A stretch of 64,000 nt of DNA from NCBI GenBank assembly GCA_017480785.1, contig JAFURZ010000008.1, positions 115,063-179,062 on the forward strand, in the 5' to 3' direction. Both the position numbers and the translations under genes were made by a program. Numbering within the stretch: position 1 is the first letter of the stretch; each line of letters begins with the position of its first letter. Below the pieces are notes generated by a model. It had not been told where the DNA came from. It was given only the letters and a program-made list of their open reading frames with translations, and did not search any database. This DNA comes from Bacteroidales bacterium (lineage in GTDB: Bacteria; Bacteroidota; Bacteroidia; Bacteroidales; P3). Shown here piece after piece: positions 1 to 64,000 of this stretch.

Positions 1-657
1 TGCTCCATGTGAGCCTTCAGCGCATCTTCCAAGTCCTTTTCCTTGTAGCGTTTCTGTTTGGGTAGTCCAGCAAATTCCAATACGAATGGGTCTCGTATGA
101 TGTCCGTGGAGGTTTGAATCTGGTGTCCTTCGTTGGCAAGAGCCAGCACACCTTCTTTGTCTGTACTTAGAGCAAGACGTTGGAACAGTGAACTTTTTAT
201 CTGCCGTCTTAATTCTCGAACCTTCCACCCGTCTTTTATTGCGGTTTTGTAATAGAATTGCATTTCCGTAGTGTCGTCGCACTTGAGCAACTCCAGATAA
301 TGGCTCCATTGTCAATTGTCCAGACACTGTCTGGATTTTTGGGAACCGCAGGTAGAAGAGTCTCATATTAAAAAGATTAGACCGGGAATAACCTTTTCCA
401 CGGAGTCTGGTAAGATCCCGAGACAGGTTTGTAAGTAGTTGTTTACCATACTCTGCTTTGATATTACCGTGTTGTTCGAATTCCACGATATATCTGCCTG
501 TTTGCCAATTGGCATCAAGCAACTCCGTATTAACAGCAAGTGCGGCTTTCCCTTTTGCGCTCTCCCATATACCGGAAATAAGTGAGACAAGTCTCACATA
601 TTCCGAGTCATTGTTTTGTAGAGCATTTGCCGTTGTCGTCGTTATGTCTTTTGTCAT
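1..657 (-). pseudogene. DUF1016 (YhcG-type PD-(D/E)XK nuclease) gene, frameshifted, 3' end outside window
   Basis: Reading the minus strand from ATG at 657 gives MTKDITTTTANALQNNDSEY and then the DUF1016 N-terminal helical domain (TNLSRDLTRLRGKGYSRSNL, NMRLFYLRFPKIQTVSGQLT). At about 309-310 an extra base shifts the frame. The downstream frame continues as WSHYLELLKCDD, YKTAIKDGWKVRELRRQIKS, LALSTDKEGVLALANEGHQI and DIIRDPFVLEFAGLPKQKRY, up to position 1. Family members have an uninterrupted SWSHYVELL-type motif at exactly this place, so one extra A (minus strand) explains the break. The PD-(D/E)XK nuclease half lies outside the window. These proteins are common in defence islands and beside restriction systems. 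The gene is dead unless the base is a sequencing error or is recoded. Confidence 0.8.
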
Positions 658-700
658 ATCTTGTTTCAATTCTTTTTGCAAAGATACTCAAGTCATTTCA
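650..700 (-). repeat. 51-bp promoter/leader repeat, copy A
   Basis: Positions 650-700 match 2008-2058 at 50 of 51 bases. The unit contains the -7 box TATCTTTG (686 to 679, minus strand) and ends at the ATG of the frameshifted DUF1016 gene. The second copy stands in front of the intact DUF1016 gene, so the promoter and leader were duplicated together. Confidence 0.9.
679..686 (-). promoter_or_regulatory. -7 box TATCTTTG of the DUF1016 pseudogene
   Basis: TATCTTTGC on the minus strand, 22 nt upstream of the ATG at 657, fits the Bacteroidota -7 consensus TAnnTTTG. No good TTTG -33 element is visible. Confidence 0.7.
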
Positions 701-783
701 ATTATGTATTTCGTTTAATCAGATTTTTATTCTACAGAAGATTATGGGGACTTGCTTTTCGGGAGGCTTGTGTCGTGAATCTC

Positions 784-818
784 GGCAGCCACAGCACCGC
801 AACTATCGGCTAATCGGA
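784..818. repeat. 35-bp repeat, copy 1 (partner 2979-3013)
   Basis: About 31 of 35 bases match 2979-3013, with an identical core reading GCACCGCAACTATCGGCT. Copy 1 covers the last codons of the DUF1016 gene at 810; copy 2 lies in the gap between the AAA_14 remnant and brxL. The pair brackets the rearranged segment 0.8-3.0 kb. Confidence 0.7.
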
Positions 819-1955
819 ATTGTCATCCATTAGTTTTTTCAGTTCCTCAATATCGGGAAGGGCATTCTGCATCTCTTTGGGCATGTCGGAGAATGTTTTA
901 TATGTGGCAACACCCATGGGTTTATTATAGTCTCGAACTGCATATTCTGCATACGCTTGGTTTGCACTCTTGCACAACACAATGCCGATGCTTGGATTCT
1001 CGTGAGGCTTCCTCACTTTGTCATCAAGAACCTGCAAATAGGCAAACAGTTGACCAAGATATGCAGGCCTGAACTTTCCAACCTTCAGTTCAATGGCGAC
1101 CAAAGCGTTCAGCTCTCGGTTAAAAAAGAGCAAGTCGCTCCACATCTCTTCTCCATATATTTCTAAGTGGTATTGGTTGCCGACGAAAGTGAAGTCGCGC
1201 CCCAATGTCATAATAAAACGCTTTATGTTATGTATGATGCGTTGTTCCACCAGTCGTTCGTCTACATCTTCCTCTCGGGCATCAATATCTTCTACATTGA
1301 TATAGTCAAGAAGGTATTCGTCCTTGAACATTCTGATGGCTTTCATTGCCTGTTTGGACGAAGGCATGGTCTGGACGAAATTGTTTGGGGCAACGTGGTC
1401 AGGTTGTGGGATTCCAGTTTTCAGAACATCTCGAAGTGTGTATTTGTCCCATTGGTGCACAACGGTTTCGTGGATGCAAAACAACACTTCATTGATGTCT
1501 TTCGTCTTATGCAATATTTCCATATGATGCGAGAAACTGATGCCAAGGAACTCGTCTCTGTCGATTTCGGTCGCCAATGGCGACCAATTTGCCAAAGCGA
1601 ACGTATCGTATTCTATTTCATTGCGCAAACCCGCTATCTCCAATTTGCTCGCCGATGGCGAGCGAAATAGGAATGGCTGCCAGTATTCCGCAAACTGACG
1701 CATGTTTCGAATATTCTTGGCGGAAAAGCCACGTAATCCCGGTAACTCCTTATGCAATTGCTTGCTGATATCGTCGATGGCTCCGGTACCCCACGTTCCC
1801 TCACGAGAATTGGCCGACACATATAGGCCAACACCAAAGTACAGCGACAACTGTGAGCCGCTGATCATCCTTGCGGCACGGGCCTGGCTTTGCAGGATGG
1901 CGTTTTTGATGGTTTGAACGGCCTGTTTTATTTCTGTTGTCATATCTGTATCCAT
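810..1955 (-). CDS. DUF1016/YhcG-family PD-(D/E)XK nuclease domain protein
   Basis: This 381-residue protein has the DUF1016 N-terminal helical domain (SQARAARMISGSQLSLYFGV to about residue 160) followed by a C-terminal PD-(D/E)XK-like half with DFTFVGNQYHLEIYGEEMWS, DLLFFNRELNALVAIELKVG and PAYLGQLFAYLQVLDD. The D-hydrophobic-LFFNR...ELK pattern is the expected nuclease core. Length is normal for the family. It sits at the edge of the BREX island on the same strand and is a second, intact copy beside the frameshifted paralogue at 1-657. Its leader is partly copied from other genes (see 1959-2015 and 2008-2058). The cellular role of this family is not settled; defence or DNA processing is inferred from the nuclease fold and context. 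Confidence 0.85.
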   Translation of the reverse strand: MDTDMTTEIKQAVQTIKNAILQSQARAARMISGSQLSLYFGVGLYVSANSREGTWGTGAIDDISKQLHKELPGLRGFSAKNIRNMRQFAEYWQPFLFRSPSASKLEIAGLRNEIEYDTFALANWSPLATEIDRDEFLGISFSHHMEILHKTKDINEVLFCIHETVVHQWDKYTLRDVLKTGIPQPDHVAPNNFVQTMPSSKQAMKAIRMFKDEYLLDYINVEDIDAREEDVDERLVEQRIIHNIKRFIMTLGRDFTFVGNQYHLEIYGEEMWSDLLFFNRELNALVAIELKVGKFRPAYLGQLFAYLQVLDDKVRKPHENPSIGIVLCKSANQAYAEYAVRDYNKPMGVATYKTFSDMPKEMQNALPDIEELKKLMDDNSD

Positions 1956-1958
1956 ATG

Positions 1959-2015
1959 TTATATAACGTTCAGTAGTTGTTTATTATTGCGTTCTATGAG
2001 GTCTTGTTTTGTCAT
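1959..2015 (-). pseudogene. 18-codon scar ORF carrying the start of the AAA_14 gene
   Basis: The minus strand reads MTKQDLIERNNKQLLNVI then TAA, ending 3 nt before the DUF1016 ATG at 1955. Its first 29 bp (1987-2015) are identical to the first 29 bp of the AAA_14 gene at 2852-2880, which encodes MTKQDLIER. This is best read as the stump left when an AAA_14 copy was replaced or deleted, leaving its start codon under the promoter at 2037-2044. It could still be translated as a leader peptide. Confidence 0.65.
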
Positions 2016-2058
2016 ATCTTGTTTCAATTCTTTTTGCAAAGATACTCAAATCATTTCA
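2008..2058 (-). repeat. 51-bp promoter/leader repeat, copy B
   Basis: Second copy of the 650-700 unit (one mismatch), placed upstream of the scar ORF and the intact DUF1016 gene. Confidence 0.9.
2037..2044 (-). promoter_or_regulatory. -7 box TATCTTTG upstream of DUF1016
   Basis: TATCTTTGC on the minus strand, in the duplicated 51-bp unit, 22 nt before the scar ORF ATG at 2015 and about 80 nt before the DUF1016 ATG. Confidence 0.7.
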
Positions 2059-2124
2059 CAGTTACTATTCTTATGCGGTTTTCAATTCTTCTTTTTTTGT
2101 TTTATTTGAAGTACGAAATACATG

Positions 2125-2880
2125 TTATTGTAGCATCCAATCAATGACATTCAGTTTACGGATGCCGTCGTACACGGGGTTGAAGTCGAAATCTGTTGTC
2201 AACAGGTATTTAGGGTTGGAGTCTTTGATAGCTTTAAGCGAGGCAAGTTCTCGTTCCAGTGTCTCTGGACTTTCAGTTGTCCAAGCCACCTGATAATAGG
2301 ATGTGTAGCCGTCGTTGTCTGTAACAACAAAATCCACTTCTGGAACACCACCGTAATGTATATAATTCGCCAAAGTTTCGATTTTTGTCAAGTTTGGCGA
2401 TTTTGACATGATAAAATTATAATACTCAGAAAATTGTAATGGCAGAATATTAATCTCCACATAACGGCCAGTCAGTAATGTGGCCAGCTCGCCAGAGAGC
2501 ATATACGCATTGGAGCCAGTGATATACACATCTACATTGGGTTTTATATAAAGGCTGTCAACGAGTCGTTGGAATTCTTTCACATTCTGAACCTCATCAA
2601 GAAAAATATAGTTTGGTTTGTCTTCAACTAGGCGTTCCTTAATGTGGGTGTGAATCTGGTAGATGTCTCCTATTGCAAGCGTGTCTAGGTCTTCGAAATT
2701 ATAAAACTGGATTTGTTCCTTTGGGATTCCATTTTGCGCCAACTCGTCGGCAAACATCATCAGCAATGTCGACTTCCCACAGCGGCGCACACCGGTAATG
2801 ACCTTTATGATATTCTGGTCTTTAAGGTTGCGCAGTTGCTGCATGTATTGCTTGCGTTCTATGAGGTCTTGTTTTGTCAT
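2125..2880 (-). pseudogene. AAA_14/DUF4143 ATPase with a clean internal in-frame deletion
   Basis: The 251-residue reading frame holds the full AAA_14 ATPase half: Walker A ITGVRRCGKSTLL near residues 29-41, Walker B YIFLDEVQ, sensor-like DVYITGSNAYMLSGELATLL and LPLQFSEYYNF. After YIHYGGVPE it jumps straight to EVDFVVTDNDGYTSYYQVAW and the nuclease-like C-terminal tail. The homologue at 10426-11652 (408 residues) carries roughly 160 more residues between the same two motifs, including the winged-helix part. The reading frame is kept across the junction, so a shortened protein could be made, but the domain linking ATPase and tail is missing. No clear promoter is seen upstream. Its first 29 bp recur at 1987-2015. 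Confidence 0.75.
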
Positions 2881-2978
2881 GTTCTTTTCGTGGAACTTTT
2901 ATTTGATTCATTTAATCTGATGTCAAGGTTTTTCTGGCTGTTGGCGCATCAGCCTTTCAGGGGGCGCAGGGTTACCAC

Positions 2979-3013
2979 GGCAGCCTCGGCACCGCAACTA
3001 TCGGCTTGTCGGA
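2979..3013. repeat. 35-bp repeat, copy 2 (partner 784-818)
   Basis: About 31 of 35 bases match 784-818. It lies in the 233-bp gap between the AAA_14 remnant and brxL, which holds nothing else recognisable apart from a weak 5-bp hairpin at 3055-3070. Confidence 0.7.
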
Positions 3014-3113
3014 AATGTTGGTGAAAACATATACATCTATACCCTTAAAATTCATGACGATTAAGCGTCAATATATATGATTATTCAGAGTAAAGGTTTG
3101 CGTCGAGCATCGG

Positions 3114-4535
3114 TTAACGACTCCCTTTCACATGGATATTAGGCATTCTGACGGTATACTCGGGGTCGATGAGTTGGCATTGCTCTATTATTATGCGGCG
3201 GCGGGCGATTGCGGGCTGTAAGCAGTAGGTGTCGAATTCCTCCAGGTTGACGTCCTTCTCCTCCACCCAATGCGGGAACAACAGTTTCATGTAGGCGGTC
3301 GCAATGCGCTTGATGGCCGTGAAGTCGCGCATATCGCTGGGGTCGTATTCAATCAGTTTGTCATAGAGCCGTCCATAGTTGCTCTGCACGCGCATCATGT
3401 GCATAATCTCCGAGAAATACTCGATGTTGAGCGTCCAACCCTTGTAGAGCATACTGGTGTCGATACGCGGCAGCAGCCATCCCTCGATGAAGCAATGGAA
3501 ACGCTCAATCAGAGCCGACTCGCGGAAGGTGTCCGGCAGCTCGTCAAAGTAGCGCGGCGAACGAGGCTTACGGTTCTCTGTCAACGCGATATTGCCCATC
3601 AGCATCATCCCACACTCAGATGTAAGGTTTTGGTCAGCAATGGAGACTTTGCCCTGTTCGAGATACGATTTGAAGGCGCCCTGAAGGTCGGCAGGCTCCG
3701 CCATCACAATGGTTTGCACCTCGTCAAGCACAGCAAAGTCGCGTTTCATCAATATTCCCGGCTGTTTCTTCGAGAGGTCGTAGAACATCTTAGCGCGTGT
3801 AATCTTTCCGCTTCCCAGCCAGCCATATTTGCTGATATTGTTGAACACATACGATTTGCCAGTACTCTTCGGAGCCAGCTCAATCGTGTTCAGGCGGGGT
3901 TCTACAAAGATTAGCAGTCGTGTGAGGAATTCCAGTTTCTGATGCATCCCTTGGAAAGCGTCCGGCTCATATTCCATCGACGAAAGCATCAGGTCAATCC
4001 ACTCTTCAAGAGTGAAATGACGACGAGCCTCTTGGAAGAACTCAATGCTGATGTCGGTAAACGGTTTGAATGGACGAAAGTCAATCATTTCCACGTGGTT
4101 CGTCTTTCCGTTGTCGTTGGGCATCAGACAAATCTTGATGATTCCCCACATCTCGCCATCCACCAATTCGGGATATTTCGTTGTGAGTCTCATCGGGATA
4201 ATACCCTCATTCTCACCAATTCCTTGTTCGGGAATGCCGAAACGGCAGACGTTGTTCCTGAGATCAATATTCACCGTGAATCGTGTCAGCAGTTTCACCT
4301 CCTGTCCTTCGTGAAGCTTACGCTTGATGTTTCCTTTGGGCATCATCTCGGAGAGGAAACGGCTCAAACCACCAGCATCCACCTCGCTCCCATTCGAGTA
4401 GCGTCGCAGCAGGAAGTCCTTCACGAAAGAAGGCAGATTGCGTCCGCTGAAGAGAGTGTTGGTAGTGGCGCTGTCTTTATAAATAGCGACATCCTTCAGG
4501 TATGTCTGTACTTTTTCGGCAATCTCTTGTTTCAT
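3114..4535 (-). CDS. brxL: BrxL-like AAA+ ATPase of the BREX system, short form
   Basis: This 473-residue protein has a BrxL N-terminal domain (residues 1-200, FVKDFLLRRYSNGSEVDAGG) and an AAA+ core: Walker A APKSTGKS at 221-228, Walker B FAVLDE at 267-272, and LMGNIALTENRKPRSPRYF as a sensor region. BrxL is a ring-forming, DNA-binding ATPase needed for phage exclusion in studied BREX systems. Long BrxL (about 680 residues) adds a Lon-protease-like C-terminus. Here no Ser-Lys protease domain is visible, and the length fits the short BrxL-like family, so I do not call it truncated. It is the last gene of the minus-strand operon, 3 nt after pglZ. Assignment rests on motifs plus gene order. Confidence 0.85.
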   Translation of the reverse strand: MKQEIAEKVQTYLKDVAIYKDSATTNTLFSGRNLPSFVKDFLLRRYSNGSEVDAGGLSRFLSEMMPKGNIKRKLHEGQEVKLLTRFTVNIDLRNNVCRFGIPEQGIGENEGIIPMRLTTKYPELVDGEMWGIIKICLMPNDNGKTNHVEMIDFRPFKPFTDISIEFFQEARRHFTLEEWIDLMLSSMEYEPDAFQGMHQKLEFLTRLLIFVEPRLNTIELAPKSTGKSYVFNNISKYGWLGSGKITRAKMFYDLSKKQPGILMKRDFAVLDEVQTIVMAEPADLQGAFKSYLEQGKVSIADQNLTSECGMMLMGNIALTENRKPRSPRYFDELPDTFRESALIERFHCFIEGWLLPRIDTSMLYKGWTLNIEYFSEIMHMMRVQSNYGRLYDKLIEYDPSDMRDFTAIKRIATAYMKLLFPHWVEEKDVNLEEFDTYCLQPAIARRRIIIEQCQLIDPEYTVRMPNIHVKGSR

Positions 4536-4538
4536 AAC

Positions 4539-6941
4539 CTAAAAATCCATTATATCGTTTTCTTTCACAGCCATCTGCAATTCCACATCAAAAGTCTCGC
4601 TATGTAATCCAACAATCACTGTCACTTGTTTCACATCGGGATCTAATTCCAGTCGCTCGCTTCGGTAATTCGCCTCTTCCTTCCTCAATTTGTAGTTCTC
4701 TCTATTGTAGAGGAGGCTTGGGGTTTCATTAGGTTGTAATCCCACAAAAGCAACTTCAAATATAGGATTGGATGCATTCAGCGAGGTGGTAATCTGTCTA
4801 GCTGTCCAACGTCTCGATTCCTTCTTGTCCGAAATGACAATGATGGGCACAAGAGTCTCTTCGGGTGTTGCTCCTCCGTGTGCACCTGTACCTTCTGCCA
4901 CTTTTCTGCTGAGAGAATTGTGTCGTAATGCCACCAGTTCTTTCCCCTCATTGATGCGCAAATAGTATTCGTCGGCCACAATGCCTTTCTTGCATCCCGC
5001 ACAACGTCCGTAGTGGTCGCTATCTATTCCTTTCAGGTTCCTTCCATCGACCATCTGCGACAGGTAGGTCATTCCGTGATCACTCACGATGGCTATCTTT
5101 TGCTTCGGATGGGCATCGAGGACTGTATTGATGGCTTTACGTACCGCAGCGATATCGTCAATGATATATTGCGGATATTCTCTGACAGTATGAGCCAATG
5201 AATCCAAATCGCCTATCTTTTCCAATAGAACTCCACCCAGTTGTTGCAGGTCTTCTTTGTTATTCTTGGTTCTGGTGGGTAGTTTGGCCCGGGCCACAAG
5301 CACCTCATTCAAATAGTAGCCGTCGTTCTCTCGCTCTTTCACCACTTGTTGTATCAGCGGCACCCAATCCAATCCCAAACCGTCTATCCAGAAGAACACG
5401 TTGATGTCTGTACGTCCGCTCATCACCGTTTTCACCGTCGAGAAGCGGTCATACCAATCGTGGAACGAGGATTCCGATTCATTGACGCTTGAAATGAGCT
5501 CACCCATCTCTTTGGAATATACGCCCGCCAATTTGGCATACTTGTATTCTTCAAAATATTGGGTCACCCAGGTAACTTCTGACGATAGTTGTGTATTGGC
5601 CAAATAATAGTACAAATCTGGATAGAGTAGCTTTAGGTTGGTTTGTACAATGTGACCGTTGTTGTACCACTCTATGACAAGCCGTTTCTCCACGTCCGTG
5701 GCATGAGTAAAGAAACGAAGCGCAGTGGCGACCCCATCCCGTTCAGCCACTTTTTGTAGCCGTTCTGCAAGTATTGACTGTGCTGTGGGCGACAAAACGA
5801 CACCTCTCCGCAGAGCCTCTTCCATTCCGCTCTTCCGCTCTTCAATATAGTCATAGGCTTCGTCTTCAAGGGTGAAGATTTGCAGGGCTATTTGTTCAAG
5901 GAAACGTGGCGTAGCGTAGTCATCCATCGTGGCTAACACACGGCAAATATATCCTTTCTCGCAGACTCGATTGCGATAGTACATCGAGATAAGCCAGCGG
6001 TCAAAACTGCTATTGTTATCAAACCAGAGACGATAGAAACTACTGTATTCCGTCAATTCATAAATTCCGAATCGTTTGGTAAAATAGTTGTCAAAATCGA
6101 AATCTTCAATGCTTATCTCCGTGGCCAATTGTTCCCAGTATTGGCGGTCTTCCTCGCGATATTCGCATTGTGGTACCTTGACATTCAATGCGTCGTGTAT
6201 GAATTGGTAAGCATTATAGCAGATGCAATAACTAAAAGCGTTGTCGGGCTGTGCATGTCCTGCATTGGCAAAGATAGCCGATGAGGTGCAGATGATATTA
6301 GGTTTCAGTTCCGGATAACGCCAACATCTCAACCATTCGGTCACCGTTGGAGCGATGTTGTAGTGTCGTTCCACATCGTGTACCCCATAGGTGGTGTTGT
6401 TTGTCAACACCAAGCGATAATTGAGTTGCCGGTCGCTGTTATGGAAATAGTATATGAACGACTGGCTTTGCTCTCGGAAACGTTCCGTTTTGCTTTCAAG
6501 ACCAATAATGGGAACATATACCCGTTGATGGAAATCCACACCATCGGTAGTGGCCTCAATGCCACGTATGGTACCTATCAAGGCATTGAACTCAAAGTGC
6601 GGTTCGCTGTTATCGTAAAAACGAGCCAATTCCGATAGAGGTGTAATCAGTAGGTGTTCGCTACTGTGCCCGTGGATGGTTTCCCTTATCTTCCTTTCCA
6701 ATGTGGTGTGGGTGATAAGGGTATCGGGATATTCTTCGTCCATCCATTTGTCGATGCTGACAAAGGTCATCGAAATCTTGTTCTGTTGTTCCTCGATAAA
6801 ACTACAGCAGTCGCGGAAGTTGTCGAACAGCAGCAACCTTACCGGGAAGCGGTCTCGCGTCGATGCTCCCACGCCTTTCTGACACCGATCGTCATCCAAT
6901 GCGGCCATCAGGTCGGCCAGACTTTCACATTGTTGAAACAT
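4539..6941 (-). CDS. pglZ: PglZ, alkaline-phosphatase-superfamily protein of BREX type 4
   Basis: This 800-residue protein carries the PglZ domain in its C-terminal half: NVFFWIDGLGLDWVPLI (metal-binding Asp near 520), IAIVSDHGMTYLSQM (Asp621-His622) and GAHGGATPEETLVPIIVI near residue 700. These are the metal-site motifs of the alkaline phosphatase superfamily. The first 500 residues are helical and lineage-specific. PglZ is the hallmark of all BREX types; its substrate is unknown. The gene starts 4 nt after brxC and ends 3 nt before brxL, so the three are almost certainly co-translated. The start at 6941 follows from this spacing. Nothing looks damaged. Confidence 0.93.
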   Translation of the reverse strand: MFQQCESLADLMAALDDDRCQKGVGASTRDRFPVRLLLFDNFRDCCSFIEEQQNKISMTFVSIDKWMDEEYPDTLITHTTLERKIRETIHGHSSEHLLITPLSELARFYDNSEPHFEFNALIGTIRGIEATTDGVDFHQRVYVPIIGLESKTERFREQSQSFIYYFHNSDRQLNYRLVLTNNTTYGVHDVERHYNIAPTVTEWLRCWRYPELKPNIICTSSAIFANAGHAQPDNAFSYCICYNAYQFIHDALNVKVPQCEYREEDRQYWEQLATEISIEDFDFDNYFTKRFGIYELTEYSSFYRLWFDNNSSFDRWLISMYYRNRVCEKGYICRVLATMDDYATPRFLEQIALQIFTLEDEAYDYIEERKSGMEEALRRGVVLSPTAQSILAERLQKVAERDGVATALRFFTHATDVEKRLVIEWYNNGHIVQTNLKLLYPDLYYYLANTQLSSEVTWVTQYFEEYKYAKLAGVYSKEMGELISSVNESESSFHDWYDRFSTVKTVMSGRTDINVFFWIDGLGLDWVPLIQQVVKERENDGYYLNEVLVARAKLPTRTKNNKEDLQQLGGVLLEKIGDLDSLAHTVREYPQYIIDDIAAVRKAINTVLDAHPKQKIAIVSDHGMTYLSQMVDGRNLKGIDSDHYGRCAGCKKGIVADEYYLRINEGKELVALRHNSLSRKVAEGTGAHGGATPEETLVPIIVISDKKESRRWTARQITTSLNASNPIFEVAFVGLQPNETPSLLYNRENYKLRKEEANYRSERLELDPDVKQVTVIVGLHSETFDVELQMAVKENDIMDF

Positions 6942-6945
6942 AGGG

Positions 6946-9900
6946 TCAATCGTTTATCAGAACATCCAATACATCTTCAATACCCAACTCCGTAATCCTG
7001 TTCAGCAGTCGCTTGGCTTCGTCCAACGTCTTTATATCCTTTACTCTACCACGCGCCATTGCCACTTTCATTTGTGAACCGTAGGTGGTAGTTGACTCTT
7101 CTGCAACCTTGCTTACGTTGTCGAGGTCTATCTTGTCAACTATTCGGATAGTATTATTACTGGATAGATTTGTTGGCGACATTTGACTCAGTCTCCAGTC
7201 CTTCAACTTTTCGGCCACATCAGCTTCTGTCCACAAACCCACCTCTGCCTGCATGTTCTGTTGCACATACAGTTTGGCATCATCCAGTTCATTGGGCTTC
7301 AATCCCACTTTGTCTTGGGAGAACAAGAACTGCTCGTATCCTTCGATGAAGTTGTTTTGCTTGTCGGTAACGGTGAGCAATCCACGGAATTCAAAGTCGT
7401 AATTCTTCAGCAATTCCAGAGTCTCTGTCATCAACGCGGGATTTTTCATTCCATCGGGTTCGCAAATACGCAGCAGGTTATCCACTAACTGGCATAAATT
7501 GTTGCGCATCGCATTTTTGGGCATCGATTTGCAGTATTTCAATCCCCACAACGGGGCGCCTTTCTCTTTCAAATAGGCGTGAGTCAATGCCCAGCGGGCA
7601 TCAGTCAAACTACTCACATCATGATAGTCTTTTAGCGTATTGAGTTTAAACAGGTTGATGAACTGCTTTGCCAACTGGCCCTCTTCTTTGGTTTGGAACT
7701 TGAACTCAAGTTTATTGCGGTTTCCGCCACCATCCCATACTTTGAACAATTCCGCCACATCGTCTACAAGATGTTTTGCTGTGCGAGGTTTTCCATTGAG
7801 ATCAAATATCTTGCCAATATAGGGGCGCAAGGCAAACGCCACCATTCCCATACCTGCGTGTGAGGGAAACAAGCCATAGGGCGGCTTGGTCAATGCTTCC
7901 AAATGATACGACAGGTTGAAGTTGGCCGACTTGTCTGCATGGTCAATCTTGCTCTTCACGAACTTGCACACCTTCACCAAGGGATGATTGGGGTCAACGT
8001 CATCTTTGAATTGCAGGTTCTCGTCCACGCTGTCCTGTAGCAGGAAGTTCATGTGCATGGCCGGTCCTTTGCAGCGGTCGCACACCTCCTGCTTTGTGTT
8101 GAATTGCAGCACCGCCTCTACGGTAGCTTTCACAAACTGCTTCTTCCAGTAGGTGGTGGAGGACTTCAGACGTATCAACTCCAATCCTTCGGGACCTGCG
8201 GGGAAAATCATAGGAGCAATACTGCTGTTGATGAAAGAGGTAATTCTACCGGCATCTATACTCAACGGATCGGTGACGCTTGCGGGTTTGTTGCTAAGAT
8301 AGATGTATGTTATTCCTCTCATCGCACTCTCCACCCACTCTTTCACCATCTGCTCAGCATTGTCAGTATGCGATTTCATCTGGTCGGCAAATCCGTGCCG
8401 TTGGGCACATTGTGCATTGGCTTGATATTCGATAAATCGCTCATATTCACCATCACCCAAGCTCTTATCCATCACCAGGAATACGACATCTTTGTATTTC
8501 CCGTCCTCATCTTTCGCGGATTCTTCTGCTATCTGACGCAGCTCTATCAGTTCGTCGGCATTGCGGGCAAAGAACATAGCCAGCATCAGTTCATATCCTT
8601 GTGCTTTCTTTGCTGTACGTTCCATGCTGCTCAACAGAGTGTATTTGTTGGAGTCCAACGAGAAAAACTCAAGCCAATAAGGACGTGCAACATTGGCCAG
8701 TTTCTTCTCCACAACCGTGCGGGCCGTATTGAAAGCACGAAGTATATTGTAGGTGTATCTGAACTCTGTCAGTTTGAGGTTTTGTTTGATGTCGTTCACC
8801 TCACCCAGCGGCAATGCCGAGAAGCGTATCTCGTACAACCCGGAGGGTGATCGTTGGATGACACCCGCTTCGTTCAACCATCCGAGAATGTCATTCAGTT
8901 GCGGTTCAACGGTTGTGCCAATGAATAGGTTGGCTATGTTCTCCTCGCTGGGTGTGACTGTTTCGGTATTGGCTATATTGTTGAATGCATTCAGTAGCAG
9001 TATTCCCTTAAATACCCGCATGGTGGCTTCACCTTGATGCTCTACCGTTTTCTGATAGGAATTGAATCGCTCGTTCACCACACCGAATTTGCTGACATTC
9101 TGCTGCATCTCGGGCATGATGTAATCCCATAGGTAATCCACCGTAATGGTTTCTCCTTGTTTAAATACTTTTGAATCATTTAGGAATTCCCTTACAGGGT
9201 CGCTGGCAAGGAAATCGAACACCGAGCGGCTACTGCTTCCCACCTCACGGGCATAGTAGGTGGCCAGGTTGGCGGTGGCTGGATGCAGCGGGAAAAGATT
9301 CTTGAGGTCTTTCTCTGTTTCTGCAGGCTGATTACTGGTTTGTGCCAGTTGTGAGTAGAGATTCTTTGCCTCAAAATAGAAAGTTGCCGATGCTGTCACC
9401 TCGCTCAGGGGGACTATCTGACGGAACTTGCGGCTCATAATCTTGAAGGCCGACACGGGTTCCATATTATAGTGCAGATAATGATATCGGCCAATGGTCT
9501 TGGTGCGCTCCTGTGCACTCAGGCGGTCGAGTGCCGACGGGTGTGAGATGAACAGGAAGTAACTATCGTTGTCGGCATTCATGGCCTCCTCTGCCAATAA
9601 TTGCAACTCTACCAGGATAGATATTCCAAGTTCTGATTTCACAACATCGGTAAACTCGTCCCACACTACCAGAAGGCCATTGTAGGCAGACTTCTCTCGT
9701 AGGAGGTTCTGTACCTCAAAGAACCAACGGCCAAGGTTCTCCTGACGCAGACGCACGCTGAGGCCTTGCCGACGACATGCATCTTTGGCTTTTCGCAAGG
9801 TTGCGCTGTCATAATCACGCAGCAATTTCACCAGTCTTTTGCGGTCGGGCGCGATGGAACGAAGTTCGGCATCCGCAGCAATGGTCAAATCCCAGAAACT

Positions 9901-10410
9901 GGCATTATGCTCGATGTGTTGAATATAGTTGTCGTAGTCGGTGCGGATATCAAGCTCGATACCATTGGCTTGCAAAGCCTTCTGTATGCGTGTCTGCATT
10001 ACCAGAGCAAGGTCTTCTTTGTTCGAAATGCCACATTGCCCCACCAGGGTGACAGGCATCAGGCGTTTTTTCTCGCGGAGCCCAAAAATCTGTTTGCGTA
10101 GCAGGTCATACTGCGGATCACGATATTCCTCGTTCACCCACTGGCGTATTTCCTCCACGTTGTCGCATAACAGATGTTTCAGCACAGCACCAGCATGGCT
10201 CTTTCCCGTGCCGTATGTACCCTCAATCCATAGTGAGCGGTGCTTGTCCATGTCGTTGTTACGCACAGCGCCTATGGCCTTGATGAGAATCTCGTTGAAC
10301 TGTTGATTAGGCAGGAAACTCTCCCAGTTGCCAGCCTCTTCCATTTCAATATTGTAGGCGGGCTTTCCTTCGCGGATTTGCACCGCATCCCAGTAGGTTT
10401 TTATTGCCAT
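6946..10410 (-). CDS. brxC: BrxC/PglY-type large ATPase of the BREX system
   Basis: This 1154-residue protein has Walker A GTYGTGKS (64-71) and Walker B LLVVWDEF (246-253) in an ORC/STAND-like ATPase domain, followed by long helical regions typical of BrxC/PglY. A Cys pair (CDRCKGPAMHM) may bind metal. BrxC is an essential BREX component thought to form large assemblies on DNA with the other Brx proteins. Length is within the usual 1100-1250 range. The stop codon of the inserted AAA_14 gene is 15 nt upstream and pglZ follows after 4 nt, so transcription probably comes from both the operon promoter and the local promoter at 11676-11683. No frame damage was seen. Confidence 0.9.
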   Translation of the reverse strand: MAIKTYWDAVQIREGKPAYNIEMEEAGNWESFLPNQQFNEILIKAIGAVRNNDMDKHRSLWIEGTYGTGKSHAGAVLKHLLCDNVEEIRQWVNEEYRDPQYDLLRKQIFGLREKKRLMPVTLVGQCGISNKEDLALVMQTRIQKALQANGIELDIRTDYDNYIQHIEHNASFWDLTIAADAELRSIAPDRKRLVKLLRDYDSATLRKAKDACRRQGLSVRLRQENLGRWFFEVQNLLREKSAYNGLLVVWDEFTDVVKSELGISILVELQLLAEEAMNADNDSYFLFISHPSALDRLSAQERTKTIGRYHYLHYNMEPVSAFKIMSRKFRQIVPLSEVTASATFYFEAKNLYSQLAQTSNQPAETEKDLKNLFPLHPATANLATYYAREVGSSSRSVFDFLASDPVREFLNDSKVFKQGETITVDYLWDYIMPEMQQNVSKFGVVNERFNSYQKTVEHQGEATMRVFKGILLLNAFNNIANTETVTPSEENIANLFIGTTVEPQLNDILGWLNEAGVIQRSPSGLYEIRFSALPLGEVNDIKQNLKLTEFRYTYNILRAFNTARTVVEKKLANVARPYWLEFFSLDSNKYTLLSSMERTAKKAQGYELMLAMFFARNADELIELRQIAEESAKDEDGKYKDVVFLVMDKSLGDGEYERFIEYQANAQCAQRHGFADQMKSHTDNAEQMVKEWVESAMRGITYIYLSNKPASVTDPLSIDAGRITSFINSSIAPMIFPAGPEGLELIRLKSSTTYWKKQFVKATVEAVLQFNTKQEVCDRCKGPAMHMNFLLQDSVDENLQFKDDVDPNHPLVKVCKFVKSKIDHADKSANFNLSYHLEALTKPPYGLFPSHAGMGMVAFALRPYIGKIFDLNGKPRTAKHLVDDVAELFKVWDGGGNRNKLEFKFQTKEEGQLAKQFINLFKLNTLKDYHDVSSLTDARWALTHAYLKEKGAPLWGLKYCKSMPKNAMRNNLCQLVDNLLRICEPDGMKNPALMTETLELLKNYDFEFRGLLTVTDKQNNFIEGYEQFLFSQDKVGLKPNELDDAKLYVQQNMQAEVGLWTEADVAEKLKDWRLSQMSPTNLSSNNTIRIVDKIDLDNVSKVAEESTTTYGSQMKVAMARGRVKDIKTLDEAKRLLNRITELGIEDVLDVLIND

Positions 10411-10425
10411 ATATTGTTTCTGTTT

Positions 10426-11652
10426 TTAATTCGATGTGTTGTTCTCCATTTCGAGCAGAAAGTCGCCGATGTACACACAGCGCACGCCGTCTATGTTGCC
10501 CGCCACCATAGGGTTTCCCACGACAATATATTTTGGATGGTTGTCCTTGATGGCCATCAGTGGACGCAATTCGCGTTTCTGAGTCTCGTCTGATTCCATA
10601 TTGTTGGTTACTTGCAGGTATACGACCTCGTCGCCTCTGCGGGCTACCAAGTCAACCTCAGTCGAACCCATCCAACCCGTATACACCTCATATCCGTTGC
10701 GACGGAGCTGAAGGTATACCAGATTCTCGAGCATGCCGGCTATCAGTTCTGGGGTATAACCTCTCACGCTATAGATGAGTGAAAGGTCAGAAACATAGTA
10801 TTTCTCGTTTGTCTTCAACAGTTCTTTACCTTTGATGTCATATCTTTTCACTTTGTTGATGATAAACGAAGACTCTAACGCCTGAAGGTAGTTGTAAAGC
10901 GTCTCACTGTCGAGCGAACGACCCTGACTCTTCAGGTATCGTATGATACTGCTTGCACTGAAAGTGTTGCCTATGTTGTCGAAAAGGAAATGCACCAACC
11001 GCTCCAGCATTTCGATATTGCGTATGGAGTAGCGCTGTACCGTATCGCGTAGCAGAACAGAAGCGTAAATGTCACGTACGGCACGGTATATCTCATCGTC
11101 GTCATAGTCGTAGAGATGGAACATGGGGAATCCCCCTTGACGCAGATATTGGTCGAAACGGTCTATCCTTTCACTCCCCTTAGGGCTATTAAAGCCATGG
11201 AATTGGAGGAATTCATTATATGAGAGCGGGTGAACTGCAAATTCAACATACCGTCCGGCAAGGTAGGTGGCTAATTCCGAAGAGAGCAGCCTCGAATTGG
11301 ATCCAGTGATGTAGATATCCACGTCCCAATCCACCATCATCGAGTTCACCGCCCGTTCCCATTCTGCCACCTCCTGTATCTCATCGATAAAAAGGTAACA
11401 TCGCGCATCTTTCGGTCTTACACCATCCACATATGCATACAGCGTGTCATAAGTGCGGTAGGAAGACCACCGCAAACTCTCGTAGTTGAGGTACACTATC
11501 TGGTTATCACGCACACCGCGTTCTTTCAGATGGCTTTGTAACAATTGCAACAATCCCGATTTGCCGCTACGTCGTATACCCGTAATCACCTTCACGACTG
11601 GCTTGCCGATGAAAGGTTCAATCTTTGCTGTATAGATAGGTCTGGATTTCAT
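10426..11652 (-). CDS. AAA_14/DUF4143 ATP-binding protein inside the BREX operon
   Basis: This 408-residue, full-length AAA_14-type protein has Walker A ITGIRRSGKSGLLQLL, Walker B CYLFIDEIQEVAEWERA, DIYITGSNSRLLSSELATYL, a winged-helix segment (NTFSASSIIRYLKSQGRSLD) and the C-terminal nuclease-like DUF4143 part (GSTEVDLVARRGDEVVYLQV). The family is widespread and poorly understood; members are mobile and often sit in variable regions. It lies between brxC and the small ORF on the same strand, 15 nt before brxC, and has its own TATCTTTG box at 11676-11683. It is not a standard BREX gene, so it is either a passenger or an accessory subunit. It serves as the intact reference for the deleted copy at 2125-2880. 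Confidence 0.88.
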   Translation of the reverse strand: MKSRPIYTAKIEPFIGKPVVKVITGIRRSGKSGLLQLLQSHLKERGVRDNQIVYLNYESLRWSSYRTYDTLYAYVDGVRPKDARCYLFIDEIQEVAEWERAVNSMMVDWDVDIYITGSNSRLLSSELATYLAGRYVEFAVHPLSYNEFLQFHGFNSPKGSERIDRFDQYLRQGGFPMFHLYDYDDDEIYRAVRDIYASVLLRDTVQRYSIRNIEMLERLVHFLFDNIGNTFSASSIIRYLKSQGRSLDSETLYNYLQALESSFIINKVKRYDIKGKELLKTNEKYYVSDLSLIYSVRGYTPELIAGMLENLVYLQLRRNGYEVYTGWMGSTEVDLVARRGDEVVYLQVTNNMESDETQKRELRPLMAIKDNHPKYIVVGNPMVAGNIDGVRCVYIGDFLLEMENNTSN

Positions 11653-11675
11653 AGGTTATACTTTTAAAATTTTTG

Positions 11676-11683
11676 CAAAGATA
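11676..11683 (-). promoter_or_regulatory. -7 box TATCTTTG within the BREX operon
   Basis: TATCTTTGC on the minus strand, 23 nt upstream of the AAA_14 ATG at 11652, in the 77-bp gap after the small ORF. It can drive the ATPase and, by read-through, brxC-pglZ-brxL separately from brxP. Confidence 0.7.
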
Positions 11684-11729
11684 CGAATATCTGCGGATAT
11701 AATCGGAATATTTTAAATTATTTTCAATT

Positions 11730-12209
11730 TTATGTGGTTATACTCGGATAAAATTGATTGTTTTGTTGTAGTCTATCTTGTAAGAAGTGTGTCACCAGAG
11801 CCTCCCGTAGTTGCTGCCGAACTTCTGTTTCTTGTAGTAAGTCCCATAATGCATTGTCCAGATATGCATACTCAATATTCTCACGGACGAACTTTGCGGA
11901 AGGACCTGTTTGAGGCGGTTCATGTTTATATTTTAGATGGTAGAACTGTTCATTTTTTGAATAGTAATATGGTTTGAAAAATGGAGTGGGAATAATATCT
12001 GGCTGATATTCTTTGCAAATACTTAAGTATGCCTCGTTCAGAGTCTCAGAGAAAAGTATTTTGTTGTCAACTACCTCTTCCCCTTTGCCAATCTGGTCAA
12101 TAATCGTGATATAGTACAACGGTTTTGCATTGATAACTACACCACAATGATTTCCTCTGGTAATCGAGAGAAATGCCGTTTTGTAGAAACTGAACAACAA
12201 TTCATTCAT
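11730..12209 (-). CDS. Small BREX-4 associated protein, possible sulfur-binding-domain-like fold
   Basis: This 159-residue protein overlaps brxP by 4 nt (ATGA at 12206-12209), so the two are translationally coupled. I see the order KPLYYITIIDQIGKG, NKILFSETLNEAY, PTPFFKPYYY, QFYHLKYK, then YAYLDNALWDLLQ and VRQQLREALVTHFL. From memory this order (KP-hydrophobic helix-DxIExG, NxIxL, PFFxL, FWHL, LD..LW.LL, R..LREAL) is that of the N-terminal part of McrA/COG3440-type HNH endonucleases, the region that includes the phosphorothioate-binding SBD. No HNH nuclease is attached. The similarity is recalled by eye, not computed. Next to a DndC-like enzyme it would make biological sense. The alternative is simply an uncharacterised BREX-4 accessory gene. 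Confidence 0.6.
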   Translation of the reverse strand: MNELLFSFYKTAFLSITRGNHCGVVINAKPLYYITIIDQIGKGEEVVDNKILFSETLNEAYLSICKEYQPDIIPTPFFKPYYYSKNEQFYHLKYKHEPPQTGPSAKFVRENIEYAYLDNALWDLLQETEVRQQLREALVTHFLQDRLQQNNQFYPSITT

Positions 12210-14683
12210 AAACCAAGCATGAGCCGAATGACATTTTCTGAACTAACATCGTCACGTAACGTAATGTGATCAAGTCCCATCGATAACTCTGCTATCAGTA
12301 CTCGATTTGTACTAGAGTTAATTTCCCGAAGAGCTTTCTCAAATTTATCCTTTGTGACTCCTAGTATTTGTAGAGGTCCGTTTTCGCATTCACCGCCATA
12401 AAAGTCAGATACACGCAAGGTTTTTACTCCAAGATTGTCAGCATACCGATAAATACAATATGCAATTGCGGCATTACTCGAATCCGTGTATTCCTTTCTG
12501 ATAAAGATTTTATCCTCAGGAATAGCCAATCCCATTGTCTCCCCTAATGGTGATTTGTCGAACATGTCCATTATTGCAATTAGTGCATTATCTCTAGTGG
12601 TATTTGATGCTTCGAGAGGAATTTCAATCAGTTCGTCTAATAGCGTCTTTCTATCAAACCGTTGATTTAGACTCACATGATTAACAAACCAATTTACAAT
12701 AAATGAGTTATACGACAGCCCTATCAGTAATAATTCCCATACCAGATCGGGGTTGTCCATATATATCTCATGGAGTAATTGACCAAATGCGGTGATATTA
12801 TTCTTGTCATCAATAACACCAGCATCTTTAAACCATCGTTTGGCACTATCTACCATGGCAGTACCAAGATAATTGGCATCCCAAAAATCCTCTGGAGAAG
12901 CAAAATACTCACTAACCCATTCTTCGCGTAAACCAAATTTTTTGTAAGCTGCTAATTTTGCATTCATTTTCTTTGTTACAAAATTTACCATTCTAACTGA
13001 GTCAGCGGCGATACACCCCTGCTCATGAAATTCTAAACACTTATGGCATTTGATGCATAAGTCTTTGTTAATGATATTATCCGACAAAATATCTAAGGCT
13101 CCTGTCGGACACTCGGCAGTACAGACTTCGCATCTTACACAGTAAGCACTTTTGTTTATTACCCTCTTAATGAAGTAGAGTAATTTTGTGTTATTTGCTA
13201 TGTCTATTGTAAAGTCAATAACGTCTTTTTTGTTTTGGACGATCTTGAAAGAATAAATCTTTCCCTCAAACCTTAATTCTCCAACACTTCCATTTATCGA
13301 TACGTCTCCTATTGTTTGAATCCAGGTATGAAGAGGTGTTGATGGGTGAGAAATGGTTGCTGAAAGCGTCTGCCCTTTTTGAACCAGTTCAACATGAGGT
13401 TTGACTTTGTTGCCAAGTATTTTCAGTTTCCATCTTCGGTCTTTTAAGAAATCTGTAGTGTCTTTTATTCCACTCGACTTTGCCCATTTTTCAATTCTTT
13501 CAACAAAAGGTGCTAATTCTTTTGGATAAGTCTTTTGCACAATCATATCATCCCATGCAGTAGAGAATGGACAAATGATGCATCCGACTCTAGCTTTTCC
13601 GTCTCGATAAGACTGGTTGATGTGCAACCCCTGTTCGAAAAGATAAAGCATAATCTCTGTTGTATTCCAATCTAATATTGGATGAGCATTGAAAATTCCG
13701 ACATGCTTTCCTTTCCCAATTCTCTGATATCCAGACCTCTTTTGGCTTTCTTCTGAACGTACGCCATCGAATGTTAGAATTCGATTTTGCTGATTAGTAT
13801 TATGTTGCTTGAATGTGTTATAGAGAGGAGCTGTTTTCATTATTGAGCAACACCAACGGTGAGTATCACTGGGGGTACCAATCTTGTCCCAGTAGTTCAG
13901 TACCTGCTCGTGGTTGCGGGCAGTACTGAATTTCAGCTCAGGATAGAGCTTGCCATAATGCTCCTTCACCTGTTCGTAGAGATCCAAAGACGAGGGCAAC
14001 TCATAGCCGGTGTCGCTATATATGACCTGGAAGGCGCTTGGAGGCAGTGCCCTCGTGCAGAGGTCGAGCACCACCTGCGAGTCTTTGCCACCGCTGAACG
14101 AGGCCAGGAAGATATCCACCTTGGTTGTGTGCAGCACTTTCTTGCCCTTCAGTTCGGCTTCGTCGGCAGGCATGATGTCGAAACTGTCGCAATCCTCCTT
14201 CACCACAGCCATCTTCTGTTTGGTCTTTTTCTGCTGACGGGTGGCCAGCGCCTCATAGTCGATGACATTGGCCTCCACAGCACGGCTGGCACGGGTATAG
14301 GTCTCGTAGGTGTCGCGGATAAATTCGATGGCTTCGCTCTCCAGCAGGAACATCGCCTCGCGGTTGCGCTCCAACATCCTCTGTATATCCACAGGCTTTA
14401 GCGACTGCGGTTCCACGCCCTCGGCTGGCACCACCGTGGCGGCATCGTAGATATTTGCTCCTTTGGCTTCGAACATTAGCCTTCCACGATAGAAATACTG
14501 CTTGTTGCAAGCCCACATCAGCGGTTCCTGGCAGCGAGGGTACCTCCACCCATGCTCATTTAGCTTCAGTAAGTCCAGCTCTTCATAAAAAACAGGACGA
14601 GGAGACACACCAAGCGTGTCTTTTGTGACATGGCTCTGAAGGAGTACTCCACCTGTCTCTTTGTCCCAAATTATCTTGTACAT
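12206..14683 (-). CDS. brxP: BrxP, PAPS-reductase/DndC-like protein with ferredoxin domain (BREX type 4)
   Basis: This 825-residue protein has an N-terminal region with RYPRCQEPLMWACNKQYFYR, then a PP-loop ATP-pyrophosphatase domain with FLASFSGGKDSQVV (SGGKDS 197-202) and WCCSIMKTAPLYNTF, as in PAPS reductases and DndC. A two-cluster ferredoxin module follows near 510-565 (CVRCEVCTAECPTGALDI and CIKCHKCLEFHEQGC), then a helical C-terminus. BrxP marks BREX type 4. The chemistry is not established; ATP-dependent activation and sulfur or electron transfer are plausible. It is the first gene of the operon, with a TATCTTTG box 65 nt and a perfect inverted repeat 29 nt upstream of the ATG. Length and motifs look intact. 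Confidence 0.88.
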   Translation of the reverse strand: MYKIIWDKETGGVLLQSHVTKDTLGVSPRPVFYEELDLLKLNEHGWRYPRCQEPLMWACNKQYFYRGRLMFEAKGANIYDAATVVPAEGVEPQSLKPVDIQRMLERNREAMFLLESEAIEFIRDTYETYTRASRAVEANVIDYEALATRQQKKTKQKMAVVKEDCDSFDIMPADEAELKGKKVLHTTKVDIFLASFSGGKDSQVVLDLCTRALPPSAFQVIYSDTGYELPSSLDLYEQVKEHYGKLYPELKFSTARNHEQVLNYWDKIGTPSDTHRWCCSIMKTAPLYNTFKQHNTNQQNRILTFDGVRSEESQKRSGYQRIGKGKHVGIFNAHPILDWNTTEIMLYLFEQGLHINQSYRDGKARVGCIICPFSTAWDDMIVQKTYPKELAPFVERIEKWAKSSGIKDTTDFLKDRRWKLKILGNKVKPHVELVQKGQTLSATISHPSTPLHTWIQTIGDVSINGSVGELRFEGKIYSFKIVQNKKDVIDFTIDIANNTKLLYFIKRVINKSAYCVRCEVCTAECPTGALDILSDNIINKDLCIKCHKCLEFHEQGCIAADSVRMVNFVTKKMNAKLAAYKKFGLREEWVSEYFASPEDFWDANYLGTAMVDSAKRWFKDAGVIDDKNNITAFGQLLHEIYMDNPDLVWELLLIGLSYNSFIVNWFVNHVSLNQRFDRKTLLDELIEIPLEASNTTRDNALIAIMDMFDKSPLGETMGLAIPEDKIFIRKEYTDSSNAAIAYCIYRYADNLGVKTLRVSDFYGGECENGPLQILGVTKDKFEKALREINSSTNRVLIAELSMGLDHITLRDDVSSENVIRLMLGL

Positions 14684-14711
14684 ATACGGTTGCTCTATCT
14701 CTTTTTATGCC

Positions 14712-14735
14712 AGTATCGTTTGCTTAAACGATACT
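14712..14735. promoter_or_regulatory. Perfect inverted repeat (10-bp arms, 4-nt spacer) in the brxP leader
   Basis: Arms AGTATCGTTT and AAACGATACT are separated by GCTT. The site begins about 12 nt after the -7 box at 14748-14755 and ends 28 nt before the brxP ATG, a typical operator position; it could also form a leader hairpin. No regulator gene of the BrxR type is seen in the window. Confidence 0.6.
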
Positions 14736-14744
14736 ATTTTGCGA

Positions 14745-14789
14745 CTGCAAAGATACGAAGATTATTTGGAATGGCCAAATATTTTTGAG
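14745..14789 (-). repeat. 45-bp promoter repeat, copy A
   Basis: 44 of 45 bases match 16495-16539. The unit includes the TATCTTTG box and the sequence upstream of it, so brxP and the ATPase at 15207-16346 share near-identical core promoters. Confidence 0.9.
14748..14755 (-). promoter_or_regulatory. -7 box TATCTTTG of the BREX operon
   Basis: TATCTTTGC on the minus strand, 64 nt before the brxP ATG at 14683, within the shared 45-bp unit. Confidence 0.75.
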
Positions 14790-15030
14790 GATGCATTGTT
14801 TTGCTGTGGTTGTGAGGTGTTATGATACATACGGGAAAGGGCAGGGAGAAAGGCTTTGGGGCGGAACAACCCATAGGGGCGGACACAAGTGTTTGGACAC
14901 AGGATGAAGCTGTGGATATGTCGGGCATGGAATGCCCGCACAAAGGACGAAGGGGTGCGCGAGGAAGTGACTGGTTTTCAGTCAATTTGGTACAATGCGG
15001 ACAAATGGCTGGTTTTGTGAAAATTAGGAA

Positions 15031-15071
15031 CTTTTAAAAGAAGGCTCATAGAAGGCATAAAGAAGGCACCA
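15031..15071. repeat. CTTTTAAAAG core with three 11-bp repeats
   Basis: CTTTTAAAAG at 15031-15040 runs into AGAAGGCTCAT, AGAAGGCATAA and AGAAGGCACCA, period 11. It looks like one arm of the palindromic 11-bp elements seen elsewhere in the window. Confidence 0.6.
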
Positions 15072-15206
15072 ATAAGGGAGGTGGTCGGGAGGAATTACAC
15101 AACGGTTTCGCCGAAGGATCGCCGAGAGACCGAAGATGGGTCGAAGGGTGGGAATGGCTGGTTACAGGAGTTGCTTGAGGGTGGTTATGAGGTGATGGGC
15201 TTGATG

Positions 15207-16346
15207 TCAGAATATTTCTCCGCCCCACAGCATACGCAGGAAATCGAGGATGTAGATGAGTTCCACGTCGCCCGATTGGCGGGTGATGGGGTCGAGGGAG
15301 ACAAGGATCAGGCGGCAGTCGGGGTGCTCCTCCTTGAAGGCTTTGAGGCCTTTGCGGTGTTTGGTCTCCACATGCTCGGTCGACTTGATTTCGATGGCCA
15401 CCTTGGCGTCGCCGACTATGACGTCGACCTCCTTGTGGTCGTAGGTGTGCCAATAGGATATGAGGTCGCGCTTGTCGTTGTAGCCACGGTAGGCGACGAT
15501 CTCCTGCACGACAAGATGCTCGAAGGCGTGCCCGTAGTCGTCGGTGCCCCGCTTCAGGGTGTGGCGCCCCATCAGGTAGTTGGCAAGCCCGACATCGAAA
15601 TAGTAGAACCGCGGTGCCTGCACGACCTTGCGCTTGACTCCCTTACGGAAGGCCGGGAGCTCGTATCCGATGAGTGTGTCGTAGAGTATCTGAAAATAGG
15701 ACTTGACCGTTTTGGCGGAGACGCCACAGTCGGCGGCGATGTTGGCATAGTTCAGCATCTCGCCGTCGGAGATGGCGGCGACCTCCATGAAACGCTCGAA
15801 GGCATCGAGTTCGCGCACCTCGCCCTCTTCGCGGATTTCCTCGTTGAGGTACACCTTGACGTAGCCGGAGAGTCGCTTGGTGGCATCCTCCACCATGTAG
15901 TGGCGCGGTATCATGCCGTTCTGCACGGCACGGTCAATCTGGAAGTCGGTCACCTCGGGCCACACAAGAGGATAGAGCGTTTCGGGAATGGCACGCCCGC
16001 CGAGGGTATTGGCCCCCGACCGTTTGAGCTTCCTCGAGCTGGAGCCGCTGAGGATGAAGAAAAGGCCTCGCTCGACCATGAGCGAATGTACGACATCCAG
16101 CAGTTCGGGGACTTTCTGAATCTCGTCTACTATGACCAGTGTACCGGCGGGCTTATCCTGCAATGCTTCCCATAAAGAGTTTGGGTTCCTCTTGAATGCT
16201 TTCCGCACGTTGGGGTTGAGCAGGTCGAAGTAGATGGCCTCTTTGAAGCGTTCCCTGAGCAAAGTGGATTTGCCTGTCTGGCGGGCACCGAAGAGGAACA
16301 TTCCTTCGTCCAGTTTGTTTTCTATGTCAAATATTCTCCTATACAT
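15207..16346 (-). CDS. AAA_14/DUF4143 family ATP-binding protein
   Basis: This 379-residue protein starts MYRRIFDIENKL and has Walker A MFLFGARQTGKSTLL near residues 15-29, Walker B TLVIVDEIQKVPELL, FFILSGSSSRKLKRSGANTL, a winged-helix stretch (GEMLNYANIAADCGVSAKTV) and a C-terminal restriction-nuclease-like part (YDHKEVDVIVGDAKVAIEIK). It is a different subfamily from the two other AAA_14 genes here. Family role is unknown. It is monocistronic, with a near-copy of the brxP promoter about 150 nt upstream, which suggests that it or its promoter was duplicated within the island. Full length, no damage seen. Confidence 0.85.
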   Translation of the reverse strand: MYRRIFDIENKLDEGMFLFGARQTGKSTLLRERFKEAIYFDLLNPNVRKAFKRNPNSLWEALQDKPAGTLVIVDEIQKVPELLDVVHSLMVERGLFFILSGSSSRKLKRSGANTLGGRAIPETLYPLVWPEVTDFQIDRAVQNGMIPRHYMVEDATKRLSGYVKVYLNEEIREEGEVRELDAFERFMEVAAISDGEMLNYANIAADCGVSAKTVKSYFQILYDTLIGYELPAFRKGVKRKVVQAPRFYYFDVGLANYLMGRHTLKRGTDDYGHAFEHLVVQEIVAYRGYNDKRDLISYWHTYDHKEVDVIVGDAKVAIEIKSTEHVETKHRKGLKAFKEEHPDCRLILVSLDPITRQSGDVELIYILDFLRMLWGGEIF

Positions 16347-16494
16347 AAAATGGCTAAATTTCGTGATTGTATTCCAGAATTTTCTATTAAAATAGGGAGT
16401 ATAGTACTGTTTTTAATATATTTTGATTGTGACTTTTCTGTATTTATCTACCTTGTTTTTAATTTGTTCCGTACTTCCATTCAAAAGTGTCTAG

Positions 16495-16539
16495 CTGCAA
16501 AGATACGAAGATTATTTGGAATGGCCAAATGTTTTTGAG
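16495..16539 (-). repeat. 45-bp promoter repeat, copy B, with -7 box
   Basis: Differs from 14745-14789 at one base. TATCTTTG (minus strand, 16505 to 16498) would start a leader of about 145 nt for the ATPase gene at 16346. Confidence 0.85.
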
Positions 16540-17060
16540 TGAGTGAATGCGTAAATGTGTGAATGCGTGTATAGAATGGCTGGTTTGCAATGGAATGGAG
16601 CGATTGTGTGCGAAAAATAACAGGGCGCTGGTTTTCAGGTCGATGGGTGCGTTTCAAGGATACCACATAGAAGACGTATAGACGGGACGTGGAAGGGAGG
16701 CTTGTGGCGGACAGGAATGCCTGCGCACCAGACGAAGGTAATGCGATTTCTTATGAGTTGTATCAGGAGAAAAAAGTAAAAAAGGAGATAAAAGTCGGTG
16801 TTTTTTATAACATTTATTAAGATAAAAATAGTTAAAAAATTTCCATTCAGTATATGGTTGATTTTTATGGTTATAGGTTTGTTTTTGGCGGTCTGGATGG
16901 CGAAAGATAAAAGTTAAATTATGGTTAAAAAAAACGAATTCTTGATTTTGGCCTTATTTTATATTATATATAACGCGTTTCGGCAGTGGCGGAGCATCGT
17001 CTGAGAAAAAAGAGACTGGCCATCTCGAATAGGTTTTATATACTGTTTGAATACCCTTTG

Positions 17061-17148
17061 TGTACCCAATGGTGTACTCTTTGTGTACTCTCTCTCTACT
17101 CCAAGGATACTCTAACTCTATGTTAAGCCTATGGTGACGATACTCTGC
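17061..17148. repeat. Degenerate 11-bp tandem array
   Basis: Units TGTACTCTTTG, TGTACTCTCTC, TCTACTCCAAG, GATACTCTAAC, TCTATGTTAAG and CCTATGGTGAC, then GATACTCTGCG, follow each other at 11-bp steps just upstream of the DUF6266 gene. Confidence 0.6.
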
Positions 17149-17192
17149 GGGAGCTGCCTCAAATAAAGTAATAACCAAAAAAACTAAAAACA

Positions 17193-17885
17193 ATGTCTAA
17201 AACAAGTAAAAACGTCCTCGGAGATCAGAGAGGCAAAATCGGGAAGGTTGTCGGCAAGGTCGTCGACGGAGTACAGATGTATTCGGCATACACGGATGCT
17301 GTAAAGAATCCACGTTCCCCTAAACAAATCGCGCATCGTGCACGTTTCACAGCTGCGGTGTCGCTGGGTAAGGCCATGAAAGGGGCTATCAATATCGGCC
17401 TGAGGAACGAGGCGGCAAGACGCCGGCTGAATTCCGCGTTCAATGTCTTTGTGAAGAATAACATGGACAAGATAACCTATGATGCCGAAACGGCAGTGGT
17501 GACGACAGACTATCAGCATGTGGGGATTGCAGAAGGCGACACCCCCTTCGTGAGATTCACCGGTGCCACATTCACAGAGGCAATGAGTGTTACTGTCACC
17601 TATACGGGCAACAGCGACACTCCGGGTGCGATGGATGATGACAGCGTGTACGTCGTGGTTTATGCGCCGGCATTAAACAGCAGCGTGATAGCTATAGGCA
17701 CACGCTCGGCGGGTACGCTGACGGTCAACCTGCCGACTGTGTACGGTGGCGAGACGGTGCACGTATGGGGTTTCGTCAGGACGGCGGTGGAGGACGTGGT
17801 GCAGGTGGAGGCCTATGGCATCACGTTGAAGCCTGGGGAGTGCTCTGTGTCGTCGTATGTAGGCAGCGGAGTGGTGGAAGGATGA
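17193..17885 (+). CDS. DUF6266 family protein
   Basis: This 230-residue protein opens MSKTSKNVLGDQRGKIGKVV and VVDGVQMYSAYTDAVKNPRS, then KQIAHRARFTAAVSLGKAMK. This start, with a run of basic residues and PRSPKQIAHR, is typical of DUF6266 proteins, which are abundant in Bacteroidota, often in several copies, with unknown function. The second half (residues 85-225) looks like beta-rich domains: VRFTGATFTEAMSVTVTYTG and VHVWGFVRTAVEDVVQVEAY. No signal peptide is visible. It stands alone on the plus strand and is followed by a strong bidirectional terminator at 17955-17989. The start is set by the clear N-terminal family motif. Confidence 0.75.
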   Translation: MSKTSKNVLGDQRGKIGKVVGKVVDGVQMYSAYTDAVKNPRSPKQIAHRARFTAAVSLGKAMKGAINIGLRNEAARRRLNSAFNVFVKNNMDKITYDAETAVVTTDYQHVGIAEGDTPFVRFTGATFTEAMSVTVTYTGNSDTPGAMDDDSVYVVVYAPALNSSVIAIGTRSAGTLTVNLPTVYGGETVHVWGFVRTAVEDVVQVEAYGITLKPGECSVSSYVGSGVVEG

Positions 17886-17954
17886 GATGAGATGGGGAGA
17901 AGTGGGGGACGCGAACCTGATGGTTCGCGCACGGGGCAAAAAGGAGGTTTTCAA

Positions 17955-17989
17955 AAAGAAAGGCCAGACGGGATGTCTGGCCTTTCTTT
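17955..17989. terminator. Bidirectional intrinsic terminator
   Basis: 15-bp perfect stem (17955-17969 with 17975-17989), loop GGGAT, T-rich on both sides. It serves DUF6266 on plus and etfA on minus. Confidence 0.85.
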
Positions 17990-18002
17990 TGTGTTGTGTT
18001 GG

Positions 18003-18051
18003 GTTGCCGTGGTACGGCAACATACGGAACATTTGCCGGCGGGACGCCGGC
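18003..18051. repeat. Two small hairpins with GGT and GGA loops
   Basis: GTTGCCGT-GGT-ACGGCAAC at 18003-18021 and GCCGGCG-GGA-CGCCGGC at 18035-18051. They lie between the terminator and the etfA stop, have no T tract, and resemble the hairpins at 14922-14938 and 22096-22112. Confidence 0.55.
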
Positions 18052-18060
18052 GGTCCATTT

Positions 18061-19071
18061 TTAGCGCTGCATGGTGGCGAGGCGGTCGGTGAGCATGGGG
18101 ACGATTTTGTGGAGGTCGCCCACGATGCCGAGGTCGGCGACGCTGAAGATGGGGGCGAACTTGTCTTTGTTGATGGCGATGATGAGTTCGCTCTCCTCCA
18201 TGCCGGCGAGGTGCTGGATGGCGCCGCTGATGCCGCAGGCCATGTAGAGGGCCGGGCGGACGGTCTTGCCGGTCTGGCCGACCTGTCGGCTGGCGTCCAT
18301 GACGCCGGCGTCGACCATGGCGCGGCTGCTGGAGACCTCGCCTCCGAGCTGCTTGGCGAGGGCGCCGAGCTTGCTGAAGCCGTCCTTGGTGCCTACGCCG
18401 CGGCCGCCGCTGACGAGAATCTTGGCCTCGCTGATGTCGGTGACGGTTTTCTCTTCCTTGACGGTCTTGACGAGCTTGACGCGGTTAATCTTGGCCGTGT
18501 CGAAGTTGACGGCAAAGTCGGTGACGACGCCCTTGCGGGTGGCGTCGGCGGCCATTTTCTGCATGACGCCGGGGCGGACGGTGGACATCTGCGGGCGGTG
18601 GTTCTTGCAGAGGATGGTGGCCATGAGGTTTCCTCCAAAAGCCGGACGGGTCATGCGGAACTCGTGGGCCTCGTCGTCGCTGATTTCGAGCTTGGTGGCA
18701 TCGGCGGTGAGGCCGGTGCGGTTGCGTGCGCTGACGCGGGGGCCGAGGTCGCGGCCGATGGTGGTGGCGCCGATGAGCATGATGCTGGGCTTGCGCTCGT
18801 TGATGATGGCGGTGATGGCCTGGGTGTAGGGCTCGGTGAGGTAGTCCTTCAGCAGGTCGTTGTCGACCACGAGGACCTCGTCGGCGCCGTGCTCGATGAG
18901 GGTCTGCGAGAGGGCGCGGATGTCCTTGCCGAGGAGCATGGCGACGACCTTCTCCTTATTGGCGTCGGCCAGTTCGCGGGCTTTGCCCAGCAGCTCGAGG
19001 GCCACATTCTGCAGTTTGCCGTCGCGTTGCTCGGCAAACACGTAAACGTCTTTATATTCTGCTAAATCCAT
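18061..19071 (-). CDS. etfA: Electron transfer flavoprotein alpha subunit
   Basis: EtfA (336 residues) binds FAD and passes electrons between the acyl-CoA dehydrogenase and its partners. Visible marks: MDLAEYKDVYVFAEQRDGKL at the start, LIGATTIGRDLGPRVSARNR in the N-terminal domain, and the FAD-binding C-terminal domain with LVSGGRGVG, SRAMVDAGVMDASRQVGQTG and YMACGISGAIQHLAGM. Length matches the family. It is the last gene of the minus-strand set acyl-CoA dehydrogenase, etfB, etfA, with an inverted heptamer repeat in the 91-bp gap to etfB. With crt and hbd at 53-55 kb it supports butyryl-CoA formation. Whether this Etf bifurcates electrons cannot be decided by eye. Confidence 0.95.
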   Translation of the reverse strand: MDLAEYKDVYVFAEQRDGKLQNVALELLGKARELADANKEKVVAMLLGKDIRALSQTLIEHGADEVLVVDNDLLKDYLTEPYTQAITAIINERKPSIMLIGATTIGRDLGPRVSARNRTGLTADATKLEISDDEAHEFRMTRPAFGGNLMATILCKNHRPQMSTVRPGVMQKMAADATRKGVVTDFAVNFDTAKINRVKLVKTVKEEKTVTDISEAKILVSGGRGVGTKDGFSKLGALAKQLGGEVSSSRAMVDAGVMDASRQVGQTGKTVRPALYMACGISGAIQHLAGMEESELIIAINKDKFAPIFSVADLGIVGDLHKIVPMLTDRLATMQR

Positions 19072-19087
19072 TGTTTCTTTGTTTTTG

Positions 19088-19164
19088 GTGAATGGTGATT
19101 AGTGAATAGTGAATTGAGAGAGGTTGTTCCAGCTCTATTCACTTTTAACCATTCACGATTCACT
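19088..19164. repeat. Inverted heptamer array between etfA and etfB
   Basis: Left arm GTGAATG-GTGATTA-GTGAATA-GTGAATT, spacer, right arm with ATTCACT and ATTCACG-ATTCACT. Period 7 and overall hairpin symmetry; it fills the whole gap and touches the etfB stop codon. Confidence 0.8.
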
Positions 19165-19948
19165 AAATTATATGTTTTTCCTTGAGCTTGTTGACGATGA
19201 GCTCGACGGCCTCTTCGGGGCTGACCTCGAAGGTCTGGCCGGCGGGCTTGAGCTGCTTGGGGAACGACTTGAAGACGCTCGTGGGCGAGCCGGCCTTGCC
19301 GATGTGGTCCTCGGGCACGTTGATGCGGTCGGCACCCCAGACCTCGACTTCCTTGTCGAAGGCGGTGACGATGCCGCTCACGCTCATGTAGCGCGGGTGG
19401 ACGCTGGAGGCCAGGGCGGTGACGACGCAGGGGGCCTGCATCTGCAGCACCTGGTAGCCGTCCTCGAGCTGTTTCTTCACGGTGAAGGTCTTGGTGGCCT
19501 CGTCGTACTGGAGGTCTTCCATGTAGGACACCTGCGGCAGGTCGAGGTGCTCGGCAATCTGTGGACCCACCTGGGCGGTGTCGCCGTCGATGGCCTGGCG
19601 GCCGGTGATGACGAGGTCGAAGTCCATGGTGCGCAGGGCGCCGGCGATGGCGCTGCTGGTGGCCAGGGTGTCGGCGCCGCCGAGCTTGCGGTCGGTGAGC
19701 AGGATGGCGCGGTCCACGCCCATGGCGAGGGCCTCGCGCAGGATGGCCTCGGCCTGGGGCAGACCCATGGTGATGACGGTCACGTGGGCACCGTATTTGT
19801 CCTTCAGCTGCAGGGCGTACTCGAGGCCGCCCTTGTCGTCGGGGTTCATGATGGAGGGCACGCCCTCGCGGATAAGGGTACCGGTCTGCGGGTTGATCTT
19901 CACCTCGGTGGTGTCCGGCACTTGTTTTATGCAAACTACAATATTCAT
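19163..19948 (-). CDS. etfB: Electron transfer flavoprotein beta subunit
   Basis: EtfB (261 residues) pairs with EtfA. It starts MNIVVCIKQVPDTTEVKINP and carries the diagnostic segments VITMGLPQAEAILREALAMG, AILLTDRKLGGADTLATSSA and LVITGRQAIDGDTAQVGPQI, followed by the C-terminal recognition region DRINVPEDHIGKAGSPT. Length is normal. It lies between acyl-CoA dehydrogenase and etfA on the minus strand with about 90 bp gaps that consist almost wholly of inverted heptamer repeats, so the operon has been opened by repeat insertion rather than separated by promoters. Confidence 0.95.
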   Translation of the reverse strand: MNIVVCIKQVPDTTEVKINPQTGTLIREGVPSIMNPDDKGGLEYALQLKDKYGAHVTVITMGLPQAEAILREALAMGVDRAILLTDRKLGGADTLATSSAIAGALRTMDFDLVITGRQAIDGDTAQVGPQIAEHLDLPQVSYMEDLQYDEATKTFTVKKQLEDGYQVLQMQAPCVVTALASSVHPRYMSVSGIVTAFDKEVEVWGADRINVPEDHIGKAGSPTSVFKSFPKQLKPAGQTFEVSPEEAVELIVNKLKEKHII

Positions 19949-19960
19949 ATTCTTTCTTTT

Positions 19961-20039
19961 GGGTGAATAGTGATTTGTGAATTGTGAATTGAGAGCGTCG
20001 GCTCCTTTCTATTCACATTTTCACCATTCACGATTCACT
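19961..20039. repeat. Inverted heptamer array between etfB and acyl-CoA dehydrogenase
   Basis: GTGAATA-GTGATTT-GTGAATT-GTGAATT, spacer, then ATTCACA...ATTCACG-ATTCACT. Sister element of 19088-19164, same period and layout, different spacer. Confidence 0.8.
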
Positions 20040-20040
20040 T

Positions 20041-21180
20041 TTATTTAAACAACTTACCGGCAATGACCATACGCTGGACCTCGGAGGTGCCTTCGTAGAT
20101 TTCGGTAATCTTGGCGTCGCGCATCATGCGCTCCACCGGGTACTCGCGGGTGTAGCCGTAGCCGCCGTGGAACTGGACGGCCTTGGTGGTGACCTCCATT
20201 GCGGTCTCGGCGCTGAAGAGCTTGGCCATAGCGGCGTCGGCGCTGTAGGGCAGGCCGTGGTCTTTCTTGTAGTGGGCCGAGCGGCAGAGCAGGCGGGCGG
20301 CCTGCACCTTGGTCTCGAGGTCGGCCATCTGGAACTGCGTGTTCTGGAACTGGCTGATACTGCGGCCGAACTGCTTGCGCTCCTTGGTGTACTTGACCGT
20401 CTCGTCCATAGCGCCCTGGGCGATGCCGAGGGCCTGACAGGCGATGCCGATGCGGCCGCCGTCGAGGGTCTTCATGGCCAGGCCGAAGCCCTTGCCCAAC
20501 TGACCCAGCTGGCGGTCCTTCGGGATGCGGCAGTCCTCGAAGATAAGCTCCGTCGTGGCCGAGCCGCGGATACCCATCTTCTTCTCCTTCTTGCCGATGG
20601 AGAAGCCGGGGTCGGTCTTCTCGACGATGAAGGCGCTGATGCCCTTGGTGCCGAGGCTCTTGTCGGTCATGGCGATGATGATGAACACGTTGGCGTAGGA
20701 GCCGTTGGTGATGAATATCTTGCTGCCGTTGAGCACCCACTCGTCGCCGTTGAGGACGGCTGTGGTCTGCTGGCCGGCGGCGTCGGTACCGGCATTGGGC
20801 TCGGTGAGGCCGAAGGCGCCGATCCACTCGCCGCTGGCGAGCTTGGGCAGGTACTTCATCTTCTGTTCCTCGGTGCCGGCCTCAAGGATGGGGGCGCAGC
20901 AGAGGCTGGTGTGGGCGGAGAGGATGACGCCGGTGGTGGCGCAGACGCGGCTGAGCTCCTCGACGGCCATGCCGTACATGATGTTGGTGCCGCCGGCTCC
21001 GCCGTACTGCGTGGGCACGGGAATGCCCATCAGGCCGAGTTTGGCCATCTTCTGCACGGTCTCCATCGGGAAACGCTCCTCCTCGTCAACCTCGGCGGCG
21101 AGGGGCTTGACCTCGTTCTCTGCAAACTCGCGTATCATCTGCAGGAAGAGTTCTTCTTGTTTGGTGTAGCTAAAATCCAT
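20041..21180 (-). CDS. bcd: Short-chain acyl-CoA dehydrogenase, probably butyryl-CoA dehydrogenase
   Basis: This flavoenzyme interconverts crotonyl-CoA and butyryl-CoA (or a similar short substrate) with EtfAB. I start it at ATG 21180 (MDFSYTKQEELFLQMIREFA), giving 379 residues, the usual length. The longer frame to 21243 only adds MPSTPLSNRRGVGGEAD, which is translated repeat DNA. Visible motifs: FGLTEPNAGTDAAGQQTT, GIRGSATTELIFEDCRIPKD, and at the C-terminus QFHGGYGYTREYPVERMMRD and ITEIYEGTSEVQRMVIAG with the catalytic Glu of the EGTSE motif. etfB and etfA follow directly. Exact chain-length preference is inferred from context. Confidence 0.9.
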   Translation of the reverse strand: MDFSYTKQEELFLQMIREFAENEVKPLAAEVDEEERFPMETVQKMAKLGLMGIPVPTQYGGAGGTNIMYGMAVEELSRVCATTGVILSAHTSLCCAPILEAGTEEQKMKYLPKLASGEWIGAFGLTEPNAGTDAAGQQTTAVLNGDEWVLNGSKIFITNGSYANVFIIIAMTDKSLGTKGISAFIVEKTDPGFSIGKKEKKMGIRGSATTELIFEDCRIPKDRQLGQLGKGFGLAMKTLDGGRIGIACQALGIAQGAMDETVKYTKERKQFGRSISQFQNTQFQMADLETKVQAARLLCRSAHYKKDHGLPYSADAAMAKLFSAETAMEVTTKAVQFHGGYGYTREYPVERMMRDAKITEIYEGTSEVQRMVIAGKLFK

Positions 21181-21197
21181 ATTGTTGCTTTTATCGG

Positions 21198-21343
21198 CCT
21201 CACCCCCAACCCCTCTCCGATTGGAGAGGGGAGTAGACGGCAATGTCTACTCTGCTGGTTGATGAAGCTTCTTTGTTAATTCTTTTGTGATGCCATACAC
21301 TATCCACACCCCTCTCCAATCGGAGAGGGGCTGGGGGGGGAGG
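21198..21343. repeat. BIME-like pair of inverted CCCCTCTCC palindromes
   Basis: Copy 1 (21198-21232) reads CCTCACCCCCAACCCCTCTC then CGATTGGAGAGGGGAG; copy 2 (21307-21343) is its reverse complement form. An 8-bp hairpin GAGTAGAC/GTCTACTC (21231-21252) lies between. Similar units occur at 28729 and, as a close inverted pair, at 45699-45791. Confidence 0.8.
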
Positions 21344-21346
21344 CTC

Positions 21347-21721
21347 TTACTTGACAGCGATGGTTTCGATTTCGACCAAGACGCCCATGGGGAGGCCTTT
21401 GACGGCGAAGGCGGCGCGGGCGGGGCAGTCGTGGCTGTAGTACTTGGCGTAGACCTCGTTCATGGGCTTGAAATACTCCATGTCGGCCAGCAGGCAGGTG
21501 GATTTGACCACGTCGTCGAAGGAGTAGCCGGCCTCGTCGAGGATGGCCTTGATGTTCTGCATGACCTGCTCGGTCTGGGCGGTGATGCCTTCGGGCACGG
21601 TCTTGGTGGCGGGGTCGATGGGAATCTGGCCCGAGATGTAGAGCGTGTTGCCGGCCTGCACAGCCTGGCTGTAGGGACCGATGGCCGCGGGGGCGTTGGG
21701 TGTGTTGATGATTTTCTTCAT
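21347..21721 (-). CDS. ridA: RidA family reactive imine/enamine deaminase
   Basis: RidA (124 residues) hydrolyses reactive enamine and imine intermediates from amino acid metabolism in the cytoplasm. The sequence is a full-length match in pattern: [78 protein letters not shown] and [20 protein letters not shown], with the conserved Arg in PARAAF and Glu in VEIE. It precedes the acyl-CoA dehydrogenase operon on the same strand, but an inverted repeat pair fills the gap. Its own -7 box TAAATTTG is at 21755-21762. Confidence 0.95.
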
Positions 21722-21754
21722 GTTATGTTGTGTTTATTATTAATTGCGGAAGTG

Positions 21755-21762
21755 CAAATTTA
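21755..21762 (-). promoter_or_regulatory. -7 box TAAATTTG of ridA
   Basis: TAAATTTGC on the minus strand, 33 nt before the ridA ATG at 21721. Confidence 0.65.
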
Positions 21763-21950
21763 CGTTTTTTTTTCGGAACGGAGACCAAATAATCACAAAA
21801 AAAATGCTCTCGGCTGATTGTCAAACCTCTGCAAGACCCCCTCCGCGGCCCCTATACCCCTCGACGGCCCCCTGGCGGCCTCTGATTTTTGCAAAAGTGA
21901 CCCCCTCGGCCGCCCACGGTGCACCCCTCCTTGTCGCGGGGTTGCCTCTA

Positions 21951-22047
21951 CCATTTTAACGGTAGTATTACGGTAGTATTACGGTAGTATTACGCTTTTA
22001 AAGCGTAATACTACCGTAATACTACCGTAATACTACCGTTAAAATGG
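21951..22047. repeat. 97-bp perfect palindrome with triple 11-bp arms, copy 1
   Basis: Arms of 48 nt pair perfectly around a single central T at 21999. Each arm contains three tandem GGTAGTATTAC units and the centre reads CGCTTTTAAAGCG. The identical 97 bp recur at 46391-46487. One flank (GGCGGAGGAAGTGGGGAGGC) is also shared, in inverted orientation. Confidence 0.95.
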
Positions 22048-22223
22048 CGGAGGAAGTGGGGAGGCGACAGGGGGTGGATGGGGAGTGAAAAGAGGGCCGG
22101 CAGCATGCCGGCAATGGGGTGTCGACGCGGTGGAGGAGAGGCTGGGTGGAAAAATAATACACTGAAATACAGGTTCTTGTTATTTTCTTTACTTTTTTTC
22201 TCACAGTGTTACGATTTTTTTTG

Positions 22224-22231
22224 TACATTTG
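22224..22231 (+). promoter_or_regulatory. -7 box TACATTTG of the OmpA-like gene
   Basis: TACATTTGC lies 52 nt before ATG 22284. It rules out the upstream in-frame start at 22206, which would precede the promoter. Confidence 0.65.
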
Positions 22232-22283
22232 CATTCAAAATGCGGACTGTGTCCGTGACAAAATATATTGTGATATGCGTACG

Positions 22284-23720
22284 ATGAAACGTCTTCTGAT
22301 TGCCCTTCTGGCCTGCGCCCTGGTGATGGGTGTGGCGCCCGACGTGCAGGCGCAGACCAAGAAAAAGACCACCAAAACCACCAAGAACACCAAGAAGAAG
22401 GGCACCGCCAAGAGCGGCACCGCCAAGAAGGCTGCCGCGCAGACGCCCGAGGCTCCGCGTGATGTGGTGCTGCCGGCCAATTCGAACGACTGCCTCTTCG
22501 CCATTCCGCTGCAGCTCGACCGTCCCTATGGCCCCACCAACGCCCCCGACGGCCCGGGCCGCATGATGGAGGTGGTGGCCGACAAGGCGCACCCCAACCT
22601 CTTCGAGCGGGAGCACAACTCGGTGTGGTACAAGGTGTCTATCCCCTACAACGGCGACCTGGTCATCGACATACAGCAGATTGACGAGTGGGACGACTAC
22701 GACTTCCTGGTCTATAAGTACACGGGTCAGTATTTCTCCAACCATGTGATGCTGAACAAGGTGTTGCCTGTGGCGGTGAACCTGGCCTGTGTCGACAGTG
22801 CCACGCTGGCCGAGAATGCCAAGCGTCCGGCGCGCACGCCCCAGCAGAAGGCTGGTCAGCCGAAAGCCGGCGAGGAGGCCGTGGCGCAGCAGCCCATGGG
22901 CATCAAGGCCAACATAGGCATGAATCCCGAGGCCAAGGACAAGATGCTCACCAAGAAGCAGAAGGGTGCCTTCATCAAGTCTATCCCCGTGCGGATGGGC
23001 GAGGAATACTATATCGTGCTCGACAACTGTGCCGACAACGGCAAGGGCCACACCATCAGTGTGTCGGTCCAGGTGGATGCCTATGAGCCGCTGGTGCTCT
23101 TCTACGACAAGAAGGGCAAGCGCTATGTCGACGTGGACCTGATGATACTGGAGAAAGGCGGCCAGGGCGGCGAGCGCCCCATTGTGCGCAACGAGCACTA
23201 CAAGGGCGGCCGCGTGAAGTTCGTCCCCGGCTTCAGCTACACCCTCTATGCCAAGCGCGACGGCTACTTCTCGGTGTTCCGCGAGTTCAACGCCCTCGAC
23301 CTGATGATGCGCGACACCATCATGCTCTATCAGATGGAGCGTACCGAGCGCGGTTCGAGTTTCCAAATCAAGGACGTCTACTTCGAAGACGGCGAGGCCG
23401 CCCTCATCCCGGGCTACGACTCGGTGCTGATGGACTATGTGGCCATGTTCCGCAACCACCCCGACGTGACCTTCCTGGTGAAGGGTTATGTGCAGAGCTA
23501 CGGCGTGGATGCCGAGGCCGACATGCTGCTCTCGCTCAATCGGGCCAAGACCGTCAAGGAGTACTTCGTGAAGAACGGCATCGAGGCCAGCCGCATCACT
23601 ACGGCGGGCATGACGAAGAACGAGATTAAGCGTGCCGCCGCCGCGGCCCTCGACAAGGGAGGCGGATTCAGCGGCATCAAGGTCGAGCTCATCATTACCG
23701 GTAAGACAACGGACAAGTAA
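22284..23720 (+). CDS. OmpA-family peptidoglycan-associated envelope protein
   Basis: Starting at MKRLLIALLACALVMG (22284; MRT at 22275 is an alternative) gives a signal peptide cleaved after PDVQA, then a Lys/Thr/Ala-rich linker (TKKKTTKTTKNTKKKGTAKS). Residues 65-330 form beta-rich regions with HNSVWYKVSIPYNGDLVIDI and EEYYIVLDNCADNGKGHTIS. The last 110 residues form an OmpA/MotB-like domain: IKDVYFEDGEAALIPGYDSV, LVKGYVQSYGVDAEADMLLS, LNRAKTVKEYFVKNGI. Such proteins tie the outer membrane to peptidoglycan. The next gene, an alpha-2-macroglobulin-like protein, is 48 bp downstream, so the pair may be an envelope operon, with a heptamer array between them. Confidence 0.82.
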   Translation: MKRLLIALLACALVMGVAPDVQAQTKKKTTKTTKNTKKKGTAKSGTAKKAAAQTPEAPRDVVLPANSNDCLFAIPLQLDRPYGPTNAPDGPGRMMEVVADKAHPNLFEREHNSVWYKVSIPYNGDLVIDIQQIDEWDDYDFLVYKYTGQYFSNHVMLNKVLPVAVNLACVDSATLAENAKRPARTPQQKAGQPKAGEEAVAQQPMGIKANIGMNPEAKDKMLTKKQKGAFIKSIPVRMGEEYYIVLDNCADNGKGHTISVSVQVDAYEPLVLFYDKKGKRYVDVDLMILEKGGQGGERPIVRNEHYKGGRVKFVPGFSYTLYAKRDGYFSVFREFNALDLMMRDTIMLYQMERTERGSSFQIKDVYFEDGEAALIPGYDSVLMDYVAMFRNHPDVTFLVKGYVQSYGVDAEADMLLSLNRAKTVKEYFVKNGIEASRITTAGMTKNEIKRAAAAALDKGGGFSGIKVELIITGKTTDK

Positions 23721-23722
23721 AG

Positions 23723-23760
23723 TTTATAGTTTACAGTTTACGGTTTACGGTTTAAAGGAT
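23723..23760 (+). repeat. Heptamer array GTTTACG between two envelope genes
   Basis: GTTTATA-GTTTACA-GTTTACG-GTTTACG-GTTTAAA, period 7, fills the short gap before the alpha-2-macroglobulin-like gene. Confidence 0.75.
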
Positions 23761-23768
23761 AACGGTTA

Positions 23769-26700
23769 ATGAAAAATAAAATATTAACGCTGCTGGCATT
23801 GCTGTCGGCAGCGTTTTTTGCGCACGGACAGGGTGATTGGAGCCGCTTCGACAAGCTGATGGGCGAGGGCTCGTACAAGAGTGCCTATGCCTTGGCCGAA
23901 GGCGTGTACAACAAGTGGAGAGTGGAAAGTGGGGAGTGGGGAGCGGGCAGTCGGGAGGCGTTGGCCGCCGCCTACCACATGGCGCAGGCGGCCGCCGTCT
24001 ATCAGGAAGATGCGCGCGACAGCGCCGAGGCTCGCTACCGCTCGTTGCTGCCACAGCTGGCTCCGCTGGAGAAGGCCCTGTGCCATGCCTTCCTGGGCGA
24101 GTACGACTCGGCCTTGGTGTATGAGGGGGTGCTGAAGGCCACCCCTGTGGAGAGTATCAAGATGTATTGCGACGGCGGGAAGACCGACAACATGACCCCC
24201 ACGGCCTACGACGTGGTGGTGGTCGCGATGCAGGGCCGCGGCATGCTGACGCCGCGCCAGCAGGTGGAGTGGCAGCGGCGCCTCTGCGACTTCCATGCCG
24301 GTGACGGCGACGAGTTGCGTATATGGCACGACTGCCGCCTACTTGACTATCTGGCGCAGGTGCCCAACCAGCCGATGGGCATCGGCATCTATCAGTGCAA
24401 TATCGACAAGTACCGTGGCACGAAGAGTGGTCAGGTGGCTTCGCTCTATGCGAAGGCAGCCAACCACTGCCGCTGGCAGCAGAAGGACCTGGTGCAGGCT
24501 GTCCGCTACTGCGACACCGCCATCGCCCGCTGGCCCAAGAGCCAAGGGGGTGTGGAGTGTGCCAATATCCGCAGCCAGATTACTGCGCCACGCCTTCAGT
24601 TCTCCCGCGAGCAGCACTTCCTCTACCCCCAGCGCGAGGAACTGATGGGGGTGGACTATGCCAACCTTGAGCGCATCCATCTGCGCCTCATCAAGGAGCC
24701 TGCGGCCTATATGACCGACGAGCAGCTGGCCAAGAAGAAAGCCCTGCGGGAGTGGACGGTCGACGTGCCGCGCCCCGATGCCTACGGCGAGGCGTCGGCC
24801 TGCTTCGCCCTGCCGGCCCTGCCGGAAGGGAAGTACCGCCTGCTGGCGGCCCCCACGGCCAACTTCGCCAAGGGGATGGCCACCACCGAACTGCACGTGA
24901 CCGATATCGCCCTACGCTACACCGATGACGGGCGTGGTCTGGTGGTGGACCGCGAGACGGGTGCTCCCGTGGCGGGACAGCAGGTGAAGCTCCTGCAACC
25001 CAAGCAATACTATCCCAAACTGGAGGAACGCCTGCTACAGACCGTCGTCACCGCTGCCGACGGCACCTATCGCTTCGATAGCCTCCCGCCGCGCAACAGT
25101 GTTATCAACATTGAGCGCAACGGCTATTCCATCGGGACAGCCATATATAACCGTGGCAATACGGTGCCCGACGGCCGCCGCACGCAGTTCCATCTGGTGA
25201 GCGACCGGCCCGTCTACCGCCCCGGCGACACGGTGCAGGTGGCCGTCACGCTTTACCGCACCGACGGACGCAACGGTGAGCTGCTGGCCGCGGGGCATCT
25301 GTTCCAGCTGACCCTCAGCGACCCCAACGGGCAGCAGGTGCAGCAGCTGGAGTTGACCACCGACGACTTCGGCATGGCCCACTGTGCGCTGCCGCTGCCC
25401 ACCGACCGTCTGGCGGGCCATTGGATGGTGCGGGTGCAGGACGACACCGGCAACGACATGCTCGGCCTGCGGGTGGAGGAATACAAGCAGCCGCGCTTCA
25501 TGGTGAGCCTGGGGACGGAGAACGGGGTGCCGGCTTTTGGCAAGCCCTATACCGTGCAAGGTCTGGCGGCAGCCTACAGTGGCGTCAGCATCGGTGGCGC
25601 ACGGGTGCAGTACACCGTCACGCGGACGCGCCATTTCTGGCGTTGGGGGCCGAGTCTGAGCACCGAGGTGGCCCAGGGCGAAGTGCAGACCGCCGCCGAC
25701 GGCACCTTCAAGGTTTCCTTCACTCCCGAGCCCGACAGCAACATCGAGCTCTCCACCAAGCCCGTCTTCAGCTACCGCGTGCGGGTGACCGTCACCGACC
25801 TCAACGGCGAGAGCCACGATGCCGAGACCACCCTGCGGGTGGGCTACCGGCACCTGTTCGTGCGGCTGAAAGAGATAGGCTCCGACCTGAGTGAGCTGCC
25901 GTCGGTGGGCGTGGACCTGACCGACATCAACGGCACGCCGCAGCAGGGCAGGGTAGAGGTGACGCTGGAACGGTTGCGGCGGCCCGAGCCTATGAAGCTA
26001 GCCCCTGCCGTGCTCAAGGAGGGGATGCTCCAGACGATTGACCGCGAGGACTATCGCCGTCGTTTCCCCCAATATATATATGATAGAAAGGAGAACGACC
26101 GCCGGCAGTGGGCGGCCGAATGGCGCTGGACGGGTGTGGCAACCAACGGCAAGGTGGGCCTGCCACCGCTGCAAGGTGGCATCTACCGCATTGTGGCTTG
26201 GACCATTGACGGACAAGACACGGTGGCTGACACGACCTATACGGTGCTCACCCCCGTGGCCGACAAGGTGGCCCGCACCGACGAGGTGCTCTGGGCCGAC
26301 CAGGACAAGGCCACTGCCCATCCCGGCGAGCGCGTCACCTTCCGCCTTGGGTCGGCATACAAGGAGGTCAAGGCCTTCTACTGGATAGAGTACGGCGAGA
26401 GGCAGACCCTCCGGACGGGGTGGCTTGCGTTGGGCGACAGGCTACAGGAGGTAGCCGTCGACATAGACAGCTCGATGCTGGGCGGTCTGACGATGACGGT
26501 CGTGGTGAGCTACAAGGGGCAGGCCTTCACCAAGAGCCTGAGTGTCGACGTGCCCTACAGCCACAAGCAACAGAAAGTCGAGATAGCTACCTTCCGCGAC
26601 AAACTGCTCCCCGGCGAGCAGGAGGAGTGGACGATAAGAGTGGGGAGTGGGGAGTGTGTAGTGGATAGCAGTCGTGGTCAAGTGCTACCCACTATCCACT

Positions 26701-29372
26701 ACCCACTATCCACTTTAATACTTACGATGTACGACGATGCCCTGAACACCTACGGCAATCCCTCGTGGAGCCTCTGGCCGTGGCGCAGCCACCGCACAGA
26801 GGGCCTGTCACTCCACCGGCCTTATCTCTGCTGGGACCGTTACGATGGAAGGACGTGGCTCAACTACAACGGCACCTACCCCTCGGTATGGACCCTCAAG
26901 GAGGCGCTGCCTTACTACAACCGTTGGCGTGGAGGCATCATGTACAAGACAGCTGCCATGCGCAATGCCGCCGTGGTTACCACCTCGCTGGAGGTCGTGG
27001 AGGACGAGGCTACGCTGGATGCCGTAGTGCAGACCTCGGCCAACGGAGAGATTGGTGCTGTGGAAGAGGAGGAAGCCGAGGAGGCTATCTTCAGCATCGT
27101 GGAGAAAGAACCCGAGGTGCAGCTGCGCAGCAACCTCAGCACGCTGGCCTTCTTTGCCCCCGCGCTGCGCACCGATACGGCCGGTACGGCGACCTACCGC
27201 TTCACGGTGCCGGAGCTGCTCACGCGCTGGAACGTCAAGGGGCTGGCCGTCACCCGAGACCTCAAGACCGGCACATTGGATAGGACCCTCATCACCCAGA
27301 AGCCCCTCATGGTGCAGCCCAACATGCCACGCTTCCTGCGCAGCGGCGACTCGCTGAGCCTGATGGCCAAAGTGGTGCTGGCAGCTGACGCCGCCAGCAC
27401 AGAGGCTAAGGAGGTGGATGTCTCGTTCCTGCTGACCGATGCCGCTACAGGTGACACCTTGTGTCACCACACGGAACAGGTATTGGTGAAGGACGTCGCA
27501 CAGGTGCTGTTCGACGTCGAGGTGCCGCGCAACGTCTATGTGGCTACCTACCGTATCGTGGCCCAGACCGAAGGCATGAGCGACGGCGAGCAGGGGCAGC
27601 TGCCCGTGGTCACCAACCGTCAGGCCGTCACCGTCAGCCAGGCGCTCTACATCAACGGGGTGGGGGAGAAGCACTTCGCGATGCCCGAATGGCAGGCTGC
27701 GGGCGACACCCGCGAGCCCCTGCTGGTGGCCGCCGAGGTGACCGGCACCCCCCTCTGGCTGGCCGTCAAAAGCATGCCCTACCTCAAGGACTGCGAGAAC
27801 CCCTCCACCACCTATCTGGCCGACCAGCTATATGTGAACGGCCTGGGAAGGGATATTCTGGATAATCTTGGCAATCTAGATATTCTAGACAATATAGGAG
27901 GCACCAGCCGGCTGCGGATGAACGAGGACGTCAAGCAGACCCTGCTGCAAGCCACCCCCTGGGTGCGTGACGCCTTGGCCGAGGAAGACCAGATGGCGGC
28001 CGTGAGGAACTATTTCGACACCGCTGCACTCGAGCAATCGCGCAGGCAAGCCACCAAACAATTGCTGGAGCGGCAGAACGCCGACGGCGGATGGAGCTGG
28101 ATGCCCGACGGCAAGAGCAGCCTGTGGGTGACGCAGCAGGTGCTGAAGAGGGTGAAGAACAGCCAGTGGGAAGCGGAAAGCACGGAGCGGGCGCTGGCAT
28201 ACGTCGACCGAGAGCAGCAGCGGTATTACGACCGCTACATCAAACCTTACCTGAAGAAGGGGTACAAGTGGGAACCCACCGACATCGATTACCTCTACAC
28301 CCGTTCGTTCTACGGCCGCGCCTCCACCGAGGCCTACCGGTTCTACTACGACAATGCCCTGAAGCATTACCGTGACTACGGAAACCTCTACACGCAGGCG
28401 CAGCTGGCGCTCATCTTCCACCGCCATGGCGCGGCGTCCTCGGCGGGAGAAAAAGACAGTAAGGCAGCCCTCGACCTGTTGCGGAGGCTGAAAGAGAAGT
28501 CGCTCACCAGCGACGAGATGGGCCTCTACTGGCGCGACAACCAGGGCGGCTGGTGCTGGTACCAGCGCCCCGTCGAGACGCAGGCCCTCCTCATACAGGC
28601 CTTCGCCGAAATCACCCCCGACGACCGCGAGACCATCGGCCTGATGCAGCAATGGCTCCTCAAGCAGAAGCAGACCACCCACTGGGGCAACAGCCCCTCC
28701 ACCACCGAGGCTATCAGTGCACTGATGAGCCTCACCCCCGGCCCCTCTCCGATTGGAGAGGGGAGAGTGGAGTTGAGTGTTTTCGGAGAGACGCTCTCAG
28801 TTCCACACGCTCCACAATCCACACTCGAAGACTACCGCCAGCAGCGCTGGACCGGCACCGCCCTCGACAGCCTGCGAGCCCGCGGCAGCAATGACATCGT
28901 TGTCCGCAAGGCCGACGACGGTATCGCCTGGGGCGCTGTCTATTACCAGTTTGAAGACGACATGGATAAGATACCCTCCAGCGACATGGGCATCACGCTG
29001 AAGCGGAGCTTCAGCGTAGTGGGTAGTGGGGAGTTAACAGTGGGTAGTAAGGTGAAGGTGCGCATCGACATACAGTGCGACCGCGCGATGGAGTACCTCG
29101 AGCTTGTCGACGGACGCCCGTCGTGTGTCGAGCCCCTCAGCACCCGTGCCGGCTGGCGCTGGAACGACGGGCTGAGCTACTACATCACCGTGGGCAACAC
29201 CGACACCCGCTGCTACATCGAGCGGCTGGAGAAGGGCCGATACTGGCTTGAGTACGAGGTCTACGTCACCAATCCGGGCAGCTTCCTCAGCGGTCCCGTC
29301 ACCATGCAGTGCATGTACGCCCCCGAATTCCGGGCCACAGCCCCGGCCCAGACCCTCGAGGTGCAGCGATAA
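23769..29372 (+). CDS. Alpha-2-macroglobulin-family large surface protein
   Basis: This 1867-residue protein begins with a signal peptide (MKNKILTLLALLSAAFFAHG). Residues 20-330 look TPR-like/helical. The MG2 domain with DRPVYRPGDTVQVAVTLYRT lies near 477, then several MG-type domains. The A2M region TLITQKPLMVQPNMPRFLRS lies near 1175, and a helical thioester-domain-like toroid runs from about 1330 (KDCENPSTTYLADQLYVNGL). The thioester CxEQ is replaced by CENP, so covalent trapping is unlikely. Bacterial A2M proteins are thought to protect the envelope from proteases or to act in surface assembly. Five in-frame repeat insertions are visible (residues near 49, 957, 1361, 1654 and 1750), yet the frame stays open. 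Confidence 0.85.
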   Translation: MKNKILTLLALLSAAFFAHGQGDWSRFDKLMGEGSYKSAYALAEGVYNKWRVESGEWGAGSREALAAAYHMAQAAAVYQEDARDSAEARYRSLLPQLAPLEKALCHAFLGEYDSALVYEGVLKATPVESIKMYCDGGKTDNMTPTAYDVVVVAMQGRGMLTPRQQVEWQRRLCDFHAGDGDELRIWHDCRLLDYLAQVPNQPMGIGIYQCNIDKYRGTKSGQVASLYAKAANHCRWQQKDLVQAVRYCDTAIARWPKSQGGVECANIRSQITAPRLQFSREQHFLYPQREELMGVDYANLERIHLRLIKEPAAYMTDEQLAKKKALREWTVDVPRPDAYGEASACFALPALPEGKYRLLAAPTANFAKGMATTELHVTDIALRYTDDGRGLVVDRETGAPVAGQQVKLLQPKQYYPKLEERLLQTVVTAADGTYRFDSLPPRNSVINIERNGYSIGTAIYNRGNTVPDGRRTQFHLVSDRPVYRPGDTVQVAVTLYRTDGRNGELLAAGHLFQLTLSDPNGQQVQQLELTTDDFGMAHCALPLPTDRLAGHWMVRVQDDTGNDMLGLRVEEYKQPRFMVSLGTENGVPAFGKPYTVQGLAAAYSGVSIGGARVQYTVTRTRHFWRWGPSLSTEVAQGEVQTAADGTFKVSFTPEPDSNIELSTKPVFSYRVRVTVTDLNGESHDAETTLRVGYRHLFVRLKEIGSDLSELPSVGVDLTDINGTPQQGRVEVTLERLRRPEPMKLAPAVLKEGMLQTIDREDYRRRFPQYIYDRKENDRRQWAAEWRWTGVATNGKVGLPPLQGGIYRIVAWTIDGQDTVADTTYTVLTPVADKVARTDEVLWADQDKATAHPGERVTFRLGSAYKEVKAFYWIEYGERQTLRTGWLALGDRLQEVAVDIDSSMLGGLTMTVVVSYKGQAFTKSLSVDVPYSHKQQKVEIATFRDKLLPGEQEEWTIRVGSGECVVDSSRGQVLPTIHYPLSTLILTMYDDALNTYGNPSWSLWPWRSHRTEGLSLHRPYLCWDRYDGRTWLNYNGTYPSVWTLKEALPYYNRWRGGIMYKTAAMRNAAVVTTSLEVVEDEATLDAVVQTSANGEIGAVEEEEAEEAIFSIVEKEPEVQLRSNLSTLAFFAPALRTDTAGTATYRFTVPELLTRWNVKGLAVTRDLKTGTLDRTLITQKPLMVQPNMPRFLRSGDSLSLMAKVVLAADAASTEAKEVDVSFLLTDAATGDTLCHHTEQVLVKDVAQVLFDVEVPRNVYVATYRIVAQTEGMSDGEQGQLPVVTNRQAVTVSQALYINGVGEKHFAMPEWQAAGDTREPLLVAAEVTGTPLWLAVKSMPYLKDCENPSTTYLADQLYVNGLGRDILDNLGNLDILDNIGGTSRLRMNEDVKQTLLQATPWVRDALAEEDQMAAVRNYFDTAALEQSRRQATKQLLERQNADGGWSWMPDGKSSLWVTQQVLKRVKNSQWEAESTERALAYVDREQQRYYDRYIKPYLKKGYKWEPTDIDYLYTRSFYGRASTEAYRFYYDNALKHYRDYGNLYTQAQLALIFHRHGAASSAGEKDSKAALDLLRRLKEKSLTSDEMGLYWRDNQGGWCWYQRPVETQALLIQAFAEITPDDRETIGLMQQWLLKQKQTTHWGNSPSTTEAISALMSLTPGPSPIGEGRVELSVFGETLSVPHAPQSTLEDYRQQRWTGTALDSLRARGSNDIVVRKADDGIAWGAVYYQFEDDMDKIPSSDMGITLKRSFSVVGSGELTVGSKVKVRIDIQCDRAMEYLELVDGRPSCVEPLSTRAGWRWNDGLSYYITVGNTDTRCYIERLEKGRYWLEYEVYVTNPGSFLSGPVTMQCMYAPEFRATAPAQTLEVQR
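23914..23949 (+). repeat. In-frame heptamer array in the A2M gene
   Basis: GTGGAGA-GTGGAAA-GTGGGGA-GTGGGGA, period 7, translated WRVESGEWGAGS. Confidence 0.7.
26639..26715 (+). repeat. In-frame inverted heptamer array in the A2M gene
   Basis: AGTGGGG units and GTAGTGGATAG, a central spacer, then CTACCCACTATCCACTACCC and further ACTATCC. It adds about 26 residues (GSGECVVDSSRGQVLPTIHY) and keeps frame. Confidence 0.8.
27851..27899 (+). repeat. In-frame 9-bp repeat stretch in the A2M gene
   Basis: GATATTCTG, GATAATCTT, GGCAATCTA, GATATTCTA, GACAATATA: 9-bp periodicity, translated DILDNLGNLDILDNIGG. Confidence 0.6.
28729..28830 (+). repeat. In-frame CCCCTCTCC element in the A2M gene
   Basis: Contains the BIME-like half element (GGCCCCTCTCCGATTGGAGA) followed by imperfect inverted GTGGA-rich repeats. 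Translated SLTPGPSPIGEGRVELSVFG; the frame is kept. Confidence 0.8.
29016..29050 (+). repeat. In-frame heptamer array near the end of the A2M gene
   Basis: GTAGTGG-GTAGTGG, then AGTTAAC-AGTGGGT-AGTAAGG, translated VVGSGELTVGSK. Confidence 0.65.
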
Positions 29373-29411
29373 TCTGCCTTCAACGCCCTTCTTTCCGCTG
29401 TTGTTTCATTG

Positions 29412-29450
29412 CTGTTCTTTTACTGTTCTTTTAGAAAAGTAAAAGAACAG
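29412..29450. repeat. 11-bp CTGTTCTTTTA palindrome downstream of the A2M gene
   Basis: CTGTTCTTTTA repeated, centre AGAAA, then AGTAAAAGAACAG; 13 bp pair perfectly (29412-29424 with 29438-29450). It may double as a terminator. The same unit recurs at 55781-55812. Confidence 0.7.
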
Positions 29451-29534
29451 CAGACAATTTGTTGATAATCAGCATATCAAAAGTATGGTTTGAAAATGGT
29501 GGTAAAAAAACTTGCAATTTACTAATATTCTTTA

Positions 29535-29542
29535 TACCTTTG
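29535..29542 (+). promoter_or_regulatory. -7 box TACCTTTG of the fused oxidoreductase gene
   Basis: TACCTTTG, 59 nt before the ATG, with CTTG 20 nt upstream as a near-consensus -33 element. Confidence 0.65.
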
Positions 29543-29601
29543 TGGCGGTATAATTGAATACCATTTTTGATGCAAACTATTAATCTATAAAACGATACGA
29601 T

Positions 29602-32600
29602 ATGTACAAGATTGAAAGGCATCCCATACTCGACATTCCGCAGCGCGAGAAGGTGGAGTTTTTGTTTGAAGGCAAACCGGTGACCGGCTATCAGGGCTAC
29701 ACCATCGCCAAGGCGTTGCACGAAGCCGGCTATCCCGTGCACAGCCATTCCCTCCGTGGTCGCAACCGCTCGCTGGAGTGCGGCATCGGCAAGTGTGGCG
29801 CCTGCGAGATGCTGGTCGACGGCGTGGTGCGCCGCATCTGCATCACCCCGGTCGACGGGGTGCGCGAGGTGCGCCTCATCACCCACGAGGCCGACCTGCC
29901 GGGCGTCACCTTCGAGGCCCCCGTCAAAGGGCAGGCCGACAGGGCCCTGACCATCTACAAGACCACCGTCGCCATTGTGGGTGCCGGTCCGGCAGGCTTG
30001 GCCTGCCGCGAGCAGCTGAATGCCTTCGGGGTGGACAATCTTGTCATCGACAACAATGCCCGTATCGGTGGCCAGTTCAATATGCAGACCCACCAGTTCT
30101 TCTTCTTCGAGCGGGAGAAGAAGTACGGCGGCATGCGCGGCTTCGACATTGCCAAGACCCTTGCCGGCGACAGCCAGGAGGGCATCCTGCTGAACCATAC
30201 GGTGTGGGACCTCCTCGAGGGTCCGCGCATCGCGATAAAGAACATCGTCACCGGCGAGATGGCCTATGTCGACGCGCAGCATCTGGTGGTGGCCACGGGC
30301 GCCGTGCCGTTCATGCCGGCCTTCGGGAACGACGACGTGCCGGGCGTCTACACCGCCGCCGTCTTCCAGAAGATGATGAACCAGGAGCACACCCTGCTGG
30401 GCAAGCGGGTGCTCACCATCGGCGCGGGCAACATCGGCTACCTCACCTCCTACCAGGCCGTGCAGGCCGGCGCCACCATCAAGGCCATCATCGAGGCCAT
30501 GCCCCGCGAGGGTGGGTTCCCAGTGCAGGCCAACCGTGTGCGCAGGCTGGGTATCCCCATTATGACGGGTTATACGCTCGTGCGTGCCATACCCAACGAG
30601 GACCGTACCGGCATCACCGGGGCTGTCATCGCCAAGTGCGAGAACTTCAAGGCCATCCCCGGCACCGAACAGGTGGTGGACGATATCGATATCATCAATA
30701 TATGCACTGGCCTCACGCCCGACAACCAGCTGCTCACGAAGGGCAAGGAACTCTTTGGCCATCAGGTGTACGGCGTGGGCGACGCCGTGCGCATTGGCGA
30801 GGGCACCAGCGCCGTGCTCCGTGGCCGGCAGGCGGCCTACGAGATTGCGCAGAACATGGGACTGCGCTACAATTACGACGAGTATCTCGACATCTCGCGC
30901 CAGTACATCGACTCGCAGCAGCACCCGATACGCATCAAGGAGCGTCCCGACCTGCCCAGCGAGGAGCGCATGCGGCTGCGTCCCTTCGTGCAGCTCGACT
31001 GCCTCTACGGCTTCGCCTGCAACCCCTGCACCTTCAGCTGTCCGCAGGGCGCCATCAGCAAGCCCACTACCAGCAGCACCCCCACGGTGGACTATGACAA
31101 GTGCATCGGCTGCATGGAGTGCGTCAACCACTGCCCCGGCCTGGCTATCTTCGGCTACAACCTGCAGAAGAACTGGTGTTTCCTGCCCATCGAATACACG
31201 GTGGACGAAGGCGCCGAAGTGTATTTGGTAGACAACAACGGCAGCAAGATTGGCGAGGGCAAGGTGGAGAAAATACTCAAGAAAGACAATAAGACCAATG
31301 TGGCGCGCGTGAAAGTGGAAAGTGGAAAGATGACAGATGTGAAGGGTTTCATCGTCAAAGACCGCTATCCTGAGCAATTAACTTTCAACTCTCAACTTTC
31401 AACTTTCAACTCACAGACCTACATCTGCCACTGCGAGGACATCACCGACGAGCAGATGCTCCAGGCCGTTGGCTCCGACCGCAAGTACATCTCGGTCGAC
31501 GAGTTGAAGCACATCACCCGCATGGGTATGGGTCCCTGCCGCGGCAAGCGGTGCATAGCGCGGGCACGCCAGCTGCTGCGCGCCCACGGCATCGAGCTCA
31601 CGGGCGACGCCACGCCCCGTGCGCCGTTGAGCAACCAGGTGTCTCTGGGCGATGTCTACACCGAGGGCCGCAAGGAGGTCTATGTCTTCCCGAAGCACAA
31701 CGACGTGCAGCACGAGGAGGTGAAGGTGTTCATCGCCGGCGGCGGCATTGCGGGCAGCGGCCTGTTCCGCTACTTCAGCGAGGCAGGCCTCAAGCCGGTG
31801 ATGGTCAACTGGAGCCGTGGTGCCTCGTGGCGCAACATCGGCGGCGGACGTCCGGCTTTCAGCAATCCCGACATCGCCGACATCGCACAGCACAGCCATG
31901 AGATATTCAAGCAGATACAGGCTGTGCACAATATCAACTACAAGCCGACGCACTATGTGAACCTGGTGCACGACGACGCCACCTATCGTGCCCTCGACGC
32001 CAGCCGTGCATGGAGTGACGCCTACATGATTGACCGCAAGGACTTCAAGAAGGAGATATCGCCCCTGTGGGACGACAGCCGCGACACCTACAGCCACGCC
32101 CTCATCACGCGCGACTGCTGGCAGGCCACCCCGGGCCGCGTCATCGACTACATCCGCGGCATCGGCGTCTCGCTCGGCGGCCGCTACTACGAGGACACCG
32201 AGCTGCTCAGCGTGTGGCGCAAAGGCGACAAGGTGGTGGCCCTGGTGCGCAACCATGAGGGCAAGTACATAGAGTACACCACCGACCACTTCGTCAATGC
32301 CATGGGCTGGGGTGCCGAACGCTTCACCGATATGCTCGGCATCGACACAGGGCTCTATCCCGTGAAACACCAGGCCTTCATCACCCGCCGCCTGCCCATG
32401 ATGGGACCCAACGGCAGTCCGCTCGACATGATTATCGACCGCCGTCACTACAAGGGCTTCAGCGCCGTCTACGGGCAGCAGTTCGAGCATACGGGCCAGA
32501 TTATCGGCTGCGCCAGCCCCGACACCGACGCCTACGAGACGCGCCAGAACATCAAGTACAACAGCAAGGAGTTTTTGGAGATAGTCAGCCAGGTCTTCGC

Positions 32601-32844
32601 CGAGTGGTTGCCGAGCCTCAAGGATGTCAGCTTCCTCGCCTGCTGGGCGGGCCGCTACACCGAGCCGCGCTACATCGTCGACCCCGAGGTGGGTCTGCTC
32701 ACCGGCTTGCGTGGCCACGGCTTCATGCTGGGCCAGTACCTTGCCAAACTCTACGTGGATAAGTACCTCGGCCGTGAGGTGCCCGGCTACATGAAAGACC
32801 TTGCCCTCAGCGGACATGGCCTCTCGGAGAACGCCTTCAAGTAA
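29602..32844 (+). CDS. Single-chain HcnABC/sarcosine-oxidase-like amino acid dehydrogenase
   Basis: This 1080-residue fusion combines, in order: a [2Fe-2S] domain (Cys60, 65, 68, 80), a pyridine-nucleotide-disulfide-type flavoprotein (GAGPAG 127-132, TIGAGNIGY near 272-280), a two-cluster ferredoxin (Cys467/473/476/480 and Cys501/504/507/511), a BFD-like [2Fe-2S] domain (Cys609, 611, 646, 651), and a DAO-type FAD oxidoreductase (AGGGIAGSG 712-720 to the end). In other bacteria these correspond to the separate subunits A, B and C of hydrogen cyanide synthase, opine/octopine oxidase or D-hydroxyproline dehydrogenase. The substrate is therefore probably a glycine-, imino- or N-substituted amino acid. 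Residues 591-606 are repeat-encoded. The gene is monocistronic, with its own promoter and a strong terminator. Confidence 0.85.
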   Translation: MYKIERHPILDIPQREKVEFLFEGKPVTGYQGYTIAKALHEAGYPVHSHSLRGRNRSLECGIGKCGACEMLVDGVVRRICITPVDGVREVRLITHEADLPGVTFEAPVKGQADRALTIYKTTVAIVGAGPAGLACREQLNAFGVDNLVIDNNARIGGQFNMQTHQFFFFEREKKYGGMRGFDIAKTLAGDSQEGILLNHTVWDLLEGPRIAIKNIVTGEMAYVDAQHLVVATGAVPFMPAFGNDDVPGVYTAAVFQKMMNQEHTLLGKRVLTIGAGNIGYLTSYQAVQAGATIKAIIEAMPREGGFPVQANRVRRLGIPIMTGYTLVRAIPNEDRTGITGAVIAKCENFKAIPGTEQVVDDIDIINICTGLTPDNQLLTKGKELFGHQVYGVGDAVRIGEGTSAVLRGRQAAYEIAQNMGLRYNYDEYLDISRQYIDSQQHPIRIKERPDLPSEERMRLRPFVQLDCLYGFACNPCTFSCPQGAISKPTTSSTPTVDYDKCIGCMECVNHCPGLAIFGYNLQKNWCFLPIEYTVDEGAEVYLVDNNGSKIGEGKVEKILKKDNKTNVARVKVESGKMTDVKGFIVKDRYPEQLTFNSQLSTFNSQTYICHCEDITDEQMLQAVGSDRKYISVDELKHITRMGMGPCRGKRCIARARQLLRAHGIELTGDATPRAPLSNQVSLGDVYTEGRKEVYVFPKHNDVQHEEVKVFIAGGGIAGSGLFRYFSEAGLKPVMVNWSRGASWRNIGGGRPAFSNPDIADIAQHSHEIFKQIQAVHNINYKPTHYVNLVHDDATYRALDASRAWSDAYMIDRKDFKKEISPLWDDSRDTYSHALITRDCWQATPGRVIDYIRGIGVSLGGRYYEDTELLSVWRKGDKVVALVRNHEGKYIEYTTDHFVNAMGWGAERFTDMLGIDTGLYPVKHQAFITRRLPMMGPNGSPLDMIIDRRHYKGFSAVYGQQFEHTGQIIGCASPDTDAYETRQNIKYNSKEFLEIVSQVFAEWLPSLKDVSFLACWAGRYTEPRYIVDPEVGLLTGLRGHGFMLGQYLAKLYVDKYLGREVPGYMKDLALSGHGLSENAFK
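31308..31412 (+). repeat. Inverted heptamer arrays inside the fused oxidoreductase gene
   Basis: GTGAAAGTGGAAAGTGGAAA at 31313-31332 faces CAACTCTCAACTTTCAACTT at 31386-31405, period 7, mutually complementary. The second arm is translated EQLTFNSQLSTFNSQT at the linker before the BFD domain. Frame is kept. Confidence 0.7.
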
Positions 32845-32851
32845 TAAATAA

Positions 32852-32882
32852 AAGACGGGCCGCGGTTTCCGCGGCCCGTCTT
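32852..32882. terminator. Bidirectional intrinsic terminator
   Basis: 14-bp perfect stem AAGACGGGCCGCGG / CCGCGGCCCGTCTT with TTT loop, between the fused oxidoreductase (+) and the lipoprotein gene (-); T-rich on the minus side. Confidence 0.85.
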
Positions 32883-32884
32883 GT

Positions 32885-33298
32885 CTACAGCCTCACGTAC
32901 TTGTAGACCGACGTCGTATTGTAGTCGCTGACGTAAACCTCCTTTTCCAGCCGCAGGCTGTCGAGAAGTATAATTACGTCGGAGCCCCAAGTGGGTTCGT
33001 CGTAGAGGATGGAGTCTCCCTGCACTGAGTATCCGGTGCTGTCGGCGAAGTACACTCCCGTGGAGGTGTTCTTGACCGACGAGACAAACATGCCGTCGGC
33101 ACGGTACTCGTCGATGGCGACCAGGTATGACGGTAGGCTTTGCCCGTCCATCGACTCTTGTTGCCACCGGCCTACCAGCAGCTCGGCGGTGGATGGAGTT
33201 GGAGTGCCTCCGTTGGGGAAATGGTTCTCGGGCTCGCAGGCCGTCAGGGTCAGCATCGCGGCTGTCAGAAGCGTGGCCAGTCGGGTTGTTTTCTTCAT
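32885..33298 (-). CDS. Small lipocalin-like lipoprotein
   Basis: This 137-residue protein has a lipoprotein signal (MKKTTRLATLLTAAMLTLTA then Cys21), so it is probably anchored in the outer membrane. After a short Pro/Thr linker (ENHFPNGGTPTPSTAE) comes LLVGRWQQESMDGQ, a typical opening of small lipocalin-like domains of Bacteroidota (LVGTW-type), followed by beta-rich sequence to the end. The function is unknown. It is monocistronic, convergent with the fused oxidoreductase gene and sharing its terminator. The start at 33298 is fixed by the signal peptide. Confidence 0.72.
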   Translation of the reverse strand: MKKTTRLATLLTAAMLTLTACEPENHFPNGGTPTPSTAELLVGRWQQESMDGQSLPSYLVAIDEYRADGMFVSSVKNTSTGVYFADSTGYSVQGDSILYDEPTWGSDVIILLDSLRLEKEVYVSDYNTTSVYKYVRL

Positions 33299-33380
33299 CT
33301 TTTTGTGTTTTTAGGGGTTTATACATCAACATAATACCCATTTTTTGACCGAAATCTGACAACGGTAGAAAAAAAAGTTG

Positions 33381-33388
33381 TATCTTTG
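33381..33388 (+). promoter_or_regulatory. -7 box TATCTTTG placed 8 nt before the polymerase ATG
   Basis: TATCTTTGCAGTTGCAATG: the ATG at 33397 is 8 nt after the box, so the mRNA has almost no leader. The same spacing occurs at 35785-35801. Confidence 0.7.
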
Positions 33389-33396
33389 CAGTTGCA

Positions 33397-34866
33397 ATGA
33401 GCAGTTATATCGCCATAGACCTCAAGTCGTTCTACGCCTCGGTGGAGTGCGTGGAGAGGGGACTCAACCCCCTGACCACCAACTTGGTGGTGGCCGACGT
33501 GTCGCGCACCGACAAGACCATCTGCCTGGCAGTGTCGCCGTCGCTGAAGGCCTACGGCATATCCGGACGAGCCCGCCTCTTCGAGGTGGTGCACCGCCTG
33601 CGCGAAGTGAACCGCGACCGCCTCTACCATTCGCCCGAAGGCATCCTGCGGGGCAAGTCGGTCCACGACCCTGAGCTCAAAGCCCGCCCCGACCTCGAGG
33701 TGGATTACATCGCCGCCAAGCCCCGCATGGCCTTCTACCTCGACTACAGCGCCCGCATCTATCAGGTCTACCTTCGCTATATCGCCCCCGAGGACATCCA
33801 CGTCTATTCCATCGACGAGGTCTTCATCGACGCCACCCACTACCTCGCCACCTATCACTGCACGGCCCACGAACTGGCTATGCGCATGATACGCGAGGTG
33901 CTGCGTGAAACCGGCATCACCGCCACCGCCGGCATCGGCACCAACCTTTACCTCTGCAAGGTGGCCATGGATATTGTGGCCAAGCACATGCCCCCCGACA
34001 GCGACGGGGTGCGTATTGCCGAGTTGGACGAGATGGGCTACCGGCGGCAGCTGTGGAGCCACACTCCGCTGACCGACTTCTGGCGTGTGGGCCGGGGCAT
34101 CAGCCACAAACTGCAGTCCCACGGCCTGTACACCATGGGCGACGTGGCTCGCCAGTCGCTTACCGACGAGGCGTTGCTCTACCGCCTTTTCGGCGTCAAC
34201 GCCGAGCTGCTCATTGACCATGCCTGGGGATGGGAACCTTGTACGATGAAGGAAATCAAGTCCTATCGCCCCACGACCCATTCGCTCTCCTCCAGCCAGG
34301 TGCTCACCGACCCCTACTCCTTCGCCAAGGCCCGCGTCGTGACTCGTGAGATGGCCGATGCCGTGGCCCTCCATCTGGTCGACAAGCAGTTGGTCTCCGA
34401 CCAGTTCAGCCTCATGGTGAACTATGACACCTCGAACCGGCCCACCTCCGACATGGTGAGCGACTGGTACGGCCGCCGTGTGCCGCGGCCCGCCCACGGC
34501 AGCACCCGCCTGCCCAAGCCATCCAACTCCAGCCGGCTGATAATCCAGGCCCTCATGGAACTCTACGACTCCCTTGTCGACCGCAACCTGCTGGTGCGCC
34601 GCATCACTATCGGCACCTATAACGTCACGCCGGCCTCGGCGCAGCAGGCACCTGCGCGCCAGCTCGACCTCTTCTCCGACGCCGCGAGCGAGAGTCAGCG
34701 CCTGCAGCAGGAACAGGACTCCCTCGAGCGTGAGCACCGCATGCAGCTGGCCACCCTCGCCATCAAAAAGAAGTTCGGCAAGAACGCCATCCTGCGCGGC
34801 ACCGACTTTGAAGAGGGCGCTACCACGCGTGACAGAAACCGTCAGATAGGAGGTCACCATGAGTAA
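33397..34866 (+). CDS. Y-family DNA polymerase (UmuC/UvrX-like)
   Basis: This 489-residue translesion polymerase shows the catalytic palm motifs IAIDLKSFYASVE (Asp8) and YSIDEVFID (Asp140-Glu141), the little-finger domain, and a C-terminal beta-clamp motif QLDLF near residue 422. AVSPSLKAYGISGRARLFEV matches the UvrX/ImuB-like branch carried by phages, plasmids and many Firmicutes and Bacteroidota. It bypasses DNA lesions with low fidelity. The next gene overlaps by 8 nt and encodes the small YolD-like partner usually found with this branch. The promoter lies immediately at the start codon. No LexA-type operator was recognised. Confidence 0.9.
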   Translation: MSSYIAIDLKSFYASVECVERGLNPLTTNLVVADVSRTDKTICLAVSPSLKAYGISGRARLFEVVHRLREVNRDRLYHSPEGILRGKSVHDPELKARPDLEVDYIAAKPRMAFYLDYSARIYQVYLRYIAPEDIHVYSIDEVFIDATHYLATYHCTAHELAMRMIREVLRETGITATAGIGTNLYLCKVAMDIVAKHMPPDSDGVRIAELDEMGYRRQLWSHTPLTDFWRVGRGISHKLQSHGLYTMGDVARQSLTDEALLYRLFGVNAELLIDHAWGWEPCTMKEIKSYRPTTHSLSSSQVLTDPYSFAKARVVTREMADAVALHLVDKQLVSDQFSLMVNYDTSNRPTSDMVSDWYGRRVPRPAHGSTRLPKPSNSSRLIIQALMELYDSLVDRNLLVRRITIGTYNVTPASAQQAPARQLDLFSDAASESQRLQQEQDSLEREHRMQLATLAIKKKFGKNAILRGTDFEEGATTRDRNRQIGGHHE

Positions 34867-35086
34867 CTACGACGACATCATCAACCTGCCCCACCACCAG
34901 TCGTCCACGCGGCCCCACATGTTGCTCTACGACCGGGCCGCCCAGTTTGCACCCTTCGCCGCCCTCAACGGCCATGCCGCCGTCATCGCCCATACCGCCG
35001 AGCGCCACATCGACGACGTCAACACTCCGCACTTCGAGGACGATTACCTCCTCAACCTCCTTTCGGAATCGGAATACGAAGAATAA
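34859..35086 (+). CDS. YolD-like small partner of the Y-family polymerase
   Basis: This 75-residue protein reads MSNYDDIINLPHHQSSTRPH then LLYDRAAQFAPFAALNGHAA, a pattern (Y-DDIINLPHH...RAAQFAPFAAL) found in small proteins encoded directly after UvrX-type polymerases. Its start lies 8 nt inside the polymerase gene, so translation is coupled. The tail is acidic (LLNLLSESEYEE). Function unknown; a role in controlling or assisting the polymerase is inferred from the conserved pairing. 9 nt later the fRMsr gene starts, so the three may form one transcript. Confidence 0.75.
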   Translation: MSNYDDIINLPHHQSSTRPHMLLYDRAAQFAPFAALNGHAAVIAHTAERHIDDVNTPHFEDDYLLNLLSESEYEE

Positions 35087-35095
35087 CAAAAGGAT

Positions 35096-35539
35096 ATGGA
35101 AACTAAACAAACCCAATACGAACGACTCCTGCCACAGGTACGCACCCTTTGTGAGGGCGAGAGCGACATGATAGCCAAGATGGCCAATGTGAGCGCACTG
35201 CTACATGCCGAGTTCGGTTTCTGGTGGACCGGCTTCTACCGCGTGGTCGACGACGAGCTGCTGCTGGGCCCCTTCCAGGGACCGCTGGCTTGCGTCCACA
35301 TCGCCTACGGGCGTGGTGTCTGCGGCACAGCATGGAAGGAGCGCCGCACCGTCGTGGTGCCCGATGTGGAGGAGTTCCCGGGCCATATCGCCTGTAGCTC
35401 GGAGAGCCGAAGCGAGATTGTCGTCCCTGTCTTCGAGGGTGATTCGGTTGTCGCCGTGCTTGATATCGATAGCCGTGAACTCGGCACCTTCGACGAGGTC
35501 GACGCCCGCTACCTGGAGCAAGTGGTGGCGTTGCTGTAA
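35096..35539 (+). CDS. msrC: Free methionine-(R)-sulfoxide reductase (GAF-domain fRMsr)
   Basis: This 147-residue GAF-domain enzyme reduces free methionine-R-sulfoxide using thioredoxin. The three family cysteines are present at Cys66 (GPLACVHIA), Cys76 (GRGVCGTAW) and Cys100 (HIACSS); their 10 and 24 residue spacing is the same as in E. coli fRMsr. FGFWWTGFYRVVDDELLLGP and VAVLDIDSRELGTFDEVDAR complete the fold. Length is slightly shorter than the usual 155-165 but includes all motifs. It follows the polymerase pair after 9 nt. Confidence 0.9.
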   Translation: METKQTQYERLLPQVRTLCEGESDMIAKMANVSALLHAEFGFWWTGFYRVVDDELLLGPFQGPLACVHIAYGRGVCGTAWKERRTVVVPDVEEFPGHIACSSESRSEIVVPVFEGDSVVAVLDIDSRELGTFDEVDARYLEQVVALL

Positions 35540-35611
35540 TGGTGTGGCTTCAATTAGATACACCACACTTTTTCCTCTACTTATATTCATGTGATTGTCA
35601 GCTTGATATAT

Positions 35612-35665
35612 GGCTGTTCTTCGGGAATGACCGAAGAACAACCGAAGAACAACCAGAGAACAGCC
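35612..35665. repeat. 11-bp CCGAAGAACAA palindrome
   Basis: GGCTGTTCTTCGG, centre GAATGA, then CCGAAGAACAA-CCGAAGAACAA-CCAGAGAACAG at 11-bp steps. Fold-back symmetry like the other 11-bp elements; also a possible terminator for the msrC transcript. Confidence 0.7.
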
Positions 35666-35784
35666 TTTTAACATGCTGATAATCTGGAGAGTATTATATG
35701 GTAGAATCAGGGGGATAATGTCGGTTTCGGTTTGTCGTTGAGGTACAGCTCTAAAAAAATTCTTATCAATTCAAAAAAAATACG

Positions 35785-35792
35785 TATCTTTG
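35785..35792 (+). promoter_or_regulatory. -7 box TATCTTTG placed 8 nt before ATG 35801
   Basis: TATCTTTGCAGTTTGAATG, almost identical in sequence and spacing to 33381-33399, again implying a near-leaderless mRNA. Confidence 0.7.
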
Positions 35793-35800
35793 CAGTTTGA

Positions 35801-36139
35801 ATGTCTGATGACATGACGATTGGGTTTCAACATAAAGAACTGGCCAACAGCCGATGGGCACAGATGTCGTTGGCTGAGCAGATGCTGAACATCGGCAGCG
35901 AAGTGTCGCGTGCCAACCGGTGGAAGGCCAAGGGTAATATGGAGCAGTGTCATCGTGCCGCCGACCGGGCTCTGGAATTGGTGTCGCTGACTATCGATGC
36001 TCAACGCGGCAAGCATAACCTTGGCGAGTTCACCCGGATGTATGAGGTTTTGGCTGACTATTACTATGGAGAAAACTACTACCAGACCGACTCCGTGAAA
36101 CTGCAACACAGTTTTGATATCTTCTACCACCCGAAATAA
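35801..36139 (+). CDS. Conserved small helical protein of unknown function
   Basis: This 112-residue protein reads GFQHKELANSRWAQMSLAEQ, MLNIGSEVSRANRWKAKGNM, HRAADRALELVSLTIDAQRG and LADYYYGENYYQTDSVKLQH. I recall the W..MSLAEQ..NIGSEV.R...W..KG pattern from small proteins spread through Bacteroidota and Firmicutes, but no function is known to me. It looks all-helical, has no signal peptide, and could be a HEPN-like minimal domain, though the RxxxxH motif is not visible. It starts right at its promoter. A 42-residue membrane ORF and pheT follow on the same strand. Confidence 0.65.
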   Translation: MSDDMTIGFQHKELANSRWAQMSLAEQMLNIGSEVSRANRWKAKGNMEQCHRAADRALELVSLTIDAQRGKHNLGEFTRMYEVLADYYYGENYYQTDSVKLQHSFDIFYHPK

Positions 36140-36152
36140 AAATAATACCATT

Positions 36153-36281
36153 ATGGGATATGTTGTAATAGCGGTAGTCTTTCTGCTTCTTTGGGCATTT
36201 AGAGTCAAGCATTTTCATTGGCTCACAGGAGAGTGGAAAGGTGATAAGAATAAGGAAGATACACAGCACAAGAATAAATAA
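36153..36281 (+). CDS. 42-residue single-span membrane peptide upstream of pheT
   Basis: MGYVVIAVVFLLLWAFRVKH forms one membrane helix with a basic stop-transfer, then a hydrophilic tail rich in Lys, Asp and Asn. The ORF starts 13 nt after the 112-residue gene and ends 9 nt before pheT, so it fits an operon. Too short for confident family assignment; its protein-like character (hydrophobic core then charged tail) supports it being real. Confidence 0.5.
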   Translation: MGYVVIAVVFLLLWAFRVKHFHWLTGEWKGDKNKEDTQHKNK

Positions 36282-36290
36282 TACACAAAT

Positions 36291-38771
36291 ATGAACATAT
36301 CATTCGATTGGCTTAAAGAGTATGTGGATATTGAGGACATGACGCCTCAACAACTGGACGACTTGCTGACTTTCTCCGGTCTGGAGGTGGACGGCATAGA
36401 GAAGGTGGAGACCATCAAAGGCGGCCTGGAGCATGTGGTGATTGCCCAGGTGCTCACCTGCGAGCCGCATCCCGACAGCGACCACCTGCACCTGACCACG
36501 GTCGACGTGGGTGGCGAGCGCCCGCTCAACATCGTCTGCGGCGCCCCCAACGTGGCTGCCGGCCAGAAGGTGGTGTGCGCCCAGATTGGCACCAAGATAT
36601 ACACCTCCGACACCGAATACTACGAGATAAAAAAAGGCAAGCTGCGCGGCGCCGTCAGCGAGGGCATGCTCTGTGCGGCCGACGAGTTGCAGCTGGGCAC
36701 CGACCACGCAGGCATTATGGTGCTGCCCGATGATGCCCCGGTGGGCATGCCCGCCAAGGACTACTTTCACGTGAAGGACGACTACCTGATTGAGGTGGCC
36801 ATCACGGCCAACCGCATGGATGCCATCTCGCACATCGGCGTGGCCCGCGACGTGGTGGCTGTCCGCAACACCCGCGAAGGGAAGCAGCTGAAGATAAAAT
36901 GGCCAGAGGTGGAGAATGGAGAGTGGAAAACGGAGAGTGATAAGGCTATCAGGGTAACCGTCGAAGACCCCAGTCTCTGTCCGCGCTATACCGGTATCAC
37001 CCTGCGCGGTGTGAAAGTAGGGGAGAGCCCCGAGTGGTTGCAGAACCGCCTGCGCACCGTGGGGCTGCGTCCCATCAACAATGTGGTGGATGTGACCAAC
37101 TTCGTGATGATGGAGGTGGGACAGCCGCTGCATGCCTTCGATGCCGACCAGATTGCCGGCAACCACGTCATCGTGAAGACCCTGCCGCAGGGCACCAAGT
37201 TCGTCACCCTCGACGGCGTGGAGCGCACCCTCGATGCCCGCGACCTGATGATATGTAATGAGCAGGAAGGCATGTGCATCGCTGGTGTCTTCGGCGGACT
37301 GAAGAGCGGCACCACCATGGAGACCAAGAACGTCTTCCTCGAGAGTGCTTTCTTCAACCCCGTGAGCATCCGCAAGACCAGCCAGCGCCACACGCTGAAG
37401 ACCGATGCTAGCTACCGCTACGAGCGCACCTGCGACCCCAACATCACCGAGTGGGCCCTGCGCCGCGCCGTGAAGCTCATCCAGGAACTCGCCGGCGGCG
37501 AGGTCTGCGGCCAGATGGTTGACCTTTACCCCAAGCCCATTGAGAAGCCTGTGGTTGAGGTGAACTTCCGCCGCATGTTCGACCTCGTGGGGCAGGACAT
37601 CCCGCTCGAGGCCGTCCGCACCGCCCTCACCTCGCTCGACATCGAGATAGTAGGTGAGACCGCCGAGGGCATGACCCTGAAGGTGCCTACATGCAAGGCC
37701 GACGTGACGCGCGAGTGCGACATCGTTGAAGAGATTATGCGCATCTATGGCTACAACAACATCCACATCGGCGAGACCGTCAACAGCTGCCTCTCCTATG
37801 GCAAGAAACCCGACCCGCGCAAGCTGAAGAACGCCGTGAGCGACTACCTCACCGACAACGGCTTCAGCGAGATTATGAACAACTCGCTCACCAAGAGTGA
37901 ATACTACGACGCAAACCCCGACTTTCCCGCCGACCGTTGCATCCCCATCATCAACCCCCTGTCGAAGGAGCTCAACGTCATGCGCCAGACATTGCTCTAC
38001 AGCGGTCTGGAGTGTATCGCCCGCAATATCAATTTCCGCATCCTCGACCAGAAGCTGTACGAGTTCGGCCGCAGCTATGTGAAGACCGACGAGGCCGCCA
38101 ACCAGGAGCTGCCCGTCACCAAGCGCTTCAACGAGACCGAGCATGTCTCCATCTTTATGACCGGCAAGATGACGGCCGAGAGCTGGATGATGAAACCCGC
38201 TGACACCGACTTCTACTACCTCAAGGCCTACGTGATGAACATTCTGCACCGCATGCGCGTCAATATGGGTCGCATGGAGATGGTGCCGACGCAATACAAG
38301 TTCTTCGCCGAAGGCCTCGACATCGTGCAGCGCGACAGCAAGAAGCTGCTGGGTACCATCGGCCGCATCGGCCGCGAGACACTGAAGACGATGGATATGA
38401 AGCAGCCCGTCTACTATGCCGACCTCAACTGGACGCTCCTGCTCAAGCAGTACCCCGCCAAGGAGGTGCTCTATCAGGAAGTGGCCAAGTTCCCCGAGGT
38501 GCGTCGCGACCTGGCCCTCGTCCTGCGCAAGGACGTCACCTTCGCACAGGTCGAGCAGGCCGCCCTGCAGTGCGAGAAGAAGCTCCTCAAGAGCGTCAGC
38601 CTCTTCGACGTCTATGAAGGCAAGGGCATCACCGAAGGCTTCAAGTCCTACGCCGTCAGCTTCATCCTGCAGGACAAGGACAAGACCCTCAACGACAAGC
38701 AGATTGAGGCTACCATGGCCAAGATACAGAAGACCCTCGAAACCCAGCTTGGTGCGAAGATACGCGGATAA
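36291..38771 (+). CDS. pheT: Phenylalanyl-tRNA synthetase beta subunit
   Basis: PheT (826 residues) forms an alpha2-beta2 enzyme that charges tRNA-Phe. Domain order is standard: MNISFDWLKEYVDIEDMTPQ, OB-fold tRNA-binding domain (residues 40-155, CEPHPDSDHLHLTTVDVGGE), B3/B4 editing domain (PRYTGITLRGVKVGESPEWL to GGLKSGTTMETKNVFLESAF), B5, synthetase-like core, and FDX-ACB domain at the C-terminus (FPEVRRDLALVLRKDVTFAQ). Residues 206-217 (ENGEWKTESD) are encoded by a heptamer array (36908-36941) sitting in a linker. pheS is not in the window, as is common in Bacteroidota. A terminator follows at 38800. Confidence 0.97.
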   Translation: MNISFDWLKEYVDIEDMTPQQLDDLLTFSGLEVDGIEKVETIKGGLEHVVIAQVLTCEPHPDSDHLHLTTVDVGGERPLNIVCGAPNVAAGQKVVCAQIGTKIYTSDTEYYEIKKGKLRGAVSEGMLCAADELQLGTDHAGIMVLPDDAPVGMPAKDYFHVKDDYLIEVAITANRMDAISHIGVARDVVAVRNTREGKQLKIKWPEVENGEWKTESDKAIRVTVEDPSLCPRYTGITLRGVKVGESPEWLQNRLRTVGLRPINNVVDVTNFVMMEVGQPLHAFDADQIAGNHVIVKTLPQGTKFVTLDGVERTLDARDLMICNEQEGMCIAGVFGGLKSGTTMETKNVFLESAFFNPVSIRKTSQRHTLKTDASYRYERTCDPNITEWALRRAVKLIQELAGGEVCGQMVDLYPKPIEKPVVEVNFRRMFDLVGQDIPLEAVRTALTSLDIEIVGETAEGMTLKVPTCKADVTRECDIVEEIMRIYGYNNIHIGETVNSCLSYGKKPDPRKLKNAVSDYLTDNGFSEIMNNSLTKSEYYDANPDFPADRCIPIINPLSKELNVMRQTLLYSGLECIARNINFRILDQKLYEFGRSYVKTDEAANQELPVTKRFNETEHVSIFMTGKMTAESWMMKPADTDFYYLKAYVMNILHRMRVNMGRMEMVPTQYKFFAEGLDIVQRDSKKLLGTIGRIGRETLKTMDMKQPVYYADLNWTLLLKQYPAKEVLYQEVAKFPEVRRDLALVLRKDVTFAQVEQAALQCEKKLLKSVSLFDVYEGKGITEGFKSYAVSFILQDKDKTLNDKQIEATMAKIQKTLETQLGAKIRG
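36908..36941 (+). repeat. In-frame heptamer array in pheT
   Basis: GTGGAGAATGGAGAGTGGAA then AACGGAGAGTG, degenerate period 7, between OB-fold and B3/B4 domains. Confidence 0.6.
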
Positions 38772-38799
38772 AGGTCTTTGCCGTCAGGCATAGGAAAAG

Positions 38800-38830
38800 A
38801 ATAGCCGGTCAATCCCATTGGCCGGCTATT
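38800..38830. terminator. Bidirectional intrinsic terminator after pheT
   Basis: 14-bp stem with one G-U pair (AATAGCCGGTCAAT / ATTGGCCGGCTATT), loop CCC, T tract on both sides; shared with the convergent zinc peptidase gene. Confidence 0.85.
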
Positions 38831-38921
38831 TTTATCCACATCAACTCCGCATCAACACCACACCAACTCCACATGTGCTCCACCCTCGGGGGTGGAGGTG
38901 GTGGGTGTGGTGAGGAGGTGG

Positions 38922-39779
38922 CTACAGCGAATTGTAGCTGGGACTGAACGTGTCGCCACCGGCGAGGTTGCCGGTGGTGAGGCCTTTCTTGAGCCAGCGC
39001 ATGCGCTGGGCCGAGGTGCCGTGGGTGAAGCTCTCGGGGGTGGAGTAGCCGCGGGCCTTCTTCTGCAGGTAGTCGTCGCCAATCTTCTGTGCGGCATTGA
39101 TGGCCTCCTCGATGTCGCCGTCCTGGAGCGAGCCGAACATCTTGTTCTCGTGGTAGCCCCACACGCCGGCGTAGTAGTCGGCCTGGAGCTCGATGCGCAC
39201 CGAGGTGCGGTTCTTGTCGGTCTCGTTCTGCCGGGCCATCTGGCTGTGGGCCTGGTCGAGGGTGCCGAGGAGGTGCTGCACGTGGTGGCCCACCTCATGG
39301 GCAATGACATAGGCGCAGGCGAAGTCGCCTCCGGCACCGATGCTGGTGCTCATCTCGTTGAAGAAGTCAAGGTCGAGGTAGACCTGCTCGTCGGCCGAGC
39401 AGTAGAAGGGACCGGCCGACGAGGTGGCGCCGCCGCAGGCGCTCTGCACCGAGCCGTGGAAGAGGATGAGCTTGGGGGCGCGGTAGGTGAGCCCTTGGCG
39501 TTTGAACTCGGCAGTCCACACGTCCTCGGTCGAGGCGAGTATCTGCAGGGCGAAGGTCTTGAACTCCTCTTCCTGTGCCGTGGGGGTGTAACCCTCGCTG
39601 GATTGAACCTGGTTGGAGGCTACCTGCTGGATGACGTCCGAGGGGTTGCCTCCGAGAAGGAGCATGATGAGGGCCACGATGATGGCGCCGCCGCCACCGA
39701 AGCCGGCAATCTTGCCGACGCTGCCTTTTCCGCGTCGGTCTTCGTAATTGGTGCTTTGTCTGCGATTGTTAAGGTCCAT
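38922..39779 (-). CDS. Neutral zinc metallopeptidase, YpfJ-like membrane protein
   Basis: I start it at ATG 39779 (MDLNNRRQSTNYEDRRGKGS), 285 residues; the longer frame to 40016 only reads antisense to the glycosyltransferase. An N-terminal membrane helix (GGAIIVALIMLLLGG, residues 30-44) is followed by the zinc peptidase domain with HEVGHH (161-166) and a downstream ELQADYYAGVWGY giving the third ligand. Two Cys (SACGGATSSAGPFYC) are typical of the family. It probably acts at the envelope on unknown substrates. The glycosyltransferase stop is 11 nt upstream, so the genes 46294-38922 may be one long minus-strand operon. Confidence 0.88.
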   Translation of the reverse strand: MDLNNRRQSTNYEDRRGKGSVGKIAGFGGGGAIIVALIMLLLGGNPSDVIQQVASNQVQSSEGYTPTAQEEEFKTFALQILASTEDVWTAEFKRQGLTYRAPKLILFHGSVQSACGGATSSAGPFYCSADEQVYLDLDFFNEMSTSIGAGGDFACAYVIAHEVGHHVQHLLGTLDQAHSQMARQNETDKNRTSVRIELQADYYAGVWGYHENKMFGSLQDGDIEEAINAAQKIGDDYLQKKARGYSTPESFTHGTSAQRMRWLKKGLTTGNLAGGDTFSPSYNSL

Positions 39780-39790
39780 GGGGTTGGATT

Positions 39791-40954
39791 TTATAGTTTT
39801 AAAGTATTTAATATTTCTTCCAGCGGCTCGACGGCGGCAGGCCAGGAGAAGTGCTCCAGCACAAAGCGGTGGCCTCCGTCGGCAATGGCGTGGTGCATCT
39901 CGTCGATGGTGAGTTTCACTATCAGGTCGGCAATCTCTTCGGCGGTGTCTCCCACCAGCAGGTGCTCCCAGGGGGTGGCTCCCAGCGGGGTGGCGGCGAT
40001 GGATGTGGTGACGCATGGCAAGCCCATCGCCATGGCTTCAAGCAGTTTGTTCTGCATACCGCTGCCTATGCGCATGGGGGCTACGAACATGCGGGCCGAG
40101 GCGTAGGCGCTGCGTATGTCGGGCAGGCGGCCGCTGACGGTGACCCTCGGGCCGGCCAGTGCCCGCACGGCAGGCTTGGGGTCGGCACCAGCTATCAGCA
40201 CGTTGATGCCGTAGGGGCATCGCTTCCATACCGTTGGCATTATTTCGTTCACCAGCCAGCATGCCGCGTCGACATTGGGCGCGTAGGACATGTTGCCGGT
40301 GAAGACAATACTGTACTTCGGGCTGACGCCTGCAGCACGGGGGCTGAAGTAGTCGGTATCCACGCCGTTGGGGACGAGGTGGACTGAGGGGCTGATGGCG
40401 TCGCGGTCGGCTGGCGCGATGACGGTGGTGGCGTCGAAGAGGGCGAGGGCCTGCTGCTCGTAGCGTTGCAGGGCCCGGCTCTCGTAGTGGAGTATCCACC
40501 GCAGGGGACCGTGCGAGTACTCCATGCGGCGGTGTGTGTTGAGCGAGAGGGCATCCTGGAAGTCGAGCACTTTGCGGCATGAGGAGCCTTCTACGGTGGG
40601 TATGGTCCGCACCATCTGGCAATAGACCACGTCGGGTTGCACTTGCTGCTCCCAGCGAAGGTACTCTTGCCGGGCCCGCCGCAAGGTCCAATAGCCTGCC
40701 TGCAGGGGCTTGCCTCCGAGAAATGCTTTCAGCACCCCCCAAGCGCTCTCCCACCAATGCAGGTGCACGTAGTCGACGGCGGTGCAGAGGGTGTGCAGGT
40801 GGTCGTAGTCGTCGTGAGGCACCCGCTTGTGCGACAGGGCGAAGAGGTGCACTTCGTGCCGTTTGGCAAGTTCGACAATCTGGTGGTAGGCGCGCAGTTT
40901 GTCACCCTTGTCGAGCGGGTAGGGGAAGCGAGGCAGGACTACGAGTATTCTCAT
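39791..40954 (-). CDS. GT4-type glycosyltransferase
   Basis: This 387-residue protein starts MRILVVLPRFPYPLDKGDKL, the usual N-terminus of GT-B enzymes of the TIGR03087-like group, and contains VIAPADRDAISPSVHLVPNG, VDTDYFSPRA, SIVFTGNMSYAPNVDAACWL and the donor-site region MRIGSGMQNKLLEAMAMGLP with SIAATPLGA. These are standard GT4 features. It transfers a sugar to an unknown acceptor, probably in envelope polysaccharide synthesis. It lies 3 nt after the topoisomerase gene and 11 nt before the zinc peptidase gene, in one minus-strand transcription unit. Confidence 0.88.
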   Translation of the reverse strand: MRILVVLPRFPYPLDKGDKLRAYHQIVELAKRHEVHLFALSHKRVPHDDYDHLHTLCTAVDYVHLHWWESAWGVLKAFLGGKPLQAGYWTLRRARQEYLRWEQQVQPDVVYCQMVRTIPTVEGSSCRKVLDFQDALSLNTHRRMEYSHGPLRWILHYESRALQRYEQQALALFDATTVIAPADRDAISPSVHLVPNGVDTDYFSPRAAGVSPKYSIVFTGNMSYAPNVDAACWLVNEIMPTVWKRCPYGINVLIAGADPKPAVRALAGPRVTVSGRLPDIRSAYASARMFVAPMRIGSGMQNKLLEAMAMGLPCVTTSIAATPLGATPWEHLLVGDTAEEIADLIVKLTIDEMHHAIADGGHRFVLEHFSWPAAVEPLEEILNTLKL

Positions 40955-40957
40955 GGA

Positions 40958-43606
40958 TTAGAATAGTTGTGTCTGTGTGCCTTCGGCAAAGCCTATACGG
41001 TCTGATGGTTCCGGCTGGTCGGTCTGTTCCGGCTGGTTAGATGGCTCCGGCGCGGGCTCGGGGTCTTCCTTGAGGGGCTGCAGCCAGTTGAACTGCTCCA
41101 CGGCGAAGGTGGTGACGCGTTTGCCACGGGCCTTGTTGCTCTTGACGCCGATGAAGTCTTCCACCTCGATAATCTCGCTCTGTATCTTTTTGCCGCTGTC
41201 TTCGGTGTAGACCACCTCGAGTCGCGGGAAGAAATCCATGTTGTAGGCAAGCATCGTGCTTCCGTCGTCGTCGAGGAAGGGTGTCTTGCGGTCGGAGGGC
41301 TCGGGGACGAAGCGCTTTAGGTAGGGGTAACCTTCGGGCGAGCGGTAGAGGATGGTGACAATCTGGTCAGGGCGGAATTTGCGCAGCTCGACGAGGTCGT
41401 CGTCATAGTGGTTGGTGAGGTCGAACGAGGTGGTGCGGTAGTTGGCGCTTTGGTTGATGCAAAGAATCTTGTCCTCCCCCTTGAATTCGCCGAGGTAGCG
41501 GCCGGCTTCGTTTGTGTTCAGCCGCTTGACACTCTCGTCGAACCATATTTTGCGGGCAGAGAGGGTGCTGATGCCCGACTCCTTGAGGTTGATGGAACGG
41601 ACGGGGTTGCGGGTGAGGATGTTGCCAATCGACTGGCGCCCCTTGATGGCGAGGGATTTGAAGTCGAACTCGAAGGACACCTTCTTGATTTTGGGACTGC
41701 TGACGTGGTGCACTGTGACCACTTCGGCCTCGCCGTTGGGGTTGGCGGTGAAGTAGAGCACCTTGCTCCCGCGGCTCCCTTTGGTTAGGGAGTATTCGCG
41801 GTCGCGGGTGATGGCGGTCACCGAAAAGCGTTTCACCATGGCGTAGCCGGCCGTGCCGTCGCGATAGATGAGGTTGTAGACCGTGCGCTCGTCGCGTTTG
41901 CGGAAGACATTGATGTAGAGTATCTCCTTGCAGTCTTTCGACCCCACGAAGCCTTTCTCCTGCACCTTGGTGACCATGAATGTGCCGTCGCGGCGGAAGA
42001 CGATGATGTCGTCCATACGGGAGCATTCGCAGGCCACCTCGACACCCTCTTCTCGCTTGAGCCCCCATCCGGCAAATCCGGTCTGGTAGTTGACATAGAG
42101 TTTCTCGTTGGCCAGGGTGACAGCGGATGTCTCGATATCCTCGAAGTTGCGGATTTCCGTCTTGCGTTCGCGGCCAGCGCCATACTTCTTCAGGATGTCC
42201 TGGAAGTAGCGGATGGCGTAGTCGGTGAGGTGGGCGAGGTGGTTCTTCACCTCGTCGATGGTCATCTCGATGGTGGCAATCTCGTCGATAGCCTTCTTGA
42301 TGTCGAACTTGGAGATTTTGCGTACGGGTTTCTCGGTGAGTTTGAGGACGTCGTCGCGTGTGATGTCCCGCTTGAATTTCTTGCGGTAGGGGCCGAAGGC
42401 GGCGAGCATGTCGTCCACCTGTTCCTCCCAGGAGACGCTGTCCTTCTTCTCCATTTTCTTGTATATGCCTTTCTCGAAGAATATCTTTTCCAGGCTTACC
42501 CAGTGCCAACGGTCCTCGAGTTCGCCGAGCTGTATCTCTAGCTCCTGCCGCAGTAGGTCGCGAGTGCGGAAGGTGTTGTGGCGCAGTATGTCGCTGGCGG
42601 TCATGAAGACGGGCTTGTTGTCGACGATGACGCAGGTCTGGGGCGAGAAGCTTATCTGGCAGGAGGTGAACTTATAGAGCAGGTCGATGGTCTGGTCCGG
42701 ACTGACGCCGGTGGGCAGATAGACCAGTATCTCGACTTCGGCGGCGGTATTGTCGTCGATTTTCTTGATGTCTATCTTCTTTGCCTCGTTGGCGGAGAGG
42801 ATGCTTGTGATGAGGGCATCGGTGGTGACGGTGTAGGGCAGCTCGGTGATGACGATGGCCTTGCGCTTGTCGTCGTAGTGCATCTTGGCGCGGATGCGGA
42901 GTCGTCCGCCGAGGGCGGCATCATTGTAGCGGCTCACGTCGATGAGGCCTCCCGTCGGGAAGTCGGGAAGGATTTCAAACGGCTCCTCGCGTAGTATCTT
43001 TACGCTTGCCTCCAGCAGCTCGCAGAAGTTGTAGGGCAGGATGACGCTCGTCAGGGTGACGGCGATGCCTTTGGTGCCCTGGGCCAGCAGCAGGGGGAAC
43101 TTGACCGGCAGGGTGACAGGCTCCTGTTTGCGTCCGTCGTAGGAGGGCTTCCACTGGGTGGTCTTGGGGTTGAAGACCACATCCTTGGCGAATTTGGATA
43201 GGCGGGCTTCTATGTATCGTCCGGCAGCGGCCTCGTCGCCGGTTAGTATGTTGCCCCAGTTGCCCTGGCAGTCGATGAGCAGCTCTTTCTGCCCCATGTT
43301 GACGAGGGCGTCCTTGATAGAGGCGTCGCCGTGGGGGTGATACTGCATCGTGTTGCCCACGATGTTGGCCACCTTTGTGTAGCGCCCGTCGTCGGTCTCG
43401 CGCATGGCGTGCAGTATGCGGCGCTGCACTGGCTTCAGTCCGTCGTCGATATCGGGCACCGAACGGTCCAGGATGACGTCGCTGGCATAGTCAATCCAGT
43501 AGTCTTTGAACATGCCGCTGAGCGACATCGTCGTCCCTTCGCTGTCGGGCTGTCCCCCCGGGGTATTCTCTATGTTCTCTTGGGTGATGTCTTCGTTTTC
43601 GTCCAT
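40958..43606 (-). CDS. parC: Type IIA topoisomerase A subunit (ParC/GyrA family)
   Basis: I start at ATG 43606 (MDENEDITQENIENTPGGQP), 882 residues, 13 nt after lepB; the longer frame to 43774 runs antisense-like through lepB. The breakage-reunion domain has DVILDRSVPDIDDGLKPVQR, MQYHPHGDASIKDALV and AAAGRYIEARLSKF with the catalytic Tyr131. Coiled-coil and beta-pinwheel regions follow (EKLYVNYQTGFAGWGLKREE). The Pro/Glu-rich tail (EPAPEPSNQPEQTDQPEPS) is encoded by an 18-bp repeat. In Bacteroidota this lineage is usually the ParC-like second A subunit; the partner parE is outside the window. A GyrA label cannot be fully excluded. Confidence 0.88.
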   Translation of the reverse strand: MDENEDITQENIENTPGGQPDSEGTTMSLSGMFKDYWIDYASDVILDRSVPDIDDGLKPVQRRILHAMRETDDGRYTKVANIVGNTMQYHPHGDASIKDALVNMGQKELLIDCQGNWGNILTGDEAAAGRYIEARLSKFAKDVVFNPKTTQWKPSYDGRKQEPVTLPVKFPLLLAQGTKGIAVTLTSVILPYNFCELLEASVKILREEPFEILPDFPTGGLIDVSRYNDAALGGRLRIRAKMHYDDKRKAIVITELPYTVTTDALITSILSANEAKKIDIKKIDDNTAAEVEILVYLPTGVSPDQTIDLLYKFTSCQISFSPQTCVIVDNKPVFMTASDILRHNTFRTRDLLRQELEIQLGELEDRWHWVSLEKIFFEKGIYKKMEKKDSVSWEEQVDDMLAAFGPYRKKFKRDITRDDVLKLTEKPVRKISKFDIKKAIDEIATIEMTIDEVKNHLAHLTDYAIRYFQDILKKYGAGRERKTEIRNFEDIETSAVTLANEKLYVNYQTGFAGWGLKREEGVEVACECSRMDDIIVFRRDGTFMVTKVQEKGFVGSKDCKEILYINVFRKRDERTVYNLIYRDGTAGYAMVKRFSVTAITRDREYSLTKGSRGSKVLYFTANPNGEAEVVTVHHVSSPKIKKVSFEFDFKSLAIKGRQSIGNILTRNPVRSINLKESGISTLSARKIWFDESVKRLNTNEAGRYLGEFKGEDKILCINQSANYRTTSFDLTNHYDDDLVELRKFRPDQIVTILYRSPEGYPYLKRFVPEPSDRKTPFLDDDGSTMLAYNMDFFPRLEVVYTEDSGKKIQSEIIEVEDFIGVKSNKARGKRVTTFAVEQFNWLQPLKEDPEPAPEPSNQPEQTDQPEPSDRIGFAEGTQTQLF

Positions 43607-43619
43607 GGTGTGTGCTCTA

Positions 43620-45179
43620 TTAACGTTTCGAGGCGTTGCGGAACATGCGGTTCCAGCGTATCTTGTGGTGGTCCTTGTCAATGCTGAAGTAGATGAACTC
43701 CGCCTTGCCCACGATGTGGTCCTCGGGCACGAAGCCCCAGTAGCGGCTGTCGATACTGTTGTGGCGGTTGTCACCCATCATCCAGTAGTAGTTCATCTTG
43801 ACGGTGTATTCGGTGGTCTCCTGTCCGTTGATGAAGATGCGACCCTCCTTCACCTCCACCCGGTTGCCCTCGTAGGCCTCGATTACGCGGCGGTAGAAGG
43901 GTAGCGTCTCCACCGTCAGCTGCAGGGTCTCGCCCTTCGCGGGGATGTGCACGGGACCGTAGTTGTCGATGCTCCAGTTGAGGCTGTCGACGTGCGGGAA
44001 CATCGCGCCGCCATCCACCGAGTCGGCGGGGTGGATGAAGGGCTGTATGTCCAGCACCTCGTACTTGCCCGCCATCTTGGCGGCCACCGTGGGCGACAGG
44101 GGGATGATGTAGTAGTAGGTATTGTTCAGGTACATCTGTTGGTGGGCGCGTTCAATGTCGTCACGGCTCACTCCCATCTTGTCCAGCACCCGCTCGGGCA
44201 CCACGATGGGGTTGAACAGCACCGCATAGGTGAACTGCGCCTCCGACGGGTTCTCGATGGGTTGGCCATTGATGAGCACCTGCCAGTCCTTGATTTGCAA
44301 GTCTTCGCCCGGCAGGCCGATGCAGCGCTTGATGAAGTTCTCCCGCTTGTCGACGGGGCGCACCCGTATCTTGCCTATATCCACCCGGTTGCCGTACTCG
44401 TCCCACACCCGGTCCTGCTCCACCGCCTCGCGCCCGTAGCGGCGCACCAGCTCGTGGTAGCTCTGGTTGCTGAACTGTGCCGTGCACATCGTATCGCCGT
44501 CGGGATAGTGGAACACCACCGCGTCGAAGCGCTCCACCTCGCCCAGCCCCGGATAGCGGTGGTAGGGGAGGTGTATCCACTTCAGGTAGCTCTCCACCTT
44601 GCCGTTGGTCCCGGGAATGACATTGTGTATCAGCGGCACCGCCAGCGGCGTCTGCGCCGTCTTGGCGCCGTAGGCCACCTTGCTCACCAGAAGGTGGTCG
44701 CCCACCAGCAGGCTCTTCTCCATCGAACTCGACGGAATGTTGTACAGCTCCACAAACATGCCGCGGATAATCATTGCCGCCACCAGCGCGAAGACCACCG
44801 CGTCGGCCCAGTCGCGCCCGCCCTTCTCCTTGCGGGGCTTCTCCACCTTCGGGTCCACATAGTGCGACCGCGGGTGCAACCCCAGCACCGGCAGGTAAAT
44901 CCACGGGAAGACCACCGCCGCCGTCTGCTCCCAGAAGTTGTAGCGGCGGAACACGCGGGCCGTCTCCACCACCAGCAGCAGGAAGGCAAACACGTTGAAC
45001 GCCGGTATCAGGAAGTAGAGGTACCACACCCACTTCTTGCCGCACATCTTCACCCACACCACGATGTTGTACACCGGCACCAGTGCCTTCCACGGCGCCA
45101 GGCCCGCCTTCTTGAACACAAACCACAGGCCCGCTATCGTGCCTGCAAAATAGAGTATCATAAAGATGTTGTAGAGCAT
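43620..45179 (-). CDS. lepB: Signal peptidase I with extended N-terminal membrane region
   Basis: I start at ATG 45179 (MLYNIFMILYFAGTIAGLWF), giving 519 residues; this overlaps the upstream glycosyltransferase by 22 nt. Several membrane helices fill residues 1-145. The catalytic Ser152 is in YNIPSSSMEKSLLVGDHLLV and the Lys284 in ENFIKRCIGLPGEDLQI; the conserved GDNRHNSIDSRYWGFVPEDH follows near the end. It removes signal peptides of exported proteins at the inner membrane. Bacteroidota enzymes are longer than the E. coli one, with insertions between the Ser and Lys boxes and before the final box, as seen here. Confidence 0.93.
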   Translation of the reverse strand: MLYNIFMILYFAGTIAGLWFVFKKAGLAPWKALVPVYNIVVWVKMCGKKWVWYLYFLIPAFNVFAFLLLVVETARVFRRYNFWEQTAAVVFPWIYLPVLGLHPRSHYVDPKVEKPRKEKGGRDWADAVVFALVAAMIIRGMFVELYNIPSSSMEKSLLVGDHLLVSKVAYGAKTAQTPLAVPLIHNVIPGTNGKVESYLKWIHLPYHRYPGLGEVERFDAVVFHYPDGDTMCTAQFSNQSYHELVRRYGREAVEQDRVWDEYGNRVDIGKIRVRPVDKRENFIKRCIGLPGEDLQIKDWQVLINGQPIENPSEAQFTYAVLFNPIVVPERVLDKMGVSRDDIERAHQQMYLNNTYYYIIPLSPTVAAKMAGKYEVLDIQPFIHPADSVDGGAMFPHVDSLNWSIDNYGPVHIPAKGETLQLTVETLPFYRRVIEAYEGNRVEVKEGRIFINGQETTEYTVKMNYYWMMGDNRHNSIDSRYWGFVPEDHIVGKAEFIYFSIDKDHHKIRWNRMFRNASKR

Positions 45180-46294
45180 AGAGCTTTTGCAATATTGATT
45201 AATAATTGTTTTTCCTTGTTCCAGTCCATATCGCGGCGAGCCGCCTCGAAGTCGGCCTCCCGCCACTCCCTCGCCAGCACCCTCTCCACCGCCTGCGCCA
45301 CCGCCAGGGCATTGGCTTCCTCTATCACTTCACCCACCCGGTAGCGCTTCACCACGGCCCTCATCTCGGGCAGGTCGCTCACCACCATCGGCACGCCGGC
45401 CTGCACGAAGTCGCCTATCCGGTTTGGCAGGGCGTAGTGATAGCTCAGACCCATGTCCTCGAGCATCACCAGTCCCACGTCGGCCTGCGGCGTCAGGGCA
45501 TGCAGCTCGGCGGGCATCAGGCGTCCCGTGAAGCTGATGCGGTCGCTCCACGGCTTTGCCGCGGCGTAGGCCTTCATCGCCTCCAGCAGGTCGCCGTCGC
45601 CGGCCACCACCAGGCGGCATCCCGGAAGCCACTCCAGCGCGTCGATGGCCCAGTCCACCCCCCGGCCCACATTCACCTTGCCCTGATACAGGAGAGTGGC
45701 CTCACCCCTGGCCCCTCTCCGATTGGAGAGGGGAGTAGATACCCCTTGCATTCCACTCCCCTCTCCAATCGGAGAGGGGCCGGGGGTGAGGCTGCTGAGG
45801 CTGCTGAGGCTGCTCAGGTTCCTCACCACCGTCATCGACACACCCAGTTGCAGGCGGTAGTGCTCGGCAATGCCGCCCGACACCGTCAGCAGGGCGTCGC
45901 ACTGCGGCATCAGCCAGCGCTCCACCGTGCGCCACACCCATTTCACAAAGGGTTTGTGCTGTATCTCGGGCACCTCGGGGAAGAGCTCGTGCGCATCCAT
46001 CACCAGCTTGCAGCGCATCCTGTGCGCGGCCCACCAGCAGCCCGGCAGCGTGTCGGTGTCGTTGGCCCACACGATGTCAGGTCCCTCGGCCGCCACCCTG
46101 CGCCGCAGGCCCCAGTTCAACTCCAGGTAGAACCGCCAGCCGCGCCCGTGACGCGTCGGAACATCGCCGCGCCCCAGCACCACAACGTCGTAGCCCGCCT
46201 CCGTCAATGCCCGACGGTGGCGTTCCACGCGCTGGTCTGTCAGCAGGTCGTTGCTCACGGCCATCACGATGCGTCCCTTGTATTCCTTTTCCAA
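45158..46294 (-). CDS. GT4-type glycosyltransferase carrying a repeat-encoded insertion
   Basis: This 378-residue protein begins MEKEYKGRIVMAVSNDLLTD and shows QRVERHRRALTEAGYDVVVL, DIVWANDTDTLPGCWWAAHR, KLVMDAHELFPEVPEI and LSYHYALPNRIGDFVQAGVP with MVVSDLPEM, the features of GT-B enzymes of the GT4 type. Residues 161-199 (SSLSSLSSLTPGPSPIGEGS then GMQGVSTPLSNRRGARGEA) are the direct translation of a paired inverted repeat at 45699-45791. They sit at the junction between the two Rossmann domains, where an added loop can be tolerated. It overlaps lepB by 22 nt. Acceptor unknown. Confidence 0.85.
   Translation of the reverse strand: MEKEYKGRIVMAVSNDLLTDQRVERHRRALTEAGYDVVVLGRGDVPTRHGRGWRFYLELNWGLRRRVAAEGPDIVWANDTDTLPGCWWAAHRMRCKLVMDAHELFPEVPEIQHKPFVKWVWRTVERWLMPQCDALLTVSGGIAEHYRLQLGVSMTVVRNLSSLSSLSSLTPGPSPIGEGSGMQGVSTPLSNRRGARGEATLLYQGKVNVGRGVDWAIDALEWLPGCRLVVAGDGDLLEAMKAYAAAKPWSDRISFTGRLMPAELHALTPQADVGLVMLEDMGLSYHYALPNRIGDFVQAGVPMVVSDLPEMRAVVKRYRVGEVIEEANALAVAQAVERVLAREWREADFEAARRDMDWNKEKQLLINIAKALCSTTSL
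45699..45791. repeat. Complete BIME-like inverted pair inside a glycosyltransferase gene
   Basis: GCCTCACCCCTGGCCCCTCT... on the left and ...GGGGCCGGGGGTGAGGC on the right; each half contains the CTCTCCGATTGGAGAG or CTCTCCAATCGGAGAG palindrome. It is the compact form of the pair at 21198-21343, and is translated in frame. Confidence 0.9.
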
Positions 46295-46390
46295 AACATA
46301 GCCTTAACGTCGAAACCCCTCTTTTCGTATTCTGCCCCCAAAAAAAGTTTTCCACCCTTTATCCACCCTCCCGCCTCCCCACTTCCTCCG

Positions 46391-46487
46391 CCATTTTAAC
46401 GGTAGTATTACGGTAGTATTACGGTAGTATTACGCTTTTAAAGCGTAATACTACCGTAATACTACCGTAATACTACCGTTAAAATGG
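46391..46487. repeat. 97-bp perfect palindrome with triple 11-bp arms, copy 2
   Basis: Identical to 21951-22047, centred on the T at 46439. The conserved 19-20 bp flank lies on the left here (CGCCTCCCCACTTCCTCCGC) and on the right in copy 1, so the two elements are inserted in opposite orientations. Confidence 0.95.
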
Positions 46488-46551
46488 CGGACCATCCCCC
46501 CGGAAAACCGGGGGAAATGAAGGTTTGTTTCCGCGATTTCTCTTTTTTTTG

Positions 46552-46559
46552 TATCTTTG
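46552..46559 (+). promoter_or_regulatory. -7 box TATCTTTG upstream of the META-domain lipoprotein gene
   Basis: TATCTTTGCAG, 35 nt before ATG 46595. A TTTG at 46523-46526 is 25 nt upstream, longer than the usual spacing. Confidence 0.7.
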
Positions 46560-46594
46560 CAGCCGGAATTATGCTTTTGCCAACCCGTTAGGAT

Positions 46595-47050
46595 ATGAAA
46601 CTGAAATATATACTGCCTCTGCTGCTGCCCCTGCTGGCGGCCTGCGGCGCCCCGAAGCCGACACCGACCGCCGATGCCGCGGCGCTGCGGTTCGACAAGG
46701 AGCAGGTGTGGCAGCTCGTCGCCCAGCGCGGCAAGGAGGTGGCCTCGACGGCTGACCCGGTGCTGCTGATGTTCCACCCCGAGTCGGGCACCCTGCGTGG
46801 CCGCGTGGCCTGCAACCGCTATTTCGCCGACTACAAGCTGCGGCTCGACCGCGTGGCGGCCGACGGCAGCCACTACCGGCTCGAGGTGCTGTATGTCAGC
46901 GGCGGCGACGTGCAGTGTCCCGAAGGCGACATGGCCGCCCAGGAGCGCTACCTGGCCCTGCTGGCCAAGGCCGACGCCTGTCTGCTGACGCCCGTCGCGC
47001 TCACCCTCTTCCAGAAAGGGCGCGAGGTGCTGAAATACGAATTGCAATGA
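46595..47050 (+). CDS. META/HslJ-like lipoprotein
   Basis: This 151-residue protein has a lipoprotein signal MKLKYILPLLLPLLAA with Cys17 in LLAACGAP. The mature part reads VLLMFHPESGTLRGRVACNR, YFADYKLRLDRVAADGSHYR and YLALLAKADACLLTPVALTL, which follows the META (DUF306) domain: G.(V/A)GCNR-type motif, then the DXXE..Y...L helix and a final strand. It is probably an envelope stress or adhesion-related lipoprotein of unknown mechanism. It overlaps the Nudix gene by 4 nt (ATGA at 47047), so it is the first gene of an operon that runs through dprA. Confidence 0.75.
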   Translation: MKLKYILPLLLPLLAACGAPKPTPTADAAALRFDKEQVWQLVAQRGKEVASTADPVLLMFHPESGTLRGRVACNRYFADYKLRLDRVAADGSHYRLEVLYVSGGDVQCPEGDMAAQERYLALLAKADACLLTPVALTLFQKGREVLKYELQ

Positions 47051-47529
47051 AAGTCAGCTATAAATACCACACCTTCTGTGTACCGCTGTGGCTGCTGCGC
47101 TGCCTGAAACGCCGCATGCGGTGGGTGCGCGCCGCGGGGGGTATCATCACCGACGAGTCGGGGCAGATGCTCCTCATTCTCCGCAATGGCCGATGGGATT
47201 TGCCCAAAGGCAAGGTGGAGGCAGGGGAGACCCTGCGGCAGGCCGCCCTGCGCGAGGTGGAGGAGGAAACGGGTGTCACCCCACTACTCACTATCCACTA
47301 CCCACTACCCACTAAGACGTATCACGTTTTCAACCTCTACGGCGGGTGGCACCTGAAGCAGACGTCATGGTTCGCCATGACCGCCAGAAGGCAGCCGGCT
47401 GCCCCTCAGCAGGAGGAGGGCATCACGGAGGTGGTATGGGTGTCGCCCGACGAGTGGCACCGCCGGCTGCAGCATAGTTATGGAACCCTGAAAACCCTCT
47501 CCCGTCAATGGATAAACTCAACCAGATAG
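47047..47529 (+). CDS. Nudix hydrolase
   Basis: Start at 47047 (MKVSYKYHTFCVPLWLLRCL), overlapping the previous stop; the longer frame from 46915 is antisense-like. The 160-residue protein contains the Nudix box GKVEAGETLRQAALREVEEE then TG, preceded by GRWDLPK, so it hydrolyses a nucleoside-diphosphate derivative with Mg2+; the substrate is unknown. Residues 78-89 (LLTIHYPLPTKT) are encoded by a heptamer array (47280-47314) directly after the Nudix box. The dprA start lies 22 nt inside its end. Confidence 0.85.
   Translation: MKVSYKYHTFCVPLWLLRCLKRRMRWVRAAGGIITDESGQMLLILRNGRWDLPKGKVEAGETLRQAALREVEEETGVTPLLTIHYPLPTKTYHVFNLYGGWHLKQTSWFAMTARRQPAAPQQEEGITEVVWVSPDEWHRRLQHSYGTLKTLSRQWINSTR
47280..47314 (+). 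repeat. In-frame heptamer array in the Nudix gene
   Basis: CACTACTCACTATCCACTAC then CCACTACCCACTA: ACTACCC/ACTATCC units, period 7, directly after the Nudix box. Confidence 0.75.
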
Positions 47530-48611
47530 CCCTCTCGATGATTCCGGGTCTGGGTCCCACCAGCTGCCGCAAGCTGCTCGAGGCCTATCCGGGGCAGGAC
47601 ATCTTCGCCCTGCCTCCCTCCGAACTCAGGCTGGCCTTCGGTGGCCACAGGGACATCGTCGAGGCCATCGTCGGCAAGGCGACCCATGCCCGCGCCGAAC
47701 AGGAGCTCAGGCAGGCCGAGCAGCACGGGATGCGCGTGCTCTTCTGCACCGACGCCGACTACCCCGCGCGCCTGAACCGCGACGAGACGCAGGACTGCCC
47801 GGTGCTGCTCTATGTGCTCGGTCAGGCCGACCTCAATGCCGAGCGGACCCTGGCGGTGGTCGGCACCCGCCGCGCCACGCCCCAGGGACGCGATGCCACC
47901 GACCGCCTCGTGGGACAGCTCGCTCCGCTGAAGATGCCCATCGTCAGCGGCCTGGCCTACGGCATCGACACGGCGGCCCACACCGCCGCCCTCGACCACG
48001 GGCTGCCTACGGTGGCCGTGCTGGGGCACGGGCTCGACCGCATCTATCCGCCGTCGAACCGCAACCTGGCCGCCAGGATTGTGGCCGGGGGGGGTGCGCT
48101 GGTGACCGAGTATCCGATGGGGACGGCCATCAACCCACGCTATTTCCCGGCCCGCAACCGCATCATTGCCGCCCTGGCCGACGCCACCGTGGTGGTCGAA
48201 GCCTCCGAGAAAGGGGGTGCCCTCATCACCGCCGCCATCGCCGCCGGCTACCACCGCGAGGTGTTTGCCGTGCCGGGACGCCTGACCGACACCTACTCGC
48301 GCGGCACCAACAACCTCATCGCCACCCAGCGCGCCCTCCTGGTGCGCGACGCCTCCGACGTGGCCGACCAGATGGGGTGGCCCTCGCCGCAGGCTCCCGG
48401 ACAGGGCGCCCAGGCTTCGCTCTTCCCCTCGCTCTCGCCCGACGGGCAACGGCTCTACAGCCTGCTGAAATCGCACTCGCAGCTCACCATCGACGAGTTG
48501 GCCCGCCTCAGCGGCATGCCGATGCCACGGGTGGCAGGGGAACTCTTCAACCTCGAGATGCAGAAGGTGGTGCGGGCCCTCCCGGGACGCCTCTACCAGC
48601 CCCTCGGGTAA
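47508..48611 (+). CDS. dprA: DNA processing protein A (DprA/Smf)
   Basis: DprA (367 residues) binds incoming single-stranded DNA and loads RecA during transformation; it is also kept in many non-competent bacteria. The Rossmann-like core has VVGTRRATPQGRDATDRLVG, PIVSGLAYGIDTAAHTAALD, TVAVLGHGLDRIYPPSNR, LVTEYPMGTAINPRYFPARN and RIIAALADATVVVEASEKGG. An N-terminal helix-hairpin-helix-like part (LSMIPGLGPTSCRKLLEAYP) and a C-terminal winged helix (LTIDELARLSGMPMPRVAGE) complete it. It starts 22 nt inside the Nudix gene. Confidence 0.95.
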   Translation: MDKLNQIALSMIPGLGPTSCRKLLEAYPGQDIFALPPSELRLAFGGHRDIVEAIVGKATHARAEQELRQAEQHGMRVLFCTDADYPARLNRDETQDCPVLLYVLGQADLNAERTLAVVGTRRATPQGRDATDRLVGQLAPLKMPIVSGLAYGIDTAAHTAALDHGLPTVAVLGHGLDRIYPPSNRNLAARIVAGGGALVTEYPMGTAINPRYFPARNRIIAALADATVVVEASEKGGALITAAIAAGYHREVFAVPGRLTDTYSRGTNNLIATQRALLVRDASDVADQMGWPSPQAPGQGAQASLFPSLSPDGQRLYSLLKSHSQLTIDELARLSGMPMPRVAGELFNLEMQKVVRALPGRLYQPLG

Positions 48612-48664
48612 AAAAAACTCCCTCGGGGAACAATAAAAAACCGCCAGTCGACGTTAATAGTACC

Positions 48665-49192
48665 ATGATGAAAAGAAACCTACCCGCAATCCTCCTGGCC
48701 GCAGCCCTGCTGCTGACGGCCTGCAAGGGACATAACTCGTCCGAGACCTTCACCGCCGCCGACGGGAGCCTCACCGCCGTCCATAAGCCCGGCACCAACG
48801 AATGGTCCATCACCGACGCGCAAGGCCGTGAGCCCGTGGAGGGCTACGACTCGATGCGTGTCGTCGAAATCAGCGAGGACGGCCACCCCATGACGGTGGT
48901 CTACTATAGTGGCAACCAGCAGCACTGGCTGCAATACTTCAGCTCGATGCAGCTCCGCAGCGAGGGCACTATGGTCGACGGCCAGCGCGAGGGCCGCTGG
49001 GTGTTCTACCACCCCAACGGGCTGCTGCAGTGCGAGGCCACCTTCGTGGGTGGCAAGGAAGAAGGCGCCTACCGTGTCTTCCGCGACAATGGGGCTCCTT
49101 ACTATATCGGCCAGTACTCCGGCGGCGTGCCTACCGGTGTCTGGGAAGTCTACGACCAGGAAGGCAACTTGGTGGAGAAGACAGAGTACTAG
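48665..49192 (+). CDS. MORN-repeat-like lipoprotein
   Basis: Start at ATG 48665 (MMKRNLPAILLAAALLLTAC), 175 residues, because this gives a lipoprotein signal with Cys20; the frame upstream belongs to dprA. The second half shows GTMVDGQREGRWVFYHPNGL, LQCEATFVGGKEEGAYRVFR and YYIGQYSGGVPTGVWEVYD, the toxin-antitoxin-like/MORN variant repeat (G...G.W..Y...G.L) common in Bacteroidota lipoproteins. The role is unknown. It ends at the base before the cca start (49193), so the two are co-translated. Confidence 0.8.
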   Translation: MMKRNLPAILLAAALLLTACKGHNSSETFTAADGSLTAVHKPGTNEWSITDAQGREPVEGYDSMRVVEISEDGHPMTVVYYSGNQQHWLQYFSSMQLRSEGTMVDGQREGRWVFYHPNGLLQCEATFVGGKEEGAYRVFRDNGAPYYIGQYSGGVPTGVWEVYDQEGNLVEKTEY

Positions 49193-50764
49193 ATGATTGA
49201 CCTGGGTCTGGATATCTACCGCACCGTAGGTCGCGAGGCCGACCGCATGGGCATCGACGCCTATGCCGTGGGTGGCGTGGTGCGCGACTATTTCCTGCAG
49301 CGCCCCTGCACCGACATCGACATCGTGTGTATCGGTCCCGAGAGGGGAGGGGAGGTGCACATCGGCATCGAACTGGCCAAGGCGGTATCCAATGCCGTGG
49401 GGGGCAGCAAGGTGTCGGTCTTCAAGACCTTCGGCACCGCCAGCTTCCAATACCAGCACCTGCAGCTGGAGTTCGTCGGTGCCCGCCGCGAGAGCTACAG
49501 CCACGACAGCCGCAAGCCGGTGGTCGAGAACGGCACCCTCGAGGACGACCAGCGGCGGCGCGACTTCACCGTCAACGCCCTGGCCGTGTGCCTCAATGCC
49601 GATCGCTACGGCGAGCTGATGGACCCCTTCGGCGGTATCCGCGACCTCAACGAGGGCATCCTCCGCACGCCCCTCGACCCCGACATCACCTTCAGCGACG
49701 ACCCCCTGCGCATGATGCGGGCCGTCCGCTTCGCCTCGCAGCTCGGTTTCCGCATCGCCGACGACACCTTCGATGCTATCGGCCGCAATGCCCACCGCAT
49801 CGAGATAGTCAGCGCCGAACGCATCACGGTCGAGTTGAACAAGATTATGCTCTCGCCTGAGCCTTCGCTGGGTCTCAAGCTGATGCAGAAATGCGGCCTC
49901 ATGCAGCTCGTCCTGCCCGAAATCAGTGCCCTGGCCGGTGTGGAAACGGTTGACGGGCATGGCCACAAAGACATCTTCTACCATACCATGCAGGTTCTGG
50001 ACAATGTAAGCCTCCCCGCCTCCGGCGGAAATCCTGGAAATCTTGGAAATGATTCTTCAACAGATTTCCAGGATTTTGACGGAACCGACAAATCCTGGAA
50101 ATCTAACGAAAATCAAGAATATTTACAAGATTTCCAAGATTTCGCGAAGCGGGAGAGTCAGAAGTCTCTCTGGCTCCGATGGGCCGCCTTGCTGCACGAT
50201 GTGGGCAAGCCCGGCGTGAAGCGCTACGATGCCAAGCAGGGCTGGACCTTCCATGGCCACGAGGCCCGCGGGGCCCGCATGGTGAAGCGCATCTTCAAAC
50301 GTCTGCGCCTGCCGCTGGGCGAGGAGATGCGATATGTGGAGAAACTCGTCATGCTCCACATGCGTCCCATCGTGCTCAGCGAGGAGGAAGTGACCGACAG
50401 CGCCGTGCGCCGCCTGCTCTTCGAGGCCGGCGACGATATCGACGACCTCATGCTCCTCTGCAATGCCGACATCACCAGCAAGAACCCCGACAAGGTTCGC
50501 CGCCACAAGGCCAACTTCGAGCTCGTCAAGCGCAAGTTGGTGGAGCTCGAGGAACGCGACCGCATACGCAACTTCCAGCCTCCCGTCAGCGGCGACGACA
50601 TCATGCAGACCTTCGGCATCGGCCCCTGCCGCGAGATTGGTACTATCAAGGACGCCATCAAGGACGCCATCCTCGACGGTCAGATACCCAACGACCGCGA
50701 CGCCGCCTGGCAGATGATGCTCCGCCTGGGCGAAGAGCTAGGCCTGAAGCCGGCAACGAAATAA
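49193..50764 (+). CDS. cca: CCA tRNA nucleotidyltransferase with HD domain
   Basis: This 523-residue enzyme adds or repairs the 3' CCA end of tRNAs. The polymerase head has YAVGGVVRDYFLQRPCTDID and DDQRRRDFTVNALAVCL, then DPLRMMRAVRFASQLGF. The HD domain shows HKDIFYHTMQVLDNV, LLHDVGKPGVKRYD and HGHEARGARMVK. Between the first HD motif and LLHDVGKP about 40 extra residues (278-318, including STDFQDFDGTDKSWKSNENQ) are encoded by a 9-bp repeat stretch at 50025-50146. It follows the MORN-like lipoprotein gene without a gap and is followed by a terminator. Confidence 0.93.
   Translation: MIDLGLDIYRTVGREADRMGIDAYAVGGVVRDYFLQRPCTDIDIVCIGPERGGEVHIGIELAKAVSNAVGGSKVSVFKTFGTASFQYQHLQLEFVGARRESYSHDSRKPVVENGTLEDDQRRRDFTVNALAVCLNADRYGELMDPFGGIRDLNEGILRTPLDPDITFSDDPLRMMRAVRFASQLGFRIADDTFDAIGRNAHRIEIVSAERITVELNKIMLSPEPSLGLKLMQKCGLMQLVLPEISALAGVETVDGHGHKDIFYHTMQVLDNVSLPASGGNPGNLGNDSSTDFQDFDGTDKSWKSNENQEYLQDFQDFAKRESQKSLWLRWAALLHDVGKPGVKRYDAKQGWTFHGHEARGARMVKRIFKRLRLPLGEEMRYVEKLVMLHMRPIVLSEEEVTDSAVRRLLFEAGDDIDDLMLLCNADITSKNPDKVRRHKANFELVKRKLVELEERDRIRNFQPPVSGDDIMQTFGIGPCREIGTIKDAIKDAILDGQIPNDRDAAWQMMLRLGEELGLKPATK
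50025..50146 (+). repeat. In-frame 9-bp repeat stretch in cca
   Basis: GGAAATCCT-GGAAATCTT-GGAAATGAT on the left and GATTTCCAGGATTTTGAC, GATTTCCAAGATTTC on the right. Period 9 with complementary arms (GGAAATC/GATTTCC). Translated as a Gly/Asn/Asp/Gln-rich linker. Confidence 0.75.
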
Positions 50765-50780
50765 TAGCCTTCGAATCTAC

Positions 50781-50831
50781 AAGAGGGTGTCTCCAGGGTT
50801 CCTTAAGCGGAGCTGTTTGGGACACCCTCTT
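50781..50831 (+). terminator. Intrinsic terminator of the cca operon
   Basis: Stem AAGAGGGTGTC (50781-50791) with GACACCCTCTT (50821-50831), 29-nt loop, followed by TCTTTTT. Confidence 0.8.
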
Positions 50832-50942
50832 TCTTTTTGTCTATCATTCAGTCAACTATCCCTCCGGGTTCATGTTCGTTCTGTTCTCCTATAGTTGCTC
50901 CACACTCCTTTCTTCCTGCCCTTGCCGACGGCATGACTACCT

Positions 50943-51030
50943 CTGTTGTCCGCTTGTTGTCCGCTTGTTGTCCGGTTGTTGTCCGCTTTTAAAGCGGACA
51001 ACAAGCGAGCATCAACCGGACAACAACTGG
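50943..51030. repeat. 11-bp GTTGTCCGCTT palindrome
   Basis: Four tandem TTGTTGTCCGC/G units lead into the centre CCGCTTTTAAAGCGG (T at 50990), followed by inverted, partly degenerate units (GGACAACAAGCG, CCGGACAACAACTGG). Same period and same CGCTTTTAAAGCG core as the 97-bp palindromes but a different unit sequence. Confidence 0.85.
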
Positions 51031-51216
51031 ACAGGTGGCGAGGGCATACCCTCGGCGAGTCGCAGTGGATTGGGAGGCATGGCTTCGCTGTCATCGCTCA
51101 AATGGTCATAAAACCAGTTGGCCCACATAGCCGAGCAGTGGCTTTTAGGCCAGGGATGGGGTAGGCTGCACGGAAGGACAAGAAGTTTTTTTTTTCGTCG
51201 AATAAGAAAAAATTCT

Positions 51217-51224
51217 TATATTTG
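51217..51224 (+). promoter_or_regulatory. -7 box TATATTTG upstream of the phase-variable lipoprotein
   Basis: TATATTTGCAG, 36 nt before ATG 51261. Confidence 0.65.
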
Positions 51225-51260
51225 CAGCAGCTAAATGTTATTACAATATTAATTAACGCA

Positions 51261-52935
51261 ATGAAATTCAAATTATTACCCCCCCCCATGTTTTTGGGCG
51301 GTTGCGCTGATTGGTGGCGCCCTTATGGTATCTTGCCATAAGGAAAGTATCAATGGAATGGAATTGGTAGCCGAGGGATTCGGCGAGACGAAGGCTGCTG
51401 TCGACGGCCTGCATTCGTATTGGATCGATGGCGAGACAGTGCGCATCAACGGAGAGGATCGGACGGTCCACTACGACGGCAGCTCGGCCTATCTCTCTGG
51501 TGTGACAGAGGCTGGTGTCTATCGGGCCATCTACCCCAGCTCGCTCAACTCCACGGCTACGCTGAATGACGACAATGTCACCGTTACAATCCCCGCCACC
51601 CACCAGTGGGCTGTGGATGACAATGGGCTTCAGGTGCTCGATGTGCCGATGGCAGCCCGTGGCACCAGCGGCAGCCGATTGGTGCTGCGCCACATCACTG
51701 CGGCTGTCACCGTGCAGATCACCAACCACTATGGCTTCACCGTGGCAGTGGACAGTGTGGTTGTGGCCAGCGACGAGGGTGCCGGCAAGTATCAGCTGAG
51801 CGGCAGCAAAGACATCACGTTGTCCGATGACGACCTGACCGTAACTCCGTCTACCACCGAAACGTCCGCCGACCGTCGAGTGAAGGTCACTTTCGACGGT
51901 GGCACCCCGCTCTACATCCCTTCGGGCGAGACCCGCAATGTGCAGGTGCCGGTGCTGCCTGTAGGTGCCTACAATAAGTTCACCGTTCGCTACGGTGTGC
52001 ACAAGGTAGAGGATGCCGAGGTGAAGCGGGTCTATGCCCGCACACAGGGCACTGGCGGTGCTCTCGCCCGCAAGCAGATGGGATTTGCTGTAGACACCGT
52101 GGGCTGTGCTTTCACAGTGAACCCCTCCACCGGCAAGAAGATACTTATCTCGCAGGGCAACCTGCAGTATAACACCACCAGCCATGTGTGGCGTTTTGCC
52201 CCAAACCAGTACGATACGCTGGTGACCAGTAAGGAATACTACTATGACAACAGCAATCATTGGATTGCTCTTTTCGGCTGGGGCACTAGCGGAAGCAGCA
52301 TTGCACCCTATGAGTTGAGCGCTCGTCCCAACGGCACCCGCACCGATTCGATGTATGCCTACTATGGGGCAGAGACCGATATCGACGGTACCAACTACGA
52401 TTGGGGCATTTACAATGCCATCCAAAACGGCGGCAATGTGGCCAACTATTGGAGAACCCTGACGAGGTCCGAGTGTAACATTCTGTTTAATACGGCTGCT
52501 GCCACGCCGCGAACCTCGGTTATGAGCAATAGTCTTAGTGACGGTGCAATGTATCTGTTGGCCAGGGTGAATAACATTCGCGGCATCGTGTTGTTCCCCG
52601 ATGTATTCCCTCTTACCCCCGCAGAAGTCACCATAGGAGGTACGTTCAACTACAATACGTTCACGTACAGCAATCCTTACCAGGCCACCATTGATTTGGA
52701 CAACTGGCGCAAGATGGAGGCCGCCGGTGCGGTGTTCCTGCCGGTGACCAACTTCGTACTTTCTACCGGAACGGCCTGGGGCGGTGGCGAGAATTCCCTC
52801 TTCTATTGGAGCGCCTCGCATTACAATACCACCCAAGTGTACCAGGTGAGGATATCGAACCAGGTCTTCAAACCTATGAATTATGAGCCACGCGGCACCC
52901 TCTGCGCTGTCAGATTGGTGCAAGAAGTGAATTAA
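51261..52935 (+). pseudogene. Fimbrillin-like surface lipoprotein, OFF by one base at a C9 tract (possible phase variation)
   Basis: ATG 51261 opens MKFKLL but after nine C residues (51279-51287) the frame ends at TAA about 26 codons in. Removing one C would give MKFKLLPPPCFWAVALIGGA then LMVSCHKES, a proper lipoprotein signal with lipobox VSC joined to the long frame. That frame then runs open to 52935: DGLHSYWIDGETVRINGEDR, VTEAGVYRAIYPSS, GFTVAVDSVVVASDEGAGKY (fimbrillin-like N-terminal part) and ILISQGNLQYNTTSHVWRFA, WIALFGWGTSGSS (a C-terminal domain common in gut Bacteroidota surface proteins). From 51325 (MVSC) an unexported fragment could still start. Either slippage-controlled expression or a homopolymer sequencing error. 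Confidence 0.75.
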
Positions 52936-52958
52936 TAACCATTAAAAGCAATAAAGAT

Positions 52959-53141
52959 ATGAAAACGAAGAAAGAATACACAGCCCCCGAGCTGACTACC
53001 GTCACCATCAAGTCGGAGCGTGGCTATGCCGGTAGCGTCAATATGGCACTTTTTGCCGTTCTGAGTGGCGACACCTACCAGATGGAAGACTACGAGACCG
53101 CTAATGGTTGGGAACAAAACACCGACGCGTTCTGGAATTAG
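52959..53141 (+). CDS. Small peptide following the fimbrillin-like gene
   Basis: This 60-residue protein reads MKTKKEYTAPELTTVTIKSE then RGYAGSVNMALFAVLSGD. The K-Y-APEL start is common in very short Bacteroidota proteins encoded next to surface lipoprotein or fimbrial genes. Function unknown. It follows the lipoprotein gene by 23 nt and precedes a strong terminator, so it is probably the second gene of that transcript. Confidence 0.65.
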   Translation: MKTKKEYTAPELTTVTIKSERGYAGSVNMALFAVLSGDTYQMEDYETANGWEQNTDAFWN

Positions 53142-53170
53142 TCCCCGCCTTCCGCTATCATACACTATAT

Positions 53171-53199
53171 AGGGTGTCCCAAAAACTATGGGACACCCT
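53171..53199 (+). terminator. Intrinsic terminator after the surface lipoprotein operon
   Basis: Stem AGGGTGTCCCA / TGGGACACCCT, loop AAAAACT region, followed by TACTATTTTT. The arm sequence resembles the terminator at 50781-50831. Confidence 0.85.
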
Positions 53200-53227
53200 T
53201 ACTATTTTTCCCATACAATAAAAATAT

Positions 53228-53258
53228 TTTGCCATATAATCCTTTTTTTGTAATTTTG
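53228..53258 (+). promoter_or_regulatory. Full Bacteroidota promoter of crt-hbd
   Basis: TTTG at 53228-53231, 19-nt spacer, TAATTTTG at 53251-53258; ATG 24 nt further on. Confidence 0.8.
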
Positions 53259-53282
53259 CAGTCTCTAAAAAACAATAAGTAT

Positions 53283-54059
53283 ATGTACGAACACCTTAAG
53301 ATAGAGGAAAAAGGCTATGTGGCCATCATGACCATCAGCGCACCGAAGAGCCTCAACGCACTCAACAGCACCATTCTGAAGGAGATGGACGACTACCTGA
53401 CGAGTTTCGACTGCAACCGTCTGCGCTGTCTCATCGTCACTGGCGATGGGGAGAAGAGCTTTGTGGCGGGGGCCGACATTAGCGAGATGGCTGGCCTCAC
53501 GATGCTGCAGGGGCAGGCCTTTGGCGAGCGTGGCTCGTCCGTCTTCCGCAAGCTGGAGACGCTGCATGTGCCTGTCATTGCCGCCGTCAATGGGTTTGCT
53601 CTAGGTGGAGGGTGCGAGTTGGCCATGGCCTGCGATATTAGGATATGCTCCGACAATGCCAAGTTCGGCCAGCCCGAGGTGGGCCTCGGCATCATCCCCG
53701 GCTTCAGCGGCACCGTGCGCCTCAGCCGTCTGGTGGGCATGGGCATGGCCAAGCAGCTCATCTACACCGGCAAACCCATCAAGGCCGACGAAGCCCTGCG
53801 CATTGGACTGGTCAATGCCGTGGTGCCACAGACCGAGCTGATGGACCGCGCCATGGAACTGGCCAACCAGATTGCCGCCAACGCACCCCTCGCCGTCAGT
53901 GCCGCCAAGCTCTGCATCGATGCCGAGTACGACATGCCGGCCGAGAACGCTATTGCCTTCGAGAACAGTGCCTTCGGCCGCTGCTTCGACACCGAGGACC
54001 AGAAGAACGGCATGCAGGCCTTCCTCACCAAGGGCAAATGCGTTTTCCAGGGAAAGTAA
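53283..54059 (+). CDS. crt: Enoyl-CoA hydratase/crotonase (3-hydroxybutyryl-CoA dehydratase)
   Basis: Start at ATG 53283 (MYEHLKIEEKGYVAIMTISA), after the promoter; 258 residues, the normal crotonase length. Motifs: SLNALNSTILKEMDDYL, KSFVAGADISEMAGLTMLQG (oxyanion hole), GFALGGGCELAMACDIRICS with catalytic Glu, FGQPEVGLGIIPGFSGTVRL with the second Glu. It dehydrates 3-hydroxybutyryl-CoA to crotonyl-CoA. hbd follows after 26 nt, so together with bcd-etfBA at 18-21 kb all the reactions from acetoacetyl-CoA to butyryl-CoA are covered within the window. Confidence 0.92.
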   Translation: MYEHLKIEEKGYVAIMTISAPKSLNALNSTILKEMDDYLTSFDCNRLRCLIVTGDGEKSFVAGADISEMAGLTMLQGQAFGERGSSVFRKLETLHVPVIAAVNGFALGGGCELAMACDIRICSDNAKFGQPEVGLGIIPGFSGTVRLSRLVGMGMAKQLIYTGKPIKADEALRIGLVNAVVPQTELMDRAMELANQIAANAPLAVSAAKLCIDAEYDMPAENAIAFENSAFGRCFDTEDQKNGMQAFLTKGKCVFQGK

Positions 54060-54085
54060 TGTTTAACAATTAAATAATAAGCAAC

Positions 54086-54922
54086 ATGAAAATCTGTGTT
54101 ATTGGAACCGGCACCATGGCCAAAGGCATCGTGAAAGCCTTCGCCGCCCAGATGCCCGTCGTTATGAAGAGCCGCACCCAGGCCAGCCTCGACAAGGCTA
54201 TGGCCTCCATCGCCAAAGGCTATGGCAAGCTCGTAGAGAAAGGCAAGATGACCCAGGAGGCCGTCGACGCCCTGCTGAAGAACATCCAGACCACCACCGA
54301 CTACGCCACCTTCGCCGACGCCGACCTCGTCATCGAGGCCGCCGTGGAGGAGATGCAGCTCAAGAAGGACGTCTTCACCGAGCTGGACGGTATCTGCAAG
54401 CCCGAGACCATCTTCGCCACCAACAGCTCGAGCCTGAGCATCACCGAGATTGCCGCCTGCACCAAGCGTCCGGCACAGTTCATCGGCATGCACTTCTTCA
54501 ACCCCGCCGACCGCATGGCTCTGGTCGAGGTCATCCGTGGCCAGCTCACCAGTGACGAGGTGGTGAAGTGCGTCGTCGACCTTGCCACCTCCATCGGCAA
54601 GCAGCCCGTCGAGGTGAAGGAAGCCCCCGGTTTCGTGGTGAACCGCATCCTCATTCCCATGATTAACGAGGCCGTGGGCATCCTGGCCGACGGCATCGCC
54701 AGCGCCGAAGATATCGACAAGTGCATGCAGCTCGGTGCCAACCACCCCATGGGTCCCCTGGCCTTGGCCGACCTCATCGGCAACGACGTGAACCTGGCCA
54801 TCATGGAAGTGCTCTACAAGGAGTTCGGCGACCCGAAGTACCGCCCGCACCCCCTGCTGCGCAAGATGGTCCGCGCCGGCCTCCTCGGCCGCAAGACCGG
54901 CGAAGGCTTCTACAAATACTGA
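54086..54922 (+). CDS. hbd: 3-hydroxybutyryl-CoA dehydrogenase
   Basis: This 278-residue protein begins with the NAD-binding Rossmann motif [20 protein letters not shown]. It continues with [60 protein letters not shown] (catalytic His-region HFFNP) and [20 protein letters not shown] (Asn of the active site). The C-terminal dimer domain ends [13 protein letters not shown]. It oxidises or forms (S)-3-hydroxybutyryl-CoA with NAD(P). It is cotranscribed with crt and ends at a strong shared terminator. Confidence 0.94.
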
Positions 54923-54930
54923 TAAAACAC

Positions 54931-54962
54931 AAGAGAGGGCTTCCGAACGGAAGCCCTCTCTT
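54931..54962. terminator. Bidirectional intrinsic terminator after hbd
   Basis: 14-bp perfect stem AAGAGAGGGCTTCC / GGAAGCCCTCTCTT with GAAC loop, T tract on plus side; abuts the stop of the convergent gene at 54963. Confidence 0.85.
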
Positions 54963-55469
54963 TTACGCGTCGTGCACCCAGCGGCCCAGGTCGCGGAGGT
55001 ATTTCTTGTAGCAGCGGTAGGTGCGCTCGGCCTCGAGGATAGGCAGGAGGCGCGGCTCGCGGCGGCAGTAGTCCTCGCAGCGGCGCATCAGGCGCAGGAA
55101 CTCGCGCACGTTGGGGTGCCAGTAGACCATCTCGTCGGGGTCGAGCCACTGCACGTCCTCGAACTCGAAGCCCGCCGCCTCGTCGGGCAGCACCATTATG
55201 GCGGCATTAATCATTTGGTTGAGGGCTTCGAGGTGGTGGCCACGCTCCCAGCTGCGGTCGGCCTCGTACTCGCGGCAGTGGCTCTCCTCGCGTATGAGGG
55301 TGCAGGCTAGATAGTTTTCGTCGCCCTCGCGGTAGTCGCCGAGCATGGCCCGACGGGCGCTGCCGTAGTTGTCCACTTTCTTCCACTCGCTGGGGATGAT
55401 GTTGGTACGCTGGCCGTCGCTCCAGGCCATCATGCGCTTGTTGATACGGATGCGTTTGTCTTTGTTCAT
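54963..55469 (-). CDS. Hypothetical protein, charged, 168 residues
   Basis: Not recognised. It reads MNKDKRIRINKRMMAWSDGQ, TNIIPSEWKKVDNYGSARRA, AMLGDYREGDENYLACTLIR, EYEADRSWERGHHLEALNQM and DVQWLDPDEMVYWHPNVREF. It is soluble, probably helical, rich in Arg, Glu and aromatic residues, with no signal peptide. GC-rich codon use matches the core genome, so it is likely a resident gene. It lies alone on the minus strand, with a heptamer array (55470-55510) and the predicted small RNA immediately upstream. Start 55469 is the first ATG in a frame that is open only from there. Confidence 0.6.
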   Translation of the reverse strand: MNKDKRIRINKRMMAWSDGQRTNIIPSEWKKVDNYGSARRAMLGDYREGDENYLACTLIREESHCREYEADRSWERGHHLEALNQMINAAIMVLPDEAAGFEFEDVQWLDPDEMVYWHPNVREFLRLMRRCEDYCRREPRLLPILEAERTYRCYKKYLRDLGRWVHDA

Positions 55470-55565
55470 TCTTTAAAGTTTAGGGTTTGAAGTTTAAGGT
55501 TTAAGGAGGGGTATGGCGGTGGGTGACGGCATTTCGCTATCGGGGTGCTATGTCAAAGAACTCAC

Positions 55566-55694
55566 AACAAAAAAGCACACACAAAACCGTATAATCCCCC
55601 TTCCGAAGGCTCTTTTGCAAGAGCCAGCTTTACGGTATTGCGTGTGCTAAAACTTGATTATGATGGCGTTAACGCATTTCTTCGCTTATGCTTC
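55566..55694 (-). ncRNA. Predicted free-standing small RNA, about 130 nt
   Basis: Nested stems: GTGTGCT/AGCACAC (55642-55648 with 55574-55580), TACGGT/ACCGTA (55631-55636 with 55586-55591) and hairpin GGCTCTT-GCAA-AAGAGCC (55608-55625). On the minus strand the outer stem is followed directly by TTTTTGTTG, an intrinsic terminator, and TATATTTG at 55708 to 55701 provides a promoter. Size and one-long-hairpin-with-bulges shape recall regulatory RNAs such as the Bacteroidota 6S group, but I cannot confirm that from sequence memory. Confidence 0.55.
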
Positions 55695-55700
55695 CAAGTG

Positions 55701-55708
55701 CAAATATA
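55701..55708 (-). promoter_or_regulatory. -7 box TATATTTG of the predicted small RNA
   Basis: TATATTTGC on the minus strand; initiation would be near 55694. The next minus-strand gene starts only at 55469, beyond the predicted terminator. Confidence 0.6.
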
Positions 55709-55780
55709 CAAACTATTTCCGACATGGAGAAAAGAAAAAAACGTCCTGTTTTTCCTGCCTGTCTTTCAGGTGTTTATAAT

Positions 55781-55831
55781 CTGTTCTTTTACTGTTCTTT
55801 TACTGTTCTTTACAAATTCGTAAAGAACTGC
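55781..55831. repeat. 11-bp CTGTTCTTTTA palindrome near murF
   Basis: CTGTTCTTTTA twice plus CTGTTCTTTA, centre CAAATTCG, then TAAAGAAC. Same unit as 29412-29450, 26 kb away. Confidence 0.75.
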
Positions 55832-55881
55832 TATGAAACAGGTTGGGAATGAGGCAGTTTATCGTGGTCGGAAAAATGACG

Positions 55882-57195
55882 TCAAAGCAGCTTCTCCAGC
55901 GTCCAGAGGCGGTTGGTGTTGGAGCCTTTGACGAGGATGGTGGCGTCGCTGACGGGATGTTCCTTGAGGTAGGTGGCCACTGCTTCGGTGTCGGGGAAGA
56001 GCAGCATGTTGTCGGGGTGGGGGAGCGGTGCCCATTCCGGACCGACGAGCAGCACTCGCTCGAGGGGGCAGGCCTCCAGTTGGCCAATCACCCGCTCGTG
56101 TTCCTGCTGTTCGGCGGCGCCCAGCTCGTGCATGCCGCCGATGACGGCCATTTTAGTGGGTAGTGGATAGTGGGTAGTGGGTAGTGCTAGCGAGCGGAAG
56201 CTCGCGATGGCGGCGGCCATGCTGGAGGGGTTGGCGTTGTAGCAGTCGAGGTAGAGCCGGTTGTGGCGGGCGGTCTCGCGGTATTCCGAGCGCTGGTTGG
56301 TGGGAGTATATTCCTCGATGGCCTCCTTGATGTCCCACGGCTCCACGCCGAAGTGCAGCCCCACGGCCACGGCGGCCATGCAGTTGTCGAAGTTGTAGGC
56401 TCCGAGCAGGTGGGTCTGTACGGTGTAGACGTTGTCCCGCACCTCGAAGTAGAACTTCATGAAGGGGTTGTCGGCCACGTGGCTGCCGTGGACGTCGGCC
56501 CGGGCGGCGGTGCCGTAGGTGATGTTGCGGGTGTTGCGGGGCAGGTGTTCCATGAGGGTGGCGTTGTCGGCATTGACAAACACCGTGCCCTCTTTCGCCG
56601 CTAGGTGGCGGTAGAGTTCGGTCTTGGTCCGTATGACTCCCTCGAAGCTGCCGAAGCCCTCGAGGTGGGCACGGCCCACGTTGGTGATGAGGCCGCAGTC
56701 GGGGTCGGCGATGGAGCAGAGGGACGCTATCTCGCCCGGGTGGTTGGCCCCCATCTCCACGATGGCCAGCTCCGTATCTTCGGGGATGGCCAGCAGGGTC
56801 AGCGGCACGCCGAGGTGGTTGTTGAAGTTGCCCTTGGTGGCCGAGGTGCGGTAGCGCTTGCTGAGCACGGCGGTGACCAGCTCCTTGGTGGTGGTCTTGC
56901 CGTTGGTGCCGGTGATGCCGATGACGGGTATCTCCAGATGGCGACGGTGGTGGCGGGCCAGTTCCTGCAGGGTCGCCAGCACGTCGTCCACCACGATGCA
57001 GCGGTCGTCGACCTTATAGTCTGCATCGCTGATGACGCACAGGGCGGCGCCTTGTTCAAGTGCCTGGGGGGCGAAGGCGTTGCCGTCGAAGTGCTCGCCG
57101 CGGAAGGCGAAGAAGAGGCATCCGGGGGTGATGGCGCGCGAGTCGGTGGTGACTGCATGCGACTGCAGGTATGCGTTGTAAAGCTGTTCTATCAT
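55882..57195 (-). CDS. murF: UDP-N-acetylmuramoyl-tripeptide--D-Ala-D-Ala ligase
   Basis: MurF (437 residues) adds D-Ala-D-Ala to the peptidoglycan precursor in the cytoplasm. It has the Mur ligase order: N-terminal ITPGCLFFAFRGEHFDGNAF (MurF substrate domain), ATP loop GITGTNGKTTTKELVTAVLS, IVEMGANHPGEIASLCSIAD, LYLDCYNANPSSMAAAIASF and a C-terminal domain ending TNRLWTLEKLL. Residues 336-347 (ALPTTHYPLPTK) come from a heptamer array at 56154-56187, just before the beta strand MAVIGGMHELG. It overlaps the upstream TIGR04076 gene by 4 nt. Confidence 0.95.
   Translation of the reverse strand: MIEQLYNAYLQSHAVTTDSRAITPGCLFFAFRGEHFDGNAFAPQALEQGAALCVISDADYKVDDRCIVVDDVLATLQELARHHRRHLEIPVIGITGTNGKTTTKELVTAVLSKRYRTSATKGNFNNHLGVPLTLLAIPEDTELAIVEMGANHPGEIASLCSIADPDCGLITNVGRAHLEGFGSFEGVIRTKTELYRHLAAKEGTVFVNADNATLMEHLPRNTRNITYGTAARADVHGSHVADNPFMKFYFEVRDNVYTVQTHLLGAYNFDNCMAAVAVGLHFGVEPWDIKEAIEEYTPTNQRSEYRETARHNRLYLDCYNANPSSMAAAIASFRSLALPTTHYPLPTKMAVIGGMHELGAAEQQEHERVIGQLEACPLERVLLVGPEWAPLPHPDNMLLFPDTEAVATYLKEHPVSDATILVKGSNTNRLWTLEKLL
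56154..56187 (-). repeat. In-frame heptamer array in murF
   Basis: AGTGGGT-AGTGGAT-AGTGGGT-AGTGGGT-AGTGCTA on the plus strand; translated on the minus strand as LPTTHYPLPT. Confidence 0.8.
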
Positions 57196-57509
57196 GTTGT
57201 GGTTTCTTTCTCAATACGTTCGAGCAGGAAGCTGACGGGACGGAAACCGTCGTTGCAGCTGATGAGGGCGCTGTAGGGGTTGCGCATCCAGCCGTCGTAG
57301 AAGTTGCCTTGGCCGGCGGCGAGCGCTTCGGCAAAAGGGCGCAGGCTGTCCCAGGCGCTGGGGCAGAAGCCGTCGGGCCGGGCGCCGCCGACGCTCACCC
57401 ACTGCTGGCCTTCGCTGACGTCGCAGGTGTGCTGGATGGGGTTCTCGTAGAGCGCCTGCAGGTCGCGGTAGTCGGCCTTGCGGATGGCGGTAATCCTGAT
57501 GTCGTACAT
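57192..57509 (-). CDS. TIGR04076-family small protein
   Basis: This 105-residue protein reads MYDIRITAIRKADYRDLQAL, HTCDVSEGQQWVSVGGARPD, GFCPSAWDSLRPFAEALAAG and NPYSALISCNDGFRPVSFLL. The pattern (Y.I.I.V......DL......P...G..F.......P.GFCP.AW..L.P......G) is that of TIGR04076 proteins, with two conserved Cys. Function unknown. It overlaps murF (ATGA at 57192-57195) and follows bcp by 15 nt, so bcp, this gene and murF probably form one operon. Confidence 0.8.
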   Translation of the reverse strand: MYDIRITAIRKADYRDLQALYENPIQHTCDVSEGQQWVSVGGARPDGFCPSAWDSLRPFAEALAAGQGNFYDGWMRNPYSALISCNDGFRPVSFLLERIEKETTT

Positions 57510-57524
57510 GTCTTCTGCTGCCTT

Positions 57525-57971
57525 TTATTTCAATATCTGTGCCGTGTGCTCCTTGGTGTTCACCTTACCGATGGCGTCGATGATGGTGCCCTGCTCGTCG
57601 ATGACGTAGGTGGTGCGGAGGGTGCCCATAGTCACCTTGCCGTAGTTTTTCTTCTCGCCCCAGGCCTCGTAGGCCTCGAGGATGCGGTGGTCTGGGTCGG
57701 AGAGGAGGTGGAACGGCAGCTGGTATTTCTCGATGAAGCGCTGGTGGCTGGCGGCGCTGTCGCGGCTCACGCCGAGGACCTCGTAGCCCAGCGCGAGGAA
57801 TCTTTCATAGTTGTCCCTGAGGTCGCACGCCTCGGCCGTGCAGCCCGGCGTGCTGTCCTTCGGGTAGAAGTAAAGCACCAGCTTCCGCCCGCGGTAGTCG
57901 CTGAGTCTGATGGCATTCCCGTTCTCGTCCGCGCCCTCGAATTCCGGCGCCTTGGTTCCGATTTGCAGCAT
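57525..57971 (-). CDS. bcp: Thioredoxin-dependent peroxiredoxin, BCP/PrxQ type
   Basis: This 148-residue enzyme reduces hydroperoxides using thioredoxin. The thioredoxin-fold motif KLVLYFYPKDSTPGCTAEAC then DLRDN carries the peroxidatic Cys44 and, five residues later, the resolving Cys49, the atypical two-Cys arrangement of PrxQ. GYEVLGVSRDSAASHQRFIE and LPFHLLSDPDHRILEAYEAW follow. Full length. Its promoter box TACCTTTG lies at 58006-58013 and it leads the operon with the TIGR04076 gene and murF. Confidence 0.95.
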   Translation of the reverse strand: MLQIGTKAPEFEGADENGNAIRLSDYRGRKLVLYFYPKDSTPGCTAEACDLRDNYERFLALGYEVLGVSRDSAASHQRFIEKYQLPFHLLSDPDHRILEAYEAWGEKKNYGKVTMGTLRTTYVIDEQGTIIDAIGKVNTKEHTAQILK

Positions 57972-58005
57972 AGTATTGTCTTTTTTTATCCTTGATTCAA
58001 CGCTG

Positions 58006-58013
58006 CAAAGGTA
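58006..58013 (-). promoter_or_regulatory. -7 box TACCTTTG of bcp
   Basis: TACCTTTGCAG on the minus strand, 34 nt before ATG 57971. The rest of the gap to 58218 holds no recognised feature. Confidence 0.7.
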
Positions 58014-58218
58014 CGACTTTTTCGCGACCTATAGAAATAATATTTGAAAAGTGTTATTAATCAACCATAATCAAAGTAACCGCAATATATAGATGTTTAT
58101 AGCTTTTGCTCCCCGTTTACTCAACCTTTGATCAACTACCGCCTCCCTCCGAGGTGCCGACTATGATCCAAGCTCGGTCCTTCTTCGGTATCTCGGCGAT
58201 GGCCCGGCAAAATACACT

Positions 58219-59574
58219 TTAAAAAGGCAAGTCATCATAGTCTTGCGGCACCTTCATTTTCTCCTTCATTTCCTGTAGGTCTTCATAGATGCAGGCCTTC
58301 AAATCTCTTACAATATCGGTCTGCGTCTTACACTCATTAAGATACGCATATGCCTTTAGTAAATCCTGATATGAACCATATTCTTTGTAGTAGATGTAGG
58401 CAAGCGCGTAATATGACCAATGCTGTACCATTGTCCAACTGTCATCATCTACATTTTGATTCATATTATGCTTTAGTTCTTGCTCCAAACATTTTTCAAC
58501 CGTCCTAATTAGTAATGAAGTGGCTTCGTATATCATGGGCTCTTTACTAGAAGGCCATGCAAGATTGGTCGCATGGTTGTACATTCCGACCAAACTATTA
58601 GCCTCTGCGGCTAGCTTTGAGTAGTACTCGAAATTGGGATAGTCTTTGTGTCCATAATACCATAAGGAAAGATTTAGCATACTTGTCGCCACTCCGTGTT
58701 CAACCCCAAGTTTGAAGTACTCTATCGCTTTGTCGTCATCGTTTCCCAACATTTCTATTCCTAGGTTGTTATAGGCCTCGTAAATCCCATGTTCCGCGGC
58801 GTAGGAAAGCCTATCAATTTTTGTGCCTGTAATTGATTTGTCTATTTTTGCCAAAACTTCCATGTAGGGCTCTTCGAACACCATTCCACGCGTTCCCAAT
58901 ACTATGGGAGAAATTGCCTCAATGGCAGATGTTTCATCAGACAGCCTCTTTTCGATATAATCAATATTGTCATTTATAGGGAAGTAGTCATGCTCATAGT
59001 CGACATAATAATGTATGTGGCAATAACTTTCGACCTCTTCACCACAGGTTGGGCAGAAAGATATATTACCGCCATAGGCAATACGACGGTAGCCCAGCCA
59101 TATTAGTTCTGATGATTCTTTGCCACACCTCATACAAGGCAGATGATTAGACTTTTTAAACTCCAAGCCTATAAGGTTTGGTGTCAAGGATTCCAGTGTG
59201 ACCAGCGGGCTGTATTTTTCTTCTTTGAAATGGGTATAGTAGATATAATCCCGTGTAAACAGAATACGTTGTATTTTCTCTTGCTCATTGAATGAAAATA
59301 CCACGAGCATGGAACCATTGAATCTTTTTTCCTTATTGTAGTAGTCTATTTGCACCGCTTCTGATGAAAAGTATTTGGCACAGACTATAGAGTATTTGTG
59401 TGTATGTTCTTGTTCTGCCTGTTTCTTGATCCAGTTATTCCAGTATTGTATGACCTGCAATTTCCCTTTGAATTGATTGAAATACTTTTCATCGTAGATT
59501 ATTTGCACAACATTTTCATCCAACAAGGGTGAGAAGCCTTGAATTTTCCCGATTGTAATTCCTTTGCCAAACAT
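58219..59574 (-). CDS. Sel1-like repeat protein with zinc-ribbon motif
   Basis: This 451-residue protein has an N-terminal part of unknown fold, a zinc-ribbon-like segment with CMRCGKESSE and FCPTCGEEVESYCHIH (residues 148-190), then helical Sel1/TPR-like repeats (AAEHGIYEAYNNLGIEMLGN, DDDKAIEYFKLGVEHGVATS, MLNLSLWYYGHKDYPNFEYY, SKLAAEANSLVGMYNHATNL). Such repeats mediate protein contacts. It is AT-rich compared with bcp next door, so probably acquired. Its N-terminus overlaps the upstream membrane gene by 76 nt, which is unusually long: either coupled genes, or one gene split by a frameshift. Function unknown. Confidence 0.65.
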   Translation of the reverse strand: MFGKGITIGKIQGFSPLLDENVVQIIYDEKYFNQFKGKLQVIQYWNNWIKKQAEQEHTHKYSIVCAKYFSSEAVQIDYYNKEKRFNGSMLVVFSFNEQEKIQRILFTRDYIYYTHFKEEKYSPLVTLESLTPNLIGLEFKKSNHLPCMRCGKESSELIWLGYRRIAYGGNISFCPTCGEEVESYCHIHYYVDYEHDYFPINDNIDYIEKRLSDETSAIEAISPIVLGTRGMVFEEPYMEVLAKIDKSITGTKIDRLSYAAEHGIYEAYNNLGIEMLGNDDDKAIEYFKLGVEHGVATSMLNLSLWYYGHKDYPNFEYYSKLAAEANSLVGMYNHATNLAWPSSKEPMIYEATSLLIRTVEKCLEQELKHNMNQNVDDDSWTMVQHWSYYALAYIYYKEYGSYQDLLKAYAYLNECKTQTDIVRDLKACIYEDLQEMKEKMKVPQDYDDLPF

Positions 59575-59921
59575 AAGGCGGCCTTTTTATAGGGGCTTTT
59601 CTCGTCCACACCTTCTTCAATGTCAATCTTGGCAACATTCAATTCCTCATATTCTCTATCGAAGTCCGTTTGAGTCTTTAAGTACCGTTTGACAGAAAGG
59701 TTTCGCCGCTCTTTTGGGTCAACAAGCAAAATAATCCCATAAAACACTCCGGCAATTGGATAAATGGGGAACGGCAGAAGAATTTGCCACAATGGTTTCT
59801 TCTTTTTCTCCAACAAATTGTCAAGTGGAGTCAATGGTTTCCTACTGCGAATAAAAACAAATACGGCAATGCTGATTGCAATGGCAAAATAAACGATAAG
59901 GACAATACTAAAAGTGCTCAT
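59499..59921 (-). CDS. Small membrane protein overlapping the Sel1 gene
   Basis: This 140-residue protein has an N-terminal membrane helix (FSIVLIVYFAIAISIAVFVF), a second hydrophobic segment (PIYPIAGVFYGIILLV), then a soluble, charged tail (DPKERRNLSVKRYLKTQTDF, NVAKIDIEEGVDEKSPYKKA). It overlaps the next upstream gene by 4 nt and the Sel1 gene by 76 nt. Up to AALCLAKELQSGKFK the tail looks natural; beyond that (ASHPCWMKMLCK) it may be out-of-frame sequence. Function unknown. Confidence 0.6.
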   Translation of the reverse strand: MSTFSIVLIVYFAIAISIAVFVFIRSRKPLTPLDNLLEKKKKPLWQILLPFPIYPIAGVFYGIILLVDPKERRNLSVKRYLKTQTDFDREYEELNVAKIDIEEGVDEKSPYKKAALCLAKELQSGKFKASHPCWMKMLCK

Positions 59922-60244
59922 TTTGAATATTTTTTATTATATAAGACAAGAGAAGGGACAATAATAAACCAAACTGCTGTGATAATGTCTATCACAGTCC
60001 ACAATATTTTGCTGTGTAGATAAACGGGAATAATGGGATTGAACAGTATGCCAATAATGCCTGTTATAATATTGTAATAGTTGAATCTCATATTATTTTT
60101 GGATACAACGATTACAATGGATGATACAAAAACAACTATTCGCAAAAAGGTATAATAACCCATTGGCAGATGAAAACAACCTATTACCAATAGTGAAGCC
60201 GTAATAAGGCAGATGATAGTCGATGTTCTGTTTTCAATCATCAA
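59918..60244 (-). CDS. Four-helix membrane protein, DUF6804-like
   Basis: This 108-residue protein is almost entirely hydrophobic: STIICLITASLLVIGCFHLP, YTFLRIVVFVSSIVIVVS, IITGIIGILFNPIIPVYLH and VIDIITAVWFIIVPSLVLY, four predicted spans. The Y.FLR-v-v...FNPI.P..L..K..W..iD pattern recalls small membrane proteins listed as DUF6804; recalled, not verified. It overlaps both neighbours by a few nt and so belongs to the minus-strand membrane-protein cluster. Confidence 0.65.
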   Translation of the reverse strand: MMIENRTSTIICLITASLLVIGCFHLPMGYYTFLRIVVFVSSIVIVVSKNNMRFNYYNIITGIIGILFNPIIPVYLHSKILWTVIDIITAVWFIIVPSLVLYNKKYSK

Positions 60245-60515
60245 AAAAACTGTTTTTTACACTTTGTCCTGTACCGGTAACAAACCCTATTGATGAAAGT
60301 ATCGTGGCTATCCACCAGAAAAAATTATAGCCACCAGAGTATTCGTTAGCCTTTACCAGACACCCTGTAAATATATGACGGATTAGATTTGGCAAGAAGT
60401 TCATCCCGTGCCATAGACCACCTAACCAGCCATAGGTCTTCTCAGGATCAATGTTACTCCACAGCCAGCTTAAAAGAACGGCTACTACAATAAATGTCAA
60501 AATGCGCTGAATCAT
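60234..60515 (-). CDS. Small membrane protein of unknown function
   Basis: This 93-residue protein has an N-terminal span (ILTFIVVAVLLSWLW), a conserved-looking middle GWLGGLWHGMNFLPNLIRHI then FTGCLVKANEYSGGYNFFWW, and a C-terminal span. The G.WHG....PN.I...F......A.EY...YN..WW pattern is familiar from small unannotated membrane proteins in many bacteria. It overlaps the next gene by 11 nt. Function unknown. Confidence 0.6.
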   Translation of the reverse strand: MIQRILTFIVVAVLLSWLWSNIDPEKTYGWLGGLWHGMNFLPNLIRHIFTGCLVKANEYSGGYNFFWWIATILSSIGFVTGTGQSVKNSFFDD

Positions 60516-60542
60516 AAATTTTTGTATTTAAATATGTTATTA

Positions 60543-61109
60543 TTAAGGTCTACGATTTGGTTCGTATGATGAACCATAGTCATCAAGTTCATCTTTGCAA
60601 TAGTCACAGAACGTCAGTCCTCTGCCTCGTATTTCATATCCTTTGGCAATATAAGTTGTTGAACCTATGTTTTCGCATTTCTCGTTCCAATGATAGAGTC
60701 TTTTCTCTTCATCAACATACCATTCTGCACAATCGAACTTGTACTGCTTCTTATAGTTGTTAGTGACAAAACACAAGGTAATGCCAAGTCCAATCAGCAC
60801 AATGCCCCATACAACGGTAAGTGAATAACGGGGCGCTCTTCCCTTGCACACTTTATACAAAAGTAGTCTGTCTATTACAAGTATTAGCGAGATAATGTAG
60901 GCAATGAACAAAAGAGAAAAACCACTGACCAGTGAAAATAAACTACATACAATATCCCAGTGACAGACAAATGTAAGTCCGAAAAGAACAAGAAATATCG
61001 GAGTTCCACACACTACAATAGGGACTGCGAAATCAGATGCGAAATCGTAGAAATCGCCAGTTATTCTGATGAAAAAGGATTGCCGTTCCTCTATTTTCTT
61101 GTTATTCAT
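60543..61109 (-). CDS. Membrane protein with C-terminal Cys motif
   Basis: This 188-residue protein has about four membrane spans (VPIVVCGTPIFLVLFGLTFV, IVCSLFSLVSGFSLLFIAYI, LTVVWGIVLIGLGITLCFV) and a soluble tail with HWNEKCENIGSTTYIAKGYE and LTFCDYCKDELDD. The H..C......C..C arrangement could bind metal. It is AT-rich, and ends 27 nt before the next cluster gene. Upstream lies the TerB-like pseudogene, 15 nt away. Function unknown; context suggests one accessory operon 61649-58219. Confidence 0.6.
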   Translation of the reverse strand: MNNKKIEERQSFFIRITGDFYDFASDFAVPIVVCGTPIFLVLFGLTFVCHWDIVCSLFSLVSGFSLLFIAYIISLILVIDRLLLYKVCKGRAPRYSLTVVWGIVLIGLGITLCFVTNNYKKQYKFDCAEWYVDEEKRLYHWNEKCENIGSTTYIAKGYEIRGRGLTFCDYCKDELDDYGSSYEPNRRP

Positions 61110-61124
61110 AATCGTATACTAATA

Positions 61125-61649
61125 CTAAATGTTGGGGCGATAACCGCCATTCTCAAAGTAGGACAACACTGCACCCAACAGTTTCAAATCCGCTTTTTTC
61201 TCAGCACCTTCTTTGAAGTAAATCATACACGCATATACCGCTTCTTTCCCTAATCCCATTTTATTGGCAATCCGATAGCAATACCCTATTTCTTATGGCG
61301 TACACTCTCCATCTGCAAGCATAACAGAAACAACCATTATCAGATACTGTAGCTTTTTCTCTTTGTTTTTTGGATACTGACGCTTATCTGTATCCCAGTC
61401 ATCTGTGAGATCTGTTATACTATCTTTGTCGTATCTTAAAACATCTTCTAAGGTAATGGGTATCCCATCAATATCTGGTCCTAAAGTTAAATTACCTTTT
61501 ACTCTTATTATCTGTTTAATGACTTCCATTTCATCATCCGAGAAAGAGCCGTCAATCGAAGCCATTTTCAGCAAATCTCCATACAGCAACTGTTTTTCTT
61601 TTGTTGTTCTCCCATCTCTAATACTCTGTAAAAAGGATATTATTCCCAT
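61125..61649 (-). pseudogene. TerB-like gene interrupted by one in-frame TAA
   Basis: From ATG 61649 the frame reads MGIISFLQSIRDGRTTKEKQ, YGDLLKMASIDGSFSDDEME, KKLQYLIMVVSVMLADGECT and P, then TAA at 61295-61293. The same frame continues without further stops: EIGYCYRIANKMGLGKEAVY then ACMIYFKEGAEKKADLKL and a natural stop at 61125. The D.G..s..E...i......G pattern, twice, is that of TerB-like helical domains, and the second half clearly belongs to the same protein. A one-base change (for example CAA to TAA) explains it. A GGAGG ribosome site 7 nt before the start is unusual here. Confidence 0.75.
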
Positions 61650-61905
61650 ATTGTTTCCTCCATATCACGTAGTCCCAACGTGACATTATGTTTCAACAAA
61701 AAGAAGCGTGGGACTGTATGTCTCACATTGTACTTGAAGGTCGTAGGAAAACCCGAATGGATAATGTAATAACAGTCCACGCTAAAAGCGTTGAACCGTT
61801 ATACATCCTCATCCATGGCTTGAAAATTTCCTACGTTCTCAAGTACAAGGAAGCATAACGCTTCTAATCATTAATAACTTTCGGCATTGAGTTTTACCTC
61901 AAAAC
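61650..61905 (-). promoter_or_regulatory. Structured 5' leader with pseudoknot-like pairing and attenuator upstream of the TerB-like gene
   Basis: Three long helices are visible (plus coordinates): 61728-61737 with 61839-61848 (10 bp), 61742-61750 with 61827-61835 (9 bp, nested), and 61705-61717 with 61772-61783 (12 bp, one bulged G). The third joins the inner loop to sequence outside the first helix, a pseudoknot. An inner helix ATGGAT/ATCCAT (61757-61762, 61811-61816) fits too. On the minus strand the third helix is followed by TTCTTTTTG, as in a terminator, and its 5' strand can instead form the local hairpin ACGCT-TTT-AGCGT (61779-61791). A GGAGG site (61655-61660) precedes the ATG. No known riboswitch class was recognised. 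Confidence 0.6.
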
Positions 61906-61911
61906 CGACTG

Positions 61912-61919
61912 CAAAAATA
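61912..61919 (-). promoter_or_regulatory. -7 box TATTTTTG of the structured leader
   Basis: TATTTTTGCAG on the minus strand gives a leader of about 255 nt before ATG 61649. It is divergent from the promoter at 61949-61979. Confidence 0.65.
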
Positions 61920-61948
61920 CGAACTTTTTTCTACATGAAGAAAAATAT

Positions 61949-61979
61949 TTTGCTAGTTGAGTAAAAAAGCGTATCTTTG
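61949..61979 (+). promoter_or_regulatory. Full Bacteroidota promoter of the cyclase-like/rhuM operon
   Basis: TTTG at 61949-61952, 19-nt spacer, TATCTTTG at 61972-61979; ATG 19 nt further on. Confidence 0.85.
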
Positions 61980-61998
61980 CAAACAAAAAAATTAAAAT

Positions 61999-62697
61999 AT
62001 GGAACAGAATAACGACTGGAGTGACGATAATGAGAAATTCGTATTGTACCTTGATATTATGGGGTTCAAAGATAGGGTGGCAAAAACAGAAGTTCGTGAG
62101 TTAAAAGAGATGCTATTGGCATTCAAGACAAAGAATAACAAGTTAATGCCATTGTTGGTGTACGAATCGCGAGGGATAAGGAAGCATCTAATGAAGATGG
62201 CTCAATTTTCCGATTCAATAGTTATAATTTCAAGAAGTAATACGATTGATGACTTGAATCGTATAACAAAAGCAGGTGCTGTATTGATGCAAACCGCATT
62301 GGAAACAGGATTCGCTCTTAGAGGAGCAATTGCTGTCGGTAATATGGTATTTGATGATGAGAATCAGATTTTCTTTGGTAATGCTTTGGTAGATGCATAT
62401 CTTTTGGAAGAGCAATTAAGTTATTATGGAATTGTTTTTCATGATAGTGCAGAGCATTTGGTGGTTTCATACCTGAACAACAATCCAAAGAAAAAGTATT
62501 TCCCATTAAAAGATGAATCTGTGTGCATGAAAGGAGGAAAAACATCTCATTTCCATGTTGCTTGGTATGAAATGAAAAAGGATTTGTCGAAAGGTGATAT
62601 TCGTTCAGATGCAAGGAAATGGCTTTCCAAATTACGGGAGAGTGTTTCTGGTAACCCTCGAATTTATCTTGATAATACAATCAGTATAGTAGGATGA
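61999..62697 (+). CDS. Cyclase-fold-like protein (class III cyclase/GGDEF-related core suspected)
   Basis: This 232-residue protein reads KFVLYLDIMGFKDRVAKTEV, MAQFSDSIVIISRSNTIDDL, ALETGFALRGAIAVGNMVFD and IFFGNALVDAYLLEEQLSYY. The LDIMGFK...FSDS...RGAIAVG...FG.AL..AY.LE series matches unannotated proteins whose fold I believe is related to nucleotide cyclases: the Asp of LDIMGF and of FSDS would be the two metal ligands. Activity is unproven. The gene is AT-rich and its last codon overlaps the rhuM start (ATGA at 62694-62697), so the two are coupled under one consensus promoter. Possibly a signalling or defence pair. Confidence 0.6.
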   Translation: MEQNNDWSDDNEKFVLYLDIMGFKDRVAKTEVRELKEMLLAFKTKNNKLMPLLVYESRGIRKHLMKMAQFSDSIVIISRSNTIDDLNRITKAGAVLMQTALETGFALRGAIAVGNMVFDDENQIFFGNALVDAYLLEEQLSYYGIVFHDSAEHLVVSYLNNNPKKKYFPLKDESVCMKGGKTSHFHVAWYEMKKDLSKGDIRSDARKWLSKLRESVSGNPRIYLDNTISIVG

Positions 62698-63740
62698 CAA
62701 ATAAAATAGATATACGTAATAGCACGGCGGAGTTCCTTATCTTCCAAATCGAAGGCAAGGAGGATGGAGTGCAGGTGCTGTATAAGGACGAGACGATATG
62801 GTGTACGCAGGAGGCGATTGCCACCTTGTTCGACAAGGCCAAATCAACCATCAGTGAGCATTTGAAGAATATTTTTGCAAGCGGAGAGTTGGTTCAGGAT
62901 ATGGTAGTTCGGAAATTCCGAACAACCACTCAACACGGAGCCATTGAGGGGAAAACACAATCACACGATGTGGCTTTCTATAACCTTGACGCCATCATTT
63001 CAGTCGGCTACCGCGTCAACTCTGTTCGCGCCACGCAGTTCCGGCAGTGGTGTACTTATGTCCTTCGGCAGTTCGCCATAAGAGGCTATGTGATTGACAA
63101 GAAACGCATGGAGAACGGCAGTTTTATCGGCGAGGACTATTTCGAGCATCTGTTGGCTGAAATACGGGAAATACGTCTCAGCGAACGGCGGTTCTATCAA
63201 AAGTTGACCGACATTTATGCCACGGCCATCGACTACAATCGCGATGCGCCCACCACACGGCTATTCTTCCAGAAAGTGCAGAACAAGATGCACTATGCTG
63301 TTCACGGCCATACTGCTGCCGAACTGATTATGCAGCGAGCCAATGCCGAAAAAGAGCACATGGGTCTTACCACTTGGGAGAACTCGCCCGACGGCAAGAT
63401 TGTGAAGACCGACGTAAGCATTGCGAAAAACTACCTGAAGGAAGTGGAATTGGAGGATATGGGGCGGCTGGTCAATGCGGTGCTTGATATGGCCGAGCGT
63501 ATGGCAACAAGACATATCCCGATGACTATGGAAGACTGGGCAAAACGTATCGACACAATCCTTGAGGCTGGCGGTGATGCCGTGCTGACTGACGGAGGCT
63601 TTGTATCTGCCGAGATGGCAAAGGATTTTGCCGAGACGGAGTTTGAGAAATACCGTATCATACAAGACCGTCTGTTCCAGTCCGACTTCGACCGCTTCAA
63701 TGGTAACAATCTATTGCCGATAGATTTCGAAGGCAAGTAG
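62694..63740 (+). CDS. rhuM: RhuM family virulence/defence-associated protein
   Basis: This 348-residue protein has the RhuM pattern: VQVLYKDETIWCTQEAIATL, FDKAKSTISEHLKNIFASGE, FRTTTQHGAIEGKTQSHDVA, FYNLDAIISVGYRVNSVRAT, QFRQWCTYVLRQFAIRGYVI, and later IYATAIDYNRDAPTTRLFFQ with VQNKMHYAVHGHTAAELIMQ. The N-terminal part looks like a helix-turn-helix/KilA-type DNA-binding module. RhuM genes occur on pathogenicity and defence islands, and their mechanism is unclear. It is more GC-rich than its partner, suggesting separate origins joined by a 4-nt overlap. A strong terminator follows. Confidence 0.9.
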   Translation: MTNKIDIRNSTAEFLIFQIEGKEDGVQVLYKDETIWCTQEAIATLFDKAKSTISEHLKNIFASGELVQDMVVRKFRTTTQHGAIEGKTQSHDVAFYNLDAIISVGYRVNSVRATQFRQWCTYVLRQFAIRGYVIDKKRMENGSFIGEDYFEHLLAEIREIRLSERRFYQKLTDIYATAIDYNRDAPTTRLFFQKVQNKMHYAVHGHTAAELIMQRANAEKEHMGLTTWENSPDGKIVKTDVSIAKNYLKEVELEDMGRLVNAVLDMAERMATRHIPMTMEDWAKRIDTILEAGGDAVLTDGGFVSAEMAKDFAETEFEKYRIIQDRLFQSDFDRFNGNNLLPIDFEGK

Positions 63741-63761
63741 TTCAAACATTGCATCATAAAC

Positions 63762-63794
63762 AAAGCCTCGGCTGGCAACGCCAGCCGAGGCTTT
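63762..63794 (+). terminator. Intrinsic terminator after rhuM
   Basis: 14-bp perfect stem AAAGCCTCGGCTGG / CCAGCCGAGGCTTT, loop CAACG, then TCTATT. Confidence 0.85.
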
Positions 63795-63820
63795 TCTATT
63801 GGATGTTACTGCGGGATCAA

Positions 63821-63851
63821 TACAAACCCCACCGCTGGGGCGGGGTTTGTA
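63821..63851. terminator. Hairpin between rhuM and groEL
   Basis: TACAAACCCC / GGGGTTTGTA with an inner CC/GG pairing, 4 nt from the groEL stop. T tract only on the plus side; role in ending groEL transcription is uncertain. Confidence 0.5.
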
Positions 63852-63855
63852 CTTT

Positions 63856-64000
63856 TTAGTACATACCGCCCATGCCACCCATGCCGGGGTTGCCGGCGGG
63901 CATCGGGGGTTCGGGTTCCTTGATGTCGCAGAGGACGCACTCGGTGGTGAGGAGCATGCCGGCGATGCTGGCGGCGTTCTCCAGGGCCACGCGGGTCACC
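63856..64000 (-). CDS. groL: Chaperonin GroEL, C-terminal end (cut by window edge)
   Basis: Only the last 48 codons are inside the window: [47 protein letters not shown], then TAA. This is the invariant GroEL end (VTR.AL..AASIAG..LTTE) followed by the GGM tail that lines the cavity floor. GroEL refolds proteins with GroES in the cytoplasm. The start and groES lie to the right of the window. Confidence 0.95.

Follow-up and report, generated by a model that had tools for sequence, protein, structure and literature searches.

A nuclease-free sulfur-binding domain protein encoded beside brxP in BREX type 4 operons, a proposed reader of phosphorothioate marks

That BREX type 4 writes phosphorothioate (PT) is already known, as DNA phosphorothioation by brxPCZL has been reported (PMC11931770). 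PT marks are sparse, with 14% of CCA sites marked in one Vibrio (PMC9646914), and because so small a share of the sites carries the mark, the question arises how self-attack is avoided. SspE, a PT reader that goes with the SspBCD writer, has to cope with sparse marking and is a GTPase-nickase (PMC9646914). Sulfur-binding domains (SBDs) recognize Rp-PT (PMC6224610), and SBD-HNH type IV restriction enzymes (NF045808) cut PT DNA. BREX core parts have been described together with cysteine desulfurase, and wHTH-SRA-HNH nucleases as auxiliaries, in a paper in whose available text the term 'SBD' does not occur (PMC12839542). The only paper that we found with both 'BREX' and 'sulfur-binding domain' is PMC9646914, which mentions BREX once and whose available passages describe no SBD of BREX. 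An SBD gene as a part of BREX is unmatched in PADLOC, NCBIfam and Pfam, and we found no description of a standalone SBD in BREX in the part of the literature that we covered, so that an earlier mention is possible.

The operon described here lies in a window of 64,000 nucleotides, by which we mean the whole stretch of DNA that was analysed. It has the same four core genes as BREX type 4 (brxPCZL) in the same order, but differs from it by an extra gene after brxP, which is also found in 41 of the 85 surveyed loci (the best 80 of 149 relatives plus five). The product is homologous to the SBDs of SBDHga1 (8h0l), ScoMcrA and SprMcrA; unlike these, it has no SRA or HNH part, carries Ala in place of the pocket His and is located in a BREX operon. 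It is a bare domain, in contrast to SspE, and has no catalytic part. The SBD-HNH enzymes contain a homologous domain, which the family profile finds in the same bacterial class, whereas the window protein is encoded next to a presumed PT writer and lacks any nuclease part. We propose, with a probability of roughly 0.6, that this nuclease-free SBD reads the PT marks made by its own BrxP, acts as an adaptor to BrxC, PglZ and BrxL and signals self. A nuclease-free reader conserved beside the writer makes the avoidance of self-attack testable in BREX type 4, and if the proposal is true, BREX gains a dedicated reader subunit and a family of compact PT-binding reagents becomes available.

The operon and the sulfur-binding domain protein

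The gene order is brxP, the SBD gene, an AAA_14/DUF4143 ATPase, brxC, pglZ and brxL (Table 1). With brxP, brxC, a type 4 pglZ and brxL uninterrupted and matched to their families, this is a BREX type 4 operon. The ATPase probably stands outside the system, since it is absent from the nearest relative operon (L003, on the same contig as L013), in which brxC directly follows the SBD gene. ATPases similar to it also occur near SBDs at L195 (5e-74) and, weakly, at L148 (2e-7). BrxP had been taken for a PAPS-reductase-like PP-loop enzyme, and this was borne out by the Pfam PAPS reductase match and the SGGKDS loop. In a comparison of six BrxPs, the PP-loop, a CC, a CxxC pair and eight cysteines of the ferredoxin part are invariant columns, so the writer looks intact. 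The window operon has no cysteine desulfurase; PF00266 has eight matches in the host genome, of which two are strong (482 and 126 bits), and these proteins could supply sulfur to BrxP.

Table 1. Features of the operon, in window positions
Feature	Position	Strand	Basis or remark
brxL, 473 aa	3114..4535	-	NCBIfam TIGR02688, 2.5e-126
pglZ, 800 aa	4539..6941	-	NCBIfam BREX_PglZ_4, 4.6e-197
brxC/pglY ATPase, 1154 aa	6946..10410	-	PADLOC BrxC, E 0
AAA_14/DUF4143 ATPase between SBD gene and brxC	10426..11652	-	Pfam; PADLOC PDC-S01, 5.3e-151
Standalone SBD protein of 159 aa, a proposed reader of PT-DNA	11730..12209	-	ATG start
GPSAK, residues 102-106 (family consensus TPSAK)	11892..11906	-	S104 and K106 nearly invariant
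P80 codon	11970..11972	-	aligned to P of SBDHga1; SBDSco P165 (sulfur cavity floor) by eye; invariant in 37/37 rows
K29 codon	12123..12125	-	aligned to K of SBDHga1; SBDSco R117 by eye; invariant in 37/37 rows
ATGA overlap of brxP stop (TGA) and SBD gene start (ATG)	12206..12209	-	
brxP, 825 aa: PAPS reductase, 4Fe-4S, C-terminal DUF4007; presumed PT writer	12206..14683	-	Pfam; PADLOC BrxP, 4.4e-259

The initial annotation had recognized an SBD-like protein from its motifs, and KPLYYITIIDQIGKG, NKILF, PTPFF, FYHL and LDNALWDLL are all present in the translation, just as the overlap claimed with brxP is real. When 177,635 distinct PDB sequences were searched with phmmer, SBDHga1 (8h0l) was the sole match at E<=1 (E 2.4e-7), and a profile built from 37 relatives found the same chain at 6.2e-26, with the second-best chain at 0.8. 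Structure prediction, which had been suggested as a check, gave the SBD fold; model residues 4-146 were aligned, so that a single domain fills the whole ORF. The searches with phmmer and the family profile together with the fold alignment rule out a chance resemblance. NF045808, the NCBIfam model for phosphorothioated DNA-binding restriction endonucleases, matched 24 of the 37 family members at E<=1 (best 1.9e-9) and did not match the window protein. On plasmids, tblastn gave 10 records (best E 1e-10), annotated at the match as HNH endonuclease in eight cases and as hypothetical in two. The absence of a nuclease also held up, as the ORF matched no nuclease family in Pfam, PADLOC or NCBIfam. 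It contains neither the HNH domain of an SBD-HNH type IV restriction enzyme nor the NTPase and nickase domains of an SspE-type PT sensor, and family searches and fold comparison revealed no GTPase in it. A search of the host genome for further SBDs found none.

The sulfur cavity of ScoMcrA comprises H116, R117 (most homologs have Lys), Y164, P165 and A168; binding was lost when P165 or R117 was changed and fell by 94% with H116I, while A168H was tolerated (PMC6224610). Transferred by eye, these positions become A28, K29, K79, P80 and Y83, and in the pairwise alignment with SBDHga1, A28-K29 align with its His-Lys and P80 with its Pro. In an alignment of 37 SBD rows, P80 and K29 are among only five invariant columns. 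The position of H116, a His in SBDHga1, is occupied by a nearly invariant Ala, so the histidine has been replaced through almost the whole BREX SBD family. Judged by residue offset from the conserved proline, the (T)PSAK motif may correspond to the loop with which SBDSco contacts bases. The missing histidine is a point against a reader. The protein might be a former PT reader that ignores sulfur and now serves as a transcription factor or simply as an adaptor between proteins. We regard this as improbable, as K29 and P80 remain invariant in all 37 rows while the median pair identity of SBD residues 1-95 is 32% (39 loci).

Distribution beside brxP and outside BREX

A BrxP alignment scan with one genome per species (84,980 species) gave 149 relatives, and the best 80 of these plus five viral_contigs loci make up the 85 surveyed loci. 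SBDs were located with a profile grown from three SBDs. Whether the small ORF accompanies brxP elsewhere had been raised as a check, and in 41 of the 85 loci (best 80 of 149 plus five; 40 by the position cut-off, and L048) an SBD gene directly follows brxP, which rules out a one-off ORF. Further brxP-SBD cases are the window itself, L012 and L145. Measured in 39 loci, the distance to brxP ranges from -4 to +29 nt, with brxP ends taken from the match; the two SBD genes left out are broken into two frames (L031 and L059). At L031, a second SBD (4894-5433) in one open frame lies on the opposite strand, upstream of the brxP with the split downstream SBD gene.

The gene is optional, being absent from 44 of the 85 loci (best 80 of 149 plus the five viral_contigs loci). 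In the window's family (190 genomes sampled, 10 with BrxP), it is present in 2 of 10, and one of the eight SBD-free members, L011, ends at a contig edge. A BrxP tree of 85 rows (83 survey loci, the window and L012; L077 and L064 left out) contains one group of 23 without SBD, outside which the SBD rows are mixed with SBD-free rows; presence changes 13 times on the tree, at least 10 of which are forced. Counted over the 85 loci (best 80 of 149 plus five), the gene is present in 41 of the 62 outside that group, where L077 and L064 are included though they have no place in the tree, and in none of the 23 inside it. Outside the group there are 21 SBD-free loci, and in 19 of them brxP is directly followed by brxC; the exceptions are L054, with other ORFs between, and L077, in which brxP is cut short. 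Whether a locus has the SBD goes with relatedness in all of the BrxP and BrxC regions tested: the nearest-neighbour accuracy is 0.72-0.88, compared with 0.54-0.55 after shuffling (58 loci), and among these 58 loci no region stood out.

It is also conceivable that the effector becomes active on meeting PT in host DNA and then attacks unmarked phage DNA, by analogy with what has been reported for SspE, whose antiphage activity needs host PT (PMC9646914). We consider such an activator rather unlikely here, as the SBD protein has no GTPase or nuclease and operons without the SBD keep brxC and pglZ, so that the effector need not depend on the SBD. No partner nuclease was found when ORFs of >=80 aa were clustered in the 85 loci with flanks of <=6 kb, in which brxL and beyond are mostly unseen. 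This clustering gave 13 families present in at least four loci, and the only one besides the SBD with p<0.05 for SBD presence was an 89-aa ORF (p 0.035, uncorrected), seen in 3 of the 21 SBD-free loci outside the group of 23, in none of the 41 SBD loci and in 1 of the 23 others.

SBD scans of viral_contigs gave no matches. L012 (MT835963.1) was deposited as an unverified bacteriophage; it comprises a BREX type 4 operon that includes the SBD gene, and RhuM-like and relaxase-like ORFs adjoin it (by eye).

SBDs also occur outside brxP operons. The class sample had a family match in 25 of 395 genomes, and of the 25 places other than the window, 23 are in frames of 305-366 aa that run into HNH-like sequence (by eye), L106 is a frame-broken copy of that kind and L123 is an SBD fused to DUF4007. 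This abundance of SBD-HNH-like genes in the class would give a bare SBD something to guard against: it could cover PT sites and shield them from foreign PT-dependent SBD-HNH restriction enzymes, as a nuclease-free domain would compete for the same sites. We hold this to be very improbable, because it leaves the DUF4007 fusion unexplained and because the host genome, with no other SBD found, contains no home enemy. In the order sample 13 of 393 genomes match, among them L145, one more brxP-SBD-brxC-pglZ-brxL operon besides the window, two standalone orphans from a single genus (L146 and L147), four SBD frames of 321-356 aa and three that are short or partial (L148, L149 and L152). In the genus sample 8 of 119 genomes match, including the orphan L195. 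As the orphan and non-BREX standalone copies indicate, nuclease-free SBDs occur beyond BREX as well. One such setting, in the same genus as the window, is an ABC-type ATPase operon with a standalone 164-aa SBD (L197 3815-8277 and L198 8130-12526), whose neighbours are an ABC-type ATPase of 670 aa that looks DndD-like by eye and two ORFs, one of 93-114 aa and the other of 536-537 aa. At L150 5687-7972 and L151 1927-3954, which belong to the order sample, the SBD is at the N-terminus of proteins of 761 and 675 aa, which methylase-like and helicase-like genes adjoin (by eye).

Co-divergence and exchange of BrxP and the SBD

Over 33 SBD operons, the distance between SBDs correlates with that between BrxP residues 1-185 (rho 0.50) and between BrxCs (0.41), weakly with DUF4007 (0.21) and not with BrxP 421-575 (-0.02). 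In partial correlations on these 33 loci, SBD divergence tracks BrxC (partial r 0.30, p 0.005, 199 permutations) and weakly the PAPS part (0.17, p 0.045), and with the PAPS part and BrxC held, DUF4007 gave a partial r of 0.02 (p 0.38), which argues against a close pairing of reader and DUF4007 across all operons.

Close pairs give another picture of the same genes. Among 39 loci there are 22 pairs with BrxC at least 90% identical; L065, whose brxP is frame-broken so that its BrxP values are meaningless, is in none of them. In nine pairs DUF4007 is alike (83-100%) and SBD residues 1-95 are 68-99% identical. In the other 13 DUF4007 is unlike (38-48%), and SBD 1-95 falls to 26-52% in 11 and is 69-71% in two, namely L032 and its near-copy L036, each against L041; SBD 107-143 stays at 76-100% in all 13. 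The background medians of DUF4007, SBD 1-95 and SBD 107-143 are 42, 32 and 46%, respectively (39 loci).

Comparison of L032, L036, L075, L021, L027, L044 and L041 shows a sharply bounded exchange block that starts at BrxP ~300 and runs either to the BrxP end or on into the SBD, between flanks that are far more similar. L032 and L075 are 90-100% identical upstream, up to BrxP ~300 and again from SBD ~113 through brxC, with 37-73% identity in between. L021 against L027 shows a like pattern with flanks mostly at 83-98%, and in L021 against L044 divergence begins near BrxP 310 and identity is up again by SBD ~84. Between L032 and L041 the swap begins near BrxP 297 and stops at the brxP end, and the SBD is kept. 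The eight plus four pairs profiled were picked for alike SBD tails and show breakpoints, not frequencies. By these profiles, the half of the writer that presumably sets specificity is swapped, for the most part together with the N-terminal part of the SBD.

On sequence comparison, the block looks like specificity switching in BREX type 4, and if so it would reveal how BREX and PT systems change specificity. The pattern fits selection for matched pairs, and also fits a simple lack of homology for crossovers. Tentatively, BREX type 4 may carry its own matched writer-reader specificity cassette, in which the BrxP C-terminal part (from ~300, ferredoxin and DUF4007) and the first two thirds of the SBD are swapped mostly as one block, so that a single step changes both the marked sequence and the read mark and leaves BrxC and the conserved tail of the SBD in place; the SBD would then report PT occupancy to the effector and solve self-recognition at few marked sites. 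We think of this as a possibility that is rather doubtful at present.

The side on which the proposed reader would act

The gene order and the distances also suit a helper on the writer side, in which the SBD reads PT but keeps BrxP bound to DNA that is hemi-modified or modified in part; replication would then be followed by restoration of the marks, or the marks would extend to more sites, and the SBD would serve modification rather than restriction. The SBD gene overlaps brxP or lies at most 29 nt from it in 39 measured loci, its divergence follows that of BrxP 1-185, and ScoMcrA-SBD binds hemi-PT DNA (PMC6224610). On the other hand, 44 of the 85 brxP loci (best 80 of 149 plus five) lack the SBD, and in three Ssp-PglZ operons the SBD is fused to a second DUF4007 and not to the SspB beside SspC. 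A writer helper is unlikely in our view, and it has the most weight among the alternatives, followed by the activator, the role without PT and the shield, in that order.

The fusion is found in the operon of L123, which comprises SspB, an apparently split SspC, SspD, SBD-DUF4007, a 179-aa ORF, a 1478-aa ATPase, PglZ and a BrxL-like protein. In the family of L123 the fusion protein was matched at E<=1e-10 in 40 of 200 genomes, with the fusion in three (G377, G1133 and G975, the last with an internal stop), the DUF4007 part only in eight and the SBD part only in 29. L185 and L186, two of the DUF4007-only loci, have the operon of L123 without the SBD. An optional SBD was thus added, apparently independently, to a second DUF4007 on the ATPase-PglZ-BrxL side, and the writer has a DUF4007 of its own. 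This location is the main reason for placing the proposed reader on the effector side.

In the mechanism that we propose for the reader, BrxP would make PT at its target sequences with sulfur probably from a housekeeping cysteine desulfurase, and the Rp sulfur of a PT site would enter the SBD pocket, of which K29 and P80 are part. As the SBD carries no nuclease, it would act as an adaptor and report to the BrxC/PglZ/BrxL complex that the DNA bears the mark of the cell. The most likely outcome would be that the effector is kept off self DNA though only a fraction of the sites is marked. The view of the initial annotation, that BREX type 4 may write and read a sulfur mark instead of methylation, is supported. 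The analysis shows the homology and fold of the SBD protein, its pocket residues, its place in the operon, its conservation and optional presence and its lack of a nuclease; we infer PT binding by this protein, its contact with the BREX complex and the equation of reading with protection. Against the reader count A28 in place of H116, the absence of the SBD from 44 of 85 loci (best 80 of 149 plus five) and its presence in only 2 of 10 in the family, as well as the lack of DUF4007 tracking, the L032/L041 swap that keeps the SBD, the split genes of L031 and L059 and the occurrence of the SBD alone outside BREX.

Five hybrid operons (L132 and L183-L186) share the order SspB, SspC, SspD, second DUF4007, an ORF of 164-190 aa, an ATPase of ~1450 aa, PglZ and a BrxL-like protein, and in L132 (G377), L183 (G1133) and L184 (G975) the second DUF4007 has an N-terminal SBD. 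In four of the five a cysteine-desulfurase-like ORF then follows (by eye), and L132 ends before that point.
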